Shown in pieces: positions 1-64,000 of a stretch of 64,000 nucleotides of DNA. The DNA lies in the NCBI GenBank assembly GCA_016195985.1, contig JACPYP010000012.1, forward strand, positions 1 through 64,000, written 5' to 3'. How positions within the stretch are numbered: the stretch's first letter is position 1; the number at the start of each line of letters is the position of its first letter. The notes beneath the pieces were generated by a model. It was not told where the DNA came from, did no database searches, and saw only the letters and a list, made by a program, of their open reading frames with translations. The translations under genes and the position numbers were made by a program. Origin of the DNA: Acidobacteriota bacterium. GTDB lineage: Bacteria > Acidobacteriota > Holophagae > Holophagales > Holophagaceae.

Positions 1-301
1 GCGAAGCGGGTGGACCAATAGTTCCGTGGCTTCGGCGGCCTACACCATCAGCATCCCCAACACCGTGGCGGCGCCCACCTTCAGCCCGGCGGCGGGCACC
101 TATGCCAGCGCCCAGACCGTAACACTCAGCACCGCGACGACAGGCGCGGCGATCTGCTACACCACGGACGGCAGCACGCCCACGGCCGGTTCCACCAGCT
201 ACACCGGGCCGATACAGGTATTGGCCAGCCAGACGATCCGGGCCATCGCCGTGCGAAGCGGGTGGACCAATAGCTCCGTGGCTTCGGCGGCCTACACCAT
301 C
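1..301 (+). repeat. In-gene direct repeat, 252-bp period
   Basis: Bases 1-50 recur almost exactly at 253-302. The period is 252 bp, or 84 codons, which is one chitobiase-like domain. The near-identity at DNA level suggests recent duplication inside the gene. More copies may lie to the left of the window. Confidence 0.75.
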
Positions 302-1525
302 GGCGGCTCGGCCGCCGTGGTGACCCGGGTGCCCTTCGCGGCGCTGCCCAACCACCCCACGGCCCTCACCCAGGATTGGTCCAATGGGGAACCCCATGTT
401 CTCCAGGATCGCAGTCCCGGCTCCGCCGGGGAGCTGTTCGGCTTCGGCTGGTCGGACAAACTGCACATCTTCAAGAGCGCGGATGGCGGAAGCCACTGGA
501 CCTTCGTGGACACCACGGAATCCATCGCCAGCAGCGAGTACGGCAAGCGGATGCTGGGCATCGCCCAGGATTCCCTGGGCAAGGTGCACCTGTTGTTCGT
601 GAACGGCACCTCCGGGCAGGTGGAGTACACCCGCCTGGCCCTCTCCCACACGAGCGGGGCCATCAGCGGCTTTGCTTCCGAGGTAAAGGGTATTGCCCTA
701 CCGGGCTCCTTCAACACCAACGGCGATGTGCGGGGCGTGCTGCTGGACGTGATGGACCAGAGCGGCGCTGAGACCTTGGTGTATTCCATCACGGATATCG
801 GTTCCAATTCCTTCCGCCTTCGGATGGGGATGACCCTGGGCCTGATGCCGCAAGTGTCTTCGGATTTCATGAAACTGGATGGAACGCCTGGCACCACCCT
901 CGCGTTCGAAACAACCGCTTTCAACGCGCATGACCACTGCGCCGGCACGGCCCAGTTGGGGGCTTCCCGGGATCTCTGGGTTTTCTGGGGGCCCAACGAG
1001 GCGGAATGGGGCGCCCAGGACAGCACGTTCACCACGCGGCTGCGGGTGTCCCCTAGCGGACCCCACACCTGGAGCGTGGGCACGCCCATTCCGATGGTGG
1101 GCAGCGGAGCGATTTCCTCTCCGGAATTCCTCTGCGTGACCGGAAGTACCAACTTCGTGTGGTTCATGTATTTCGATCCGGCGGATGGGCTGTCCATCGA
1201 CCGGGTGGCGGCGGACGGGAGCTACACCCACAGCGCGGCTCCCAGCCCCGACAGCCGGATCGACCGGAACGGGTGGGGCGTCTTTTCCGTGTCGCCGGAC
1301 GAAAGCCGGATCTACGCGATATGGAGCAGCTTCAGCCGGTATGCGGATGATGCGTCCACCCGGCAGGGGGCCTGGGATGGGACAACATGGACCCTGTTCT
1401 CGGATCCCTTGGCGGGGGATGCCTGGGGTTTCGCAGGATCTACAGGCTGGGGCGAAGGCGTCGTGGCCATGCGCATGGCGGATGCCGACTACGCCATTGC
1501 CGTTTCCGTCATCCGGACGGATTGA
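2..1525 (+). CDS. Surface/secreted protein with chitobiase C-terminal-like repeats (5' partial)
   Basis: The reading frame is open to the left window edge, so the start is missing. The first 16 visible residues (RSGWTNSSVASAAYTI) are the end of one repeat. A complete repeat of about 84 residues follows and ends with the same phrase. The repeat (FSPAAGTY, ICYTTDGSTPT, IRAIAV) is typical of the chitobiase/beta-hexosaminidase C-terminal-like domain (CHB_HEX_C), an all-beta module common in exported proteins. The remaining ~400 residues are rich in W, G and D, like a beta-propeller or BNR-type fold, but I see no catalytic signature. Function unknown; it probably acts outside the cytoplasm. Confidence 0.8.
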   Translation, partial: RSGWTNSSVASAAYTISIPNTVAAPTFSPAAGTYASAQTVTLSTATTGAAICYTTDGSTPTAGSTSYTGPIQVLASQTIRAIAVRSGWTNSSVASAAYTIGGSAAVVTRVPFAALPNHPTALTQDWSNGEPHVLQDRSPGSAGELFGFGWSDKLHIFKSADGGSHWTFVDTTESIASSEYGKRMLGIAQDSLGKVHLLFVNGTSGQVEYTRLALSHTSGAISGFASEVKGIALPGSFNTNGDVRGVLLDVMDQSGAETLVYSITDIGSNSFRLRMGMTLGLMPQVSSDFMKLDGTPGTTLAFETTAFNAHDHCAGTAQLGASRDLWVFWGPNEAEWGAQDSTFTTRLRVSPSGPHTWSVGTPIPMVGSGAISSPEFLCVTGSTNFVWFMYFDPADGLSIDRVAADGSYTHSAAPSPDSRIDRNGWGVFSVSPDESRIYAIWSSFSRYADDASTRQGAWDGTTWTLFSDPLAGDAWGFAGSTGWGEGVVAMRMADADYAIAVSVIRTD

Positions 1526-1588
1526 CACCATACTCCGAAGGCCCTTCTGCGAAGGGAACGACGCGGCGCTTGCTTCAGGCTGCCCTCT

Positions 1589-2764
1589 TCAGGCTGGTGG
1601 CACGGCCTCTTCGCCGCGGCCCAACCGCAGGGCGACGGGCAGGGCCGCCAGCATGGCCAGGGCTCCCACCGCCCAACCCATGCGATAGCCGTGGTGGCCG
1701 ATGACCCAGCCCAGGCTGAAGCTTCCGAGGCCGATGCCGGCGTCGAAAGCGAAGAGCAGGGCACCGAAGGCGGAGCCTCGGCGCTGGGGATCCACGGATT
1801 CAAGCAGCTTCGCGTTGAGGAGGGTGTGCAGCATGCTGTAGCCCGCGCCGTAGAGCAGGGCCGCGGCGGCGTGACGCGCCATGCCGCCGGGCAGGAAGGC
1901 CAGCAGGGCGAGGCCCGCGAAGGCCCCCAGCAGCATGCCCGGCAGTTTGCGGATGGGCCGCTTGCCGAAGCCCCGCCGCAACATGGCCAGGCGCATGAGG
2001 ACCATGCCCACGGCCATGAAGGAGAGGAAGGCCGAGGGCAGCTTCATGCCCAGGGCCAGGCCTTCCTGGGCCGTGTAGCTGCCGAGGGCGCCGTAGCCCA
2101 GGGCCGTGCAGAACAGCACCAGGCAGGGGCCCAACACCACCGCATTCGGCCACTTGAAGCCTTCGGCCCGGCCGTGGGGGTGATCGGCGGGCAGCGTGGT
2201 GCCCAGGGCGCCCAGCAGCAGGAAGAGCAGGGCCAAATACCAACCGATGGGCGCAAATCCCCAGTGCTGGAAGATCCACAAGCCCAGCAGGGGCCCGACG
2301 ATGACGCCCCCTGGGCTGGCCAGTCCGTAGAGGCTCAGGCCGTCGGCATGGCGGTCCTCGGGCAGTACGTGGGACAGGGAGGCCATGGTGGCCGTGAGCA
2401 GGCCCGACCACACGATGCCGTGGGGGAAAGCCAGGATGTAGAAGCCCCATTTGCTTGGTATTACGGCGTAGGCCGCGAGGAACAGCGCGTAGAACATGGC
2501 GCAGCCGACCACCAGCCGGCGGTGGCCTACACGGTCGCCCAGGGGCCCCGTGAACAGAGCGCCGATCGCGCTGCCCGCCGTGAAGAGGCTCATGAAGCGG
2601 CCGCTTTCCGCGAGGCTGGCCCCCAGTTCCCGAAGGCGCAGCGGGACCGTGGGGAAGAGCTGGAAGGCCGCGAAAAAGGTCACGAAGGTCAGCGCCCACA
2701 CCAGGACGAAGTGGCGGGTGATCAGCCGCGTGTTGGGCCGCGTGAGCTTAGAAAGATCCGTCAT
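1589..2764 (-). CDS. MFS transporter (paralogue 1)
   Basis: About 391 residues with some 12 hydrophobic segments, and the loop motif GPLGDRVGHRR of the major facilitator superfamily. It is clearly paralogous to the next gene upstream; both share the phrase VPLRLRELGASLAESGRF near the N-terminus. The start chosen is ATG at 2764, preceded on its own strand by GGAGGTG. An in-frame start further upstream would only add translated repeat sequence. It is the last gene of a minus-strand group with NIPSNAP, ABM and the second MFS gene. Substrate unknown; drug or metabolite efflux is a guess from the family. Confidence 0.85.
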   Translation of the reverse strand: MTDLSKLTRPNTRLITRHFVLVWALTFVTFFAAFQLFPTVPLRLRELGASLAESGRFMSLFTAGSAIGALFTGPLGDRVGHRRLVVGCAMFYALFLAAYAVIPSKWGFYILAFPHGIVWSGLLTATMASLSHVLPEDRHADGLSLYGLASPGGVIVGPLLGLWIFQHWGFAPIGWYLALLFLLLGALGTTLPADHPHGRAEGFKWPNAVVLGPCLVLFCTALGYGALGSYTAQEGLALGMKLPSAFLSFMAVGMVLMRLAMLRRGFGKRPIRKLPGMLLGAFAGLALLAFLPGGMARHAAAALLYGAGYSMLHTLLNAKLLESVDPQRRGSAFGALLFAFDAGIGLGSFSLGWVIGHHGYRMGWAVGALAMLAALPVALRLGRGEEAVPPA

Positions 2765-3025
2765 GCGGCACCTCCGCCTAACGCACGCGGTGCGTGCTCC
2801 GGCGCGCTCCGCTTGCCGAGGCGGAGCCTCCCTGTGCCGCACCCTGCGGGCTTCGGCTTTGCCAAAGTGGCACTTCGCTCCTGCTGCGTGCTCATGCGGC
2901 ACCTCCGCCTAACGCACGCGGTGCGTGCTCCGGCGCGCTCCGCTTGCCGAGGCGGAGCCTCCCTGTGCCGCACCCTGCGGGCTTCGGCTTTGTCAAGGTG
3001 GCACTTCGCTCCTGCTGCGTGCTCA
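2762..3025. repeat. 131-bp tandem duplication
   Basis: Two nearly identical 131-bp copies lie head to tail, at 2762-2892 and 2893-3023, and differ at only a few bases. Copy 1 carries the ribosome-binding site and ATG of MFS paralogue 1. Copy 2 ends at the stop codon of MFS paralogue 2. Each unit can form short GC hairpins, such as GCACGCGGTGCGTGC. It fills the whole gap between the two transporter genes. Confidence 0.9.
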
Positions 3026-4222
3026 TCCTTCAAGGATGCCAGAGGGGACCGGCTCCGGTGTCACGGCTGAGCTGCGGCGGACGATGCGGCGGGCCGCGGG
3101 GATGGAGAGGGCCATGAGGGCGGCGCCGATGGCCCAGCCCCAGCGGAAATTCCGGTGCTCCATCACCCATCCCAGGCCCAGAGCACCGAGAGCCGTGGCC
3201 GCGTCGAAGGCGAAGAAGAGGGCCCCCACGGCGGCACCCGTGCGCTGGGGCGGCGTGGTGGCGAAGATGTTCATGAGCAGCAGGGTGTGCACCATGCCGT
3301 AGCCGGCCCCGTAGATGAGCCCCGCGAGCAGGTGGCGGGCCATGCCGCCGGGAAGGAAGGCCAGGAGGGCGTAGCCGGCCGTGGCCAGGGCGATCATGGC
3401 GGGCAGCAGGCTCACGGGGCGCCGGCCCATGCCCGTGAGCGCCAGCAGGCCGCGGATGGCCATCATGCCCAGGGCGAAGCAAGTGAGGAAGGTGGCAGGC
3501 CAAGCCATGCCCACGGCCTTGGCCTCCTGGGCGCTGTAGGGCGGCATGGGGCCGAAGCCCAGGCCCACCAGCAGCATCACTGCCACCGTGCCCCAGACAG
3601 CGCGGTCGGGCCACTGAAACAGGGTTGAGGCTTCGACCTCGCGGGGGGCCTCCCGCGGAAGGGCGCCGATGAGCCCATGCAGAATCGCGAAGACGCCCGC
3701 CAGCAGGACCATCATCCAGGCGAAGCCCAGGTGCGGCATCAGCCAGAGCCCCACCAGGGGGCCCACCGCCACGCCGCCTGGGCCCGTGAGGCCGAAGAGC
3801 GACATGCCCTGGGCCCGGTTCTCCGCGGACAGGATGCCGCCCACCTTGGCCACGGAGGCCGTGCGCAGGGCCGACCAGAGCAGGCCGTGCACCGGGGCCA
3901 GCAGGTAGAACACCCAGCGCACCCTCAGAAGCGCGTAGGCCACCAGGATCATCACCACGGCCAGCGAGGCCACCCGCAGCACCCGACGCTGGCCCAACCG
4001 GTCCCCCAGGGGGCCTGTGCACAACGAGCCGAAGCCTGAGCCCAGCATGAAGGCGGTCTGGAAGCGCCCACTTTCGGCAAGGCTGGCGCCGAGCTCCCGA
4101 AGGCGCAGAGGCACCACGGGAAAGAGCTGGTACCCCGCCGCAAAGACGAAAAAGTAGAAGGCGCAGACGACGAGGAAGGGGGCTGTCAGCAGGCGCCCGG
4201 GGGTTCGTTCGACCTGTGCCAT
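3023..4222 (-). CDS. MFS transporter (paralogue 2)
   Basis: 399 residues with about 12 predicted membrane segments and the MFS loop GPLGDRLGQRR. Strong local identity to the MFS gene downstream implies gene duplication. The ATG at 4222 lies 4 bp after the stop of the ABM gene, so the two are probably co-transcribed. Substrate cannot be told from sequence. The pairing with ABM and NIPSNAP small proteins and a divergent ArsR-like regulator suggests a stress-inducible detoxification or export unit (inference). Confidence 0.85.
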   Translation of the reverse strand: MAQVERTPGRLLTAPFLVVCAFYFFVFAAGYQLFPVVPLRLRELGASLAESGRFQTAFMLGSGFGSLCTGPLGDRLGQRRVLRVASLAVVMILVAYALLRVRWVFYLLAPVHGLLWSALRTASVAKVGGILSAENRAQGMSLFGLTGPGGVAVGPLVGLWLMPHLGFAWMMVLLAGVFAILHGLIGALPREAPREVEASTLFQWPDRAVWGTVAVMLLVGLGFGPMPPYSAQEAKAVGMAWPATFLTCFALGMMAIRGLLALTGMGRRPVSLLPAMIALATAGYALLAFLPGGMARHLLAGLIYGAGYGMVHTLLLMNIFATTPPQRTGAAVGALFFAFDAATALGALGLGWVMEHRNFRWGWAIGAALMALSIPAARRIVRRSSAVTPEPVPSGILEG

Positions 4223-4226
4223 GGAT

Positions 4227-4655
4227 TCAGGATGGCAGCAGATCCCTGTGATCCGGGGCGCGGGCGGCCGGGGTGGTCTGCATTTGGCCCTCGGCGTGCT
4301 GGGCTTGGCCCTCGCCGTGCCGGATCAGGCTGTCGGCGGGGGCCTGGTCCCGCTCGGCGGCGCCGTAGTCGCGCAGCACCGCGGCCACCCGCAGGCGGTA
4401 TCCCTGGAAGAGTCCCTGGCGGCCTCGGATCTGGGCCTCCCGGTGGGCCTCCAGGTTGCGCCATCGCGCCACGGCGGCCTCATCGTGCCAGAAAGAGAGG
4501 GAGAGGAGCTTGCCAGGCTGGCTAAGGCTCTGGAACCGCTCGATGGATAGAAAGCCGTCCATACCCGCCAGCCGGGGAGCCAGACTGGTGGCCAGATCCA
4601 GGTACTCCGCCTGCTGCCCTGCCGCCGGCTCCACCTCGAAGATGACGGCGATCAT
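4227..4655 (-). CDS. Antibiotic biosynthesis monooxygenase (ABM) domain protein
   Basis: 142 residues. The first ~100 match the dimeric alpha-beta barrel ABM fold: a [19 protein letters not shown]-type first strand and helix, then a FLSIERF strand and a [13 protein letters not shown] helix. Such proteins are cofactor-free oxygenases or heme-related enzymes, but the substrate here is unknown. The C-terminal ~40 residues are polar and look unstructured. The start codon overlaps the stop of the upstream NIPSNAP gene by 4 bp (ATGA), showing translational coupling. Confidence 0.8.
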
Positions 4656-4993
4656 GGACGGCCTCCCTCGACCCAGGGCCCCATGGCGCCGGCCACGCCC
4701 TCCAGGAAACTGCGCTCCTCACGGAGGATGAACTTGCGCGATTCGGCGAAGGCGAAGTTGGCGCGGCCTTCCTCGTGGGACCGGAGCCGCGCCCGGTAGG
4801 CCTCGTAGGCTGCCAGGCTGTCGAAGCCGATGAGGCCCCAGGCGATGTCGTTGGTGCCCTCATGGGGCAGGAAATAGCCCAGCAGGCGCCCCCCGCAGGC
4901 AGGGATGACGCGGCCCCAGGCTTCGGCGTAGGTCCGGAAGGCCTCCTTCTGGAAGGGATCGATCTGATAGCGGATGAAACAAACCAGCCTCAT
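4652..4993 (-). CDS. NIPSNAP family protein
   Basis: 113 residues with the ferredoxin-like alpha-beta barrel pattern of the NIPSNAP family: [20 protein letters not shown], a G-rich turn, then [16 protein letters not shown]. Bacterial members are small proteins of uncertain function, often near oxidoreductases or transporters. It is the first gene of the minus-strand group NIPSNAP-ABM-MFS-MFS. Its promoter must lie in the short gap before the divergent ArsR-type gene, so that regulator is the natural candidate to control it. Confidence 0.8.
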
Positions 4994-5048
4994 GGCAGAC
5001 TCCTTTCACCGCCCATCCTGGAAGGCCCATGCTTCGGTTTGGAACGAA

Positions 5049-5714
5049 ATGAACCGCGACCCTGACCTCGCCGCCGCCGCCGTCCTGCTGGCGGATCCGG
5101 CCCGGGCCGCCATGCTGGGCCGCCTGCTGGATGGGCGCAGCTGGACGGCCACGGAACTGGCCAAGGCCGCGGGAGTCCAGCCCTCCACGGCCAGCGCGCA
5201 CCTGGCCCGCCTGTTGGAACCGGGTTGGGTGGCCGTGCACCCCCGGGGCCGATTCCGCTACTACCGCCTGGCCCAACCGGCCGTGGCGGAGTTTCTGGAG
5301 GCCTTCGCGGGCCTGGCTCCGGCGGCGCCCGCGCGGACCCCGGGAGAGCTCCGGGCGGGCGCCTCCCTGCGCCGCTGCCGCCTCTGCTACGACCACCTGG
5401 CGGGCCAGGTGGGAGTGGCCCTCACGCGGGGCCTGATGGAGCGCGGGTGGCTGGGCTCCGGCTTCCACCTCACGGAGGCGGGCGCGGCGGGGCTGCGGGC
5501 GGCGGGGCTGCCCGTGGCGGAGCGGGAGGGCCGGGCCTGCATGGATTGGAGCGAACGGCGCCTGCATCTGGCGGGCCCTTTGGGCCGCGATCTGGCGGAC
5601 CTCTGTCTCGCCGCCGCCTGGCTGCAGCGGGACCCCAAGAGCCGCGCCCTGTGGATCACGCCCCTGGGCCAGGAGCGCCTGGGCGCCGGGCTGGGCCTGT
5701 CCATCCAGAGTTAG
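5049..5714 (+). CDS. ArsR-type winged-helix transcriptional regulator
   Basis: About 221 residues. The N-terminal ~75 form an ArsR/SmtB winged helix: LLADPARAAMLGRLLDG, then TATELAKAAGVQPSTASAHL as recognition helices, then the wing RGRFRYYRL. A C-terminal domain follows, with CRLCYDHLAG and a KSRALWITPLG-type end, as in ArsR-like regulators with an extra ligand-binding region. ATG 5049 starts right at the family N-terminus. ATG at 4974 or 4992 would overlap the divergent NIPSNAP gene and adds unlike residues. It probably controls the divergent NIPSNAP-ABM-MFS group and itself. Confidence 0.85.
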   Translation: MNRDPDLAAAAVLLADPARAAMLGRLLDGRSWTATELAKAAGVQPSTASAHLARLLEPGWVAVHPRGRFRYYRLAQPAVAEFLEAFAGLAPAAPARTPGELRAGASLRRCRLCYDHLAGQVGVALTRGLMERGWLGSGFHLTEAGAAGLRAAGLPVAEREGRACMDWSERRLHLAGPLGRDLADLCLAAAWLQRDPKSRALWITPLGQERLGAGLGLSIQS

Positions 5715-5785
5715 CCAGGGCCTGTCCGGACAACATTCATACCCGTCCCGGCTATGCTGGGAGACCCCACCCCACCGAGGTTCCC

Positions 5786-7309
5786 ATGCAGCTGGAGCAG
5801 TTCCACGCGGAGGCCGACCGCATCCGGAAAGGCGGCTCCCCCAAGGCCCACGAGAAGAACGCGGAGAGCGGCAAGCTCTTCGCCCGCGAGCGCATCCGCC
5901 TGCTGGTGGATGAGGGCAGTTTCATGGAAGACGGCCTCTTCGCCAACGCCCTGGCCGAGGACCTGCCGGCGGATGGCGTCATCACGGGCACGGCCACGGT
6001 GGACGGGCGCCCCGTGGCCCTCATGGCCAACGACAGCACCGTCAAGGCCGGCAGCTGGGGCGCCCGCACCGTGGAGAAGATCATCCGCATCCAGGAAGTG
6101 GCCCTGCGGATGAAGGTGCCCATGCTCTACCTGGTGGACAGCGCCGGGGCGCGCATCACCGACCAGCTCGACATGTTCCCGGGCCGCCGCCACGCGGGAA
6201 CGATCTTCCACATGGAGGTGGCGCTGTCGGGGCTGGTGCCCCAGGTGTGCCTGCTCTTCGGGCCGTCGGCGGCGGGCGGCGCCTACATCCCCGCCTTCTG
6301 CGACGTGGTGGTCATGGTGGAAGGCAATGCCAGCATGTACCTGGGATCGCCGCGCATGGCGGAGATGGTCATCGGCGAAAAGATATCGCTGGAAGATCTG
6401 GGCGGCGCTCGCATGCATTGCTCCGTGAGCGGCTGCGGCGACTTCCTCTGCAAGACGGAAGAAGAGGCCATCGCCCTCGGCCGCCGGTACCTCGGCTACT
6501 TCCCCCAGCACTGCGAAGATGCCTTGCCGATGGTTCCGGGCAGGCCCGTTTCGCCCCAAGCGAAAGCCCTGGGCGCCATCGTGCCGGCGGACATCATGGC
6601 CCCCTTCCAGATGAAGGATTTCATCGAGGGCCTGGTGGATGAGGGCAGCTTCCTCGAAGTGAAGAAGCTCTTCGCGGGCGAGGTCATCACAGGGCTGGCG
6701 CGCTTGAACGGCAGGCCCGTGGGCATCGTCGCCAACCAGCCGCGGGTGAAGGGCGGTGTTCTATTCGTGGACAGCGCCGACAAAGCCACGCGCTTTATCA
6801 CGCTCTGCGATGCCTTCGGCCTTCCGCTGGTGTTCCTCAGCGACGTGCCGGGCTTCATGATCGGCAGCGCGGTGGAGAAGCAGGGCATCATCCGCCACGG
6901 GGCCAAGATGATCAGCGCCATGTCCAGCTGCAGTACGCCGCGTTTCTGCGTGGTGGTGCGCAAGGCATACGGCGCGGGACTGTACGCCATGAGCGGCCCG
7001 GGCTTCGATCCGGATGCCACCCTGGCCCTGCCCACGGCCAGCATCGCGGTCATGGGCGCCGAGGCCGCGGTGAACGCGGTGTTCGCCAACAAGATCGCCG
7101 AGAAGCCCGAAGCGGAACGCGCCGCCTACGTGCAGCAGCTCCGCGAGGAATACAACCGCGACATCGATCTGAAAAAACTCGGCGCCGGACTGCACGTGGA
7201 CGCCATTGTCGATCCGGCGGATCTGCGGGGCGAACTGGCCGCCCGCCTGGCCCGCGCGCGGCGCCGGGAGTCATGGCCCCCCAAGCGGCGGGCCGTCACG
7301 CCGGTCTGA
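5786..7309 (+). CDS. Acyl-CoA carboxylase, carboxyltransferase (beta) subunit
   Basis: 507 residues with the two crotonase-like halves of biotin-dependent carboxyltransferases. The N half has LYLVDSAGARITDQ and FGPSAAGGAYIPAF (oxyanion hole). The C half has PLVFLSDVPGFMIG and RKAYGAGLYAM. It transfers CO2 from carboxybiotin to an acyl-CoA such as propionyl-CoA or methylcrotonyl-CoA; which one cannot be settled by eye. ATG 5786 follows CGAGG at 5 bp. No biotin carboxylase lies next to it. accC/accB at 22-24 kb, or a set elsewhere, may supply the partner. Confidence 0.9.
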   Translation: MQLEQFHAEADRIRKGGSPKAHEKNAESGKLFARERIRLLVDEGSFMEDGLFANALAEDLPADGVITGTATVDGRPVALMANDSTVKAGSWGARTVEKIIRIQEVALRMKVPMLYLVDSAGARITDQLDMFPGRRHAGTIFHMEVALSGLVPQVCLLFGPSAAGGAYIPAFCDVVVMVEGNASMYLGSPRMAEMVIGEKISLEDLGGARMHCSVSGCGDFLCKTEEEAIALGRRYLGYFPQHCEDALPMVPGRPVSPQAKALGAIVPADIMAPFQMKDFIEGLVDEGSFLEVKKLFAGEVITGLARLNGRPVGIVANQPRVKGGVLFVDSADKATRFITLCDAFGLPLVFLSDVPGFMIGSAVEKQGIIRHGAKMISAMSSCSTPRFCVVVRKAYGAGLYAMSGPGFDPDATLALPTASIAVMGAEAAVNAVFANKIAEKPEAERAAYVQQLREEYNRDIDLKKLGAGLHVDAIVDPADLRGELAARLARARRRESWPPKRRAVTPV

Positions 7310-7321
7310 CATTCCTCCGCC

Positions 7322-7858
7322 TTACTTCGCTTCCTTCGGCAGGGCCTCTCCGGCACGGCGCAGGGCTTCGCGCGTTTCGGGCTTGTCCACCTTGGCGGCG
7401 ATCTGCAGCCCCTTGGTCTGGGGGCCCACGGCGAACCAGGCGCCCTTGTCGAGCCAGCTGGCGTGGATGGCGGCCATGGGGATGCGCCCGGCGCCCTGAA
7501 TGATGGTGATGGCCGCGGGAGAGCCAGGCTTGATGAGGGAATCGTCTTCCATGAAAAGCACGGCCTGCACGCGAGCCTGCATGCAGAGCTTGCGGACCGT
7601 CTCGGGCTGGACTTTCTTGGAGCCGTCGAGGGGGATCAGCTTGATGTCGAGCCCCAAATCCTTGAAGGTGGATCCCTCGAATTCCAGCCTGTTGAGCAAG
7701 GTGGCGTTCTGATCGTAGAACACGCCGATGACCCTGGCCTCGGGGAATGCGCGGGAAAGCACGAACAGGGCCTGGTCGTAGTCGCCGGCCTGGGCCAGGG
7801 GGGCTGAGGCGAACGCCAGCAAGGCGGCGGTGAGAGGGGCGTGAAGGGGTCTCAGCAT
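7322..7858 (-). CDS. Exported protein resembling ABC-type substrate-binding proteins
   Basis: 178 residues starting with a signal peptide (hydrophobic stretch to about residue 24, ending APLAQAG). The mature part has a Rossmann-like periplasmic-binding pattern: ALFVLSRAFPEARVIGVFYD, LDIKLIPLDG, VQAVLFMEDD, and RIPMAAIHASWLDKGA. It looks like one lobe of the ABC substrate-binding fold. ATG 7858 is chosen because it begins the signal peptide. The gene converges on the carboxyltransferase gene with a 12-bp gap. No permease or ATPase is nearby, so its role is unknown. Confidence 0.65.
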   Translation of the reverse strand: MLRPLHAPLTAALLAFASAPLAQAGDYDQALFVLSRAFPEARVIGVFYDQNATLLNRLEFEGSTFKDLGLDIKLIPLDGSKKVQPETVRKLCMQARVQAVLFMEDDSLIKPGSPAAITIIQGAGRIPMAAIHASWLDKGAWFAVGPQTKGLQIAAKVDKPETREALRRAGEALPKEAK

Positions 7859-7993
7859 CGAATCCTCATTCAGAGTCATTCTTTTCGGCATTTGGGCCAC
7901 GCTTCTTGAACCCTGGTGGACCGGCCGCTCCCCTCACCCGACGGGTGCAGGGGCGGATCTGCTATGCTCCCGGGGTTCCCCTGGGAGGCTCGC

Positions 7994-8515
7994 ATGTTCC
8001 GCCGCGTGGACGATTTCAAGACCATCTGGCAGCAGGAGGCGGAAAAAACCCTGGCGGTGTTCGCGGCCATTCCGGACGCGGCGGCCCATCAGGCCGTGGA
8101 TCCGCAGCACCGGGATCTGCGTCGCATGGCCTGGCATCTGGTGGAAACGGTGCTGGAACTGCCCCGGCATCTGGGCCTCCAGGTGAAGGGCACCGTGGAC
8201 CTCGGGCCCGATGGCCTCATCGCCACTCCGCCTCCGCCCACCATGGCCGGGATTGCCGAAGCCTACCGCGTGGCCAGCGACTCCCTGCTTGATCACATCG
8301 GTGGATGGAACAACATGGAACTGGGTCGGAATTTCACCCTCTACGGGGAAACCTGGACAGGGGCCTTCGCGCTGTTCGCGCTGGTGGCCCACCAGACCCA
8401 CCACCGGGGCCAGATGACCGTGCTGCTCCGCCAGGCGGGCCTGCACGTGCCCAGCACCTATGGTCCCACGAAGGAGGAGTGGGCGACCTTCGGCATGGAA
8501 GCGCCGAAGGTCTGA
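7994..8515 (+). CDS. DinB-family protein
   Basis: 173 residues forming the four-helix DinB/YfiT-type bundle. Likely metal-binding histidines are in RRMAWHLVETV and VAHQTHHRGQMTVLLRQAG. Family members are metal-dependent, often thiol-handling or hydrolytic, and many have no known substrate. ATG 7994 follows GGGAGG at a good distance; the upstream extension in the same frame shows no family similarity. It is one of three DinB-fold genes in the window, with those at 34066 and 37344. Confidence 0.85.
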   Translation: MFRRVDDFKTIWQQEAEKTLAVFAAIPDAAAHQAVDPQHRDLRRMAWHLVETVLELPRHLGLQVKGTVDLGPDGLIATPPPPTMAGIAEAYRVASDSLLDHIGGWNNMELGRNFTLYGETWTGAFALFALVAHQTHHRGQMTVLLRQAGLHVPSTYGPTKEEWATFGMEAPKV

Positions 8516-8588
8516 TCCGGGGCGCGCTCCAGCCCTTGGCGTTCCATTCCCGGAAGCGGGTGCCGCGCAGGCGCTCTGTGAGTCCCCT

Positions 8589-8972
8589 CTATGCGTCGTG
8601 GCTCCGCCCGTCCCTGGGGCTCTCGCCCTTCGCGTAATCCTGGAAGGACTTCTCGCCGACCTCTTTCCACCACTCGTCGTACTCGCGCCATCCGCGGCGG
8701 CGCATCCTGTGGCCGTGATGGTGGCCGCGGCCGTGATGGAAACCGCCGACGAGGATGCGGGCGAGAAGGATCAGGCCGACGCTCTGCCAGAAGGTGACGG
8801 TCCGGGCCCCCAGCAAGTCTGGCAGGATGCGGTTCCACAGCAGCATGACGGCTCCCCCGAATACGAGGGCCAGGACGGCGGCCAGGGCGATGCCCGCGGC
8901 GACGCGGCCGGCCACGCGCAGGGCCCTGGGGCGGCCTGCATGACGGTGGGAATGGTGGTGGTGGAAGAACAT
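8589..8972 (-). CDS. His-rich small membrane protein
   Basis: 127 residues. The N-terminus carries MFFHHHHSHRH. Two hydrophobic segments follow (about residues 23-50 and 60-78), then a second His cluster, FHHGRGHHHGHR, and a charged C-terminal tail with EYDEWWKEVGEKSFQDY. It lies 10 bp downstream of the ECF sigma factor gene on the same strand, so the two probably form an operon. The His clusters suggest metal binding or sensing, but I do not recognise a characterised family. Confidence 0.7.
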   Translation of the reverse strand: MFFHHHHSHRHAGRPRALRVAGRVAAGIALAAVLALVFGGAVMLLWNRILPDLLGARTVTFWQSVGLILLARILVGGFHHGRGHHHGHRMRRRGWREYDEWWKEVGEKSFQDYAKGESPRDGRSHDA

Positions 8973-8982
8973 GTTGGACTCC

Positions 8983-9528
8983 TTAGGATGGGTTCCGGTA
9001 ATCGGAGAGAAGGTCGCGAAGGCGGGCCGTGGCGCGGCTTTTCCGCGACAGAAGGGTGCCTATGGGTTCGTCCCAGTCCTCCGCCAGGTCGCGGAAGCTC
9101 CGGTCGTCGATTTCGGTGGCCACCCAGACGGCCCGCTCCTTGGGGCGGAGCTGGCTGATGGCCCACTGGAGCCGCTGGCGGAGTTGGGATTGGCGGTATT
9201 GCTCTTCAGGAGTGGGAATCGTGTCTTCGGGGCGGATGGAGCGGGGTTCGCCCGCGCCCTGGGCGGCGGGGTGGTCCAGCGAGAGGGTGGGGATGGTTCC
9301 CCGCCGGAGGTCCGTGATGCGGTTCGCCAAGGACCGGTAGACGTAAGCCGTGAGGTTTTCGATGCCGGCGATCACATCGGCGCGGCGCAACAGGTTGTAG
9401 GCGACGTCCGAAACGATGTCCTCGGCGTCGGCGCCGGAGAAGTCCGACACCTGCCTGCGCACGTAGCCGAGCAGCCGGGCCTTTTCGCGCTCGAACACTT
9501 CTGCCAGACGGTTCCTGCCCTCCTCCAT
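8983..9528 (-). CDS. ECF-type RNA polymerase sigma factor
   Basis: 181 residues. Region 2 is visible as LLGYVRRQVSDFSGADAEDI followed by AYVYRSLANRITDLRR. Region 4 is LQWAISQLRPKERAVWVATE with the helix RSFRDLAEDWDEPIGTLLSR. ATG 9528 is preceded by AGGAGGGG; the longer frame upstream adds only low-complexity residues. It directs RNA polymerase to a private set of promoters. The gene after it codes for a His-rich membrane protein that might act as its sensor or anti-sigma partner (inference; no classical anti-sigma motif seen). Confidence 0.85.
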   Translation of the reverse strand: MEEGRNRLAEVFEREKARLLGYVRRQVSDFSGADAEDIVSDVAYNLLRRADVIAGIENLTAYVYRSLANRITDLRRGTIPTLSLDHPAAQGAGEPRSIRPEDTIPTPEEQYRQSQLRQRLQWAISQLRPKERAVWVATEIDDRSFRDLAEDWDEPIGTLLSRKSRATARLRDLLSDYRNPS

Positions 9529-9683
9529 GGTGTCCGGCCCCTCCTGGTGTTGCTCAAATGACTGCTTCCAGACTCCAAGACGGCGGGGTTCTCCTTTTAT
9601 TGCATCGGCTCGTCCGTGGCTCTCAGGGGTACGGGGCGAGTGGCGGGAGGTTATCCTTCGAGGCATCCTACCCGGAGGTGGTC

Positions 9684-10496
9684 ATGTCCTATCGTGCGCT
9701 CTTGCTCTGTTTCGCCACCGTCCTCCTTCAGGCGGCCCTCCCCTCGTTCCAGAAATCGGGCACGGGCCCGGGAGTGCTGCTGGTTCACGGATTCGGCGGC
9801 AACAAGGAGGTGTGGGCGGGCCTCATCGGGGATCTCTCCCGCGATCACACGGTGCTGGCCGTGGACCTGCCGGGCAGCGGCGGAACGCCGGGCCCGCTCA
9901 TGCCAGACGGGCGGGCGGACATGGGCGCCGTGGCCCGGGATCTGGCAGCCCTGGTGCGCAAGGAGGGGCTGGCGCCCTGTCTGGCGGTGGGCCATTCCAT
10001 GGGCGGCCCTCTCGCGGCAGGGGCGGTGCTGGCGGATCCCGGCGCCTTCCGCGGCCTGCTGCTGGTGGACAGTTTCTTGGGCGCTGTTCCCGAGGCCTAC
10101 ATGGAGCCAGTGGCGACGGCCCTGGCCAAGGATCCCGCGCCGGCCCTGAGCGCCTTTTTCGGCCGCATGACCTCGGGCCCCGCCCAGACGGAACGCCTTG
10201 TGGCCGATAGCCTGAAGGTGCCCGTGGCGGCGCTTCAGGCCTACCTGCGCGCCATGACGCGGGATGCCCTGGCGGGGCGCCAGTCCCAGCTGAGGGTGCC
10301 CGTGCTGCAGTTGGCCGCGGGGCCGCGGGAAGCGGACCCGGCCAAGGAGGCAGCCACCCTCGCCCAGTACGGCTTCAAGGGGATTCCTTCGTTCCGTCTG
10401 GTGCACTTCCCCGCGGCCAAACACTGGATCATGTGGGATTCGCCCGAATCCTTCCTGGTGGCCCTGCGGGCCTTCGAGGCTGGGCTGGGGCGCTGA
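9684..10496 (+). CDS. Exported alpha/beta hydrolase
   Basis: 270 residues with an N-terminal hydrophobic leader (LLLCFATVLLQAALP). The hydrolase core has LLVHGFGGNKEVW (oxyanion loop), VDLPGSGGT, and the nucleophile elbow AVGHSMGG (GxSxG). The catalytic His is probably in FPAAKHWIMWDSPESF near the C-terminus. ATG 9684 follows GGAGGTG. The shape fits esterases, lipases or epoxide-hydrolase relatives; the substrate is not evident. Confidence 0.85.
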   Translation: MSYRALLLCFATVLLQAALPSFQKSGTGPGVLLVHGFGGNKEVWAGLIGDLSRDHTVLAVDLPGSGGTPGPLMPDGRADMGAVARDLAALVRKEGLAPCLAVGHSMGGPLAAGAVLADPGAFRGLLLVDSFLGAVPEAYMEPVATALAKDPAPALSAFFGRMTSGPAQTERLVADSLKVPVAALQAYLRAMTRDALAGRQSQLRVPVLQLAAGPREADPAKEAATLAQYGFKGIPSFRLVHFPAAKHWIMWDSPESFLVALRAFEAGLGR

Positions 10497-10630
10497 GGGC
10501 TCAAGAAAAGGCATTTTGGACGCGGCCTCTGCTCCTCGTCCATCCTCCGCTTATGGATTTCTTTTCATGTCGGTTTTTCTGGAATGAATGGTTGGGCGCT
10601 GTTCCCGAGGCAGACATTCATCCGTGTCCA

Positions 10631-11394
10631 CCGTGGCCAACTTGTTTTTGAGAAACCATGAGAACCACTGGCACAGATCCTTGGGTGGCGGTCGGATTTA
10701 AGTCATGTCCCCTTCACCCCCTCCATCCTGGCAAAAGGAAAAAGCTGTTTAGCCAGGGTGACGGGGGATGAATGGGATGGAGCGGGTGCTTTCTTTTGGT
10801 TCGCGCGAATCCGCGTTCGAAGGGCCCATTGAAACCACGGATTAAACGGATGGACACGGATTCAAAAGATGGGCGACCGCGCTTCTTCAAATCCCACAGA
10901 TCTTTGGGCGGCGGTCGGATTTAAGTCATATCCCCTTCATGCCCTCCATCCCGGCAAAAGGAAAAAGCTGTTTAGCCAGGATGACGGGGGATGGATGGGA
11001 TGGATGGAGCGGGTGCTTTCTTTTCATTCGTGCAAATCCGCGTTCGAAGGGCCCATTGAAACCACGGATTAAGCGGATGGATGCGGATTCAAAAGATAGG
11101 CAACCGCGCTTCTTCAAATCCGTGTAAATCCGTGCCATCCGTGGCCAACTTGTTTTTGAGAAACCATGGGAACCACTGGCACAGATTCTTGGGTGGCGGT
11201 CGGATTTAAGTCATGTCCCCTTCATCCCCTCCATCCTGGCAAAAGGAAAAAGATGTCTAGCCAGGATGAAGGGGATGGATGGAGCGGGTGCTTTCTTTTG
11301 GTTCGTGCAAATCCGTGTTCGAAGGGCCCATTGAAACCACGGATTAAACGGATGGACACGGATTCAAAAGATAGGCGACCGCGCTTCTTCAAAT
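10631..11394. repeat. Three copies of a ~250-bp dispersed repeat in a gene-free block
   Basis: Positions 10497-11438 hold no convincing gene. Most of the block is one sequence unit present three times: about 10631-10894, 10895-11138 (5' truncated) and 11139-11394. Landmarks in each copy are GGTCGGATTTAAGTCAT (10690, 10913, 11198), a hairpin around CATCCTGGCAAAAGG with TAGCCAGGATG, TCGAAGGGCCCATTGAAACC, and the module CCACGGATTAA-ACGGATGG. Offsets between copies are 223 and 285 bp, so the copies differ in length. Small ORFs inside it shift frame between copies and are not credible genes. Confidence 0.85.
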
Positions 11395-11438
11395 GTTGCT
11401 GTTTGAAGGCGAAGAGGCACGAGACGGCCTGTCTGGAT

Positions 11439-11873
11439 TCACCGCTCCAGGATGAAGGTCACGGGGCCGTCGTTGACAAGCTCGACTTCCATGTGTTCCT
11501 GGAAGAAGCCGCTTTTCACCGCCGGGTGCCGGGATTTCAGCTGGCCCAGAAAGATCTGGAAGAGCTCCCGCGCGGCCTCGGGGGCCATGGCGCCATCGAA
11601 GGAGGGACGCCGCCCCTTGGCGATGCTGCCGGCCAGGGTGAACTGGCTCACGGCCAGGATCTCTCCGCCCACCTCCTGCAGGCCCAGGTTCATCTTTCCG
11701 TCCCCATCTTCGAAGATCCGCAGCGAGGCGAGCTTTGCCGCGGCCCAGGCGCAGGTTTCTTCGGTGTCGCCAGCTTCGAGCCCCACCAGGACCAGCAGTC
11801 CGTGGCCGATGGCGGCTTCCTGGCTGCCGCTTTGGACACGGGCCCGTTTCACACGCTGGATGACGGCCTTCAA
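11439..11873 (-). CDS. dtd: D-aminoacyl-tRNA deacylase
   Basis: 144 residues matching Dtd, which removes D-amino acids (and glycine from tRNA-Ala) from charged tRNA. Visible motifs are [12 protein letters not shown] at the N-terminus, the catalytic SQFTL phrase (AVSQFTLAG), and the C-terminal NDGPVTF loop that reads the amino acid. The start is a TTG at 11873, just after AGGGGG; it places KAVIQRV at the family N-terminus. ATG-started longer versions add 36 unlike residues. The length matches the family. Confidence 0.92.
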
Positions 11874-12055
11874 GAGAACCCCCTGTCCATAGACTTTGGC
11901 AGGACCAGGCGGCTTCCAGGGGGCCCGAGGCCCCTCGCCACCCGAATCCAACCGTTCACCCCCCGCAGGCATACCGTTCAAGCGGACTTTCTCAGCCGGA
12001 GGGGGCTACGGGAGTAACCTGTTTTTCCAATCCCCCCTCACAAGGAGTCTCGCTC

Positions 12056-14776
12056 ATGACTTCCCATACGCTTCTTCCGGGCCTGCTGCGCTCGGCCCTG
12101 GCCCTGACCCTGGTGCTGCCTCTGGCGGCCGAAGGGGCCAAGGCCCCCACTGCCGCCCAGGCGAAGAAAACCCAGCTGCCTCCGCTCATCGACCGGGACA
12201 AGTTCTTCGGCAATCCTGAAATCGCCGGAGCCCAGCTGTCGCCCGACGGCAAGTGGATCGCCTTCCTCAAGCCGTACAAGGACACCCGCAATGTCTGGGT
12301 GAAGAAGGTGGGCGAGCCCTACAGCAAGGGGCGCCTGGTCACGGCCGATCCCAAGCGCCCCATCCCGGGTTTCTTCTGGAGCCGGGACGGCAAGCAGATT
12401 CTCTTCGTGCAGGACAAGGATGGCGACGAGAACTACAACGTCTACGCCGTGGATCCTTCCGCGCCCAAGGCTGCCGGCAAGGAGGTTCCCGAGGCCCGCA
12501 ACCTCACGGCCGCCAAGGGCGCCCGGGCCCAGATCCTGTCCGTGCCCAAGGCCGATCCCGACACCCTGTACGTAGGCCTCAATGACCGCGACGCCTCCTG
12601 GCACGACGTCTACAAGGTGAAGATCTCCACGGGCGAGCGCACCCTCATCCGCAAGAACACCGAGCGCATCGCGGGCTGGGTGTTCGACAAGCAGGCCAAT
12701 CTGCGCCTGGCCGTCCGCACGACGGAGAAGGGCGACACCGAGATCCTCCGCGTGGACCCCGAGGGCTTCACGAAGGTCTACGAATGCAGCGTCTTCGAAT
12801 CGGCCGGGCCTGTGAACTTCCACAAGGACGGCAAACGGGTCTACCTGGAGACCAACAAGGGCAACCGCGATCTGGCGGAGCTGGTGCTCTTCGATCCCGC
12901 CACGGGCAAGGAAGAGAAGATCGAATCCGACCCCAAGAACCGCGTGGATTTCGGCAATGCCATCTTCTCCGACCTCACGGATGAACTGCTGGCCACCACC
13001 TACGAGGACGAGCACACCCGCATCTACTGGAAGGACAAGGCCTGGGAAGCCGACTACAAGCTGCTTCAGAAGCGGCTGCCGGGCCGGGAGATCGGCCTGG
13101 GATCCATGACCAACGACGAACAGCTGCTCATGGTGAACGCATCCAGCGACCGCGACCCCGGCACCCGCTACCTCTTCGACCGCCGCACCAAGAAGCTGAC
13201 CAAGGAATACACCTCCCGCGAAGATCTGCCCCGGGAGCCCCTGGTGGCCATGCAGCCCATCCACTACAAGTCCAGCGACGGCCTGGAGATTCCGGCCTTC
13301 CTGAGCCTGCCGAAGGGCGTTCCCGCCAAGGGGCTGCCCCTGGTGGTGGTGCCCCATGGCGGTCCCTGGGCCCGTGACAGCTGGGGCTACAACCCCTTCG
13401 CCCAGTTCCTGGCCAACCGCGGCTACGCCGTACTGCAGCCCAACTTCCGGGGCTCCACCGGCTACGGGAAGAAGTTCCTCAATGCAGGCAACAAGCAGTG
13501 GGGCGATCTCATGCAGGACGACATCACCTGGGGCGTGAAGCATCTGGTGGCCAACGGCACCGTGGACGCCAAGCGCGTGGGCATCATGGGCGGCTCCTAC
13601 GGAGGCTACGCCTCGCTGGCCGGCGTGGCCTTCACGCCCGACCTCTATGCGGCAGCGGTGCCCATCGTGGGGCCCTCCAACCTGCTGACCCTGCTTGAAA
13701 CCATCCCGCCCTATTGGGAAGCGGGCCGGATCATCTTCCACGAGCGCATGGGCAACCCCAATACTCCCGAAGGCAAGAAGCAGCTGGAGCGCCAGTCGCC
13801 GCTGAATTCCGCCGCCAAGATCAAGACGCCGCTTCTCATCGTCCAGGGCGCCAACGATCCCCGGGTGAAGAAGGCCGAAAGCGATCAGATCGTCATCGCC
13901 CTGAGGGACCGCAACTTCCCTGTGGAGTACCTCTGCGCGCCGGATGAGGGCCACGGCTTCCAGCGCCCCGTGAACAACCAGGCCATGTTCGCCGCCGCGG
14001 AGAAATTCCTGGCCAAGTATCTGAAGGCCCGCTATCAGGAGGGCGGCAAGCCCGATGTCATGCAGCGCCTGCCGCAAATCACCGTCGATCCCAAGACCGT
14101 GGTGCTGGCCAAGAAGACCGACGCGGCTTCCGTGGGCCTGCCCAAGGCCGTGGCCCATCCCACCGCGGGCACCTTCAACTACGCAGGCACCTTGGCGATC
14201 GGGCCTCAGAACATGCCCCTCAGCCAGGTGCGCACGGTGAAGGAAGAAGCGGGTGCCTGGCTGATCACCGAGGCCACCAAGCTGCCCATGGGCGATGCCA
14301 TGGACAGCACCACCATCGCCAAGGACACGCTGGTGCCCCAGAAGCGCCTGGTGAAGCAGGGCCCCGCAACCATCGAGATGGCCTTCGAGGGCACCAAGGC
14401 CATCGGCAGCCTGGCCATGGGGGCTGAGCCCAAGCCCTTCAGCATCGAACTCGGCGGCCAGGCCTTCGCAGAGGGTTCCGCCTCCCAGGATTCCATCGCG
14501 GCGCTGCCTTTGGCCGAGGGATACTCCGTGACCTTCCGCAACGTGGACCTGCAGAAGCAGAAGGTCGATCTCAAGCAGGCCAAGGTCGTCGCACAGGAAT
14601 CCGTCACCGTGCCCGCCGGCACTTTCAAGGCCTGGAAGGTGGAGATCACCTCCGCCGTGGGCGACCCCGGCAGCCAGAGCCTCTGGGTGGACATCGCCAC
14701 CCGCAAGGTGGTGAAAACCACCGCCGCCCTGCCTCAGATGGGCGGCGCGGTGATCACCATGGAACTGCAGAATTGA
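12056..14776 (+). CDS. Secreted S9-family (prolyl oligopeptidase-type) peptidase with extra C-terminal domain
   Basis: 906 residues. A signal peptide comes first (hydrophobic to about residue 26). A WD40/propeller-like N-terminal domain follows, with AQLSPDGKWIAFLKP and FFWSRDGKQILFVQD. The S9 catalytic domain then spans roughly residues 400-660. The triad is readable: Ser514 in GGSYGGYASL, Asp601 in GANDPRV, His633 in EGHGF. The last ~240 residues go beyond normal S9 enzymes and look like a beta-rich DUF3108-type domain (VPAGTFKAWKVEI, LWVDIATRKVVK). AAGGAG precedes ATG 12056. It probably hydrolyses peptides in the periplasm. Confidence 0.92.
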   Translation: MTSHTLLPGLLRSALALTLVLPLAAEGAKAPTAAQAKKTQLPPLIDRDKFFGNPEIAGAQLSPDGKWIAFLKPYKDTRNVWVKKVGEPYSKGRLVTADPKRPIPGFFWSRDGKQILFVQDKDGDENYNVYAVDPSAPKAAGKEVPEARNLTAAKGARAQILSVPKADPDTLYVGLNDRDASWHDVYKVKISTGERTLIRKNTERIAGWVFDKQANLRLAVRTTEKGDTEILRVDPEGFTKVYECSVFESAGPVNFHKDGKRVYLETNKGNRDLAELVLFDPATGKEEKIESDPKNRVDFGNAIFSDLTDELLATTYEDEHTRIYWKDKAWEADYKLLQKRLPGREIGLGSMTNDEQLLMVNASSDRDPGTRYLFDRRTKKLTKEYTSREDLPREPLVAMQPIHYKSSDGLEIPAFLSLPKGVPAKGLPLVVVPHGGPWARDSWGYNPFAQFLANRGYAVLQPNFRGSTGYGKKFLNAGNKQWGDLMQDDITWGVKHLVANGTVDAKRVGIMGGSYGGYASLAGVAFTPDLYAAAVPIVGPSNLLTLLETIPPYWEAGRIIFHERMGNPNTPEGKKQLERQSPLNSAAKIKTPLLIVQGANDPRVKKAESDQIVIALRDRNFPVEYLCAPDEGHGFQRPVNNQAMFAAAEKFLAKYLKARYQEGGKPDVMQRLPQITVDPKTVVLAKKTDAASVGLPKAVAHPTAGTFNYAGTLAIGPQNMPLSQVRTVKEEAGAWLITEATKLPMGDAMDSTTIAKDTLVPQKRLVKQGPATIEMAFEGTKAIGSLAMGAEPKPFSIELGGQAFAEGSASQDSIAALPLAEGYSVTFRNVDLQKQKVDLKQAKVVAQESVTVPAGTFKAWKVEITSAVGDPGSQSLWVDIATRKVVKTTAALPQMGGAVITMELQN

Positions 14777-14793
14777 GTGTGGCTTGATCAGGG

Positions 14794-14826
14794 AAGCGGC
14801 CGGGATTTTGACCCGGCCGCTTTTTT
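14794..14826 (+). terminator. Rho-independent terminator after the S9 peptidase gene
   Basis: An 11-bp perfect stem (AAGCGGCCGGG with CCCGGCCGCTT), a 7-nt loop ATTTTGA, and a run of six T at 14821-14826. It begins 17 bp after the peptidase stop codon. Confidence 0.92.
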
Positions 14827-14923
14827 GCCCGGAGCGGCGTCCAGATTCAAGGATCGTCCCAAAAACACCGAGAGAAGATTCAATGAAGCGAGCCATCCAA
14901 CCCATCCCCTGAGGAGGTGGCCG

Positions 14924-16921
14924 GTGGAGGACGAAACCCGTGATGCGGAAGCCCTGAAGGAAGAAATCCGCCGTTTGAAATGGCGGGTGTCCACTTTGGA
15001 GGCTGTGGAGACCGAATGCGCCCGCGCGCTGAATGCTCTGGCTGCCAGCGAGGACCGCTACCGCCGCCTGCTGGATGAGGCCGGCTTCCCCGTCACGATC
15101 AGCCTCGCGGGGGATTCCACCGTCCTCTTCGCCAACCCGCTGGCCTGCGAATGGTTCGGGCTGGATGGCCCCAGGCCCGTGGGGCGCCGGATGATGGAGT
15201 TCTACGTCGATCCGTTCGCGCGTCCGAACCTGGTGGCCCAGTTGCGGGCCAAGGGCACCATCAGCGGCCGCGAGGTGGTCATGCTGGACGGCCGGGGCCG
15301 TCCCCGCACCCAGATCGTCACCGCTTCGCTCATCACCTACGAAGGCCGCGAGGCCGTGCTGGCCACCTCCAACGACATCACCGAGCGGCGGCACGCGGAG
15401 GCGCTCTTCCACACCATGGTGGAAAAAAGCCCCGACGGGTTCGTGATGGCCGATCTGGACGGCAGCCTCACCTACTTGAGTCCTCCTGTCGCGGGCATGT
15501 TCGGGTACGCGGATCCGGAAGAGATCCTGGGCCGATCTCTCCATGAGTTCATCGCCCCTGAAGACCATTCCCGGCTGGAGGAACGGCTGCTGGCCCTGCT
15601 GTCCGGGCAGCGCACGGGCCCCAGCGAATTCAAAGGTCTCCGCAAGGACGGAAGCTGGTTCTTCCAGGAGGCCAATGGGGATGTGCTCCGCAACCCCGAT
15701 GGATCGCCGCACGCCTTCTTCTTCATCGTCCGCGATCTCAGCAACCGCAAGCGGATGGAGCGCACCTTGCGCTGGGGCGAGAAGCTGGAAAGCCTCGGCC
15801 TCATGGCCGCGGGCATCGCCCACGAACTCAACAATGCCTTCCAGGTGACCCGGGGCCATCTGGAGATCGTCCAGAGCCTCAGCGCGGGGAATGCCGAACT
15901 GGCCGGCGAGCTGTCCCTCATCGCGGGCGGCGTGGACCGGGCCACCGCCCTGGCCAAGGAGATGCTCGACTACTCGGGGCGGACCCTGCGGGAGGACGTC
16001 CCGGTGGATCTGGGCCACACGGTGGTCGAGGGTTTGGCCCTGTGGCGGGGCTTCCTGACGCGACCCGCCCGGCTGGCCTACAGGCCGGACGGAGATCTGC
16101 CCGCGGTGTCCGCTGATGAGGGCCAGGTGATGAAGGTGCTGTCAGCCTTGGTGCTCAACGCCATCGAGGCCACCGATGAAACCGGAGGTGGCATCGTCAT
16201 TCGCACGGGCCTTCAGGAACTCGCGGGGACAGATCTGCTCGAGGGTTTCTGGCCCGCGCCGGGCCGGGAGGGACGCTTCCTGCGTCTGGAAGTGCAGGAT
16301 GCGGGGCCCGGCATTCCCGCAGAGCAACTCGAACGGGTGTGTGATCCCTTCTTCACCACCAAGGGGCAGGGCCGGGGGCTGGGCCTTTCTGCGGCCCTTG
16401 GCATCCTGCGGTCCCACTCGGCCTGTCTGCAGATCCTCAGCGCGCCCGGCGAAGGGACCACCCTCCGGGCCTATTTTCCCGTGTCCATCCACCCTCATGC
16501 GCCGGTGTCGCCAGTGGGTGCGATCCTGCCTGCCACCCGCGGCATCCTGGTGGCCGAAGACGATCCCGCCATCCGGGACCTGGTGGTGGGGATGCTTCCC
16601 AAATGGGGTTACGGACCCGTATTCGCGGCAGAGAACGGCGCCGAGGCCCTGGAGTTGTTCCGCGCCAACCAGTCGGCCATCGGCCTCTTCCTGACCGATG
16701 CCTCCATGCCCCAGATGAGCGGGCCCGAAGCCTTCGAGGCCATGCGGAAGATCCGTCCTTCCCTCCACGGTGTCCTGATGACCGGCTACTCGAAATCCTT
16801 TGGCCGGGGCACGGCCAAGGCCTTCGGGTTCTCCGGGGCCCTCCAGAAACCCTTCCGCTTCCAGGATCTGGAAGAGCAGCTGGAAGCGGTGTGGTCGGGT
16901 GGGGATCGAGGGAAGGAATAA
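14924..16921 (+). CDS. PAS-PAS hybrid sensor histidine kinase with C-terminal receiver
   Basis: 665 residues from a GTG start at 14924, preceded by GAGGAGG. Order: coiled-coil N-terminus (EALKEEIRRLKWRVSTLEAV), PAS 1 (about 40-150), PAS 2 (about 160-280, FGYADPEEILGRSLHEF), HisKA with His300 in GIAHELNNAF, HATPase with DAGPGIP and GRGLGLSAALG, and a receiver with phospho-acceptor Asp592 in LTDASMP. No membrane segment is visible, so it is probably a cytoplasmic sensor. An ATG-started version would run through the terminator upstream. Target unknown; the gene converges on murJ with a 4-bp gap. Confidence 0.88.
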   Translation: MEDETRDAEALKEEIRRLKWRVSTLEAVETECARALNALAASEDRYRRLLDEAGFPVTISLAGDSTVLFANPLACEWFGLDGPRPVGRRMMEFYVDPFARPNLVAQLRAKGTISGREVVMLDGRGRPRTQIVTASLITYEGREAVLATSNDITERRHAEALFHTMVEKSPDGFVMADLDGSLTYLSPPVAGMFGYADPEEILGRSLHEFIAPEDHSRLEERLLALLSGQRTGPSEFKGLRKDGSWFFQEANGDVLRNPDGSPHAFFFIVRDLSNRKRMERTLRWGEKLESLGLMAAGIAHELNNAFQVTRGHLEIVQSLSAGNAELAGELSLIAGGVDRATALAKEMLDYSGRTLREDVPVDLGHTVVEGLALWRGFLTRPARLAYRPDGDLPAVSADEGQVMKVLSALVLNAIEATDETGGGIVIRTGLQELAGTDLLEGFWPAPGREGRFLRLEVQDAGPGIPAEQLERVCDPFFTTKGQGRGLGLSAALGILRSHSACLQILSAPGEGTTLRAYFPVSIHPHAPVSPVGAILPATRGILVAEDDPAIRDLVVGMLPKWGYGPVFAAENGAEALELFRANQSAIGLFLTDASMPQMSGPEAFEAMRKIRPSLHGVLMTGYSKSFGRGTAKAFGFSGALQKPFRFQDLEEQLEAVWSGGDRGKE

Positions 16922-16925
16922 GAAT

Positions 16926-18542
16926 TCAGGAGCGTCCCAGCTTGCGCCGCAGCTTTTCCACCAGGTCCACGGCTTCGGGATGGCCGAAGGCGGCGGCGCA
17001 GAGGCCGTAGAACAGTCCGCAGAGGGCGATCAGGGGCAGCAGCCGCAGGGAGAGGGCCATGCGCGGGAAAGCGTGGGGCGCGTCCAGGGCCAGCCACTTG
17101 GCCCCGCCCCAGGCCGCCGCGCCCATGATCGCGGAGGCGGCCAGGGCCCGGGCCGTGGCATTCAGCAGGGGGCGGAAGTCCAGGCCCGGCAAGCGCGGGC
17201 GCAGCCGCGCCGTCAGCAGGAGCATGCCGGCCAGGCTGGATAGGCCGTTGGCCAGGGCGAGGCCGCCGGTGCCCAGGGGCTTCATCAGCGCGAGGCTCAG
17301 GAGCACGTTCAGCAGCAGCGTGCCGCCCGCCAGGGCCGCCGGGCCCCGGTAGTCCTTGAGGGCGTACAGGGCCTGGTTGCCCAGCCGCTGACCCGCCACG
17401 AAGACCAGACCCAGGCAATTGAACACCACCGTCACCGCGGTCCAGTCTGAATCGGCAGGCGTGTAGGCGCCGGTGCGGAAGAGCAGGGCGCAGATGGGCC
17501 GCGCCAGCACCGCCAGCCCCACGGAAGCGGGCAGCACCAGCAGGGCCGAAGCCGAGAGGGACTGCATGAAGCTGCGGTTCATGGCGGGCCAGTCCTGGGC
17601 CTCCGCCTGGCGGGACAGCGTGGGCAGGCCCGCGGTGGCGAGGCTCATGGCGAAGAGGCCCATGACCATCTCGCTCATCATCCCGCTGTTGAAGAGCACG
17701 GTCTGGGCGCCGTTGGGCAGGCGGGAGGCGATGGCTGCGCTGATGAGGGCGTTGATGGGATAGATGCCCGCGGCCAGCATGCCCGGTCCCATGCGCTTGA
17801 GAATCTTGAAGACCCATGGATCGCGCAGGGGATCGCGCAGGTGCAGGCCCAGGGAGAGGCCGAAGCCCTCCTGCCGCACCGCGGGCAGGATCACCAGCAG
17901 CTGCAGGATGCCTCCGGCCAGCACAGCGAAGGCGCACACCACGGCCACGGTGTCGAAGGGCACGGTTCCGCTCCGTCCCAGCACCCGCAGGGTGGTCCAC
18001 CCGAAGGCGATGAAGGCCAGGTTCCAGAACACGGATACCGAAGCCGCCAGGGCGAAGCGGTGGCGCAGGTTCAGAAGCCCCGCATAGCCCGCCGTGAGGC
18101 TCACCAGGGCCAAGTAGGGGAACATGATGCGGCCCAGGCGGGCCGTGAGCTCGCCCTGCGCGTGGGGACGGCCCAGCGTGAGGAAGCCCGCCAAGGGGCC
18201 CATGAGCAGCAGCACGGCCGCCACGCCCAGCAGCAGGATGACCAGCAGGGCTCCCATGAAGCGGGCGGCCACGGCCTGGGCGGCAGCGCGGCCCTCGTGG
18301 GCCTCCACCTCCGACAGGGTGGGCAGGAAGGCCGCGGTCATGGTGCCCTCGGCGGTGAAGCGGCGCAGCAGGTTGGGCAGGCGGATGGCCACGAAATAGG
18401 CATCCGCCGCGGGGCCTGCTCCCAGCACGTGGCTGAGGAAGAAGGTCTGGGCCAGCCCCGTGAGGCGGCTCAGCAGCGTCATGAAGCCCACGACCCCCGC
18501 GGAGCGCAGGAGGCTGGGGCGTGGCTGGGAGGAATCACTCAT
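16926..18542 (-). CDS. murJ: Lipid II flippase MurJ
   Basis: 538 residues with about 14 hydrophobic segments. Family marks include SRLTGLAQTFFLSHVLG at the N-terminus, AYFVAIRLPNLLRRFTAEG, and FLPTLSEVE. MurJ moves lipid II across the inner membrane for peptidoglycan synthesis. Length and topology fit the MurJ/MviN family of the MOP exporter superfamily. The gene reads towards the hybrid kinase, and its start lies 40 bp from the tRNA-Thr gene on the same strand. Confidence 0.92.
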   Translation of the reverse strand: MSDSSQPRPSLLRSAGVVGFMTLLSRLTGLAQTFFLSHVLGAGPAADAYFVAIRLPNLLRRFTAEGTMTAAFLPTLSEVEAHEGRAAAQAVAARFMGALLVILLLGVAAVLLLMGPLAGFLTLGRPHAQGELTARLGRIMFPYLALVSLTAGYAGLLNLRHRFALAASVSVFWNLAFIAFGWTTLRVLGRSGTVPFDTVAVVCAFAVLAGGILQLLVILPAVRQEGFGLSLGLHLRDPLRDPWVFKILKRMGPGMLAAGIYPINALISAAIASRLPNGAQTVLFNSGMMSEMVMGLFAMSLATAGLPTLSRQAEAQDWPAMNRSFMQSLSASALLVLPASVGLAVLARPICALLFRTGAYTPADSDWTAVTVVFNCLGLVFVAGQRLGNQALYALKDYRGPAALAGGTLLLNVLLSLALMKPLGTGGLALANGLSSLAGMLLLTARLRPRLPGLDFRPLLNATARALAASAIMGAAAWGGAKWLALDAPHAFPRMALSLRLLPLIALCGLFYGLCAAAFGHPEAVDLVEKLRRKLGRS

Positions 18543-18582
18543 GGCCGAGGGGGGTGAAGAGGTCCATGAGGCTCCCGGAGAT

Positions 18583-18658
18583 TGGAGCCGCTAGTCGGAA
18601 TTGAACCAACGACCATCCGCTTACAAGGCGGGCGCTCTACCAACTGAGCTATAGCGGC
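18583..18658 (-). tRNA. tRNA-Thr (anticodon TGT), copy 1, CCA encoded
   Basis: On the minus strand the 76-nt sequence folds as a full cloverleaf. Acceptor GCCGCTA pairs with TAGCGGC, the D stem GCTC pairs with GAGC, the anticodon loop CTTGTAA gives TGT, and the T stem GTTGG pairs with CCGAC around TTCAATT. CCA is encoded at the 3' end. An identical tRNA body occurs at 22293-22365; the two are the outer repeats of the 3.7-kb island. Confidence 0.95.
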
Positions 18659-18661
18659 ACT
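18585..18661. repeat. 77-bp direct repeat, left (att-like)
   Basis: These 77 bases are identical to 22292-22368. They cover the entire tRNA-Thr body plus one to three bases on each side. The distance between copies is 3707 bp. Such repeats are expected at the two junctions of an element integrated into a tRNA gene by a tyrosine recombinase. Confidence 0.93.
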
Positions 18662-18688
18662 GCGGTTTGCAGAGCCTCCAGCGTATCA

Positions 18689-18707
18689 GTTGTGCCCATG
18701 TTGTGCC
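18689..18707. repeat. 19-bp subterminal direct repeat, left copy
   Basis: GTTGTGCCCATGTTGTGCC matches 22155-22173 with one mismatch. Each copy contains two TTGTG half-sites. It lies 28 bp inside the left 77-bp repeat. Position and symmetry suggest an arm-type binding site for an integrase (inference). Confidence 0.65.
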
Positions 18708-18757
18708 TCCCCTCCAATCCCAATCCCTAGAGAACCCCCCTCATCCGGGGAGGTTCC

Positions 18758-19189
18758 ATGGCAACGCAACATCCGGGTCTCAAAAGGATCGGGGAATACT
18801 GGCACTTCTCGTTGAAGATCAACGGGCAAAGACTCCACGGGTCTACCAGGGCGAAGGATCTTGCCACGGCAAAGCGCGTCATGGAGGAACGCCGGAAAGA
18901 ACTCCTGCTGAACCAGTGTGGCGCTCCCAAGATCCCAACACTTGTCGCCTTGGTCGAACGGTGGCTCAACACCCACAAGGCGGTCCATATGGAACTTGCG
19001 AAGGTGGCACACAGCCCGCGCAAGACCCGCGACCTCCTCATTAGGATGCACCAGAGGCGAGAACGGATGTGCGAGGCGCGGGTCATGGCTATCGTCAGAG
19101 AGCGCAGTCTGATTGACACCTCAGACCTTCAGAACGCTGAAGCGGACTTCCACAACGCCGTCATTGACCTGAGGGCTCTGAAGCTCTGA
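18758..19189 (+). CDS. Truncated tyrosine-recombinase (phage integrase) N-terminal fragment
   Basis: 143 residues. The first ~50 (LKRIGEYWHFSLKINGQRLH, then a KDLATAKRVMEERRKEL helix) look like the arm-type DNA-binding domain of phage integrases. A short core-binding-like helix follows (LVALVERWLNTHKAVHMELA). The catalytic domain with the R..HxxR..Y residues is absent, and the last ~45 residues do not resemble integrases. Full-length members have roughly 350-400 residues. ATG 18758 is preceded by GGGGAGG. It is either a decayed integrase or a stand-alone DNA-binding protein of the island. Confidence 0.6.
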   Translation: MATQHPGLKRIGEYWHFSLKINGQRLHGSTRAKDLATAKRVMEERRKELLLNQCGAPKIPTLVALVERWLNTHKAVHMELAKVAHSPRKTRDLLIRMHQRRERMCEARVMAIVRERSLIDTSDLQNAEADFHNAVIDLRALKL

Positions 19190-19309
19190 TCGGTATCGAT
19201 CCACCAGGAAACACCACTGCGGGTCCCTTTCTGGACTTCCCAGCCCACAGAATGCTCGGGCTAATGCTTATTTGCCTGTGCGTTTGGTGGCGACTGCTTC
19301 AATTCTCAT

Positions 19310-19612
19310 TCAACAGATCTCTGACACCTGAACATCAGGGTTATTGAGGTGTTCAAGGCACTCTGAGAGAAGCCCGCGATATTCCAGAAGGTCCTTCACA
19401 GAGCTAGCGTGGTTACGGAAGTAGCGTGAGAGCAGGCTGAATTCGGTATTGGGTTGTGCGGTCAACCAGTCGATGTCCTCCTGAAGCCGGTGGTAGGTCT
19501 CCCAGAAGATGACCGCGTATGGGTCTTCCGGCTCCGAGGTGCGGCGGTGGTGGTCAGCACTGTCATCCAGAATGGCGTTTGAGGTGGTGGGGTTGAAATT
19601 CATGAGGGTCAT
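19310..19612 (-). CDS. Hypothetical small protein of the island
   Basis: 100 residues, acidic and helical (AVIFWETYHRLQEDIDWL, HASSVKDLLEYRGLLSECLE). I do not recognise the family. Support for a real gene: TAGGAG sits 5 bp before ATG 19612, the frame is uninterrupted, and its composition is less GC-rich than the flanking chromosome. No signal peptide, membrane segment or DNA-binding motif is evident. It lies between the integrase fragment and the ApeA-like gene and is transcribed in the opposite direction to both. Confidence 0.55.
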   Translation of the reverse strand: MTLMNFNPTTSNAILDDSADHHRRTSEPEDPYAVIFWETYHRLQEDIDWLTAQPNTEFSLLSRYFRNHASSVKDLLEYRGLLSECLEHLNNPDVQVSEIC

Positions 19613-20263
19613 TGGTACTCCTAGGTGGGAATTGAGGTCTATGAAGGCAAGCCTTCGGCGGCGATCTGCAGATGCAGTCGCGGGGTGAGGGGTGAACTTG
19701 CTACCGGTGGCTACCCTCTTCGACCACTGGTTTGAGGCGGTGCCCTATAGCTAATGGGCTTGGCGTCCGGGACACGGAGGCTAGCACTCCGGGTTCGGGC
19801 GTCAGTTTCGAATACCACCAAGGTTCGTCAGCCACGCCGAACACGATCCTCGCCGAATCTGGAGCCAATTTTGATAAGGCTGGCTGATGGGTTGATTTGG
19901 TCAAGGACATTCATGGAGCTGATAGCCCCCAGCCATCTATCTATTGGTGATTGAATCACAAATAAAGACGTAACTACGTCACAATAACAACAAATCCCTC
20001 CAAGGACGGGACCCCCATATGTCGAGCTAGAGCTAGCGTAATATTGATATGGATTCTTAATTGCAATTTAATTGATAATCTATAAAACCCTAATAATCAA
20101 TAATTTGTATATGGTCAAGATGCCCTTGGAACTGAATATCTTGGGTCTGAATAAACTCGAAAATCGGTTGCCCAATTAGTGTTAGCACTATCGTAAGATT
20201 AGGCGCTGCGTAGTAATGACGAACCCGTTGCTGGATAAAATTAATACTTAGAGGGAGGTCAAA
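19613..20263. other. Gene-free island segment upstream of the ApeA-like gene
   Basis: 650 bp without a credible gene. Composition changes sharply near 19950 from mixed to very AT-rich. It includes a perfect GACGTA-AC-TACGTC palindrome at about 19967-19980 and several TA-rich stretches from 20041 that could hold promoters. A minus-strand frame at 19701-19910 has no visible ribosome-binding site or family, and I do not call it. Confidence 0.6.
20252..20258 (+). promoter_or_regulatory. Strong ribosome-binding site of the ApeA-like gene
   Basis: GAGGGAGG lies directly upstream of ATG 20264 at a suitable distance. It fixes this start over later in-frame ATGs, and it also puts the conserved YWWLP phrase at the very N-terminus. 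Confidence 0.75.
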
Positions 20264-21619
20264 ATGAAGGAGACCAATAAAGGCTATTGGTGGCTTCCTG
20301 GAGATGAAGATAGTAAGTGCAATGGAGAATTGGACACCTCGTCGAGATACCCCGTGCTTAGCTTGAATGGGGTAGGTAGTGACAATATTGCTCGGCGTGT
20401 CCCTCCATTCGTAATGCATGGCTTATTGCTGAATGGCTTGAAAGTAACGATGCTTGAATGTCATACGAATGGTGGATCTCAGTTTTTGCATACAGGCATG
20501 GGGGAATTAAATATTGAATCAAGCTGTGTAATAGTAGGAGATAGTCATTATGATGGAGGAGAAAATGTATATAGTGGTGTCAAACTGTCGTTATCTCTTC
20601 TCAGTGAATGGACGCATCTTACGGCTATTAAAATAGATCATCAAGAAGGCAAACAGATCATTCATCTTGAACCAATCGAAGCGATTAAGTTCAATTTAAG
20701 CAATGGAATTAAGGGCGAATTAGGTTTCACAATTGATGAAAAATTTGGAACCTATGGAAAGGAGAGTTTTAGCGTATCAGAGGATACTTATCTTGAATTT
20801 TCTTTTGAATCTAAAAAAAATATTACTGAATTAGAAGAATTTGGTCGTAAAATTCAAACATTTTTAATGTTTTGCACCAGAAAGCCGATAAAAATCGAAA
20901 AAATGACACCAATTATTGAATACAAGAAAAGGAAAATTGGGAATTCAGAACGCTTGGTGCCAATAGCGGATACAGTGTATGCATATTTTATAGAAAATGA
21001 CGAAAAGAAAATCGAATACAGAAACCAGCTAATATGGTTTGAAGATATTAAAGATAAATTCGGTGAATCATTAGAACGGTGGCTTGATTTAAACGAATCG
21101 ATTAGACCAGCTCTTGATTTGCTGTTCTCTGTAAAAAGAGCAACACATATGTATCTTGAAAATGAATTTTTAGTTCTATGTCAAGCTTTGGAGTCGTTAC
21201 ATAGGCGTACAATGGGACGGAAAGCATTTGATGAGGCAAAATTTGATACAATGTTAGTAGATATGATTGCTACTGTCCCTGATGAACACAAAGAATGGTG
21301 GAACGGAAAATTAAAGAATCTAAATTCACCAACATTACGAGACAGGTTACAGGAAATGGTCGGTTCTTTTCAGGAAGTATGGGCAGGTTATAAGGGTGTC
21401 GATGTATTTGCGCAAAGAATTAGTGCTACTAGAAATTATTATACGCATTTCGGTGATAAAACCAAACATGTCTATTCTTTGGAAGAAATGATGCTGGTTG
21501 TAGGGAAATTAGAAGCACTAATTGAGATGCATGTATTAAAAGAACTTGGATTTTCTACTAAAGATATTGTAGATATATGTAATAAAAATTTTATGTGGAA
21601 AGAGGTCATTGAGCGGTAA
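20264..21619 (+). CDS. apeA: ApeA-like HEPN anti-phage defence protein
   Basis: 451 residues. The N-terminal region starts GYWWLPGDEDSKCNGEL, followed by a beta-rich stretch to about residue 180, the pattern of the ApeA N-terminal domain. The C-terminal half is helical and carries a HEPN motif, RNYYTH (Arg390, His395, R-x4-H), inside SATRNYYTHFGDKT, as in Apea-like HEPN RNases. ApeA is a single-gene system reported to protect bacteria from phages, probably by RNA cleavage and abortive infection. Base composition is far more AT-rich than any neighbour, so the gene is recently acquired. No toxin-antitoxin partner is adjacent. Family assignment is by eye. Confidence 0.82.
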   Translation: MKETNKGYWWLPGDEDSKCNGELDTSSRYPVLSLNGVGSDNIARRVPPFVMHGLLLNGLKVTMLECHTNGGSQFLHTGMGELNIESSCVIVGDSHYDGGENVYSGVKLSLSLLSEWTHLTAIKIDHQEGKQIIHLEPIEAIKFNLSNGIKGELGFTIDEKFGTYGKESFSVSEDTYLEFSFESKKNITELEEFGRKIQTFLMFCTRKPIKIEKMTPIIEYKKRKIGNSERLVPIADTVYAYFIENDEKKIEYRNQLIWFEDIKDKFGESLERWLDLNESIRPALDLLFSVKRATHMYLENEFLVLCQALESLHRRTMGRKAFDEAKFDTMLVDMIATVPDEHKEWWNGKLKNLNSPTLRDRLQEMVGSFQEVWAGYKGVDVFAQRISATRNYYTHFGDKTKHVYSLEEMMLVVGKLEALIEMHVLKELGFSTKDIVDICNKNFMWKEVIER

Positions 21620-22292
21620 CGCTTTTTTAAAAATTCTGTCATCCAAGATTAGCAACTAAATGCTCTTACTTTACAACTTGGGGAGATTGTCGCTGGAGGA
21701 AGAATCGCGCCGCGAGTGCCCATGGATGGGTAGACAAGGACCGCTCGGGATTGGTCAGTTACTGCGACGTGTCCAATTCAGGGTTCCATCACCTTCCTGG
21801 TTCGTCGTGGCAGGAACCACTCCATTCGGCGGATTGGGAATGAAGCAGAGTTAGAGCCTGACCATGTCGTCATCGGTTGCCTAGGGCTGGCTGCGTATGT
21901 CGAATGGGTGCGTTGACCACTGACGGTGAAGTGCGGTCCATTTACCTCTGATACCCCTGATTGGTCCCGGGCTGGTTCCAGTTCATAGGTTGGGCACCCG
22001 CGGGCTTTTCGCCGAATCAGACCGAGTGTAGGAAAACCCCACCCCTACCCTAGACAAGGGAAGGGCACGGGGCTGGATTGACGGAAACGCAGTATTAGAG
22101 GGGCTCTAGACAGAGCCCTGGGTAGTCCTTCGGTGGCTGGATAGGACATGGGGAGTTGTGTCCATGTTGTGCCCTGGCACCCTAAAGATCCCTAAAATAG
22201 GGGCACACTCGCGGGTGTTCTCTCGGTCATTGGAATTGGATACAACGAGCTAAGAGCCCCGTCAGTATTGAGCTTCAGGGGCTTCAAGGCAG
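21620..22292. other. Gene-free right end of the island
   Basis: About 670 bp between the ApeA-like gene and tRNA-Thr copy 2. I see no convincing gene; a 64-codon frame at 21660-21854 lacks a ribosome-binding site and family. It contains a 7-bp hairpin GGGCTCT-AGAC-AGAGCCC at 22101-22118 without a T-run, and the 19-bp subterminal repeat. Composition is closer to the chromosome than to the ApeA-like gene. Confidence 0.6.
22155..22173. repeat. 19-bp subterminal direct repeat, right copy
   Basis: GTTGTGTCCATGTTGTGCC has one mismatch to 18689-18707 and the same orientation. It lies about 120 bp inside the right 77-bp repeat. A short ATCCCTA motif follows both copies. Probably a recombination-protein site. 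Confidence 0.65.
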
Positions 22293-22368
22293 AGCCGCTA
22301 GTCGGAATTGAACCAACGACCATCCGCTTACAAGGCGGGCGCTCTACCAACTGAGCTATAGCGGCACT
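22292..22368. repeat. 77-bp direct repeat, right (att-like)
   Basis: Identical to 18585-18661. It forms the junction between the island and the accC side of the chromosome. Confidence 0.93.
22293..22365 (-). tRNA. tRNA-Thr (anticodon TGT), copy 2, no encoded CCA
   Basis: Same 73-nt cloverleaf and TGT anticodon as copy 1. After the discriminator base the DNA reads CTG rather than CCA, so the end would need enzymatic addition. The 5' flank of this copy is native chromosome (accC side), so it probably keeps the original tRNA promoter. The 3' flank belongs to the island. Confidence 0.93.
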
Positions 22369-22493
22369 TGATCAGTCTATCGGAATCCGAGCTGTTCCTG
22401 AACTGCCGGGAACGCGGGGCCAGCCTGGTTGTTATGGAGCCAAGAGCGGGTGCCCGGCCCGGAATGCTGCCCTGCAGCGTCCCTCGCCATCCG

Positions 22494-23921
<1,428 letters not shown>

Positions 23922-23923
23922 GG

Positions 23924-24511
<588 letters not shown>

Positions 24512-24580
24512 CAAGGCTCCAACGGTCGGATCGGGCTAAGGAAGGGATCGAGCATACCAAACCAGGGGGGAGTGGCCAGG

Positions 24581-25048
24581 TCACGCTTCTTCGGAAGGCT
24601 CGGCGAGGAGGCCCTTCTTTTTGCCGCGAGGGCCGGTTTCTTCCGGGCGGAATTCTTTCCGGGCGGCATCCAGGATGCCGTTGAGGAATTGCGTGCCTTC
24701 CTGGTCGCTGAACTCCTTGACGATTTCCAGGGCCTCGTTGATGACGATGGGGAAGGGCACTTCCTTCACGAACATGAGCTCGTAGAGGCCGAGGCGCAGC
24801 AGGTTGCGGTCCACGGCGGCCATGCGGTGGATCTTCCAGTGCTCGGCGTACTTTCCCAGCACCAGATCGATCTCGTCCATCTGCCCGTGGACGCCGTCCA
24901 CCAGGCGCCGCGCGTAGTAGAAGGCATCCCGGTTCAGATCCTGGATAGCATAGAAGCCCGCGAAGACCTGATCCGGCTGGTAGCCCGTGAGATCCATGGC
25001 ATACAGCATCTGCAGGGCGTACTCGCGCCCGCGCCGGCGAACTCCCAT
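24581..25048 (-). CDS. nusB: Transcription antitermination factor NusB
   Basis: 155 residues, all-helical NusB fold: RRRGREYALQMLYAMDLTG at the N-terminus, then MAAVDRNLLRLGLYELMF and PIVINEALEIVKEFSDQEG. NusB with S10 (NusE) binds boxA RNA and supports rRNA transcription. ATG follows the ribH stop codon directly with no gap; ribH-nusB is a very common bacterial pair. The C-terminal ~20 residues are charged and extend past the core fold. Confidence 0.95.
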   Translation of the reverse strand: MGVRRRGREYALQMLYAMDLTGYQPDQVFAGFYAIQDLNRDAFYYARRLVDGVHGQMDEIDLVLGKYAEHWKIHRMAAVDRNLLRLGLYELMFVKEVPFPIVINEALEIVKEFSDQEGTQFLNGILDAARKEFRPEETGPRGKKKGLLAEPSEEA

Positions 25049-25534
25049 TTACTTGCTTCCCTTCTGCTTGCCCAGTGTGTGGGCCAGATCCACCATCTCG
25101 AGGACGCTCATGGCGGCCTCCCAGCCCTTGTTGCCCATCTTGGCGCCGGCCCGGTCGATGGCCTGTTCCACGCTGTCCGTGGTGAGCACGCCGAAGGCCA
25201 GGGGCAGTCCCGTGTCGAGGGCCACCTGGGCAGCGCCCTTGGTGACTTCGGCGGCGATCATGTCGAAGTGCGGCGTGCCGCCGCGGATCACCGTGCCCAG
25301 CACGATGACGCCGGCGTAGCGGCCGCTCTGGGCCGCCAGCTTGGCCGCCTGGGGCAGCTCGAAACTTCCCGGGACGCGGATGAGGTCCAGCTGGTCCTCG
25401 TTGCCGCCGTGGCGCAGGATGCAATCCTTCGCGCCCTCGATGAGGCGTTCAACGATGAAATCGTTCCAGCGCGAGGCCACCAGGGCGAAGCGATCGCCCC
25501 CGTGCACGCGGAAGTGGCCCTCAAAGATCCCCAT
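25049..25534 (-). CDS. ribH: 6,7-dimethyl-8-ribityllumazine synthase
   Basis: 161 residues. Motifs: [46 protein letters not shown], and [20 protein letters not shown]. It condenses 3,4-dihydroxy-2-butanone-4-phosphate with the ribityl pyrimidine to make lumazine, the precursor of riboflavin. Length and motifs fit the family. I saw no FMN riboswitch in the 130 bp upstream, and the other rib genes are not in the window. Confidence 0.95.
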
Positions 25535-25592
25535 GGGAACCCCCCGAAAGGTGGTTAAGAACTGATGAGACTAGCACAAAAGATAAGGCTTT

Positions 25593-25660
25593 GCCACGGA
25601 TGAACTCAGATGGACACGGATGGATAAAGGGATCTGTATTCATCCGTGTTCATCTGTGGC
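25593..25660. repeat. Palindromic intergenic element downstream of acnB
   Basis: GCCACGGATGAAC at the left end and the complement GTTCATCTGTGGC at the right form an imperfect inverted repeat about 68 bp long, with the internal phrase GGACACGGATG also repeated. The same module (CCACGGATTAAACGGATGGA) occurs in each unit of the 10.6-11.4 kb repeat. It starts 7 bp beyond the acnB stop and may fold into a transcript-ending hairpin. Confidence 0.75.
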
Positions 25661-25667
25661 AGAAAAA

Positions 25668-28244
25668 CTAGACCGTGACGGTGTCCGCGATCTCCCGGAA
25701 ATCCGGGATCTGGTCGAAGTTCATGTAGCGGTAGATGTCGGCGGCCTTCTGGCCCACGACGCCGGCCTGAGCCAGGTACTCCTCCGGGGTGGGGATCCTC
25801 CCGAGAAGGGCGCAGACGGCGGCCAGTTCGGCGCTGCCCAGGTAGACGCGGGTGTCCAGGCCCAGGCGGTTGGGGAAGTTGCGGGTGGAGGTCGACATGG
25901 CGGTGGCGCCCTTGCGGATCTGGGCCTGGTTGCCCATGCAGAGCGAGCAGCCGGGCATCTCCATGCGGGCGCCGGTGCGGCCCAGGATGCCGTAGTAGCC
26001 CTCCTGCGTGAGGATGTACTCGTCCATCTTGGTGGGCGGGGCAATCCAGAGGCGGGTGGGGATGTCCGACTTGCCGTCCAGCAGCTTCCCGGCGGCCCGG
26101 AAGTGGCCGATGTTGGTCATGCAGGAGCCGATGAACACTTCGTCGATCTTGTCGCCGGCCACCGCGGACAGGGGCTTGATGTCGTCGGGATCGTTGGGGC
26201 AGGCCAGCAGGGGCTCCTTCACGTCCGCCAGGTCGATCTCGATGACGGCGGCGTATTCGGCGTCAGCGTCGGGGGCCAGCAGCTCGGGCTTGGCGACCCA
26301 GGCTTGCATGGCGCGGATGCGGTTCTCCAGGGTTTGCCGGTGTTCGTAACCGTTGGCGATCATCCACTTCATGAGCGTGATGTTGGAGTTCATGTATTCG
26401 ATGATCGGTTCCTTGTCCAAGCGCACCGTGCAGCCCGCGGCGGAGCGTTCGGCGGAGGCGTCGGAGAGTTCGAAGGCCTGTTCCACCTTCAGTTCGGGCA
26501 GCCCTTCGATTTCCAGGATGCGGCCGCTGAAGATGTTCTTCTTGCCCTTCTTCTCCACCGTGAGCAGGCCCTGCTGGATGGCGTAGTAAGGGATGGCGTT
26601 CACCAGGTCGCGCAGGGTCACGCCGGGCTGAAGCCCGCCCTTGAACCGCACCAGCACGGATTCCGGCATGTCCAGGGGCATGACGCCCGTGGCGGCGGCG
26701 AAGGCCACCAGGCCGGAGCCCGCCGGGAAGGAGATGCCGATGGGGAAGCGGGTGTGGGAGTCGCCGCCGGTGCCCACGGTGTCGGGCAGCAGGAGGCGGT
26801 TCAGCCAGGAGTGGATGACGCCGTCGCCCACCTTCAGGGAGACGCCGCCGCGGTTGGTGATGAAGGGCGGCAGCTCGCGGTGGGTGAGTACGTCCACGGG
26901 CTTGGGGTAGGGCGCGGTATGGCAGAAGGACTGCATCACCATGTCGGCGGAGAATTGCAGGCAGGCCAGATCCTTCAGCTCGTCGCGGGTCATGGGACCC
27001 GTGGTGTCCTGGGAACCCACGGTGGTCATGTGCGGCTCGCAGTAGGTGCCGGGGCGGATGCCCGCGGCGCCGCAGGCGCGGCCCACCATTTTCTGGGCCA
27101 GCGTGAAGCCCTTGCCGGTGTCCTTGGGGATGGCGGGGAGGCGGAAGATCGTCGACTCGGGCAGGCCCAGGGCCTTGCGGGCCTTGGCGGTGAGGCCGCG
27201 CCCGATGATGAGGGGGATGCGGCCCCCGGCGCGGACTTCGTCGAAGATCACGTCCGACTTCACCTTGAACTCGGCGATGGTCTGGCCATTCTTCAGGGCC
27301 CTGCCCTCGTAGGGACGGAGCTCGATGACATCGCCCATCTCCATGCCGTTCACGTCCAGCTCGATGGGCAAGGCGCCGGCGTCTTCCATGGTGTTGTAGA
27401 AGATGGGGGCGATCTTCGAGCCCAGGCAGACGCCGCCGAAGCGCTTGTTGGGCACGAAGGGGATGTCCTCGCCCGTGAACCACAGCACGGAATTGGTGGC
27501 GGACTTGCGGGAAGAGCCCGTGCCCACCACATCGCCCACGTAGGCCACCAAGTGGCCCTTGGCCTTGAGGGCCTCCAACTGCTTCAGGGGGCCCACCTTG
27601 CCGGGCTCGTCGGGGGTGATTCCGGGACGGGCGTTCTTCAGCATGGCCAGGGCGTGGAGGGGGATGTCCGGGCGGCTCCAGGCATCGGGGGCGGGAGAAA
27701 GATCATCGGTGTTGGTTTCGCCTGCGACCTTGAACACCGTGAGGGTCAGGCTCTGGGGCACTTCCGGGCGGCTGGTGAACCACTCGGCTTCGGCCCAGGA
27801 CTTCAACACAGACTGGGCGTTCGCATGGCCCGCATCGGCCTTGGCCTTCACGTCGGCGAAAGCGTCGAAGATGAGCAGGGTCTTCTTCAGGCCCTCGGCG
27901 GCGATTCCGCCCACCAGGGGGTCGTCCAGCAGGTCGATGAGGGGCCTCACATTGAAGCCGCCCAGCATGGTGCCCAGCAGTTCCGTGGCCCTCTCGCGGG
28001 AGACCAGGGCGATCGTTTCGGTTCCCCTGGCGATGCCGGCCAGGAAGCCCGCCTTCATCCGCGCGGCATCGTCCACACCCGCGGGCACCCGCTGGGAAAG
28101 AAGTTCGAGCAGGAAGGCCTCCTCACCCGCCGGAGGATGGGCGAGCAGCTCCGCCAGGTCGTGGGTCTGGGCCTCGGTGAGGGGAAGGGGGGGAATGCCC
28201 AGGGCGGCGCGATCGGCGACATGTTGGCGATAGGCTTGAAGCAC
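25668..28244 (-). CDS. acnB: Aconitate hydratase B (bifunctional, 2-methylisocitrate dehydratase)
   Basis: 858 residues, close to the ~865 of AcnB. It starts with the HEAT-like domain ([14 protein letters not shown]), then the swivel domain ([16 protein letters not shown]), then the catalytic domains with FeS-cluster cysteines in [10 protein letters not shown] and [10 protein letters not shown], and substrate residues in [12 protein letters not shown]. It interconverts citrate and isocitrate in the TCA cycle and can serve propionate metabolism. The start is GTG 28244 after GGGGG. It stands alone and is followed by a palindromic element. Confidence 0.95.
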
Positions 28245-28423
28245 GGTCGACCCCCACTGAGTTGCGCCGCCAGACGCGGCCTGGACCTTTCATTCTACAT
28301 CCCATCGGTGTCCTGACAGGTCCACTGTCCCTCTTGACCCCAGGTCGGTTGCGGCGGCGGGATCACAGCGCTCATCCTAAGGGGGACGGGCGCCGATCCG
28401 GGAAAGGAGCGAAGGGCGGAAGA

Positions 28424-29626
28424 ATGGCCATCAAGCGGGTGAAGGTCGAGGATCTCAAGGCAGGCATGTACGTCCACGACCTTAACTGCGGGTGGTTGCA
28501 GCATGGCTTCCTCCGCCAGCAGTTCCTGCTGAAGAGCGACGACCAGATCGCAAAGATGAAGAAGCAGGGCCTGGACGAGATTTACATCGATACGGACAAG
28601 GGCGGCGATGTGGCCGGGGCGCCCACCCAGGGAGAAATCGAGCGGGTCATCGCCAAACAGATGAAGGAGACGGCCGCAGTGGGGGCCGCCCTGGCCCCGG
28701 CCCGCGTGTCCCAGCAGGAGGAATCCGCCGCGGCCAAGCGCATCATGGGGGACGCCATCGGGGTGGTGGACGGGCTGCTCACGGACGTGCGGCTGGGCAA
28801 GCAGTTGGATCCCGAGAAGGCCAAACCCCTGGTGAAGGCCATGCATGCCTCCGTGCTGCGCAACCCCGGTGCCCTCATCAGCTTGTCCCGCCTGAAGAGC
28901 GCCGATACCTACACTTTCCAGCATTCCGTGAGCATTTGCGCCCTGCTGGTGTCCTTCTGCCAGTCCATGGGCATGGACGCGGCCACCGTGGAAGAGGCTG
29001 GCCTGGGCGGGCTGCTCCACGACGTGGGCAAGATGAAGGTGCCCAATGAAATCCTGAACAAGCCCGGCAAGCTCACGGACGACGAGTTCACCGTGATGAA
29101 ATCCCACGCCTCCATCAGCATGGATCTGCTTGAGGGCATCCCCGGTGTGTCCCGGATGGTCATTCAGATCGCCGGAGAGCACCACGAGAAGGTGGCCGGC
29201 GGAGGCTATCCGCGGGGGATATCGGGTGAGGAGATCTCCCAGATCGGCCGCATGACGGCCATCGTGGACGTCTACGACGCGCTGACCTCCAACCGCATCT
29301 ACCACAAGGCGAAGGAACCCAGCGAAGTGTTGAAGAAGCTCCTGGAGTGGAGCGGCTCCCACCTGGACGGGGACCTGGTTCAGCAGTACATCCGCACCCT
29401 GGGCATCTACCCCGTGGGCTCGCTGGTGCGCCTTTCCAACGACCGCCTGGCGGTGGTGGTGGAACAGGGCGAAGACCTGCTGCGTCCCACGGTGCGCATC
29501 ATCTACGACATCGGCCGGAAGCTGAAGCTGCAGCCCCGTGACCTCGTCCTCACGCCCGGCACCGAGCAGATCGTGGACTACGAAGAGCCCAGCGACTGGA
29601 GGCTGGACCCCACGTTGTTCCTCTGA
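28424..29626 (+). CDS. HD-GYP domain protein (likely c-di-GMP phosphodiesterase)
   Basis: 400 residues. An N-terminal DUF3391-like segment (RVKVEDLKAGMYVHDL) is followed by the HD-GYP domain: LLHDVGKMKVP (HD), HHEKVAGGGYPRGI (HHE and GYP), and IVDVYDALTSNR. Such enzymes break c-di-GMP, linking it to biofilm and motility control. ATG 28424 is used because it opens the family N-terminus; the longer frame adds 54 unlike residues. Single gene with no receiver domain, so its input is unknown. Confidence 0.9.
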   Translation: MAIKRVKVEDLKAGMYVHDLNCGWLQHGFLRQQFLLKSDDQIAKMKKQGLDEIYIDTDKGGDVAGAPTQGEIERVIAKQMKETAAVGAALAPARVSQQEESAAAKRIMGDAIGVVDGLLTDVRLGKQLDPEKAKPLVKAMHASVLRNPGALISLSRLKSADTYTFQHSVSICALLVSFCQSMGMDAATVEEAGLGGLLHDVGKMKVPNEILNKPGKLTDDEFTVMKSHASISMDLLEGIPGVSRMVIQIAGEHHEKVAGGGYPRGISGEEISQIGRMTAIVDVYDALTSNRIYHKAKEPSEVLKKLLEWSGSHLDGDLVQQYIRTLGIYPVGSLVRLSNDRLAVVVEQGEDLLRPTVRIIYDIGRKLKLQPRDLVLTPGTEQIVDYEEPSDWRLDPTLFL

Positions 29627-29641
29627 TGTCCGGCGGCGCCT

Positions 29642-31348
<1,707 letters not shown>

Positions 31349-31363
31349 GGGACCTCCAGACCG

Positions 31364-33964
31364 TTATTCGAGCACGTCTTCCACGGCGGGCCAGCAGCGG
31401 TCTTCGATGCGGCGGCCCGCGGCAGCTGGAGCCGCTCCCGCGGGATTGGCCAGAAACTTGGGATCGAGGATGCGGGCGATTTGATCTTTCAGGTCGTCCA
31501 GGTGAGCCTTGGTGGCCTTGTCCATGGCAGGCATGGCGGGCCTGGACGCGAGGGCCTGCAGGGCCTTCAGTTCGGCCCGGACCGCGCTGCGGGTGTCATC
31601 GCTGGAATTGGGCTGGAGGATGGCCATGCCCAGGCCCCCGCTGGCCACCTGGGGAGCGGGCGCCTGGTTCAGCAGGCGGCCCAGTTGCTCCATGGTGGCC
31701 CGCTGGAGGTTGCGGCGGTAGGCGTCCACCTTGGCGCCGCTCTGCAGCTCAGCGAAAATGCCGCCGCGCAGATCCAGCAACAGCTGGCTGGCCGTGTAGG
31801 CCTTGTCGGCCAGGAGACCTTCCTGTTCCTCGAGCCTGGATAGGCGGGCGTGGTCCAGCAGGACGCCGAGCACGCCTTTCTGGGCCGCCAGCAGCCGCAC
31901 CTGTCCGCTGCCGGGTTCCAGCTTGGCGAGGATCGCCTGATCCAGCAGCCAGGCGGGCGTCTTGAAGACGGAGCCGTTGAGGTATTTCACGGCCTCGGCC
32001 TGGCGGGGCTTGGCGATGGGGCTGAAGCGGCCGCCTTCCTGGCCGGCGTGCTTGTTCACCGTGTCGAAGCCGCCCACCAGGTTGGCGACGTGGCCCAGCT
32101 CCCGCCGCCACTGGCCCCAGATGGCATCGTAGAGGTGGCTGAACTCCCGGAAATCCTCGCCGGATTTCAGGCTGGCCTTGGGCAGCAGGCCCAGCGCGCG
32201 CTGAAGGTTCTTGGTACCCAGCGTGGTGGCCTTCACGGGATCGGCGTCGCCCACGGCTTCGGTCTCCTCGCCGGGATCCACCCCCGCGGCCCCGGCCGTG
32301 GAGAAGCGCAGCCAGGGCTCGCTTTCCTGCGGCTTCAGCCACTCGTTGAGCTGGGCCTTCTCGTCATCGGCGGTCTTGGCCCCGGGGATGGGCGTGTAGC
32401 CCCACTTCACGGCGAAGATGTCGTAGGGGCCGATCTTGGGCAGCAGATCGGCAGGGTCGAACTGATCCTCCGGCTGGGCGACATAGTTGAAGCGGCTGTA
32501 GTCCATGAGCGTGGACACATGGCCCATCTTCTTCACCCAGGCCTTGTCGCGGACCTTCTCGAAGGGGTACTGGGAGCTGGCCTTGAAGTTGTGCGGGAAG
32601 CCCAGGGAATGGCCCACTTCATGGGTGACCACGAAGGCCAGCAGGTCGCCCATGAGGCTGTCGGGCATGGGCAGGGATTGGGCCCGCGAGTCGAGGGGCG
32701 CCACCTGCGTGAAGTACCAGTCCCGCTGGAGCTGCAGGATGTTGTGGTAGAGCACGATGTCGGCTTCCAGGATCTCGCCGCTGCGGGGATCGCTGACGTG
32801 GGGGCCGTAGGCGTTGGCCACGGGCGAGGGCACCCAGCGGATGACGGAGTAGCGGGCATCCCCAGCGTCAAAATCGGGATCCTGCTCCTTGGTGGGAGCG
32901 GGCTTGGCCTGGATGGCGTTCTTGAACCCGGCGGCCTCGAAGGCGGGCTGCCAGGCTTCGACGCCCTTCTTGATGAAGGGCACCCAGGCGGCGGGCGTGG
33001 CGGCGTCGATGTAGAACACGATGGGTTTCACAGGTTCGCTGAGGGCCGCGGAAGGATCCTTCTTCTCCAGGCGCCAGCGTGTGATGTAGGTGCGGCGCAG
33101 GGCCTCGTGCTCGTTCCGCCCGTAGTCCGTGTTCCGCACGCTGAAGAAGCCCAGGCGCTCGTCGAAGACCCGCGGCAGCATGGGTTTCTCGGGCAGCTGG
33201 AGGAAGGAATAGAACATGGTCACCGTGCCGCTGGTGCCGGGGCGCAGGCTGGGGGTTCCGAAGGGCGAAGGAGGTGGCGCTCCCAGGGCTCCCGCTGGGC
33301 TGAAGGGCACGCTGTAAGTCTGCACGGCCTCGACGTTGAGGTTTTCCGGGAAGACTTTGACCTTCTCCACGTAGCTGCGGCTGGGATCGAACACCTGGGC
33401 CCCCAGGACCTGGCGGGCGCTGTACTCGGGCACTTCCGAGGTGAACAGCCGAGTGGCCTCGATGACGGGGGAGCCGTCCTTGGCGAAGGCCTCCACCGGG
33501 AAGCTCATGAGAATGGCCTCGGTGTTGTTGGCGGCCACGGCCTTGGCCACGGGCTTGGAGGGATCGGCCACGATGGCGTGGGAAACCTGCTGCAGGAGGA
33601 CCCTGTGCTCCTTCAGCACCCAGCGGACCACGTCGGAATCCACCACCTGGCCCGCGTGGTTGATGTTGGCGGGCACCCGGTTGGCGGTGACCACCAGCAG
33701 CTGTTCCTGGTCCAGCCGGGCCTTGGGAATCTCGAAGTAGACCTTGCCCTTCAGCTGGTGGATCTTGATGAAGCCTTCCTGGCTCTTGGCCTCGGGGGTG
33801 ATCACCTTGTCATAGGGCTTGGGTTCGCCAGACTCGGGGGCTCCGCCGGGCCGGGCCGGGGCGGGAGCGCCAGGCGCGGCCTGGGCGGCGGGCATGGGCC
33901 GCTGGGCGGTCAGCAGGCTGGCGCAGAGGGCCAGGGCGAGGCTGGTGAGGGGACGTGGGTTCAC
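31364..33964 (-). CDS. Large secreted zinc-dependent metalloprotease
   Basis: 866 residues from a GTG at 33964 preceded by AGGAG; an ATG at 34000 would add 12 residues. A signal peptide (LTSLALALCASLLTAQ) is followed by N-terminal DUF5117/5118-like regions (FEIPKARLDQEQLLVVTANR), then the zinc motif HEVGHSLGFPH (His448, Glu449, His452, His458), of the HExxHxxGxxH type. The C-terminal part includes LMDYSRFNYVAQPEDQ, a probable Met-turn. Proteins of this kind are common in Acidobacteriota and Bacteroidota. Substrate unknown. An Ala/Pro-rich stretch follows the signal peptide. Confidence 0.88.
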   Translation of the reverse strand: MNPRPLTSLALALCASLLTAQRPMPAAQAAPGAPAPARPGGAPESGEPKPYDKVITPEAKSQEGFIKIHQLKGKVYFEIPKARLDQEQLLVVTANRVPANINHAGQVVDSDVVRWVLKEHRVLLQQVSHAIVADPSKPVAKAVAANNTEAILMSFPVEAFAKDGSPVIEATRLFTSEVPEYSARQVLGAQVFDPSRSYVEKVKVFPENLNVEAVQTYSVPFSPAGALGAPPPSPFGTPSLRPGTSGTVTMFYSFLQLPEKPMLPRVFDERLGFFSVRNTDYGRNEHEALRRTYITRWRLEKKDPSAALSEPVKPIVFYIDAATPAAWVPFIKKGVEAWQPAFEAAGFKNAIQAKPAPTKEQDPDFDAGDARYSVIRWVPSPVANAYGPHVSDPRSGEILEADIVLYHNILQLQRDWYFTQVAPLDSRAQSLPMPDSLMGDLLAFVVTHEVGHSLGFPHNFKASSQYPFEKVRDKAWVKKMGHVSTLMDYSRFNYVAQPEDQFDPADLLPKIGPYDIFAVKWGYTPIPGAKTADDEKAQLNEWLKPQESEPWLRFSTAGAAGVDPGEETEAVGDADPVKATTLGTKNLQRALGLLPKASLKSGEDFREFSHLYDAIWGQWRRELGHVANLVGGFDTVNKHAGQEGGRFSPIAKPRQAEAVKYLNGSVFKTPAWLLDQAILAKLEPGSGQVRLLAAQKGVLGVLLDHARLSRLEEQEGLLADKAYTASQLLLDLRGGIFAELQSGAKVDAYRRNLQRATMEQLGRLLNQAPAPQVASGGLGMAILQPNSSDDTRSAVRAELKALQALASRPAMPAMDKATKAHLDDLKDQIARILDPKFLANPAGAAPAAAGRRIEDRCWPAVEDVLE

Positions 33965-34065
33965 GGCAGGCTCCTGGAAGGGGATGTCCCATGAGAACAC
34001 ACCTGCATCGCATTATGAGGCTTCAATTTTCAGACGACCTGCGCATGCTGTAAGTGAGGTGAGCC

Positions 34066-34551
34066 ATGCCCTTCGATGCCGCAACCCGGGATTCCTGCCT
34101 CCGCCGCTACGCGGAAGGAGCTGCGCTGCTGCGCCAGGCCTGGGAGGAGGTGCCTGCCGAGGCCCGCGCCTGGCGCCCGGCGGAAGGCAAGTGGAGCGCC
34201 CACGAGGTGGTGGTCCACTGCGCCGATTCCGAAACCTATTCGGCCATCCGCATCCGTCTGCTTCTGGCGGAGGCCGAGCCCCTCATCGTGGGCTACGACG
34301 AGAACGCCTGGGCGAAGCGCTTCGACTACCACGCCTCGGATCCTGATCTGGCCCTGCGCCTGGTGGAGACGGTGCGGGCCCACACTTCGGCCATGTTGGC
34401 CCGCCTGCCGGATGAGGCTTGGGGGCGCATGGGCCGCCACAGCCACAGCGGACCCTACGGCACCGATGACTGGCTGCGCAGCTACGGAGAGCACCTGGAG
34501 ATCCATGCCGCCCAGATCCGGCGCAACCTGGCCGCCTGGCAGTCCCGATGA
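34066..34551 (+). CDS. DinB-family protein
   Basis: 161 residues of four-helix DinB fold. Metal-ligand candidates lie in KWSAHEVVVHCADSE and YGEHLEIHAAQIRRNL. It starts at ATG 34066 with GGTGAG just upstream. Short intracellular enzyme-like protein, probably metal-dependent; the substrate is unknown. It diverges from the metalloprotease gene. Confidence 0.85.
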   Translation: MPFDAATRDSCLRRYAEGAALLRQAWEEVPAEARAWRPAEGKWSAHEVVVHCADSETYSAIRIRLLLAEAEPLIVGYDENAWAKRFDYHASDPDLALRLVETVRAHTSAMLARLPDEAWGRMGRHSHSGPYGTDDWLRSYGEHLEIHAAQIRRNLAAWQSR

Positions 34552-34585
34552 TCTGGGCGGGGGGCGGTCCTCAGAGGGGAAAAGC

Positions 34586-34686
34586 GGAACACAGAGGACA
34601 CGGAGAACCGAGGAGGACACAGAGGAGCGTGGAGCCCTTGTTTTTTCTCGGCGTCTCCTATGGCCGCTCTGTGTCCTCTGCGTTCC
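34586..34686. repeat. Imperfect inverted-repeat intergenic element
   Basis: GGAACACAGAGGACACGGAG at the left pairs with the complement of the right end (CTCTGTGTCCTCTGCGTTCC), separated by about 60 bp. A T6 run sits in the loop. A related half-element occurs near 35950-35975 (GGCTCTGTGTCTCCGTGGCG). I read it as one of the genome's dispersed palindromic repeats. Confidence 0.7.
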
Positions 34687-34754
34687 AATCTTTTTAGAGG
34701 TTTCAACGGACATCCAACTCCCCGCTCGCCGTCTTCAGTCTTTCCGGAGGCCCC

Positions 34755-35135
34755 ATGCCCCTCGTCCGCATCTCACACCGCTCCGGCCTGTCCGACGCCT
34801 ACCGGCAGGCTCTGTCCGATGGCGTCCAGGAGGCCATGGCCAGCACGGTGAATGTGCCGGCCGATGACCGGTTTCACATTCTCACGGAGCACGCCTCGGG
34901 CCTGGTTTTCGATGCCCACTACCTGGGCATCGAGCGGTCGCCCGAGTGGGTGGCCATCCAGATCACGCTGCGCCAGGGGCGCACCGTGGAGATGAAGCAG
35001 GCCCTCTACCGCCGCATCGTGGAGAACCTCGCCGCGAAACCCGGGGTGCGCCCCGAGGACGTGATGATCTGCCTGGTGGAGAACGATCTGGCCGACTGGT
35101 CCTTCGGCAATGGGGTGGCCCAGTATGTCCGCTGA
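34755..35135 (+). CDS. Tautomerase family protein
   Basis: 126 residues. After Met comes the catalytic Pro (MPLVRISHRSG), as in 4-oxalocrotonate tautomerase/MIF-type enzymes, then PADDRFHILTEH and KQALYRRIVENLAAK. The length suits the longer, two-unit members. It should act as an acid-base enzyme on small keto-enol substrates; which one is unknown. Its 3' end overlaps the N-acetyltransferase gene by 11 bp, so they are translated together. Confidence 0.85.
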   Translation: MPLVRISHRSGLSDAYRQALSDGVQEAMASTVNVPADDRFHILTEHASGLVFDAHYLGIERSPEWVAIQITLRQGRTVEMKQALYRRIVENLAAKPGVRPEDVMICLVENDLADWSFGNGVAQYVR

Positions 35136-35919
35136 ACTCGACCTCGCCACCTACCTGCGGCGCATTGGGCTCGACGCGCCTCCCGCAGTGAATCTGGCTG
35201 GCCTGGAAACCCTGCACCTGGCCCACCTCCAGCACATTCCTTTCGAGAACCTGGATGTGCAGCTGGGCCGCCCCATCCGGCTGGACCTGGCCTCCCTCCA
35301 GGCGAAGCTGGTCCAGGGACGGCGCGGCGGCTACTGTTTCGAGCAGAACCGGCTTTTCACCACGGTCCTGGAGGCGCTGGGTTTTCCAGTGATCACCTGC
35401 GAGGCCCGGGTGCGGCGCGGCGCCACGCGCCTGCTGCCCCGCACCCACATGATGCTGCTGGTGGAACTGGAGGGCCGGACCTGGCTCTGCGACGTGGGTT
35501 TCGGCGGAGACGGCATCCTGCTGCCCGTGCCTCTGGACGGGGAGGAGCGCGTCCAGTTTCTCAACTGCTACCGCGTGGCGCCCGAAGGGCCGCTCTGCGT
35601 CCTGCAGACGCTTCGCCTGGGCGTCTGGGAGGATCTCTACGCCTTCGAACCCGCGGCCCGGTTCCCCGTGGACTACGAGATGGCCAACCACTACACCAGC
35701 ACCCACCCCGAGTCGGGCTTCGTCAAGACTCTCACCGCCCAGATCTGCAGCCCCGAGGCGCGCCGCTACCTGCGCAACCTGACCTACAGCGAGGCTCGGG
35801 GGGATGAGGTGGAGGGCCGCGAACTGGCCCCGGAGGAGGTGGCGCCCCTGCTGCGGGAGGCCTTCGGCATCGAGGTGCCGCGGGGGCCGCACCAGCTCGT
35901 CAACGGCCTGCGCATCTGA
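35125..35919 (+). CDS. Arylamine N-acetyltransferase
   Basis: 264 residues of the NAT family. The catalytic triad is readable: Cys in RRGGYCFEQN, His in RTHMMLLVE, Asp in CDVGFGGDG. HIPFENLDVQLG near the N-terminus is also typical. NAT enzymes move acetyl or similar groups from CoA to arylamines and hydrazines. ATG 35125 overlaps the tautomerase gene end. An ATG 15 bp earlier lacks support. Confidence 0.92.
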   Translation: MSAELDLATYLRRIGLDAPPAVNLAGLETLHLAHLQHIPFENLDVQLGRPIRLDLASLQAKLVQGRRGGYCFEQNRLFTTVLEALGFPVITCEARVRRGATRLLPRTHMMLLVELEGRTWLCDVGFGGDGILLPVPLDGEERVQFLNCYRVAPEGPLCVLQTLRLGVWEDLYAFEPAARFPVDYEMANHYTSTHPESGFVKTLTAQICSPEARRYLRNLTYSEARGDEVEGRELAPEEVAPLLREAFGIEVPRGPHQLVNGLRI

Positions 35920-36012
35920 GGCCGTTTCGCCGGCGAAGGCCTCCGTGCCGTCTTCGTGGGCTCTGTGTCTCCGTGGCGGATCTCTATGGTTGATGGCGAT
36001 CTGGTATGAGGC

Positions 36013-36684
36013 CTACCAGTCGATGCGCCGCCCGTCCCGCCAGAAGCCGCCGCTGATGTCCGGTCCGGCCTTCAGCACCAGCCAGAGGATGCTGTCGGCG
36101 CCCTGCTGAAGGCTGCGGGGAGCCCCGGGGCCGCCCATGTCCGTGCGCACCCACCCGGGGCAGACCGCATTCACCGCGATGCCGCGCGGTTTCAGGGCCG
36201 CCGCCAGTTGGACGGTGATGGCGTTCAACGCCGTTTTCGAGATGCAGTAGGCGGGCGCCCAGTTGGAAGGGGCCGACAGCTGGCCCCCGCCACTGCTCAC
36301 GTTCACCACGCGGCTCCCTTTGACCAGGAGCGGCGCCAGGGCCTGGGTCAGCGCCAGGGGGCCAAGGGCGTTCGTTTCCAGCGTGCGGCGCAGCACGACC
36401 GGGTCCAGCGCAAGCGCGTCCTCCGAGGAATCCAGCAGGATGCCGGCGTTGTTCACCAGCATGTTCAGGCGGCCGTGGCGGGCCCGGATGGAAGCCCCGG
36501 CGGCGGCGATGGAGGCGGGATCGCACACATCCAGCGGCAGCACTTCCGCGCCGGGCAGCGGCTTCATCGTCCCCGGATCCCGCACGCCGGCCAGCACGGT
36601 GAAGCCCTCCTCCACCAGGCGGCGGGCCACTTCCCGGCCCAGGCCCCGGGAGGCGCCGGTGATGAGGACGGTGGGTGCGGCCAT
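36013..36684 (-). CDS. Short-chain dehydrogenase/reductase
   Basis: 223 residues. The NAD(P)-binding motif is VLITGASRGLGREV, the NNAG motif is MLVNNAGIL, and the active site shows Ser in VVNVSSGGG and Y-x3-K in APAYCISKTAL. It is a classical SDR oxidoreductase of unknown substrate. It is divergent from the YbaK-like gene with about 45 bp between starts. Confidence 0.9.
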   Translation of the reverse strand: MAAPTVLITGASRGLGREVARRLVEEGFTVLAGVRDPGTMKPLPGAEVLPLDVCDPASIAAAGASIRARHGRLNMLVNNAGILLDSSEDALALDPVVLRRTLETNALGPLALTQALAPLLVKGSRVVNVSSGGGQLSAPSNWAPAYCISKTALNAITVQLAAALKPRGIAVNAVCPGWVRTDMGGPGAPRSLQQGADSILWLVLKAGPDISGGFWRDGRRIDW

Positions 36685-36730
36685 GGTCTCCCCTGCTGAT
36701 CATCGAAGCCAATCGTGGAATCATCTTCCC

Positions 36731-37210
36731 ATGTCTAAGGCGCCTTCCACCCCGGCCACCCGCCTCCTGAAGCAGGCGGGCGTTCCCTACACGGAGCATC
36801 TGTACCGCTACGAGGAGCACGGCGGCACCAAGGTGAGCGCCCGGGAAATGGGCGTGGAAGAGCATGCGGTGATCAAGACCCTGATCATGGAGGACGACAA
36901 AGGCGTGCCCCTCGTCATCCTCATGCACGGCGACCGCGAGGTGAGCACCAAGGAACTGGCCCGCCAGACCGGTGCCAGGTCCGTGCAGCCCTGCAAGCCC
37001 GAGGTGGCCAACCGGCACAGCGGGTATCTGGTGGGAGGCACCAGCCCCCTGGGCACGAAGAAGGCCATGCCCGTCCATGCCGAGGCCAGCCTTTTCGAAC
37101 TCGGACGCATCTACCTCAACGGCGGCAGCCGGGGCTTTCTCGTGGGTTTGGATCCGAAGGATCTGGAGCGTGTCCTGAAAGTGAACCGGGTGAATGTGGC
37201 GATTTTGTAA
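36731..37210 (+). CDS. ybaK: Cys-tRNA(Pro)/aminoacyl-tRNA deacylase, YbaK type
   Basis: 159 residues. It matches the YbaK/EbsC editing fold: ATRLLKQAGVPYTEHLYRYE, VIKTLIMEDD, and the conserved GGTSPLGTKKAMPV loop with the key Lys. YbaK removes cysteine from wrongly charged tRNA-Pro. ATG 36731 begins the family N-terminus. The upstream same-frame extension is the shadow of the divergent SDR gene. No strong ribosome-binding site is seen. Confidence 0.9.
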   Translation: MSKAPSTPATRLLKQAGVPYTEHLYRYEEHGGTKVSAREMGVEEHAVIKTLIMEDDKGVPLVILMHGDREVSTKELARQTGARSVQPCKPEVANRHSGYLVGGTSPLGTKKAMPVHAEASLFELGRIYLNGGSRGFLVGLDPKDLERVLKVNRVNVAIL

Positions 37211-37343
37211 CGGCGCGTTCAATTCCAGGAAGGGAAACGGCTTCCTCAAGCTGATCGAATCATCATGAATGGTGCCCGCCAGAATCCGCATCGCCGTGGG
37301 CCCGACTCCGGTGTAGGCTGGCACTTCTTTCCCGGAGAGCACC

Positions 37344-37934
37344 ATGAAGACGACTGTTTTTTCCTTCTTGCTGGCTTTGCCGCTAGCGGCCCAGGCCCCT
37401 GCCGCCAAGACGCCTGCCCCAACTCCTGTTCCGGCCCCCGCAGCCGAGCCCAGCGTCGGCGCCGCCATCGACGGCACCTACCAGTTCGTTCCGGGCCAGT
37501 TCATCGGCGCGGCCGAGGCCATGCCCGAGGACAAGTACAACTTCGCGCCCACTCAAGGCGAGTTCAAAGGGGTGAAGACCTTCGCCCAGCAGGTGAAGCA
37601 CGTCGCCGCCGTGAACTTCGCGATGGGCGCCATGATCCTCGGAGAGAAGCCCACCGCGGGAATGGGGGAGATGGAAATGGGCCCGGCCGACCTCAAGACC
37701 AAGGCCGAGATCGTGAAATACATGAAGGATTCCTTCGCCTACGCCCGGAAGGCCATCCAGAGCATCACGGCTCAGAACGGCAGTCGCCCCATCAAGAACC
37801 CCTTCGGCCAGGGTCCGGACTGGACGCCCATCGGCGTCGCCACGCTGCTGGCCTTCCACGGCATGGACCACTACGGCCAGATGGTGGAGTACCTCCGCAT
37901 GAACGGCATCGTGCCGCCCGCCAGCCGCCGCTAA
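37344..37934 (+). CDS. Exported DinB-family protein
   Basis: 196 residues. A signal peptide (FSFLLALPLAAQA) and a Pro/Ala-rich linker come first, then a DinB four-helix bundle: MPEDKYNFAPTQGEFKGVKT, FAQQVKHVAAVNFAMGAMI, and LLAFHGMDHYGQMVEYLRMNG. Likely metal-binding His residues are in KHVAAVN and FHGMDHYGQ. It is secreted, unlike the two other DinB proteins in the window. Function unknown. Confidence 0.88.
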   Translation: MKTTVFSFLLALPLAAQAPAAKTPAPTPVPAPAAEPSVGAAIDGTYQFVPGQFIGAAEAMPEDKYNFAPTQGEFKGVKTFAQQVKHVAAVNFAMGAMILGEKPTAGMGEMEMGPADLKTKAEIVKYMKDSFAYARKAIQSITAQNGSRPIKNPFGQGPDWTPIGVATLLAFHGMDHYGQMVEYLRMNGIVPPASRR

Positions 37935-38000
37935 CGGATCATCCCCTTCACGAGGAGGGATGCATTCCAGTTCTTCCGGGGCTCGTGCCATTCTTTTCGG

Positions 38001-39107
38001 ATGCGCCGCTGGATGCCCCCCCTCCTCGCCCTTGCCGCCCTGGTGGTCCTGGCCCCGGGGGGGCGGGCTCAGGCGCCAGCCCCGGTCCCAGTCTCGGTAC
38101 CGGCGGCGGCGGCCGTCGAGTCGCTGTCCGATGGCCCCCATGTGCTGTGGCGCGGTCCGAAGGCGGAAGTGCTCTCGGTGCGCGAAGGCCGGCTGGAAAA
38201 GGCGGCCCTCGGAGCCAAAGGAATGCTGGCCCTGCCGGGGCTGCCGCCGCTCAAGCTCAGCCCGGCCGGCCCCCGGGCCCCGCTGACGGACGTGGCCGGT
38301 TCCGACCGCGTGGCCGCCGTCAGCGACATCCACGGCAACCTCCAGGGCCTGCTTACCCTGTTGCGGGCCCACCAAGTCATCGATGCGGCGAACCGCTGGA
38401 CCTTCGGCAAGGGCCAGCTGGTGGTGGCCGGGGACGTGATGGACCGCGGGCCCCAGGTCACCGAAGCCTACTGGCTGCTACGCAGCCTGGAGGCCCAGGC
38501 GGCGGCGCGGGGCGGCCGGGTGCACATGGTGATGGGCAACCACGAATCAATGGTTCTCACGGGCGACCAGCGCTACGTGAACCCGAAGTACAAACAGCTC
38601 TCGGCGGGGCTCCTGCCGGGCCTGGACGTGCTCTACGGGCCGGACAGCGAGGTGGGCCGCTGGTTGCGCCTGCATCCCGCGCTCATCCGGGTGGGGCGCA
38701 CCCTCTTCCTGCATGGCGGCATCTCGCCGAAGCTGCTGGCCGGGAAGCCCAGCCTTCAGTCCGTGAACGAAAGCCTGGCGGCCATTTGGAAGCCCGGCGT
38801 TTCGGAAGAAGCGCGCAAGGCGATGCTGGGCACCCACGGACCCCTCTGGTACCGCGGCCTCATTCCCGGGGCCGACACCAAGCTTGGCGACGCCTCGCCG
38901 GAACACATCCAGGCGCTGCTGCAGGCCTTCGACGTCGACCGCGTGGTGGTGGGCCACTCCACCCTCGATGCCGTGACCGCCTTCCACGGGGGCCGGGTCA
39001 TCGGGGTGGATGCGGGCCTCAAGGACGGCAAGGGCGGGGAGCTGCTGCTCCTGGAGAAGGGCCAGGCCTTCCGGGGCTTGCCCGACGGCACCAGGCTGCC
39101 GCTCTAG
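38001..39107 (+). CDS. Exported calcineurin-like metallophosphoesterase
   Basis: 368 residues with a signal peptide (PPLLALAALVVLAPGGRAQA). The metallophosphoesterase motifs are all present: SDIHGNLQG, GDVMDRGPQ, MGNHES, LHGGIS, and VVGHSTLD. The pattern is closest to bacterial Shewanella-like PPP phosphatases. It should remove phosphate from an unknown substrate in the periplasm. Its TAG stop codon lies inside the left arm of a 22-bp perfect inverted repeat. Confidence 0.88.
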   Translation: MRRWMPPLLALAALVVLAPGGRAQAPAPVPVSVPAAAAVESLSDGPHVLWRGPKAEVLSVREGRLEKAALGAKGMLALPGLPPLKLSPAGPRAPLTDVAGSDRVAAVSDIHGNLQGLLTLLRAHQVIDAANRWTFGKGQLVVAGDVMDRGPQVTEAYWLLRSLEAQAAARGGRVHMVMGNHESMVLTGDQRYVNPKYKQLSAGLLPGLDVLYGPDSEVGRWLRLHPALIRVGRTLFLHGGISPKLLAGKPSLQSVNESLAAIWKPGVSEEARKAMLGTHGPLWYRGLIPGADTKLGDASPEHIQALLQAFDVDRVVVGHSTLDAVTAFHGGRVIGVDAGLKDGKGGELLLLEKGQAFRGLPDGTRLPL

Positions 39108-39162
39108 GGTCTGTTTTCAAAGTGGATGCGCGGCCACACCCCACTTTGAAAACAGACCCTAG
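39104..39162. repeat. Perfect 22-bp inverted repeat after the phosphoesterase gene
   Basis: Arms 39104-39125 and 39141-39162 are exact complements (CTAGGGTCTGTTTTCAAAGT...), with a 15-nt loop ATGCGCGGCCACACC. The ends and loop match the larger element at 62263-62448, which shares TAGGG-CTG ends and the phrase TGCGCGGCCACACCCC in inverse orientation. The left arm supplies the stop codon of the upstream gene, and the hairpin may end both convergent transcripts. Confidence 0.9.
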
Positions 39163-39166
39163 ATCC

Positions 39167-39796
39167 CTATTCCTGATCCCGCTCGTAGGCCCGCGTCAAC
39201 CAGGCCCGCGCGGCTTCCAGATCGGCCTCGGTGGTCAGTTCCAGCTTGTGGGTGATGCGGTCCTTCTTCTTGAAGCCGCCGGTATCCTTCAGCCGGCCGC
39301 TGGGATCCTTCACGGTCGCGGGATCGCCCAGGGCCAGGCCCAGGTCGAGGCGGGAGGCGAAGGGCTTCACCTCGGCGAAGACATGGTTCCGATAGAAGGG
39401 AACGATGGTTTCGCAGGGGCAGACCTTCACGTCGGGCCCCAGGCTGCGGGCCAGGGCGGCCGTGGCTTCGAATAGGGGGCGCAGGGCCGCCTTCTTGCCG
39501 CCGTATTGAGCGTCCACGTAACGGGGGGCCGCGGCCAGGTAACCCTCGGGGCTGTCGTCGAAGGCGTGGCCTTCCCGCAGGCCGGCCCGCTGGGCCACGA
39601 ACATCGCCTGGTTGGTGCCCAGCCCCTGGCCTTTGAGCCAGGCCTTCGCATCCGGCGGGGCCGCGGCCTGGACCAGGGCGACCCACTCCTCCGCCGTGCG
39701 TCCGGTCTTCGCCTTGAAGTTGGCGAGGACGGCTTGCACGTAGGCCACGCTGGGGTGGAGGTCGTAGGGGGCCGAAGGACGGGTGGATGTCGTCAT
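39167..39796 (-). CDS. DUF4287/DUF5655-type protein
   Basis: 209 residues. The N-terminal part (YVQAVLANFKAKTGRTAEEW, then AWLKGQGLGTNQAMFVAQ) matches the DUF4287 helix pattern. The C-terminal part (VKVCPCETIVPFYRNHVFAE, then LDLGLALGD) matches DUF5655. The function of both domains is unknown. No signal peptide, so it is cytoplasmic. It is convergent with the metallophosphoesterase gene, with the 22-bp inverted repeat between them. Confidence 0.8.
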   Translation of the reverse strand: MTTSTRPSAPYDLHPSVAYVQAVLANFKAKTGRTAEEWVALVQAAAPPDAKAWLKGQGLGTNQAMFVAQRAGLREGHAFDDSPEGYLAAAPRYVDAQYGGKKAALRPLFEATAALARSLGPDVKVCPCETIVPFYRNHVFAEVKPFASRLDLGLALGDPATVKDPSGRLKDTGGFKKKDRITHKLELTTEADLEAARAWLTRAYERDQE

Positions 39797-39842
39797 GGGG
39801 AACTCCGATCAGAGTCTACCCCTGACCCTCTGCCGGGATGGA

Positions 39843-40256
39843 TCAATCCTGGATGAGGTCGCGGCGGTCGACCAGTTTGAAGAATTGCCCCTTCCACTGC
39901 AGGCCCTGCCCCGAAGGATCGACCTGGATCTTGGCCGGATCGATCCGCTCGGCCTTGCCGCGACCGCGTTCCCTGGGGAAAAGGAAGACCTGCTCGATCT
40001 TGAGGTACCCCTCGCCCCGTTCAGGCAGCATGACGTAGCGCGCCAGCCAATGCGCCTCACCTGAATAGGCCTCGTATCCGTAGTGGCGGCACTCGGGATC
40101 CGCAAGCACGTGGGATTCCAGGCGCAGCCAGTCCGGCGGAAAGGGCTCGGCGCGCAGGGAGGGGATGGCCCCCGAGGGCCGTACTCCCGCGGGTTCCAGA
40201 GGCGTCGCGTCCCCGGGATTGAGGACAAGGACAAGGCTGACAAGCGGGTTCAACAT
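39843..40256 (-). CDS. Hypothetical exported protein
   Basis: 137 residues. The start ATG 40256 is chosen because a short hydrophobic leader (LNPLVSLVLVL) follows, and AGGA lies about 10 bp upstream. The rest shows CRHYGYEAYSGEAHWLARYV and YLKIEQVFLFPRERGRGK; I do not recognise a family. It lies just downstream of nothing obvious on its own strand and is divergent from acs. A lipobox is not visible. Confidence 0.55.
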   Translation of the reverse strand: MLNPLVSLVLVLNPGDATPLEPAGVRPSGAIPSLRAEPFPPDWLRLESHVLADPECRHYGYEAYSGEAHWLARYVMLPERGEGYLKIEQVFLFPRERGRGKAERIDPAKIQVDPSGQGLQWKGQFFKLVDRRDLIQD

Positions 40257-40488
40257 GCGATCATCCTGGCTTTTTTGGGCTCTGGCGGCCCTTTCCATTC
40301 TTCCCGCCCGGCCTGGAACCGGGGTGTCCGGATGGTGACTTCTCTGGGGAATGAGGCCAAGGCTTCGCGCCGGGCCGGCGTAGCTGTGATGACCGTCATC
40401 GATTCACCGCCAGGGTTCTGGGGCCGTGCTACCTTCCCACCCAACCAATCCAACACCCGCCCACCGCATCCCGTTCTAGGAGCCTTCC

Positions 40489-42420
40489 ATGAGCGACGTG
40501 GAAATCAGCATCACCCAGCAGGCGACCATCCAGGCGCTGCAAAAGGGGGAACCGGCCATCTCCATGAAGGGCTGGCTGGCCAAGCAGGCCGCCATCAACT
40601 ACGAGGTGGAGCGCGCCCTGGCGGAGGAGGATCCGGCCTCCTTCTGGGGAGAGAAGGCCAGGGCCCTGGACTGGGCGGAGCCATGGACGGAGGTTTTCGA
40701 ATTCAAGGCGCCTGACCACGCCTGGTTCCTGGGCGGCAAGCTGAACGCCACGGTGAACTGCATCGACCGCCACGTGCACAGCGACCGGCGCAACAAGGCC
40801 GCCTTGATCTGGGTGGGAGAAGACGGCGAGGAGCGGACCTACACCTACAACCGCCTCTACCGCGAAATGAACCGCTTCGCCAACACGCTGAAGCGCCTGG
40901 GCGTGAGGCTGGGCGATCGCGTCATCCTCTACATGCCCCTGGTGCCCGAAGGCATCATCTCCATGCTGGCCTGCGCCCGCATCGGCGCCATCCACAGCGT
41001 GGTCTATGCGGGCATGGGCCACGCGGCCCTCCGCACCCGCATCGAGGATGCGGGCGCCAAGGTGGTGGTGTGTTCCGATTTCACGTACCGGCGCGGCAAG
41101 GCAACGGCTTTGAAACCTATCGTGGATGAGGCGGTGCGCGATCTGGCCTTCGTGGACCACGTCATCGTCCACCGCCGGGGTTCGCGGCCCGGCGACGCGC
41201 CTGTCACCTTCACCAGCGAACGCGAGAAGGACTTCTACGACATCCAGCAGGGCCGGGAAATCCACTGCGAGCCCGAAATGGTGGATGCGGAGCATCCCCT
41301 GTTCATCCTTTACACCAGCGGCACGACCGGGAAACCGAAAGGCGTGGTGCATGCGACCGGCGGATACCTGGTGGGTGTGAACTACCTGAGCAGGGCCTTC
41401 TACCAGATCCAGGAACGCGACATCTACTGGAGCACCTCGGACATCGGCTGGGTGGTGGGCCACAGCTTCATCGTCTACGGCCCCCTGAGCATCGGCGCCA
41501 CGGTGCTCTGCCGCGAGGGCGCGCCGGACTATCCCTCGCCGGATGTCACCTGGGAGATCTGCGAACGCTTCGGCGTGAACATCATGTTCACGGCCCCCAC
41601 CGCCGTGCGCATGTGGATGAGCCACGGGTCGGAAGCGCCCGGCAAGTTCGATCTCAGCCGCCTGCGCCTCATCGCCTGCGCGGGAGAACCGCTCAACCCC
41701 GAGGCCCACCGCTGGGCCCAGCAACACCTGGTGGGCCAGGGCAACGGCCAGGTGGTGGACAACTGGTGGCAGACGGAAATCGCCGGGCCCGTCATCGGCA
41801 CCCTGCCCACCTTCGAGGTGCGTCCGGGCAAGGCGGGCAAGGCCATGCCCGGCGCCCAGCTGGCCGTGGTGAACCGCGACGGCAGCCCCGTGCCCGATGG
41901 CCAGGGCGGCCTGCTGGTCATCAAGTTCCCGCTGCCCTACATGCTGCGCACCATCTGGAACGACCACAAACGCTACGAGGACTACTGGAAGGAGGTTCCA
42001 GGCTGCTACAGCGCCGGGGACGTGGCGGTGAAGGATGCGGACGGGTACATCGCCGTGCTGGGCCGCGCCGACGACGTGCTGAACGTGGCGGGGCACCGCA
42101 TCGGCACCGCCGATGTAGAGGGCTCCCTCATCCGCCATCCGGCCGTGGCGGAAAGCGCTGTGGTCGGCCTGCCCGATCCCATCAAGGGCGAGCGCATCGT
42201 GGCTTTCGTGGTGGTGAAGCCGGGCGCCGCCACGGGCCCGGGCCTCATCGCCAGCCTGAAGGATCACGTCCGGGAGGACCTGGGCGGCATCGCCTCGCCC
42301 AGCGAGATCCAGCTCCGCGCCAGCCTGCCCAAGACACGATCAGGCAAGATCGTGCGCCGGGCCCTCAAGGCGGAGGCGCTGGGCCAGGATCCGGGGGACC
42401 TCAGCACCCTCGCGGATTGA
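40489..42420 (+). CDS. acs: Acetyl-CoA synthetase (AMP-forming)
   Basis: 643 residues, the usual Acs length. Motifs: adenylation loop YTSGTTGKPKGVVH, DNWWQTEIAGP (acyl pocket and core), and the C-terminal RSGKIVRRALK with the acetylatable Lys. It makes acetyl-CoA from acetate, ATP and CoA via acetyl-AMP. The pocket Trp in WWQTE favours small acyl groups such as acetate or propionate. TAGGAG precedes ATG 40489. Followed by a 93-bp tandem repeat. Confidence 0.93.
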   Translation: MSDVEISITQQATIQALQKGEPAISMKGWLAKQAAINYEVERALAEEDPASFWGEKARALDWAEPWTEVFEFKAPDHAWFLGGKLNATVNCIDRHVHSDRRNKAALIWVGEDGEERTYTYNRLYREMNRFANTLKRLGVRLGDRVILYMPLVPEGIISMLACARIGAIHSVVYAGMGHAALRTRIEDAGAKVVVCSDFTYRRGKATALKPIVDEAVRDLAFVDHVIVHRRGSRPGDAPVTFTSEREKDFYDIQQGREIHCEPEMVDAEHPLFILYTSGTTGKPKGVVHATGGYLVGVNYLSRAFYQIQERDIYWSTSDIGWVVGHSFIVYGPLSIGATVLCREGAPDYPSPDVTWEICERFGVNIMFTAPTAVRMWMSHGSEAPGKFDLSRLRLIACAGEPLNPEAHRWAQQHLVGQGNGQVVDNWWQTEIAGPVIGTLPTFEVRPGKAGKAMPGAQLAVVNRDGSPVPDGQGGLLVIKFPLPYMLRTIWNDHKRYEDYWKEVPGCYSAGDVAVKDADGYIAVLGRADDVLNVAGHRIGTADVEGSLIRHPAVAESAVVGLPDPIKGERIVAFVVVKPGAATGPGLIASLKDHVREDLGGIASPSEIQLRASLPKTRSGKIVRRALKAEALGQDPGDLSTLAD

Positions 42421-42606
42421 TATCCTCCGGGGGTTCCACGCTCCGCTTCGCTGCGCGAACACCCCCGGACCCCCGCGCTCGACCCGGCGGAGCCGTGCCG
42501 AGCTGGTCTCTCCTATCCTCCGGGGGTTCCTCGCTCCGCTTCGCTGCGCGAACACCCCCGGACCCCCGCGCTCGACCCGGCGGAGCCGTGCCGAGCTGGT
42601 CTCCTT
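42421..42606. repeat. 93-bp tandem duplication after acs
   Basis: Two nearly identical copies, 42421-42513 and 42514-42606. Each begins TATCCTCCGGGGGTTCC and ends GCCGAGCTGGTCTC. GC-rich internal inverted bits (CCGGGGGT with ACCCCCGG) could fold. The block starts directly after the acs stop codon. Nothing else is visible up to 42719. Confidence 0.9.
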
Positions 42607-42719
42607 CGATCATCGACGCGGTCCCCCATCCAATTCGGCATATCGTGCGTATCAGTGGGTGCCTTGCCTTGCCTTCCCGCCCCGAGTTTCCGGGCCGGGG
42701 TCGTGCCATAGGAGTTGCC

Positions 42720-43205
42720 ATGCCACCCTGGAACCACATTCATCCCGCCATCGTCCATTTCCCCATCGCCCTGCTGACGGTGGCGCCCCTGCTGGTGCTG
42801 CTGGGCCTGCTCTGGCCGGCGCAGCGGCGGGGCATCCTCAGCGCGGCGCTCCTTCTGCTGCTGCTCGGCGGGGCCGGTCTGCTGCTGGCCCTGGAAAGCG
42901 GGGAGGCGGTGGAGCGGTATGCCCACGGCAGCCCTGAACTCATCGCGGGGTTGCGCCAACACGAGCGGCTGGCCCAGAGGGCGATGCTGGTGTTCGGATT
43001 GCTCGACGCCGCTTTTCTGGTGCTTTGGGCCCTGCCTCTGCTGCGCCGGCGGGAGTTGTCCCCACGCCTCCAGAGGGGCCTCCTGGTGCTCTGGCTGGCG
43101 GGCAGCGCCGCAGGTGTTCTCACCCTGGGCCTGGCGGGCCATGCCGGGGGACACCTGGTGCATGACCTGCACACCCATGAGGGGCCGGAGCCGCCGCCGG
43201 ATTGA
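42720..43205 (+). CDS. DUF2231 membrane protein
   Basis: 161 residues with four hydrophobic segments. The start PPWNHIHPAIVHFPIALL is the typical DUF2231 opening (HPxxVHFPIAL), and a His-containing end (GHAGGHLVHDLHTHEG) matches members thought to bind heme or metals. AGGAG precedes ATG 42720. Cytoplasmic-membrane protein of unknown role; it lies 45 bp before the AmpG-like permease on the same strand. Confidence 0.85.
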   Translation: MPPWNHIHPAIVHFPIALLTVAPLLVLLGLLWPAQRRGILSAALLLLLLGGAGLLLALESGEAVERYAHGSPELIAGLRQHERLAQRAMLVFGLLDAAFLVLWALPLLRRRELSPRLQRGLLVLWLAGSAAGVLTLGLAGHAGGHLVHDLHTHEGPEPPPD

Positions 43206-43250
43206 GGGGCCGCCCAGCGCCAGGGGTCGGCACTCCCGTTACCATCAGGG

Positions 43251-44480
43251 ATGCCGCCACGCCGCCTGCTTGTTCTGGTGCTCCTGGGTTTCGCCTCGGG
43301 CCTTCCCCTGTTTCTCACTGGATCGACGCTGAAAGGCTGGATGACGGATGAAAAGCTGAGCCTCGGCACCATCGGCCTCTTCAGTTTCGTATCGCTGCCC
43401 TACAGCCTGAAGGTTTTCTGGGCGCCTCTGCTGGACCGTTACGCCATGCCCGCCCTGGGACGGCGGCGGGGCTGGATGCTCGCCATGCAGGCGGGCATGG
43501 CGCTGGCCCTCTTCTGGCTGTCGCGCTCGGAGCCCCGCCTGGATCTTCAACGCGTGGTGCTGCTGGCCCTGGGCGTGGCTCTCACCAGCGCCACCTTCGA
43601 CATCGCCGTCGATGCCTGGCGGGCCGAAGCCCTCGATCAGAAGCTCCTGGGCTTGGGCAACAGCGTTCACATCGCCGCCTACCGCGTGGCCATGCTGGTG
43701 AGCGGCGGCCTCGCCTTCATCCTGGCGGACAAAGTGGGGTGGCGCTCGACCTATGCCTTCATGGCGGGGCTCACCTGCCTTGGGATGGCCGGCACCTGGC
43801 TGGCGGAGGATACGGATGGCGTGGCCGCGGCCCCGCGCACGTTGCGGGAGGCCGTTGCCGGGCCCCTGCAGGACTTGCTGCGCCGGAGAGGGATCTTCCT
43901 TCTTCTGGCTTTCGCCGTGTTCTACAAGCTGGGCGACTGGCTGGCGGAATCCATGACCGTGCCCTTCCTCATGCGGGGCATGGGATTCACCAAGACCGAA
44001 ATCGGCACCGTGCAGAAGACCACGGCCATGATCGCCATCATCCTGGGCGGCCTTATCGGCGGCTGGATGCTCACCCGCCTGAGCTTGCGCAAGGCCCTGT
44101 GGGTCTGCGGCTTCGTGCAGATGGGCAGCGTCCTCGGGTTCTGGGTCATCTCGCTGCTGGGGCGCCACCTGCCCCTGCTGGTGGCGGCGAATGCCTTGGA
44201 GAATTTGGCCTACGGCATGGGCGGAAGCGCCTTCGCGGCCCTGCTCATGGGCAGCTGCAACCGCTCGTACACAGGGACCCAGTACGCGCTCTTCAGCGCC
44301 CTCATGGCCCTGCCCCGGACGCTTTTTTCGGGCTTCACCGGATTCGCGGCGGCCCGGGTGGGCTGGACGCTGTACTTCCCCCTCTGCGCCGCGGCGGCCG
44401 TTCCCGGCCTGCTGCTGCTGCTGCTCTGGGATCGCTGGGGCCTGCCGGAGGTTGAGACGGAAGACATCCGGCCTACCTGA
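43251..44480 (+). CDS. AmpG-like MFS permease
   Basis: 409 residues with about 12 membrane segments. The N-terminus (LLGFASGLPLFLTGSTLKGW) and LPYSLKVFWAPLLDRY match the AmpG muropeptide importer branch of the MFS. SATFDIAVDAWRAEAL is another AmpG-like phrase. AmpG brings anhydro-muropeptides from the periplasm into the cytoplasm for recycling. Whether this one has that exact substrate is uncertain. The 3' end overlaps the convergent rhodanese-fold gene by 8 bp. Confidence 0.85.
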   Translation: MPPRRLLVLVLLGFASGLPLFLTGSTLKGWMTDEKLSLGTIGLFSFVSLPYSLKVFWAPLLDRYAMPALGRRRGWMLAMQAGMALALFWLSRSEPRLDLQRVVLLALGVALTSATFDIAVDAWRAEALDQKLLGLGNSVHIAAYRVAMLVSGGLAFILADKVGWRSTYAFMAGLTCLGMAGTWLAEDTDGVAAAPRTLREAVAGPLQDLLRRRGIFLLLAFAVFYKLGDWLAESMTVPFLMRGMGFTKTEIGTVQKTTAMIAIILGGLIGGWMLTRLSLRKALWVCGFVQMGSVLGFWVISLLGRHLPLLVAANALENLAYGMGGSAFAALLMGSCNRSYTGTQYALFSALMALPRTLFSGFTGFAAARVGWTLYFPLCAAAAVPGLLLLLLWDRWGLPEVETEDIRPT

Positions 44481-44937
44481 CCACGGGCCGGTTGGCGCGC
44501 TGCCAGGCCCTCATGCCGCCCTTCAGCACGTACATCCAGTCGAAGCCCCGGCCGGTGAGTTCATCGAAGGCGCGATGGGCCAGTTCATCGGTGTCGTCAA
44601 CCAGGATGAGGGGTCTCCGGGCCCTGGGATCGGGCCGGGCCAAGCGGCCGCCAAGCTCATGGAAGGGCACATGGAGGCTGCCGCGGATGTGGCCGTGGCG
44701 GAAGGCCTCGGCGCTGCGCAGATCCACCACCAGGGCGCCGGAGCCGGTCATCAGCTCGTCGACCTGGATCGCGTCCAGCACGGGCCTGCCCTTTCCCCGC
44801 CGCGCGGAGCGGATGCGGGGCAGCACCACGAAGAAGAGGATCAGCAGACTGGCGGCGGCCACGAGAATGCCGGGCAGGAAGGGATAGTCCTTCAACCAGC
44901 CTTCCACGGATGCGGGTGCAAGGGCGGCGGTGTCCAT
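44473..44937 (-). CDS. Membrane-anchored rhodanese-fold protein lacking the usual active-site Cys
   Basis: 154 residues. A hydrophobic segment (FLPGILVAAASLLILFFVVL) is followed by a rhodanese domain: ALVVDLRSAEAFRHGHIRGS and YVLKGGMRAWQRANRPVV. At the place of the catalytic CxxGxRS loop it reads ILVDDTDELAHRAF, with Asp instead of Cys. It is probably not a sulfurtransferase but a binding or regulatory domain. ATG 44937 follows GGGGGAAC. It converges with the AmpG-like gene. Confidence 0.82.
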   Translation of the reverse strand: MDTAALAPASVEGWLKDYPFLPGILVAAASLLILFFVVLPRIRSARRGKGRPVLDAIQVDELMTGSGALVVDLRSAEAFRHGHIRGSLHVPFHELGGRLARPDPRARRPLILVDDTDELAHRAFDELTGRGFDWMYVLKGGMRAWQRANRPVVR

Positions 44938-44978
44938 GGTTCCCCCGGAGCGGTGCCGCTTCGGATGATGCGCCGGGC

Positions 44979-45965
44979 TCAGAATCCCTGCAAGCCCAAG
45001 GCGGCGGCCAGGGCGCGGAAGGCCTCGGGAATGGGAGCCTCCGCATCGATGCGCTGGCCGGTCAGGGGGTGGTCCACGGAGAGTTTCCAGGCGTGCAGGG
45101 CCGGGTGAGGCAGCAGCAGCGCCTGGCCATCCGCGTCCTTCCAGCGCCCGGGGCCGCCGTAGAGGGGATCGCCCATGAGCGGCGCCCGCAGGTGGGCCAG
45201 ATGGACGCGGATCTGGTGGGTGCGCCCAGTGAGCAGCTCGCATTCCACCAGGGCGACGCTGGTGGTGCGGGCCAGCACGCGGATGCGGGTCTGGGCAGAG
45301 CGCCCGCCCGCCGCCACCACCATGCGCAGGCGGTCGCGCTTGTGGCGGGCGATGGGCTCGTCGATGAGCAGGCTTCCGAGCTGCGGGAGTTTCGGCGAGT
45401 GGCGCACCAGGGCCAGATACCGCTTCTCCACGCTGCGGGCCTTGAACTGCCCCTGGATGGCCCGCTGGGCCTCGGCGGTCTTGGCGAGGCAGAGGCAGCC
45501 CGTGGTGTATCGGTCCAGGCGGTGCACCAGACCGGGCCAACCCGAAGCGAGCTCCTCGCTGTCTTCGGAGGGCTCGTCATCCTCGATGGCCTCCACCGCC
45601 TCGGGCGTCTTGAGCCGGTGCAGCAGGGCGTTGACCACGGTGCCGCCCTGATGGCCGGGGCCGGGGTGCACCACCATGCCCGCGGGCTTGTCCACGATCC
45701 ACAGCTGGTTGTCCTCGAAGAGGGTGGGCAGGTCGATGGCCTCGGCCTCCAGGTGGGCCGCCGGAGGCGCCACTTCGGGCAATTCGGTTTCCACCAGGTC
45801 GCCGGGGCGCAGGCGCACGCCGCCCTTGGTGACCGCTTCGCCGTTCACCTTGATCTGGCCCGTGCGGACATGGGCATCCCAGCGGGCACGGGGGATTTCG
45901 GGGAAGCGATCCGCCAGGAAACGGTCGAGGCGGGGGGCGCCATCTTCGGCGCGCAGACTGATCAT
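44979..45965 (-). CDS. rluD: RluA-family pseudouridine synthase (RluD-like)
   Basis: 328 residues. An S4 RNA-binding domain comes first (RLDRFLADRFPEIPRARW, VNGEAVTKGGVRLRPGD), then the catalytic domain with the Asp in HRLDRYTTGCL and ELLTGRTHQIRVHLAHL. It converts uridines of 23S rRNA to pseudouridine; the S4 domain suggests RluD/RluC type. The start overlaps the lgt stop by 4 bp (ATGA). The Asp/Glu-rich insert DDEPSEDSEELAS before the active site is unusual. Confidence 0.9.
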   Translation of the reverse strand: MISLRAEDGAPRLDRFLADRFPEIPRARWDAHVRTGQIKVNGEAVTKGGVRLRPGDLVETELPEVAPPAAHLEAEAIDLPTLFEDNQLWIVDKPAGMVVHPGPGHQGGTVVNALLHRLKTPEAVEAIEDDEPSEDSEELASGWPGLVHRLDRYTTGCLCLAKTAEAQRAIQGQFKARSVEKRYLALVRHSPKLPQLGSLLIDEPIARHKRDRLRMVVAAGGRSAQTRIRVLARTTSVALVECELLTGRTHQIRVHLAHLRAPLMGDPLYGGPGRWKDADGQALLLPHPALHAWKLSVDHPLTGQRIDAEAPIPEAFRALAAALGLQGF

Positions 45966-46756
45966 CGAGTCTCCTTAGACCGGCTCCAGACCAACCAAAG
46001 GCCCAGTCCCAGCAGCATGAACGCAATGCCCGTGAGCCTTCCCGTGCTCAGCCAGGCCCAGCTCAGCCAGCCGGTGCCGCGGTCCACGTCGCCGCGCCAG
46101 GTTTCGGTGATCACCCGGCCCAGTCCCTCCACGAGGAAGTACAGCGCGAAGATCTGCCCCCGGAAGGTGCGCTTGGGGCGCGCCACCAGCAGCACGGCCA
46201 TGACCGCGAGGTTGGCGAGGGTGTTGTAGAGCTGGACGGGATGCAGCGGCAGGCCCAGGGGCGTGCCGCTGAAGGCCTGGGCGATGGGGTTGGTGAAGGT
46301 CACGGCCCAGGGCGCGTGGCTTTCGGTGCCGTAGCAGCAGCCTGCGGAGAAACAGCCCAGGCGGCCGATGGCCTGGCCCAGGGCCACGCCCGGCACCAGG
46401 GCGTCCCCCGTGATGCGCAGGGGTAGCCCCTGGCCCTTGCGCAGCTTCCAGAAGAACACGGCCGTGGCGGCGATGATGCCCCCGTGGATGGCGCCTCCGG
46501 CCCGCAGGGTGGCCAGGGAGAAGACCTGGCGGAAGGGCTCGCCGTTGATCAGATCCACGATGACCATCAGCAGCTTCGAGCCGACGATGGCGGAGATGAG
46601 CATGGCGATGGCCAGATCCGTGATGGCCGCCGGGACCAGGCCGTCCAGCAGGCCCTGCCGTTTGGCCAGCCAGGCGCCCGCGAAAAAGGCGATGGCCAGC
46701 AGCAGCCCATAGGTGCCCAGGGGGAAGGAGCCGATCTCGAAAAGAACAGGGTGCAT
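45962..46756 (-). CDS. lgt: Prolipoprotein diacylglyceryl transferase
   Basis: 264 residues with about seven membrane segments. Motifs: GTYGLLLAIAFFAGAWLAKR, AGGAIHGGIIAA (H and G of the family), GQAIGRLGCFSAGCCYG, and PVQLYNTLANLAV. Lgt moves diacylglycerol from phosphatidylglycerol to the lipobox Cys of prolipoproteins. The start is ATG 46756. A five-copy heptamer repeat sits 26 bp upstream. Confidence 0.93.
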   Translation of the reverse strand: MHPVLFEIGSFPLGTYGLLLAIAFFAGAWLAKRQGLLDGLVPAAITDLAIAMLISAIVGSKLLMVIVDLINGEPFRQVFSLATLRAGGAIHGGIIAATAVFFWKLRKGQGLPLRITGDALVPGVALGQAIGRLGCFSAGCCYGTESHAPWAVTFTNPIAQAFSGTPLGLPLHPVQLYNTLANLAVMAVLLVARPKRTFRGQIFALYFLVEGLGRVITETWRGDVDRGTGWLSWAWLSTGRLTGIAFMLLGLGLWLVWSRSKETR

Positions 46757-46781
46757 GCCGGATTCCAAACGGATGGTGGAA

Positions 46782-46816
46782 ACTGAAGACTGAAGACTGA
46801 AGACTGAAGACTGAAG
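46782..46816. repeat. Heptanucleotide microsatellite, (ACTGAAG)x5
   Basis: Five perfect copies of ACTGAAG. The run lies between the divergent lgt and lpxD starts and ends 10 bp before lpxD ATG, directly at its AGGAG. Seven is not a multiple of three, so slippage would alter spacing of any promoter or upstream reading frame. Confidence 0.95.
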
Positions 46817-46826
46817 AGGAGCCCCC

Positions 46827-47828
46827 ATGCCCCGGACCTTGACAACCCTGACTGCGCAGGAATTGGCCGAACGTCTGGGTGGCGTCCTGGAGCATTGTCC
46901 CCCGGAACGGCCGATTTCCGAAGTAAGACCCCTGGAAGAAGCCGGGGCCTCATCCGTATCCTTCCTGGCCAACCCCAAGTACGCGGCCAAGGCCAAGGAG
47001 AGTTCGGCGGGCTTGATCTTCGTGGATGCCGCGGTGGACCTGGGGGACCGGCCCGTGCTGAGGGTGAAGCATCCCTACTGGGCCTTCGCCCAGGCCATCG
47101 GCTGGCTGCACCCCGAACCGGCGCCCACCTGGGGCCACGAACCCATCCACCCCACGGCCCAGATCGGTGAGGGCGGCCGCATCGCCCCAGGGGCGACCGT
47201 GGGTGCGCGCACGGTGCTGGGGAAGGGCTGCGTGCTGCACCCGGGGGTTCACATCGGCGATGATTGCGTGCTGGGGGATGGTTGCGAGCTGTTTCCAGGG
47301 GTGGTGCTCTACCGCCGGACGCGCCTGGGGAACCGGGTGGCGGTCCACGCCAATTCCGTGGTGGGGAGCGACGGCTACGGCTACGTGCTGGTGGAGGGGC
47401 GCCATGCCAAGATCCCCCAGGTGGGCTGGGTGGAAGCGGGCGACGATGTGGAGATCGGTGCCTGCGTCTGCATCGACCGCGGCGTGCTGGGGCCCACGCG
47501 CATCGGCGCCGGCACCAAGATCGACAACCAGGTGCAGGTGGGCCATAACGTGCAGGTGGGACAGCACTGCCTCCTGGTGAGCCAGACCGGCATCAGCGGC
47601 TCCACCAAGCTGGGCGACTACGTGACTCTGGCGGGCAAGGTGGGCGTGGTGGGCCACATCGAGATCGGCAGCCGCAGCGTGGTGGGCGGCAACAGCGTGG
47701 TGGCCAAGAGCCTGCCCGAAGGCAGCTTCGTCACTGGTTTCCCCGCCCGCCCCCACCGCGAATGGACCGAGGCCCAGGCCGCCCTGAACCGCCTGCCGAG
47801 GTTCATGAAGCAATTGCGGAAGGGCTGA
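46827..47828 (+). CDS. lpxD: UDP-3-O-acylglucosamine N-acyltransferase
   Basis: 333 residues. The uridine-binding N-terminal domain (about 1-100) has SFLANPKYAAKAKESSAGLI. The left-handed beta-helix follows, with many hexapeptides (IGEGGRIAPGATVG, VLGKGCVLHPGVHIG), and the catalytic His in VQVGHNVQVG. The C-terminus EWTEAQAALNRLP matches the family helix. It adds the second 3-hydroxyacyl chain in lipid A synthesis. AGGAG precedes ATG, touching the heptamer repeat. Divergent from lgt. Confidence 0.95.
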   Translation: MPRTLTTLTAQELAERLGGVLEHCPPERPISEVRPLEEAGASSVSFLANPKYAAKAKESSAGLIFVDAAVDLGDRPVLRVKHPYWAFAQAIGWLHPEPAPTWGHEPIHPTAQIGEGGRIAPGATVGARTVLGKGCVLHPGVHIGDDCVLGDGCELFPGVVLYRRTRLGNRVAVHANSVVGSDGYGYVLVEGRHAKIPQVGWVEAGDDVEIGACVCIDRGVLGPTRIGAGTKIDNQVQVGHNVQVGQHCLLVSQTGISGSTKLGDYVTLAGKVGVVGHIEIGSRSVVGGNSVVAKSLPEGSFVTGFPARPHREWTEAQAALNRLPRFMKQLRKG

Positions 47829-48032
47829 CATCCACAGATCCGCCGAAGTCCTGCGCTGATGAATCGCGCGGGGCTCGAATCCGGAAGGGCTTCAGGCGGC
47901 GGCGGCCAGGGTGCCCACCCGCGAGGGCACGGTTGATGATGAGGCTGAACTTCAGCGCCACGGCGCTTTCCCATGCGTCGATCTGGCGGTGAGAGAGAAC
48001 CAGAACCTCTTCCGGGGCCAGGAACAGCGGGG
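47829..48032 (-). pseudogene. Doc-like toxin fragment (weak)
   Basis: Directly after the antitoxin-like fragment on the same strand, one frame reads LFLAPEEVLVLSHRQIDAW, which resembles the opening of death-on-curing (Doc) toxins. The rest does not match the Fic/Doc core, and no HPFxxGN-type motif follows. AbrB-type antitoxin followed by Doc is a common pairing, which is why I mention it. Confidence is low. Confidence 0.28.
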
Positions 48033-48236
48033 TTACTGAGCCAGGCCCTTGAGGACAGGAGCCAGCTTCCGCTCCGCGCTCCCCTTGGCATTGAGGAACA
48101 GGGCCATCCGTTCGGGAGACGGCTCGGCCATGGGGGTCACGATGATGGATCTTCCATCCGTCCGCACATCCAACAGGGTTTCGGGCGTCAGGCCCAGCCG
48201 TTCCATGACCGGCTTTTCACCACCAACGCTGGCCTT
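48033..48236 (-). pseudogene. AbrB/MazE-type antitoxin fragment
   Basis: One frame reads VMERLGLTPETLLDVRTDGR followed by SIIVTPM and a polar tail ending VLKGLAQ and TAA. That is the second half of a SpoVT-AbrB/MazE-like antitoxin domain and tail. The first half, with the KxGNS start, is missing: the frame upstream is KASVGGEKP, and then the TAG of the hybrid kinase gene. It is probably truncated by a deletion. No promoter or start codon is evident. Confidence 0.5.
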
Positions 48237-50155
<1,919 letters not shown>

Positions 50156-50159
<4 letters not shown>

Positions 50160-52114
50160 GGGCGGCGGGTGGGTGGAAAGGTGAGGAGGAAAGCGGCTCC
50201 GCGGCGTCTCTCCAGTTCGAGGGTGCCTCCCAGCTGATCGGTCAGAGCCTGCACCAGCTGGAATCCCAAGCCGCCTTGGGCCAGATGGACGGATTCTGGC
50301 AGACCCCGGCCCGAATCGGCCACCCGGAGGGTGATCCACCCCTTGGCGTTCCGGTCGATCTCGATGTCCAGGCTGCCGCCTTCGCCCGGCGGAAAGGCGT
50401 GCTGGAGGGCATTGGCCACCAGCTCGTTCAGGATCAATCCCAGGGGCACGGGCGAGTCGGGGCCGACGTCCACCTCGGCCACTTTGACCTGCAGGTCGAT
50501 GAGCGCGGGCACGCTGGCGTAGCTGCGCACCAGGCGCTCGGCGAGGGTGCGCACATAGCCGGGCAGGTCCAGCTTGGAGAAGTCGGGGGCGTGCTTCAGC
50601 TTCTGATGGATGAGGGCGATGGCTTGCACGCGCTCCTGGGCCTCCTTCAGGGACCGCTGGAGGGCGGGATCCTCCGAGGTGGAGGACTGCAGGCGCAGAA
50701 GGCTGGATACCACCTGCAGGTTGTTCTTCACCCGGTGGTGGATCTCCCGCAGGAGGAGATCTTTCTCCTTCAACCTCGCCTCCAGGGCATTTTCCTCCGC
50801 ACGCTTGTGGGCATGGATGTCGAACAGGAAACCCATGACCAGCCCCTTGCCCTTGACCGGTTCCATGCCGCCGGCGGCCCGGACCCAGTGTTCCTGGCCC
50901 TCGGCATTCCTGAGCTTGAACTCGATCTGGTGGACCCCGTGATTCCGGCTCACCTGGAGCAGGAACTTGAGGAAGGTCAACTGGTCGTCCGGGTGGATCA
51001 CCTCAGCCCAGAAGGGCTTCCGCTGCCACACGTCCGGGGCTGACCCCAGCAGCGATTCCGCTGCGTGGCCCAGGTAGGTGCACCGGCCCGATTCCAGGTC
51101 CATCTCCCAGGGGATGGCTCCCGTGGCGTCCATGAGGTGGCTCAGGTGCAGGCTGCGGCGTTCCCGCATGCGAAGGGCCTCCCATTGGGTTTCCACCGCC
51201 GCGCCCAGGAAGAGGGTGGTTCCGCAAAGGATGGCGAGAAAGGACTGGATGCCCAGGTGCGCCCCGGCGGGCAGATCGCTGTGGAAGATGAGCAGGCTGA
51301 GGGCCAGGGTGAGGACGGGAAAGGCCAGGCTGGCCGCGCGCAGCCCCCCCTGCAGGACCACCCAGGTTATGGGAAGGAAGAGCAGGTATTTCAGGTGGAG
51401 AGTGCCCGGCTCGCTGAACCGCGCCACCACCGCGGCTGTCAGGGCCAGGACGCCCGCCTGGAGCAGCAGCAGGCGCGGGTTGAAGCGGGGCGGCCAGACG
51501 GCCTGGCGCGGCGGCGGAAACCCGATCAGGAGCAGGGGCCGGATCCAGAGCAGCAGCGCCGGTCCCAGGGCCAGCACCCCCAGGGCGTCGCTCAGGAACA
51601 GTACCCGGATGGCATCCACCGGCGGGTAGCCCGGCATGGCCCCCAGGGCCCGGAGGATGAACAGGGTGGGGACCAAGGCGAGGAGGGGCCCCAGGGCCGC
51701 GAGCGCCAGAAAGGCGCCCACGTCCTGCACCCGCCGCAGACGCAGGGAGAATCCGGCTTTGCGGAAGGCCGCCACGGCCAGGGCATGCCCGCAGCCGTAG
51801 GAGAGGGAGGTGAGGAGGACGGCCCAGAACGCCACGCCCTGGGGCCGCATGACCAGTGCCACCGGCAGGGGAGCCAGGATGACCAGGGGCAGGACCTTCC
51901 ATCCGTAGACCAGCAGCAGGGCCACGGCGAGGGCGGCCGGGTAAGCGCACAGGGCCACCCCATCCCGGGCGCTTAGGGCCGCAACGCCCCACTGGAGCAG
52001 GAGGAAGGCCAGGGTCGCACCCGTCAACACGGCCTTCGCGCTGGGCCGCCTCCGATGGGAGCGGGACTGGTCCGCCGCAGCGTGGCCAGGCTGCTGCAAG
52101 GGGAAACGGCTCAA
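50156..52114 (-). CDS. MASE1-PAS sensor histidine kinase (HisKA_2 type)
   Basis: 652 residues. The N-terminal ~310 hold about eight membrane helices of MASE1 type (LLLVYGWKVLPLVILAPLPV, GCGHALAVAAF, FLSDALGVLALGPALLLW). A PAS domain follows (about 325-440), then the HisKA_2 motif REIHHRVKNNLQVVSSLL (HHRVKNN at 459-465) and HATPase (ILNELVANALQHAF, DSGRGLP). It senses an unknown signal at the inner membrane. It is coupled to the downstream hybrid protein by a 4-bp overlap. Confidence 0.9.
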
Positions 52115-52118
52115 GGTC

Positions 52119-52994
52119 TCACCCCATGGCCTGAAGGGGGCGGGCTCCGGCGAGGGCCCGCAGATCCGGGCTTCCGGCGGGCAGGGCCAGCACCCGGAGG
52201 TCGACGGGCCGCCCCAGGGAGGCCAATTCGGCCTCCAACCCTTCGCGGATGGCTTCGGCCTGGCCGGGATCCTCCATCCACAGCCGCACCTTCAGGCCGG
52301 CCCGGCGCTGCTCCAGCCCCAGCCGGATCTCTCCGAGGGCGCTGAAGGGGACGCTCAGGAACACGCGGTGGACGGGATCCTCCGTTTCCCCGCTTTCTTC
52401 AGACTCCCGTTCGATCCAGATCCTCATGGGCTCGGCGCCCTGCGCCCAGGGCAGGGGCAGCTCGAACCAGGCGGTGCCCTCCTTGGCCTGCAACTGATGG
52501 AAGGCGGCCTCGGCCGGGGAGGTGGCCGGATCGGCCAGGCCCTTCATGGCCTCCTGCATCCAGGAAGACCAGGCCTCCGGCTGTTCCGCCACCGCCGTTC
52601 CCGCCTGGAGAAGGCCGCGCAGCAGGGTGCCGAGGGGCGTCTGGTCCGCCGGGGATTGAAGGCGCGCCAGCAGCTGGGCGGCCTCGCCCCGGGCCAGCGG
52701 CGCCAGGAGGGCCGCCATGGGCGGGGGACTGGCGCGGATCACCTGAAGGCGCACGCCCGCGCCCTGGGGCAGTGGCAGGCCCTTCAGGGCCAGGGTGGTG
52801 CCCTCCGGAAAGGGCAACCGTCCTTGGGCCTCGAGCTGCTTGCCGTCGGCCAGGCGAAGCAGCATCCCGTCGGGGAGAAGGGCCTCGATGGTGGCTTCCA
52901 GGGTCTGCCCCAGCAGCGCTTGAGCCAAGGCGGGAGCGGAAGGGGCCGCCGAGGCCGGAATCCTCAGGGATCCGGAGATGGCGGAGGTCCACAT
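52119..52994 (-). CDS. FliK-like flagellar hook-length control domain protein
   Basis: 291 residues, Ala/Leu/Gln-rich. The C-terminal ~90 (RVFLSVPFSALGEIRLGLEQ, then LKVRLWMEDPGQAEAIREGL and LRVLALPAGSPDL) resemble the Flg_hook domain of FliK. The N-terminal half lacks clear motifs. FliK measures hook length and switches export to filament proteins. The start overlaps the cheB stop (TGATG). No other flagellar genes are in the window, so the role is uncertain. Confidence 0.6.
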   Translation of the reverse strand: MWTSAISGSLRIPASAAPSAPALAQALLGQTLEATIEALLPDGMLLRLADGKQLEAQGRLPFPEGTTLALKGLPLPQGAGVRLQVIRASPPPMAALLAPLARGEAAQLLARLQSPADQTPLGTLLRGLLQAGTAVAEQPEAWSSWMQEAMKGLADPATSPAEAAFHQLQAKEGTAWFELPLPWAQGAEPMRIWIERESEESGETEDPVHRVFLSVPFSALGEIRLGLEQRRAGLKVRLWMEDPGQAEAIREGLEAELASLGRPVDLRVLALPAGSPDLRALAGARPLQAMG

Positions 52995-54106
52995 CAGATT
53001 TTAAAATGCCGGCGCAGGATGCCTGGGATCTCGGAGACGGGGGCGATGGCGTCCACGCAGCCTCGCTCCACGGCGGCCCGCGGCATGCCGTAGACCACGC
53101 AGGATTCTTCGGATTCGGCCAAGGTGTGGGCGCCTTTCCGCTTCAATTGCTCCATGCCCTTGGCGCCATCGGCGCCCATGCCCGTGAGGATGCCCGCCAG
53201 CACCTGGCCCCGGTACAGCTCCGCCACACTGAGGAAGAGCACGTCGACGCTGGGGCGGTGCAGGGAGGAGACGGGCTCGGGACTCAGTTCCAGGCAGCCC
53301 TTGGGGCCGCGGGCGCCGTAGGTCATGTGGATGCCGCCTGGGGCAATGTAGACCGTGCCCGCCTTCAGGTGCTCGCCCTGTTCGGCTTCCTTCACATGCA
53401 CTTGGCAGAGGCCGTCCAGGCGTTCGGCGAAGGGTTTGGTGAAGGTGCTGGGCATGTGCTGAACGATGAGGCAGGGCACCGGGAGGCTGGCAGGCAGGGC
53501 CGGCAGGATGTCCTGCAGGGCCTTGGGGCCTCCGGTGGAACTGCCGATGATGAGCAATTCGGCCTGGGGGGAGGAGGCCACCCCGAGACCCGCGGGAGCG
53601 CCCACCGTGGAAGGGCCCGTCTTGGGCGCCGCGGGCCGCGCGGCGGGAAAAGGAGCCGGGGTGGATGGCGCAGGCTGGGCGTGCGCAGGCCGGTGGAACC
53701 GGGGGCTCGTGGCCAGGCGGCGCACCTTCTCTTGGAGGTCCTGCTGGATCTGCAGGATGCTCAGGCTGGCGAAGCCGCTCTCCTTCGGAATGAAATCCAG
53801 GGCGCCCAGCGACAGCGCGTCCAGCGTGGCCTGGGCGCCTTCCTGGGTGAGGCTTGAGACCATCAGGACCGGCATGGGGTGGTCCGCCATGATTTTCTTC
53901 AGGCAGGTGAGGCCGTCCATGCGCGGCATTTCGATGTCGAGGGTGACGATGTCGGGCTTGTGCTCCTGGATCTTCTCCAGGGCGTCGATGCCGTCTCTCG
54001 CCGTGGCGATCACGCGCAGATCGGGCGCTTCCTCCAGCATTTTCTGGAGGGATTTCCGCATGAAGGGGCTGTCATCCACCACCAGAATTCGGATTGTCGG
54101 AGTCAT
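52994..54106 (-). CDS. cheB: Chemotaxis protein-glutamate methylesterase/glutaminase
   Basis: 370 residues. Receiver: ILVVDDSPFMRKSL and Asp57 in VTLDIEMPRMDG. A Pro/Ala-rich linker (about 140-175) leads to the methylesterase domain, with Ser in IIGSSTGGPKAL, His in VQHMPSTF and Asp in GMGADGAKG. CheB removes methyl groups from chemoreceptors after phosphorylation and so resets adaptation. It lies in one operon with cheR and two HDOD genes, but no cheA, cheW or receptor gene is in the window. Confidence 0.95.
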   Translation of the reverse strand: MTPTIRILVVDDSPFMRKSLQKMLEEAPDLRVIATARDGIDALEKIQEHKPDIVTLDIEMPRMDGLTCLKKIMADHPMPVLMVSSLTQEGAQATLDALSLGALDFIPKESGFASLSILQIQQDLQEKVRRLATSPRFHRPAHAQPAPSTPAPFPAARPAAPKTGPSTVGAPAGLGVASSPQAELLIIGSSTGGPKALQDILPALPASLPVPCLIVQHMPSTFTKPFAERLDGLCQVHVKEAEQGEHLKAGTVYIAPGGIHMTYGARGPKGCLELSPEPVSSLHRPSVDVLFLSVAELYRGQVLAGILTGMGADGAKGMEQLKRKGAHTLAESEESCVVYGMPRAAVERGCVDAIAPVSEIPGILRRHFKI

Positions 54107-54115
54107 GGTCGTACC

Positions 54116-54979
54116 TCAGGCCTGGAACGCCATTTCGACGAAGGCCATGGCGTGGTCCACTTCATCGTCGATGGAGAATGTGAGCCGTTCCACGTCCAGA
54201 TCCTTGTGGAGCGCTCCGGCCATGACAGCCTTGAAGGCCGGCAGGCCGTCGAGGGAGATGAGCATCCGCTCGTCGGCGGGGCCCATGGGGATGCGCGTGC
54301 GCACAAGCAGATCGGCCAGATGGATGAGATTGGGCAGGAAATCCTCCGGCTTGGGATCGTGGTGGTCGCGGATCACGTCCACGATGGCCTGGGGGAAGGA
54401 CCATTCCGCAGCGAGCAGGGCGCCCGCCTCGGCGTGGTCCATGCCGAGCAGGGCGCGTTCGGCATCGACAAAGTAGGAGCCTCCGGCCACAGCCTGGAGC
54501 ACTTCCTCGTAGGCTTCCGGGAAGCAGGTGTCGAGGGCGATCTTGCCGATGTCATGCAGCAGGCCGGTGAGGAAAGCTGTTTCAGCTTGGCCGTGGCGGC
54601 GGGCCAGCACGCAGACGCCCTTGGCGGTGAGGCCCACCGCCACGCTGTGTTGCCAGAGCTTCAGGGCGTCGAGGTGGGCGCCGCCCTTGAGGGTGCGGAT
54701 GACGGCCGCGCCGGTGCCCAGGTTGGCCACCGCGTCGAAGCCCAGGCGCAGCACGGCGGTGCGCAGGTCCATGACGGCGCCTTCCGTCGCGTACAGGGCC
54801 GAGTTGGCCAGGCGGAGCAGGGTCGCTGAAAGGGAGGGATCCTTCGACAGGATGCCCAGGATGCGGTCCACGGTGCAGCGCTCGTCCTGCACGGCCTCGC
54901 CCAGAGCCACCACGGTCAGAGGCAGGCTCGGGAGGGTCTTGGCCTTCAGGCGCGAGATGAACTGCTCCTGGGTGATCAT
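54116..54979 (-). CDS. HDOD domain protein (second of a pair)
   Basis: 287 residues covering one HDOD domain: TLPSLPLTVVALGEAVQDE, DPSLSATLLRLANSALY, and LLHDIGKIALDTCFPEAY. HDOD proteins are HD-like but usually without enzyme activity, and they act in signalling such as c-di-GMP or chemosensory control. It is a diverged paralogue of the gene just upstream. Gaps to cheB and the other HDOD gene are 9 and 18 bp, so it belongs to the same operon. Confidence 0.9.
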   Translation of the reverse strand: MITQEQFISRLKAKTLPSLPLTVVALGEAVQDERCTVDRILGILSKDPSLSATLLRLANSALYATEGAVMDLRTAVLRLGFDAVANLGTGAAVIRTLKGGAHLDALKLWQHSVAVGLTAKGVCVLARRHGQAETAFLTGLLHDIGKIALDTCFPEAYEEVLQAVAGGSYFVDAERALLGMDHAEAGALLAAEWSFPQAIVDVIRDHHDPKPEDFLPNLIHLADLLVRTRIPMGPADERMLISLDGLPAFKAVMAGALHKDLDVERLTFSIDDEVDHAMAFVEMAFQA

Positions 54980-54997
54980 CTAGAACTCCACGCTCAA

Positions 54998-55846
54998 CTA
55001 GAACTCCGCGATCATGGTCTTGTCCTGCTCGATGGCGGCCCGTACGCCCTCCTTGATGCCCGTCAGGGCTTCTGGGCCGAGTTGGAGGATTTCCATGGCC
55101 TGCATGCTGGCGCCTTCGAGGTGCCGGGGATCGCCGATGCCCACCTTTTCTTCCAGCGCCAAATGGTTGGCCAGGGCCACGATGGCCGCCAGCTCCCGGT
55201 GCACTTCGGGGGCGTGGATGGGATCGTGGTGGAAGCGGACGGCGGCCTGGAGGCTGGGCGCCAGGTTCCACTGGCTCACCAGGGCTTCGCCTACCATGGC
55301 GTGGTCGAAACCGAAGGTATCCAGCTCAAGGTCGAGGCAGAAAGTGTTCTCGTTGTAGACCGAGCGCAGCAGGGCGCCGTAGCGCTCGGGGAACTTCACG
55401 CCCATGACGGATTTTCCGATGTCGTGCAGGAGGCCGCCGATGAAAGCCTCCTCGATGCGGGCGAACTTCAGGCGCTTGGCGAAGGCGCGGCTGGCGATGG
55501 CCGAGACCAGGGCGTGTTCCCAGATGAGCCGTTCCTGAAGGCCCACAGTGCCCCGGTGATAGAGGTTCTTGGCGGAGCTGGCGATGACCACGCTCTTGAT
55601 GGTGGAAAACCCGAGGGTCATGATCGCCTGGGTGAGGGTGGTCACTTCCCGCACCATGCCGAACATGGCGGAATTGGATATTTTGAGGATCTGGCTGGTG
55701 AGGGCCTGATCCATGGAGATGACCTTGCGGAGATCCTCGGCGTTGGCATCGGGATCGGCGGAAACCCTCAGCACCTGGGAGGCCACCTGGGGCAGGGGCG
55801 GCAGATCTCCGAGGTTGGCGATGAGTTCTTGGGGGGTGATGGGCAT
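54998..55846 (-). CDS. HDOD domain protein (first of a pair)
   Basis: 282 residues, one HDOD domain: LGDLPPLPQVASQVLRVSAD, DQALTSQILKISNSAMFGM, and LLHDIGKSVMGVKFPERY. Same fold as its downstream neighbour. AGGAG-like bases precede the ATG, and the gap to cheR is 17 bp. Pairing of two HDOD genes with cheR and cheB suggests they modulate the same chemosensory output. Confidence 0.9.
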   Translation of the reverse strand: MPITPQELIANLGDLPPLPQVASQVLRVSADPDANAEDLRKVISMDQALTSQILKISNSAMFGMVREVTTLTQAIMTLGFSTIKSVVIASSAKNLYHRGTVGLQERLIWEHALVSAIASRAFAKRLKFARIEEAFIGGLLHDIGKSVMGVKFPERYGALLRSVYNENTFCLDLELDTFGFDHAMVGEALVSQWNLAPSLQAAVRFHHDPIHAPEVHRELAAIVALANHLALEEKVGIGDPRHLEGASMQAMEILQLGPEALTGIKEGVRAAIEQDKTMIAEF

Positions 55847-55863
55847 GTTCCGCTCCTGGTCCT

Positions 55864-56721
55864 CTAGGTCCGCTTCCTGTAACCCATGGCTTTGCTGAAG
55901 TGCAGCAATTCAAAGCCGGTGTTGAAAGCATGGATGCTTTCGCTGTGTCCCACCAGCAGATAGGCCTTGGGGTGAAGCTGGCCGTGGAATCCCTTCAGGA
56001 CCTGGGACTTCACATTCTCATCAAAATAGATCAGGACATTCCTGCAGAAGATGACGTCGAAGACGCCCAGCTGGCGGTAGGAGGGATAGTCCACCAGGTT
56101 GAAATGCTTCAGGCTGGTGAGCCGTTGGACCTCGGGTTTCACCTGGAACAGATCCTTGCCCAGGGGGATGAAATGCCGCTGCAGCTGTTCCGGCGTGAGA
56201 TTCCGCAGGGTGTAGCTGTTGTAGACGCCGTCCTGGGCCTGGGCCAGCACCTTCTCGCTGATGTCGGTGCCCAGGATCTCCACCGTGAAGCCCCGCAGCA
56301 CGGTGTCCTTCAGGTCCTGGCAGATCATGGCCAGGGTGTAGGGTTCCTCGCCGCTGGAACAGGCCGCGGACCAGATGCGCAGACGAGTCTGGCCCCGCTC
56401 CCGGGCCTGCTTGGCCGCGTCGGGCAGCACGATGTTCTGGAAGGCCTCGATCTGGGGAGGATTCCGCCAGAAGCTGGTCTCGTTGGTGGTGATCTCCACG
56501 AAGAGCCGCTTCAGTTCCACGGGACCCTGGCTGCCCTGGAGCAGGGACAGGTAGTCCCCGTAGCTCCGGAGCTTCAGCTCCGCGATCCGCTTGCTCAGCC
56601 GGTTCTCCAGGAAATACTGCTTGGATTCGCTGAAGAAGATGCCGGACTTTGCATAGATGAAGTCCCGGAGGCTCCGGAACTCGGTGATCGTCATCTGTTG
56701 CTTGGCCTGGAGTGGATCCAT
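55864..56721 (-). CDS. cheR: Chemoreceptor methyltransferase
   Basis: 285 residues. The N-terminal CheR helical domain (FRSLRDFIYAKSGIFFSESK) is followed by the SAM-binding domain (RIWSAACSSGEEPYTLAMI, FDVIFCRNVLIYFDENV). CheR methylates receptor glutamates, opposing CheB. ATG 56721 has AAGGA at a good distance; a longer start adds 10 residues without support. First gene of the signalling operon, 57 bp from acpS. Confidence 0.95.
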   Translation of the reverse strand: MDPLQAKQQMTITEFRSLRDFIYAKSGIFFSESKQYFLENRLSKRIAELKLRSYGDYLSLLQGSQGPVELKRLFVEITTNETSFWRNPPQIEAFQNIVLPDAAKQARERGQTRLRIWSAACSSGEEPYTLAMICQDLKDTVLRGFTVEILGTDISEKVLAQAQDGVYNSYTLRNLTPEQLQRHFIPLGKDLFQVKPEVQRLTSLKHFNLVDYPSYRQLGVFDVIFCRNVLIYFDENVKSQVLKGFHGQLHPKAYLLVGHSESIHAFNTGFELLHFSKAMGYRKRT

Positions 56722-56778
56722 CGGGTCGTCCTTTTCCCGGGATCGGCTCAACTTTTTTTGGCTTGAGTTTCCGCCGCC

Positions 56779-57147
56779 TCAATCTTCCAGAACCACCACG
56801 GCCAGGGCCAGGTCCCCGTCATGGCTCACGCTGCCATGCAGGAGGCGAACCTGCCTGGAAGCCAGCAGCTCCGACAGGGCGCCGACGGCCCACAGCCGCC
56901 CGTTCACATAGCGGAGCTCCTTCCAGGACCAGCCATCCAGGCCCGTGCCGAGGGCCTTTCCGAAGGCTTCCCGCAGGGCCCAGCGGCCCGCCAGCCGTTC
57001 GGGCAGCCGCTCCCGGTTGCCCCCCAGCAGGTAGGCGGCCTCTTCCGGGTGGAGGATGCGCTGGGCGCATTTCTCCGCCCCGAAGCGTTCCACCATGTGC
57101 CGCCAGCGGGAGGGCGGGCAGAGATCCGTTCCCAGGCCTTTGATCAC
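56779..57147 (-). CDS. acpS: Holo-(acyl-carrier-protein) synthase
   Basis: 122 residues. It starts at GTG 57147 (VIKGLGTDLCPPSRW), preceded by AGGAG. Family marks are the metal Asp in GTDL, the RWALREAFGKALGTGL helix (usually WxxKEAxxKxxGTG) and VSHDGDLALAVVV at the end. AcpS attaches phosphopantetheine to acyl carrier protein. The start overlaps the GNAT stop codon by 4 bp (GTGA), so it is coupled to that gene. Confidence 0.88.
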   Translation of the reverse strand: MIKGLGTDLCPPSRWRHMVERFGAEKCAQRILHPEEAAYLLGGNRERLPERLAGRWALREAFGKALGTGLDGWSWKELRYVNGRLWAVGALSELLASRQVRLLHGSVSHDGDLALAVVVLED

Positions 57148-57629
57148 GCGAGCTCCTGTGCGAACCAGTGGTCGCAGCCGCCGTGCCCGGTGCGGCCCAG
57201 GGGGGTGCAAAGGGGCTTGAAGCCCAGCTTTTTGTAAAGGCGGATGGCCTGATCCATGCCCGAGAGCGTTTCCAGGTAGCAGGTCCGGTAGCCCAGATCC
57301 TTCGCCACGGACAGGCAGTGCCGCAGCATGGCCTCGCCCATGCCCCGGCCCCGGGCCTCCGGCAGGAAATACATTTTCCGCAGCTCGCAGATGCCGGGCC
57401 CGCCCCCTTCCAGGGCGGCCACGCCCGCCCCGCCCACCACCCGGCCCCCGGGATCTACCACCACGAAGTAGGCGGTCCCGGGCGCCGAGTAGGCGGCGCT
57501 CATGTGATCCACTTCGGGATCATGGATGGCGAAACCGGGGCCGTCGGCGCCGAACTCCGGCATGACCGTGCGGATGATCGCCGCCACGGCGGCATCGTCT
57601 TCGGGGCGGATGGGGCGGAAGCTGAGCAT
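57144..57629 (-). CDS. GNAT-family N-acetyltransferase
   Basis: 161 residues with the GNAT core: FRPIRPEDDAAVAAIIRTVM, AYFVVVDPGGRVVGGAGV, then the acetyl-CoA loop MYFLPEARGRGMGEAMLRHC, and AIRLYKKLGFKPL. It moves acetyl from acetyl-CoA to an unknown amine. Located 27 bp after hrpB and overlapping acpS, so within the same operon. Confidence 0.9.
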   Translation of the reverse strand: MLSFRPIRPEDDAAVAAIIRTVMPEFGADGPGFAIHDPEVDHMSAAYSAPGTAYFVVVDPGGRVVGGAGVAALEGGGPGICELRKMYFLPEARGRGMGEAMLRHCLSVAKDLGYRTCYLETLSGMDQAIRLYKKLGFKPLCTPLGRTGHGGCDHWFAQELA

Positions 57630-57656
57630 GATCCCAAGGTACTCCGGAACGCGCGG

Positions 57657-60161
57657 CTATTCAGGCCAATGATGCTTGGGATAGCGGCGGGAGAGCCCGG
57701 GCCGCAGTTCCTGGTAGGCCCGTTGCCAGAAGCCGGCGAGGTCCGTGGTGACTTGCACGGCCCGCATGTTGGGGGCCAGCAGGTGCAGCACCAGGGGCAC
57801 GGCGCCGCCAGCCACCGACGGGGACTTCTTCAGGCCCCAGAAATCCTGCAGCCGGGAGGCGATCCAGGGCGGATCGTTCTCGTAGTGCACCTTCGTGGGC
57901 CGTCCCTTCGGCAACTGGATGGCCTCTGGCGCCCAGGCATCCAGCAGGCGCAGAGTCTCCGCGGGGAAGGCCTGGCGCAGGGCCGCAGGCCAGTCCACGT
58001 CCTGCACTTCCCGCAGGGTGGTCCGGCCCTGGCAGGCTCCGGCCAGCAGGGGACCCAGCAGGTCGTCTGAAAGGCCCAGGTCCGGACGGTGTTTCCTCAG
58101 GAAGGCCAGCCGGGCCAGCAGGCGAGCCGGGACTTCGTCCAGGGGCCGCTCTCGGAGCGCTTCGCCCAGAAGCGCGGCCACCCGGGGATCAGAGGCGTCG
58201 GCGGGCCCTCGGCTGGCGTCGATGGCCAGGCCTTCGTAGCGGATTTCCGAACGCCGCTCCACGCGCCCGGCGCCAGCGTTGAACACCACCTCGTCCGCGT
58301 CCTCCAGACGCTCCGGGAAGGCGTCCAGCAGCCAGTCCGCCTCGCAGCGGGAGGCCAGGCGGATGAGGGTCTGGGCGCCGGTGCCCTGCTTGGTGGCCTC
58401 GGCTTCGAGCGCGAGAATCAGACCGGGCCGCCGCACGCGGCTGGCGGGATCCAGCCTCGCCCCGCCCCCTCCCGCGAAGGCGCAGGTGCCGTTGGCGGAG
58501 AGCTGTCCCACGCGATCCGGGTAGGCGCGGAGCAGGGCCTTCAGCAGCCGGGTTTCCGCATCCGGGGCAGCATCTGGGCCAGGAGCGGGCGAGGGCAGCA
58601 GTCTTGCGAGGGATTGCGTGGCCCGCCGGGCCCGCTGGACGGAGGAGGCATCCAGGCCCGCGGCGCGGCAGGCCCCGGCCGAGAAACCGGCGGCTTCGGC
58701 CTCCTCGAACTGGTCCAGCCGCAGCAGCAGGTCGGAGTCGGCGCCATGGCCCGTTTTCACGGGGCTTCGGTCGAGCCCCTGGCGGGCGGAGAGGCCGCCG
58801 GTCTCCAGCAGGGCCGCGGCCCGCAGGGCCAGCTGGGGGATGCCCAGATCCTCGCCGGCCACGGCCAGCCTCGCCAGGCGCGGGTGCAGGGGCAGGTCCG
58901 CCATGCGGCGACCAATGGGGCTGAGGGCGGGGCTGAGGGCGGGACTGAGGGCACCGTCTTCCAGCGCGTCCAGCCGCGTGAGCAGGGCTTCGGCCGAAGC
59001 CACGGAGGCCGGGGGCGGAGCTTCGAACCAGTCGAGGTTGCCGGGCTGGCCGATGCCCATGCCGTGGAGCGCGAGCAGGGGCTCCGCCAGATCGGCGCGC
59101 TGCAGTTCGGGCGCATCGAAGGCGGGCCGGGCGGCGAAATCGGCTTCGGTGAACAGGCGCAGGCAGCGGCCCGGCCCCGTGCGGCCCGCGCGGCCTGTGC
59201 GCTGAGTGCAGCGGGCCTGGCTGATGCGCACGGTCTTCAAGCCCGAGAGGCCGGACCAGGGCGAATAGGCGGCCTCCCGCCCCAGCCCCGAATCCACCAC
59301 GGCGGCGATGCCATCGAGGGTGACGGAGCTTTCTGCCACGTTGGTGCTGAGAATCACTTTGGGACTGGCGAGGGGCTCCAGGGCGTGGGCCTGGGCCTCG
59401 GGAGAAAGGTCGCCGTGCAGGGGGCAGAGGCTCAGCCCCCGCCGCTGGGCCACGGCTTCGCAACTTTTCAGGCAGGCCCGGATTTCCGCCGCGCCCGGCA
59501 GGAAGACCAGGGTATGGCCCCGCATTCCCTCGCCATAGAGCCGCTCCAGGGCATCGGCCACCTGCAGCTCGACGGGGCGGTCGTCGGGGCGGGGCAGGAA
59601 GGCGGCATCCACCGGAAAGGCCCGGCCTTCACTGCGCATCACAGGCGCGTCCAGGTAGGCGGCCACGGGACCCGGATCCAGGGTGGCGGACATCACCAGC
59701 AGGCGCAGGTCGGGGCGGAATTCCCGCTGCAGGCGCCGCAGCAAGGTGAGGGCCAGATCCGTGTGGATGTGGCGTTCATGGAATTCATCCAGCACCACCG
59801 CCGCGATGCCGCGCAGCCGCGGATCGCCGTGGAGACGCCGCAGGAGCAGGCCTTCGGTGACGAAGCGCAGACGGGTGGCCTTCGAAACCTTCTGCTCGAA
59901 ACGCACCGCGTAGCCGGCCCGCTGGCCCAGGGTTTCGCCCAGCTCTTCCGCCACCCGGGCGGCGGCCAGGCGGGCGGCCAGGCGGCGGGGTTCGAGGATC
60001 CAGCATTCGCCGTCTCCAAGGAGGCCCGAGGCGAGCAGCGCCGGCGGCACACGAGTGGTTTTTCCGGCGCCGGGATCCGCCTGGAGCACCAGGTTCGGGT
60101 GGCGGCGCAGGCTGTCGACGATCTGGGGCAGCAGGGGATCGATGGGCAGGCGAACGGTCAT
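57657..60161 (-). CDS. hrpB: ATP-dependent RNA helicase HrpB
   Basis: 834 residues, the usual HrpB size. DExH helicase: Walker A ADPGAGKTTR (about 28-37), DEFH box in VVLDEFHERHIH (125-128), MSATLD, then the C-terminal RecA motifs (FLPGAAEIRACL, STNVAESSVTLDGI, RTGRAGRTGPG) and the HrpB C-terminal domain. A role in RNA processing is inferred from the family. The start overlaps the stop of the upstream membrane protein gene by 4 bp. Confidence 0.93.
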   Translation of the reverse strand: MTVRLPIDPLLPQIVDSLRRHPNLVLQADPGAGKTTRVPPALLASGLLGDGECWILEPRRLAARLAAARVAEELGETLGQRAGYAVRFEQKVSKATRLRFVTEGLLLRRLHGDPRLRGIAAVVLDEFHERHIHTDLALTLLRRLQREFRPDLRLLVMSATLDPGPVAAYLDAPVMRSEGRAFPVDAAFLPRPDDRPVELQVADALERLYGEGMRGHTLVFLPGAAEIRACLKSCEAVAQRRGLSLCPLHGDLSPEAQAHALEPLASPKVILSTNVAESSVTLDGIAAVVDSGLGREAAYSPWSGLSGLKTVRISQARCTQRTGRAGRTGPGRCLRLFTEADFAARPAFDAPELQRADLAEPLLALHGMGIGQPGNLDWFEAPPPASVASAEALLTRLDALEDGALSPALSPALSPIGRRMADLPLHPRLARLAVAGEDLGIPQLALRAAALLETGGLSARQGLDRSPVKTGHGADSDLLLRLDQFEEAEAAGFSAGACRAAGLDASSVQRARRATQSLARLLPSPAPGPDAAPDAETRLLKALLRAYPDRVGQLSANGTCAFAGGGGARLDPASRVRRPGLILALEAEATKQGTGAQTLIRLASRCEADWLLDAFPERLEDADEVVFNAGAGRVERRSEIRYEGLAIDASRGPADASDPRVAALLGEALRERPLDEVPARLLARLAFLRKHRPDLGLSDDLLGPLLAGACQGRTTLREVQDVDWPAALRQAFPAETLRLLDAWAPEAIQLPKGRPTKVHYENDPPWIASRLQDFWGLKKSPSVAGGAVPLVLHLLAPNMRAVQVTTDLAGFWQRAYQELRPGLSRRYPKHHWPE

Positions 60162-61162
60162 GCCTGCTCCGATGCAGGGGGGAGGGCGGCACGGAACGCG
60201 GCAGGATCATCCACCGAGACCACCAGCCGCGTGGCGGGCCGGCCCAAGCCCAGGAAGCCTCGCACCTGTACGGGTTCCCTCAGGCTCAATTCCAGCACGG
60301 GCGCCCCCGGGGCCACGAGCCGCTGCACGCCCTTCATGTGCGCCATGCGGGCCCAGTCGGTGTCGAACTCCGGCAGGGGGGCGATGGCTCGAATCCAGTC
60401 GGCGGGAAAGACCACGGACTTCAGCAGGCCCTGGTGCAGGTGGAGCTGTCCATCGCGAAGCTGGTGCGGCCGGGCTTTCAGCGTGGCGTAGAGGCCGAAG
60501 AGCCAAAGCACCGCATAGACCGTCGAGCCGTGCAGAATCCAGCGCAGCCAGGGCGCCAGGTGGGGGAAGAGGGCGTGAAGAAGCAGGATGTCTCCGGGAA
60601 TGAGCAGGGGCAGGGCGGGCAGGAAGGTGCCCAGGGCTGCTTCCCGATGATGGCTGAAGCCCGGGGGCGCCGGGTCACGGAAACCCCCGCAGAGGAAACG
60701 CAGGGCGCTGCCCAGCAGGACCAGCTCCAGGGCCATGAGCCGCGCGGCCCGGGGCGGGACGAAGGCCTCGAAGGCCTGCGCGACGCGATCCTCGGGCCAG
60801 GCGCCCGGCAAGGTTCTGGCGTTTCGCCAGGCCCGCACGGCGAGGGTCAGGAGGAGCGCTTCCAGCAGGAAGGCCGTGCCCAGGCGCACCTGCATGATTC
60901 GATGGGAGGTGTTCGAGAGCGCCATGCCCAGGCCTTCCACCAGGATGAGGGCTGGCAGTAGGATCCGTGTGGCTGGAAGTCTCCGCCTCCGACAGTCCAG
61001 GCACAGCCCTGCGGTCCGGAGCCCCAGGAGGGTCAGCAGGGCTCCGGTGATCCAGGGCAGCATCCCGTGGTTCGGGGCCCATAGCCGCAATGCCAGCGCC
61101 GCCCCGCCCAGGGCTAGGAAAAGCCCCCAGAGCAGGGAGGCAGATCGAAAGGTTCTGGCCAT
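60158..61162 (-). CDS. Hypothetical multi-pass membrane protein
   Basis: 334 residues with about seven or eight hydrophobic segments in the first ~230 (LLWGLFLALGGAALALRL, GALLTLLGLRTAGLCL, TFLPALPLLIPGDILLLHAL). A soluble C-terminal part follows (about 240-334, LHQGLLKSVVFPADWIRAIA and LVVSVDDPAAF) that resembles a PH-like domain. I do not recognise the family. It is the first gene of the hrpB operon, divergent from the transketolase gene with about 135 bp between starts. Confidence 0.75.
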   Translation of the reverse strand: MARTFRSASLLWGLFLALGGAALALRLWAPNHGMLPWITGALLTLLGLRTAGLCLDCRRRRLPATRILLPALILVEGLGMALSNTSHRIMQVRLGTAFLLEALLLTLAVRAWRNARTLPGAWPEDRVAQAFEAFVPPRAARLMALELVLLGSALRFLCGGFRDPAPPGFSHHREAALGTFLPALPLLIPGDILLLHALFPHLAPWLRWILHGSTVYAVLWLFGLYATLKARPHQLRDGQLHLHQGLLKSVVFPADWIRAIAPLPEFDTDWARMAHMKGVQRLVAPGAPVLELSLREPVQVRGFLGLGRPATRLVVSVDDPAAFRAALPPASEQA

Positions 61163-61296
61163 GCCTCCAGCCTAGGGCCTCGTGGCTCTATCTCGTCTGC
61201 CTCCCGCTGATCCGGCGTTTCCCTCCGGCCATTGGAGGTCTTCGGAGGCGGGCCAGGGCGGCCTCGCGTAGAATGGAGGTTTGGACGGGAGTGGTC

Positions 61297-62265
61297 ATGG
61301 CGGGTCTGGAAACGGCGGGCGTGGGCGGCAAGGTGGGCGGAGTCATGGACAGCCTGCGGGATGCCTACGGCGACACCCTGGTGGAACTGGGCCAGGAGGG
61401 CGCCAACCTCATCGTGTTCGATGCCGATCTGGCGGGCTCTACCCGCACGGGCAAGTTCGCCAAGGCCTTCCCGGAGCGTTTCTTCAACATGGGCGCCGCC
61501 GAGCAGGGCATGGTGGCCGCCGCCGCCGGGGCCGCCACCACCGGCGTGGTGCCCTTCCTCAGCACCTTCGCCATGTTCGCCACGGGCCGCGCCTATGAGA
61601 TCGTCCGCCAGGCCGTGGGCGTGGGCCATCAGAACGTGAAGATCGTCGCCACCCATGCGGGCCTTACCGTGGGCGAGGACGGCGGCACCCACCAGTGCCT
61701 GGAGGACCTGGCCCTCATGGCCATGATCCCCGGCATGACGGTTCTCTCCCCCGCCGATGGCATCGAGACGAGGCAGGCCGTGCGCTTTGCCTACGCCCAC
61801 CAGGGCCCGGTCTACATTCGCCTCACCCGCGACAAGTTCCCCCGCATCCACGCCGAGGATTACACCTTCGAGGTGGGCAAGGCCGTGGTGCTGCGCGAGG
61901 GCGGGGATGTGCTGCTCGTGGGCTGCGGCCTGGGCACCAGCATCTGCCTGGACGCCGCCGAGCTGCTGGCCGCCGATGGCATTGACGCCACCGTGCTGCA
62001 CGCCCCCACCCTCAAACCCTTCGACCGCGACACGCTGATCGCCCAGGCCAAGCGGCACAAGGCCGTGGTCACCTGCGAGGAACACCAGATCCACGGTGGG
62101 CTAGGCGGCATCGTGGCCGAGATCCTCGGCGAAGCCCATCCCATGCCCGTGCGTCGCGTGGGTGTGAACGATCAGTTCGGCCAGAGCGGCAAGCCGGAGA
62201 AGCTGCTGGCGGCCTACGGCGTCACGCCCGAGGCGGTGGCCGCCGCCGCGAAGGCCGCCCTTTAG
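61297..62265 (+). CDS. Transketolase, C-terminal subunit
   Basis: 322 residues. Pyrimidine-binding half: ANLIVFDADLAGSTRTGKF, the cofactor Glu in NMGAAEQGMVAAAAG, and ATHAGLTVGEDGGTHQ. The C-terminal domain has VVTCEEHQIHGGLGG. Split transketolases use a separate N-terminal subunit, which is normally adjacent; here it is not in the window. ATG 61297 has GGGAG 6 bp upstream; an alternative is 61273. Its TAG stop is formed by the first bases of a 186-bp inverted-repeat element. Confidence 0.9.
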   Translation: MAGLETAGVGGKVGGVMDSLRDAYGDTLVELGQEGANLIVFDADLAGSTRTGKFAKAFPERFFNMGAAEQGMVAAAAGAATTGVVPFLSTFAMFATGRAYEIVRQAVGVGHQNVKIVATHAGLTVGEDGGTHQCLEDLALMAMIPGMTVLSPADGIETRQAVRFAYAHQGPVYIRLTRDKFPRIHAEDYTFEVGKAVVLREGGDVLLVGCGLGTSICLDAAELLAADGIDATVLHAPTLKPFDRDTLIAQAKRHKAVVTCEEHQIHGGLGGIVAEILGEAHPMPVRRVGVNDQFGQSGKPEKLLAAYGVTPEAVAAAAKAAL

Positions 62266-62448
62266 GGCCTGCCATCAGAATGGGGTGTGGCCGCGCAAGG
62301 GGCGCCGCCAAAGCGAGACAAGGAGAACGACGATGGCGATAGCGGCACTATCGATGAGGAGCTCGACGCAGTATCGCGCAGGGCGCCGCCCTTTGCCCTT
62401 CGGGACGGCCTCAGCCGCGGCTCGCATCCATTTTGAAGGCAGGCCCTA
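62263..62448. repeat. 186-bp MITE-like inverted-repeat element
   Basis: Ends TAGGGCCTGCC...AATGG and CCATT...GGCAGGCCCTA are 21-bp inverted repeats with two mismatches. Inside are GGTGTGGCCGCGCA (the loop of the 39104-39162 element in reverse), a CGATAG-CGGCA-CTATCG hairpin, and GGCGCCGCC repeated. It supplies the stop of the transketolase gene and ends right before the ATG of the next gene. It has no coding capacity of its own. Confidence 0.85.
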
Positions 62449-62751
62449 ATGACCACTGAGATCTTCAAGGCCAGCCGTTGGACCAAAGGCAACCACCTGT
62501 TCACCACCGTCATCGAGGTGACAGAGGCCGCGGTGCTGCGCCGCAAGCGCTCCTGGTTTACGGTGAACGAAATCAGCATCCACCTTTCCAAGGTGGCCAG
62601 CGTCCGCATTGACACAGGCCTTTTCTGGTCGGACATCCTCATCGAAAGCACCGGCGGCAGCGACCCGCTGGCCAGCCACGGCCACTCGAAGGCGGATGCC
62701 CGCCGCATCAAGGAACTCATCGAGGCAGCCCAGAGCCGGCAGATGAAATGA
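62449..62751 (+). CDS. Small PH-like domain protein
   Basis: 100 residues with a beta-rich first part (TKGNHLFTTVIEVTEAAVLR, SWFTVNEISIHLSKVASVRI, SDILIESTGG) and a C-terminal helix (KADARRIKELIEAAQSRQ). This matches bacterial PH-like domains. ATG 62449 directly abuts the inverted-repeat element, so translation signals must come from within that element. A real gene by frame and fold. Function unknown. Confidence 0.7.
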   Translation: MTTEIFKASRWTKGNHLFTTVIEVTEAAVLRRKRSWFTVNEISIHLSKVASVRIDTGLFWSDILIESTGGSDPLASHGHSKADARRIKELIEAAQSRQMK

Positions 62752-62833
62752 GCCGGGCGGGAGAAGGCGGCCATTCTTTACTTCCGGCGGGAGCTGCCGA
62801 TCCGTTGGAGGTCCACCCCCTTTCCGGTTTGGC

Positions 62834-64000
62834 ATGACCATGCAGCCCTCATCGGCAGGCCCAGCAGGTGTTGAACCACCGGAAGGCTCCGGCGAGGAGA
62901 CGCTGGCGCCAGGCACCGAGATCGGCCGCTTCCAGGTGCGCGGGCTGTTGGGCCAGGGTGGCATGGGTGCGGTGTACCTGGCCTGGGATCCGGTCCTCGA
63001 ACGCAAGGTGGCGCTGAAGGCCGTCCATCTGGGCGAACACGAGCCGGCCTCCACCACGGGCCGTTTCCGCCGGGAGGCCATGGCCCTGGCCCAGCTCAAC
63101 CACCCCCATGTTTGCCAGGTCCACGACTGGGTGGAGGCGAGGGGAAGCGCCTTCATCGCCATGGAATTCGTGGAAGGGGCCACGCTGTCGGCCCTGGCCC
63201 TGGAGCTGGATTTCCATGCCAAGCTGCAAGCCCTCCACGCCATCGCGCTCGCCTTGCAGGCGGCCCACGCCAAGGGCATCGTCCACCGCGACCTGAAGCC
63301 CAGCAATGTGATGCTGGATCATCAAGGGCAAGTGAAGGTGCTGGATTTCGGCTTGGCCCGGCTGCTGGATTCGGCCGCCATCCAGGCCGACGCGCCCACG
63401 GGGCAGGTGCCGAACTTGTCGAGCCTGGCCGCGTGGGAGGGGGGCGGCCCATGTGAAGCGGATGGCGCCCGGACGCGGGTGGCCTCTTCCTCCAGCTGGG
63501 GCGAGCTGACCGAGGCGGGCCACTTCATGGGCAGCCCCCTCTACGCCTCTCCGGAACAGATGTGCGGCAAGCGCGTGGGCCCTCCGAGCGACGTGTTCTC
63601 CCTGGGAGTCGTGGCCTGGGAACTGCTGGTGGGTGAAGCGCCTTTTCCGGGCGAAGGGCACGAGCGCATGGAGGCCACCATCGATGGGGACCTCAGGCCC
63701 CTGAAAGGGCTGGGGCTGCCCCGGCGCCTGGAGGCCTTGCTGCGGGCCATGCTCCGCCAGGATGCGGACCTTCGGCCCACCGCCCGGGAGGCGGCGGAGG
63801 CCTTGGCCCTGCAGTTGAATCGCAAGCCCAGGACTCGCCGGGCCCTGAGCGCCCTGGCCGCTTCGGCCCTGGTGGCAGGGGGGGCCTATCTCCTGTTCGG
63901 CCGCAGCATCATCGCCGATCTGGGGAAAGAACAGCCGCCACGGCTGGCGGTCATGCCCATCCGCAACGCCACGGGAGATCCCAACCTCGAAGCTTTGGTG
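62834..64000 (+). CDS. Ser/Thr protein kinase, membrane-anchored (3' partial)
   Basis: 389 residues up to the window edge. Kinase motifs: glycine loop GQGGMGAVY (40-48), Lys62 in VALKAVHL, catalytic HRDLKPSN (Asp153), DFG (171-173), GSPLYASPEQ near 233-242. About 60 residues separate DFG from SPE, more than normal, so the activation segment carries an insert of roughly 35 residues. A membrane helix follows at about 336-356, then LAVMPIRNATGDPNLEALV, the start of a TolB/FlgO-like external region. Signal unknown. Confidence 0.9.
   Translation, partial: MTMQPSSAGPAGVEPPEGSGEETLAPGTEIGRFQVRGLLGQGGMGAVYLAWDPVLERKVALKAVHLGEHEPASTTGRFRREAMALAQLNHPHVCQVHDWVEARGSAFIAMEFVEGATLSALALELDFHAKLQALHAIALALQAAHAKGIVHRDLKPSNVMLDHQGQVKVLDFGLARLLDSAAIQADAPTGQVPNLSSLAAWEGGGPCEADGARTRVASSSSWGELTEAGHFMGSPLYASPEQMCGKRVGPPSDVFSLGVVAWELLVGEAPFPGEGHERMEATIDGDLRPLKGLGLPRRLEALLRAMLRQDADLRPTAREAAEALALQLNRKPRTRRALSALAASALVAGGAYLLFGRSIIADLGKEQPPRLAVMPIRNATGDPNLEALV

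Follow-up and report, generated by a model that had tools for sequence, protein, structure and literature searches.

CIMEs have been described as decayed ICEs or IMEs in which the integrase is inactivated by deletion and both attachment ends and the cargo are retained (PMC5704250). A second kind of element with similar parts is the I55 type, integrase-plus-defence islands at tmRNA that are moved by jumbo phages; they measure between less than 20 kb and more than 70 kb, carry an intact tyrosine integrase, AlpA-type genes and defence cargo, lack transfer genes and have direct repeats at an RNA gene (PMC12595487). In mycobacteriophages, pairs of short repeats flank the core as arm-type sites of the integrase; their sequence changes with the integrase N-domain, and related integrases differ in specificity (PMC3203893). 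With respect to cargo, ApeA is a HEPN abortive-infection-type defence gene (domain in PMC3710099; listed as a system in PMC10952713), a single gene with the ApeA N-terminal domain 1 and an Apea-like HEPN domain with an R-x4-H motif.

Here we analysed a small island in a window of 64,000 nucleotides, which is the whole stretch of DNA under analysis. In form it matches the CIME concept, and we consider it likely to be a decayed, internally deleted integrative island, a stranded leftover with its ends and one defence-type gene.

The tRNA-Thr Repeats and the Insertion Site

The segment is bracketed by two copies of tRNA-Thr(TGT) on the minus strand, one on the murJ side, at the integrase end (18585..18661), and the other on the accC side (22292..22368). 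They are direct repeats, identical in 77 out of 77 positions, whose starts are 3707 bp apart and which enclose 3.6 kb. Both were scored as intact genes by ARAGORN and Rfam, and they were the only elements of the island to pass the Rfam threshold. Considering that the accC-side copy keeps chromosomal upstream DNA, the original gene has the island at its 3′ end, and the displaced copy, an att site, is that on the murJ side.

The closest relative, judged by the flanking genes (murJ 93% and accC 98% in amino acids), was G020, where the site is empty: a single tRNA-Thr copy lies between murJ and accC, at 42 and 28 bp from these genes. The left flank of the window (..GAGATTG followed by GAGCC) and its right flank (..CAGTCTATCGG) both continue in this empty site. 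Taking as empty a site with a single tRNA-Thr copy that is at most 92 bp from murJ and 300 bp from accC, it was present in 10 members of the genus, G020 included. That the tRNA had been duplicated by chance or by the assembly was ruled out, since the flanks of the two copies differ and each is explained by the G020 site. In four other genomes (loci L061, L226, L229, and L230 of G004, G019, G028, and G012) it is noted that approximately 1.2–7 kb separate a single tRNA-Thr from murJ, with no recognisable integrase; these stretches may be old islands.

The preliminary description had proposed a tRNA-Thr-bounded island with perfect 77-bp copies at its ends, and had suggested that related genomes be searched for the empty site; the intact repeats and the empty sites of the relatives support it. 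The locus has, as tRNA-targeting islands do, direct repeats with tRNA sequence at both ends and an empty site in relatives; of a functional site-specific recombinase, it holds only residues 1–77 of an integrase.

The Integrase Stump

An open reading frame of 143 aa next to the murJ-side repeat (18758..19189, plus strand) is formed by the N-terminal part of a tyrosine integrase (residues 1–77) and an orphan in-frame tail (residues 78–143), without a catalytic domain. Residues 1–77 are 79% identical to a 368-aa integrase of G016, which matches PF00589 (3.6e-28) and central-domain models, and approximately 43–58% identical to the other close integrases of the genus. This homology stops abruptly at codon 77 (18988), where the 66-aa tail begins. 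An alignment in which 118 residues were 62% identical to those of the G016 integrase was discarded as over-extended, given that tblastn stops at residue 77. The reading frame gave no noteworthy match in Pfam, PADLOC, PHROG or NCBIfam, and no relatives of the tail were found in the genus, plasmids or phages. The base composition of the tail is of the coding type (GC2 0.38, GC3 0.76), and the 143-aa chimera, with its tail in frame and coding-like, may have a function instead of being debris.

A model made from the single sequence showed three strands and a helix in residues 8–53, with pLDDT mostly 83–90, and a helical tail of low confidence. The search of PDB folds with this model gave no significant match, so the reading of the stump as an arm-binding domain is based on its homology to full integrases. 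The genome itself has six Phage_integrase-type matches, none of them of this integrase group.

Putative Arm-Type Pairs at the Island Ends

At each end of the island there are two 8-bp direct repeats whose starts are 11 bp apart. The putative arm-type pair of the integrase end is GTTGTGCC-CAT-GTTGTGCC (18689..18707, plus strand, starts at 18689 and 18700), and that of the far end is GTTGTGTC-CAT-GTTGTGCC (22155..22173, plus strand, starts at 22155 and 22166), followed by the shared CACTCGCGGGTG signature. The 19-bp pattern GTTGTGYCYATGTTGTGYC (GTTGTGYC-YAT-GTTGTGYC) occurs 14 times in 47 genomes of the genus, and the reversed control 0 times. Five of the 14 copies are directly upstream of integrase starts (the window, G004, G006, G014, and G016); seven are followed closely by the far-end signature CACTYGCGGGTG or a near variant of it (the window, G003, G004, G006, G009, G016, and G064), and two are solo copies, near tRNA-Arg (G060) and near tRNA-Leu (G066). 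The paired motif is nearly confined to island ends across the 47 genomes.

We infer that the GTTGTGYC pairs would be integrase arm-type sites. The repeats of the window differ from the mycobacteriophage sites in being 8 bp long, with an 11-bp start spacing and all in direct orientation. Other integrase groups of the genus have different pairs with the same spacing, TTGCACCT in G007 and G032 and TGATAACC in G069. No integrase of the genus was seen to combine the tRNA-Thr site with GTTGTGYC arms; G007 has the same tRNA and different arms.

Taking into account that these pairs stand at both ends, the stump and its in-frame tail could be a domesticated DNA-binding protein which occupies them and stabilizes the island. 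The N-domain is intact and constrained with respect to G016 (first 77 codons, dN 0.15 and dS near saturation), and the coding-like tail would agree with this. However, the constraint may be older than the truncation, nothing related to the tail was found and the binding is a prediction; this possibility seems to us improbable.

Base Composition and the ApeA-Type Cargo

The gene at 20264..21619 (plus strand) is intact and codes for an ApeA-type HEPN protein of 451 aa. It matches PF18862 with 120 bits (E 1.7e-34) and PF18739 with 104 bits (E 1.2e-29), far above the cut-offs of 25.5 and 24.4, respectively, and PADLOC places it in the candidate family PDC-S58. In its RNYYTH motif, R390-x4-H395 is invariant in 45 aligned sequences. 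The ApeA N-terminal domain, the Apea-like HEPN domain and the catalytic R-x4-H motif make it a member of ApeA by sequence, and the HEPN protein with an ApeA-like N-terminus that had been recognised from the letters was confirmed. Compared with the known ApeA it is a distant member, approximately 27% identical to the best relatives found, and its defence activity is predicted.

Apea-type HEPN genes were found in 4 of the 47 genomes. The relatives in species genomes are distant (best segments mostly 21–28%, up to 36% over partial matches), as are those in viral contigs, and the direct pattern search gave no close relatives in species genomes or phage records. In plasmids there were 24 records with relatives, those listed having approximately 20–27% identity. 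A tyrosine recombinase was detectable near only 13 of 104 ApeA loci, and the idea of ApeA as a habitual passenger of integrase islands was discarded as a general rule.

The search of solved structures by sequence gave nothing meaningful; the AlphaFold model was good (pLDDT 85) and its PDB matches were weak. For residues 6–93, the structures that matched best were those of phage tail-tube and Hcp proteins (VIA Z up to 7.2; 82 residues aligned at an rmsd of 2.5 Å), and PilZ-type barrels followed closely. The match to tail-tube and Hcp proteins is below the level for claiming a shared fold, and a sensing role of this region, for ApeA in general, would be an idea suggested by the model.

The HEPN gene has 36% GC and a GC3 of 0.30, and it is the sole strongly AT-rich gene of the island. 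Outside it the island has mostly 53–58% GC, with a 413-bp stretch of 40% directly upstream of the gene. The GC3 is approximately 0.70–0.76 in the other open reading frames and 0.91 in the flanking host genes. The backbone is much nearer to the host in composition than the HEPN gene, which looks like a recent foreign arrival. The earlier qualification of the whole segment as foreign-looking holds strongly for the HEPN gene only; the rest has mostly 53–58% GC, and for much of it there are relatives within the genus. The HEPN gene is the only intact recognisable cargo, but it is not the only recognisable content: the integrase stump, a truncated backbone open reading frame and conserved ends are also present.

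Backbone and Related Islands of the Genus

The regions 19310–19850 and 21977–22094 match the islands of G002 and G032. The first contains a 100-aa open reading frame (19310..19612, minus strand), a shortened relative of the backbone frame of these islands (206 aa and 49% in G002), and a conserved DNA segment 81% identical to the G002 island (19642..19850); the second, near the far end (21977..22094), is a conserved segment 76% identical to both. The gap between the conserved segments has approximately 400 bp in G002, and in the window it is occupied by the HEPN gene. The island itself is present in 1 of the 47 genomes.

tRNA gene duplicates can form without mobile elements, and the repeats could be an ordinary duplication of tRNA-Thr with unrelated DNA between the copies and no integrative element. 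The integrase stump, the paired arm motif at both ends and the backbone segments common to tRNA islands of the genus speak against it; this explanation is hardly credible and is already contradicted by the shared island ends.

At the same tRNA-Thr, G007 (locus L056) has an island of 5.8 kb with the same layout as that of the window, an integrase adjoining the murJ-side copy and one large gene. It differs in that its integrase is full length (346 aa), in the TTGCACCT pairs and in the cargo, a single protein of 1273 aa. This lone cargo of a complete integrase island (L056:3381-7202) has no Pfam or PADLOC match and is a candidate defence gene.

At tRNA-Met, G006 has the same motif as the window at both ends, 7.6 kb apart, with a 355-aa integrase and a PD-Lambda-2_C-like gene. 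Besides an integrase, the island of G032 at tRNA-Asn (9.65 kb) has a type I-like methylase fusion of 1026 aa and a gene of 483 aa, and that of G069 at tRNA-Pro (8.06 kb) has an integrase and a 479-aa gene which resembles PrimPol by eye; a PrimPol fragment was scored in a G002 island (PF09250, 8.1e-7). These two complete islands of 8–10 kb (L080 in G032 and L232 in G069), with full integrase and a PrimPol-like gene of approximately 480 aa, are apparently the autonomous form of this island family. Smaller forms were also observed at tRNA-Arg. In G002 (L087:8248-11227) there is a 2.9-kb island with 88-bp tRNA repeats, a broken integrase, a UDG-superfamily protein and a small adjacent open reading frame; in G031 (L085:5633-7873) there is a 1.95-kb relic with partial tRNA repeats, a 152-aa integrase stump and one further open reading frame.

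Recurrent Truncation of the Integrase

Leaving out two homologues that end at contig edges, 12 close integrase homologues of the genus could be scored. Seven are full length (G016, G007, G004, G019, G006, G069, and G032) and five are broken: that of the window, two of G002, with 289- and 288-aa frames, the second with homology only to approximately residue 200, that of G031 (152 aa) and that of G009, a C-terminal remnant only. The breakpoints differ, which fits independent decay, as expected. A different view would be that the 143-aa stump and tail pins the defence gene in the chromosome and that repeated truncation is a selected route from mobile defence islands to permanent immune genes; we give this little credence.

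Proposed History of the Island

According to the decayed-island reading, an island of a tRNA-targeting integrative family common in the genus would have entered the chromosome between accC and murJ, at the 3′ end of tRNA-Thr(TGT), probably by its own tyrosine integrase, which would bind the GTTGTGYC pairs at both ends and recombine within the tRNA sequence. The integrase would then have lost its catalytic domain, and the island most of its backbone, through an internal deletion that joined the first 77 codons, in frame, with a piece of another reading frame. The remnant would consist of both ends and a single AT-rich gene that is still intact, the ApeA-type HEPN gene. This gene has presumably been kept because it gives phage defence on its own, as a HEPN ribonuclease that infection would activate. 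Self-excision would be lost, and any movement would depend on the supply of an integrase whose arm and core specificity fit those of the island; homologous recombination between the 77-bp repeats could also delete it. If the truncation came before the insertion, the island would have inserted in trans.

As in a CIME, integration and transfer genes are lost and both attachment sites are kept: the integrase is truncated, the tRNA repeats and arm pairs are in place, and there are no transfer genes among the island open reading frames. An ICE or IME ancestor, as CIMEs have, would be hypothetical here: the larger relatives have integrase and PrimPol-type genes, and no conjugation gene was noticed in those read.

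The preliminary description had pointed to a satellite-type carrier lacking helper genes, that is, a non-autonomous element regularly excised, carried and re-inserted by integrases of other elements or by phages. It is consistent with ends that both keep their arm pair and a full tRNA repeat, with the lack of visible decay in the first 77 codons and with the movement of similar integrase-plus-defence islands by jumbo phages in Pseudomonas (PMC12595487). Nevertheless, the island is in a single genome of the 47, no helper integrase of this group was found in its own genome, and the different breakpoints of the other broken integrases are those predicted by decay. Nor were satellite hallmark genes found: no packaging, capsid-redirecting or AlpA-type gene (PICI or P4 type) was matched by Pfam, PHROG or NCBIfam in the island open reading frames tested. 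The island carries a remnant of its own type of tyrosine integrase, and its backbone pieces recur in larger islands of the genus with full integrases, so that deletion accounts for the missing genes better than a satellite life-style, which we consider unlikely. With both end sites surviving, the island may still be mobilised in trans, but no matching integrase was found in the genome.

The intact relatives in the genus resemble the integrase-plus-defence islands moved by jumbo phages (PMC12595487); the window island, of 3.7 kb and with no catalytic integrase, differs from these. It offers a concrete case of a single-gene defence system left behind by a mobile island after integrase loss. The end signature found across the genus, 8-bp pairs with 11-bp spacing and a sequence for each integrase group, is a handle for finding islands, those with broken integrases included, and the proportion of broken close integrases (5 of 12) makes plain decay versus selected immobilisation a testable question.
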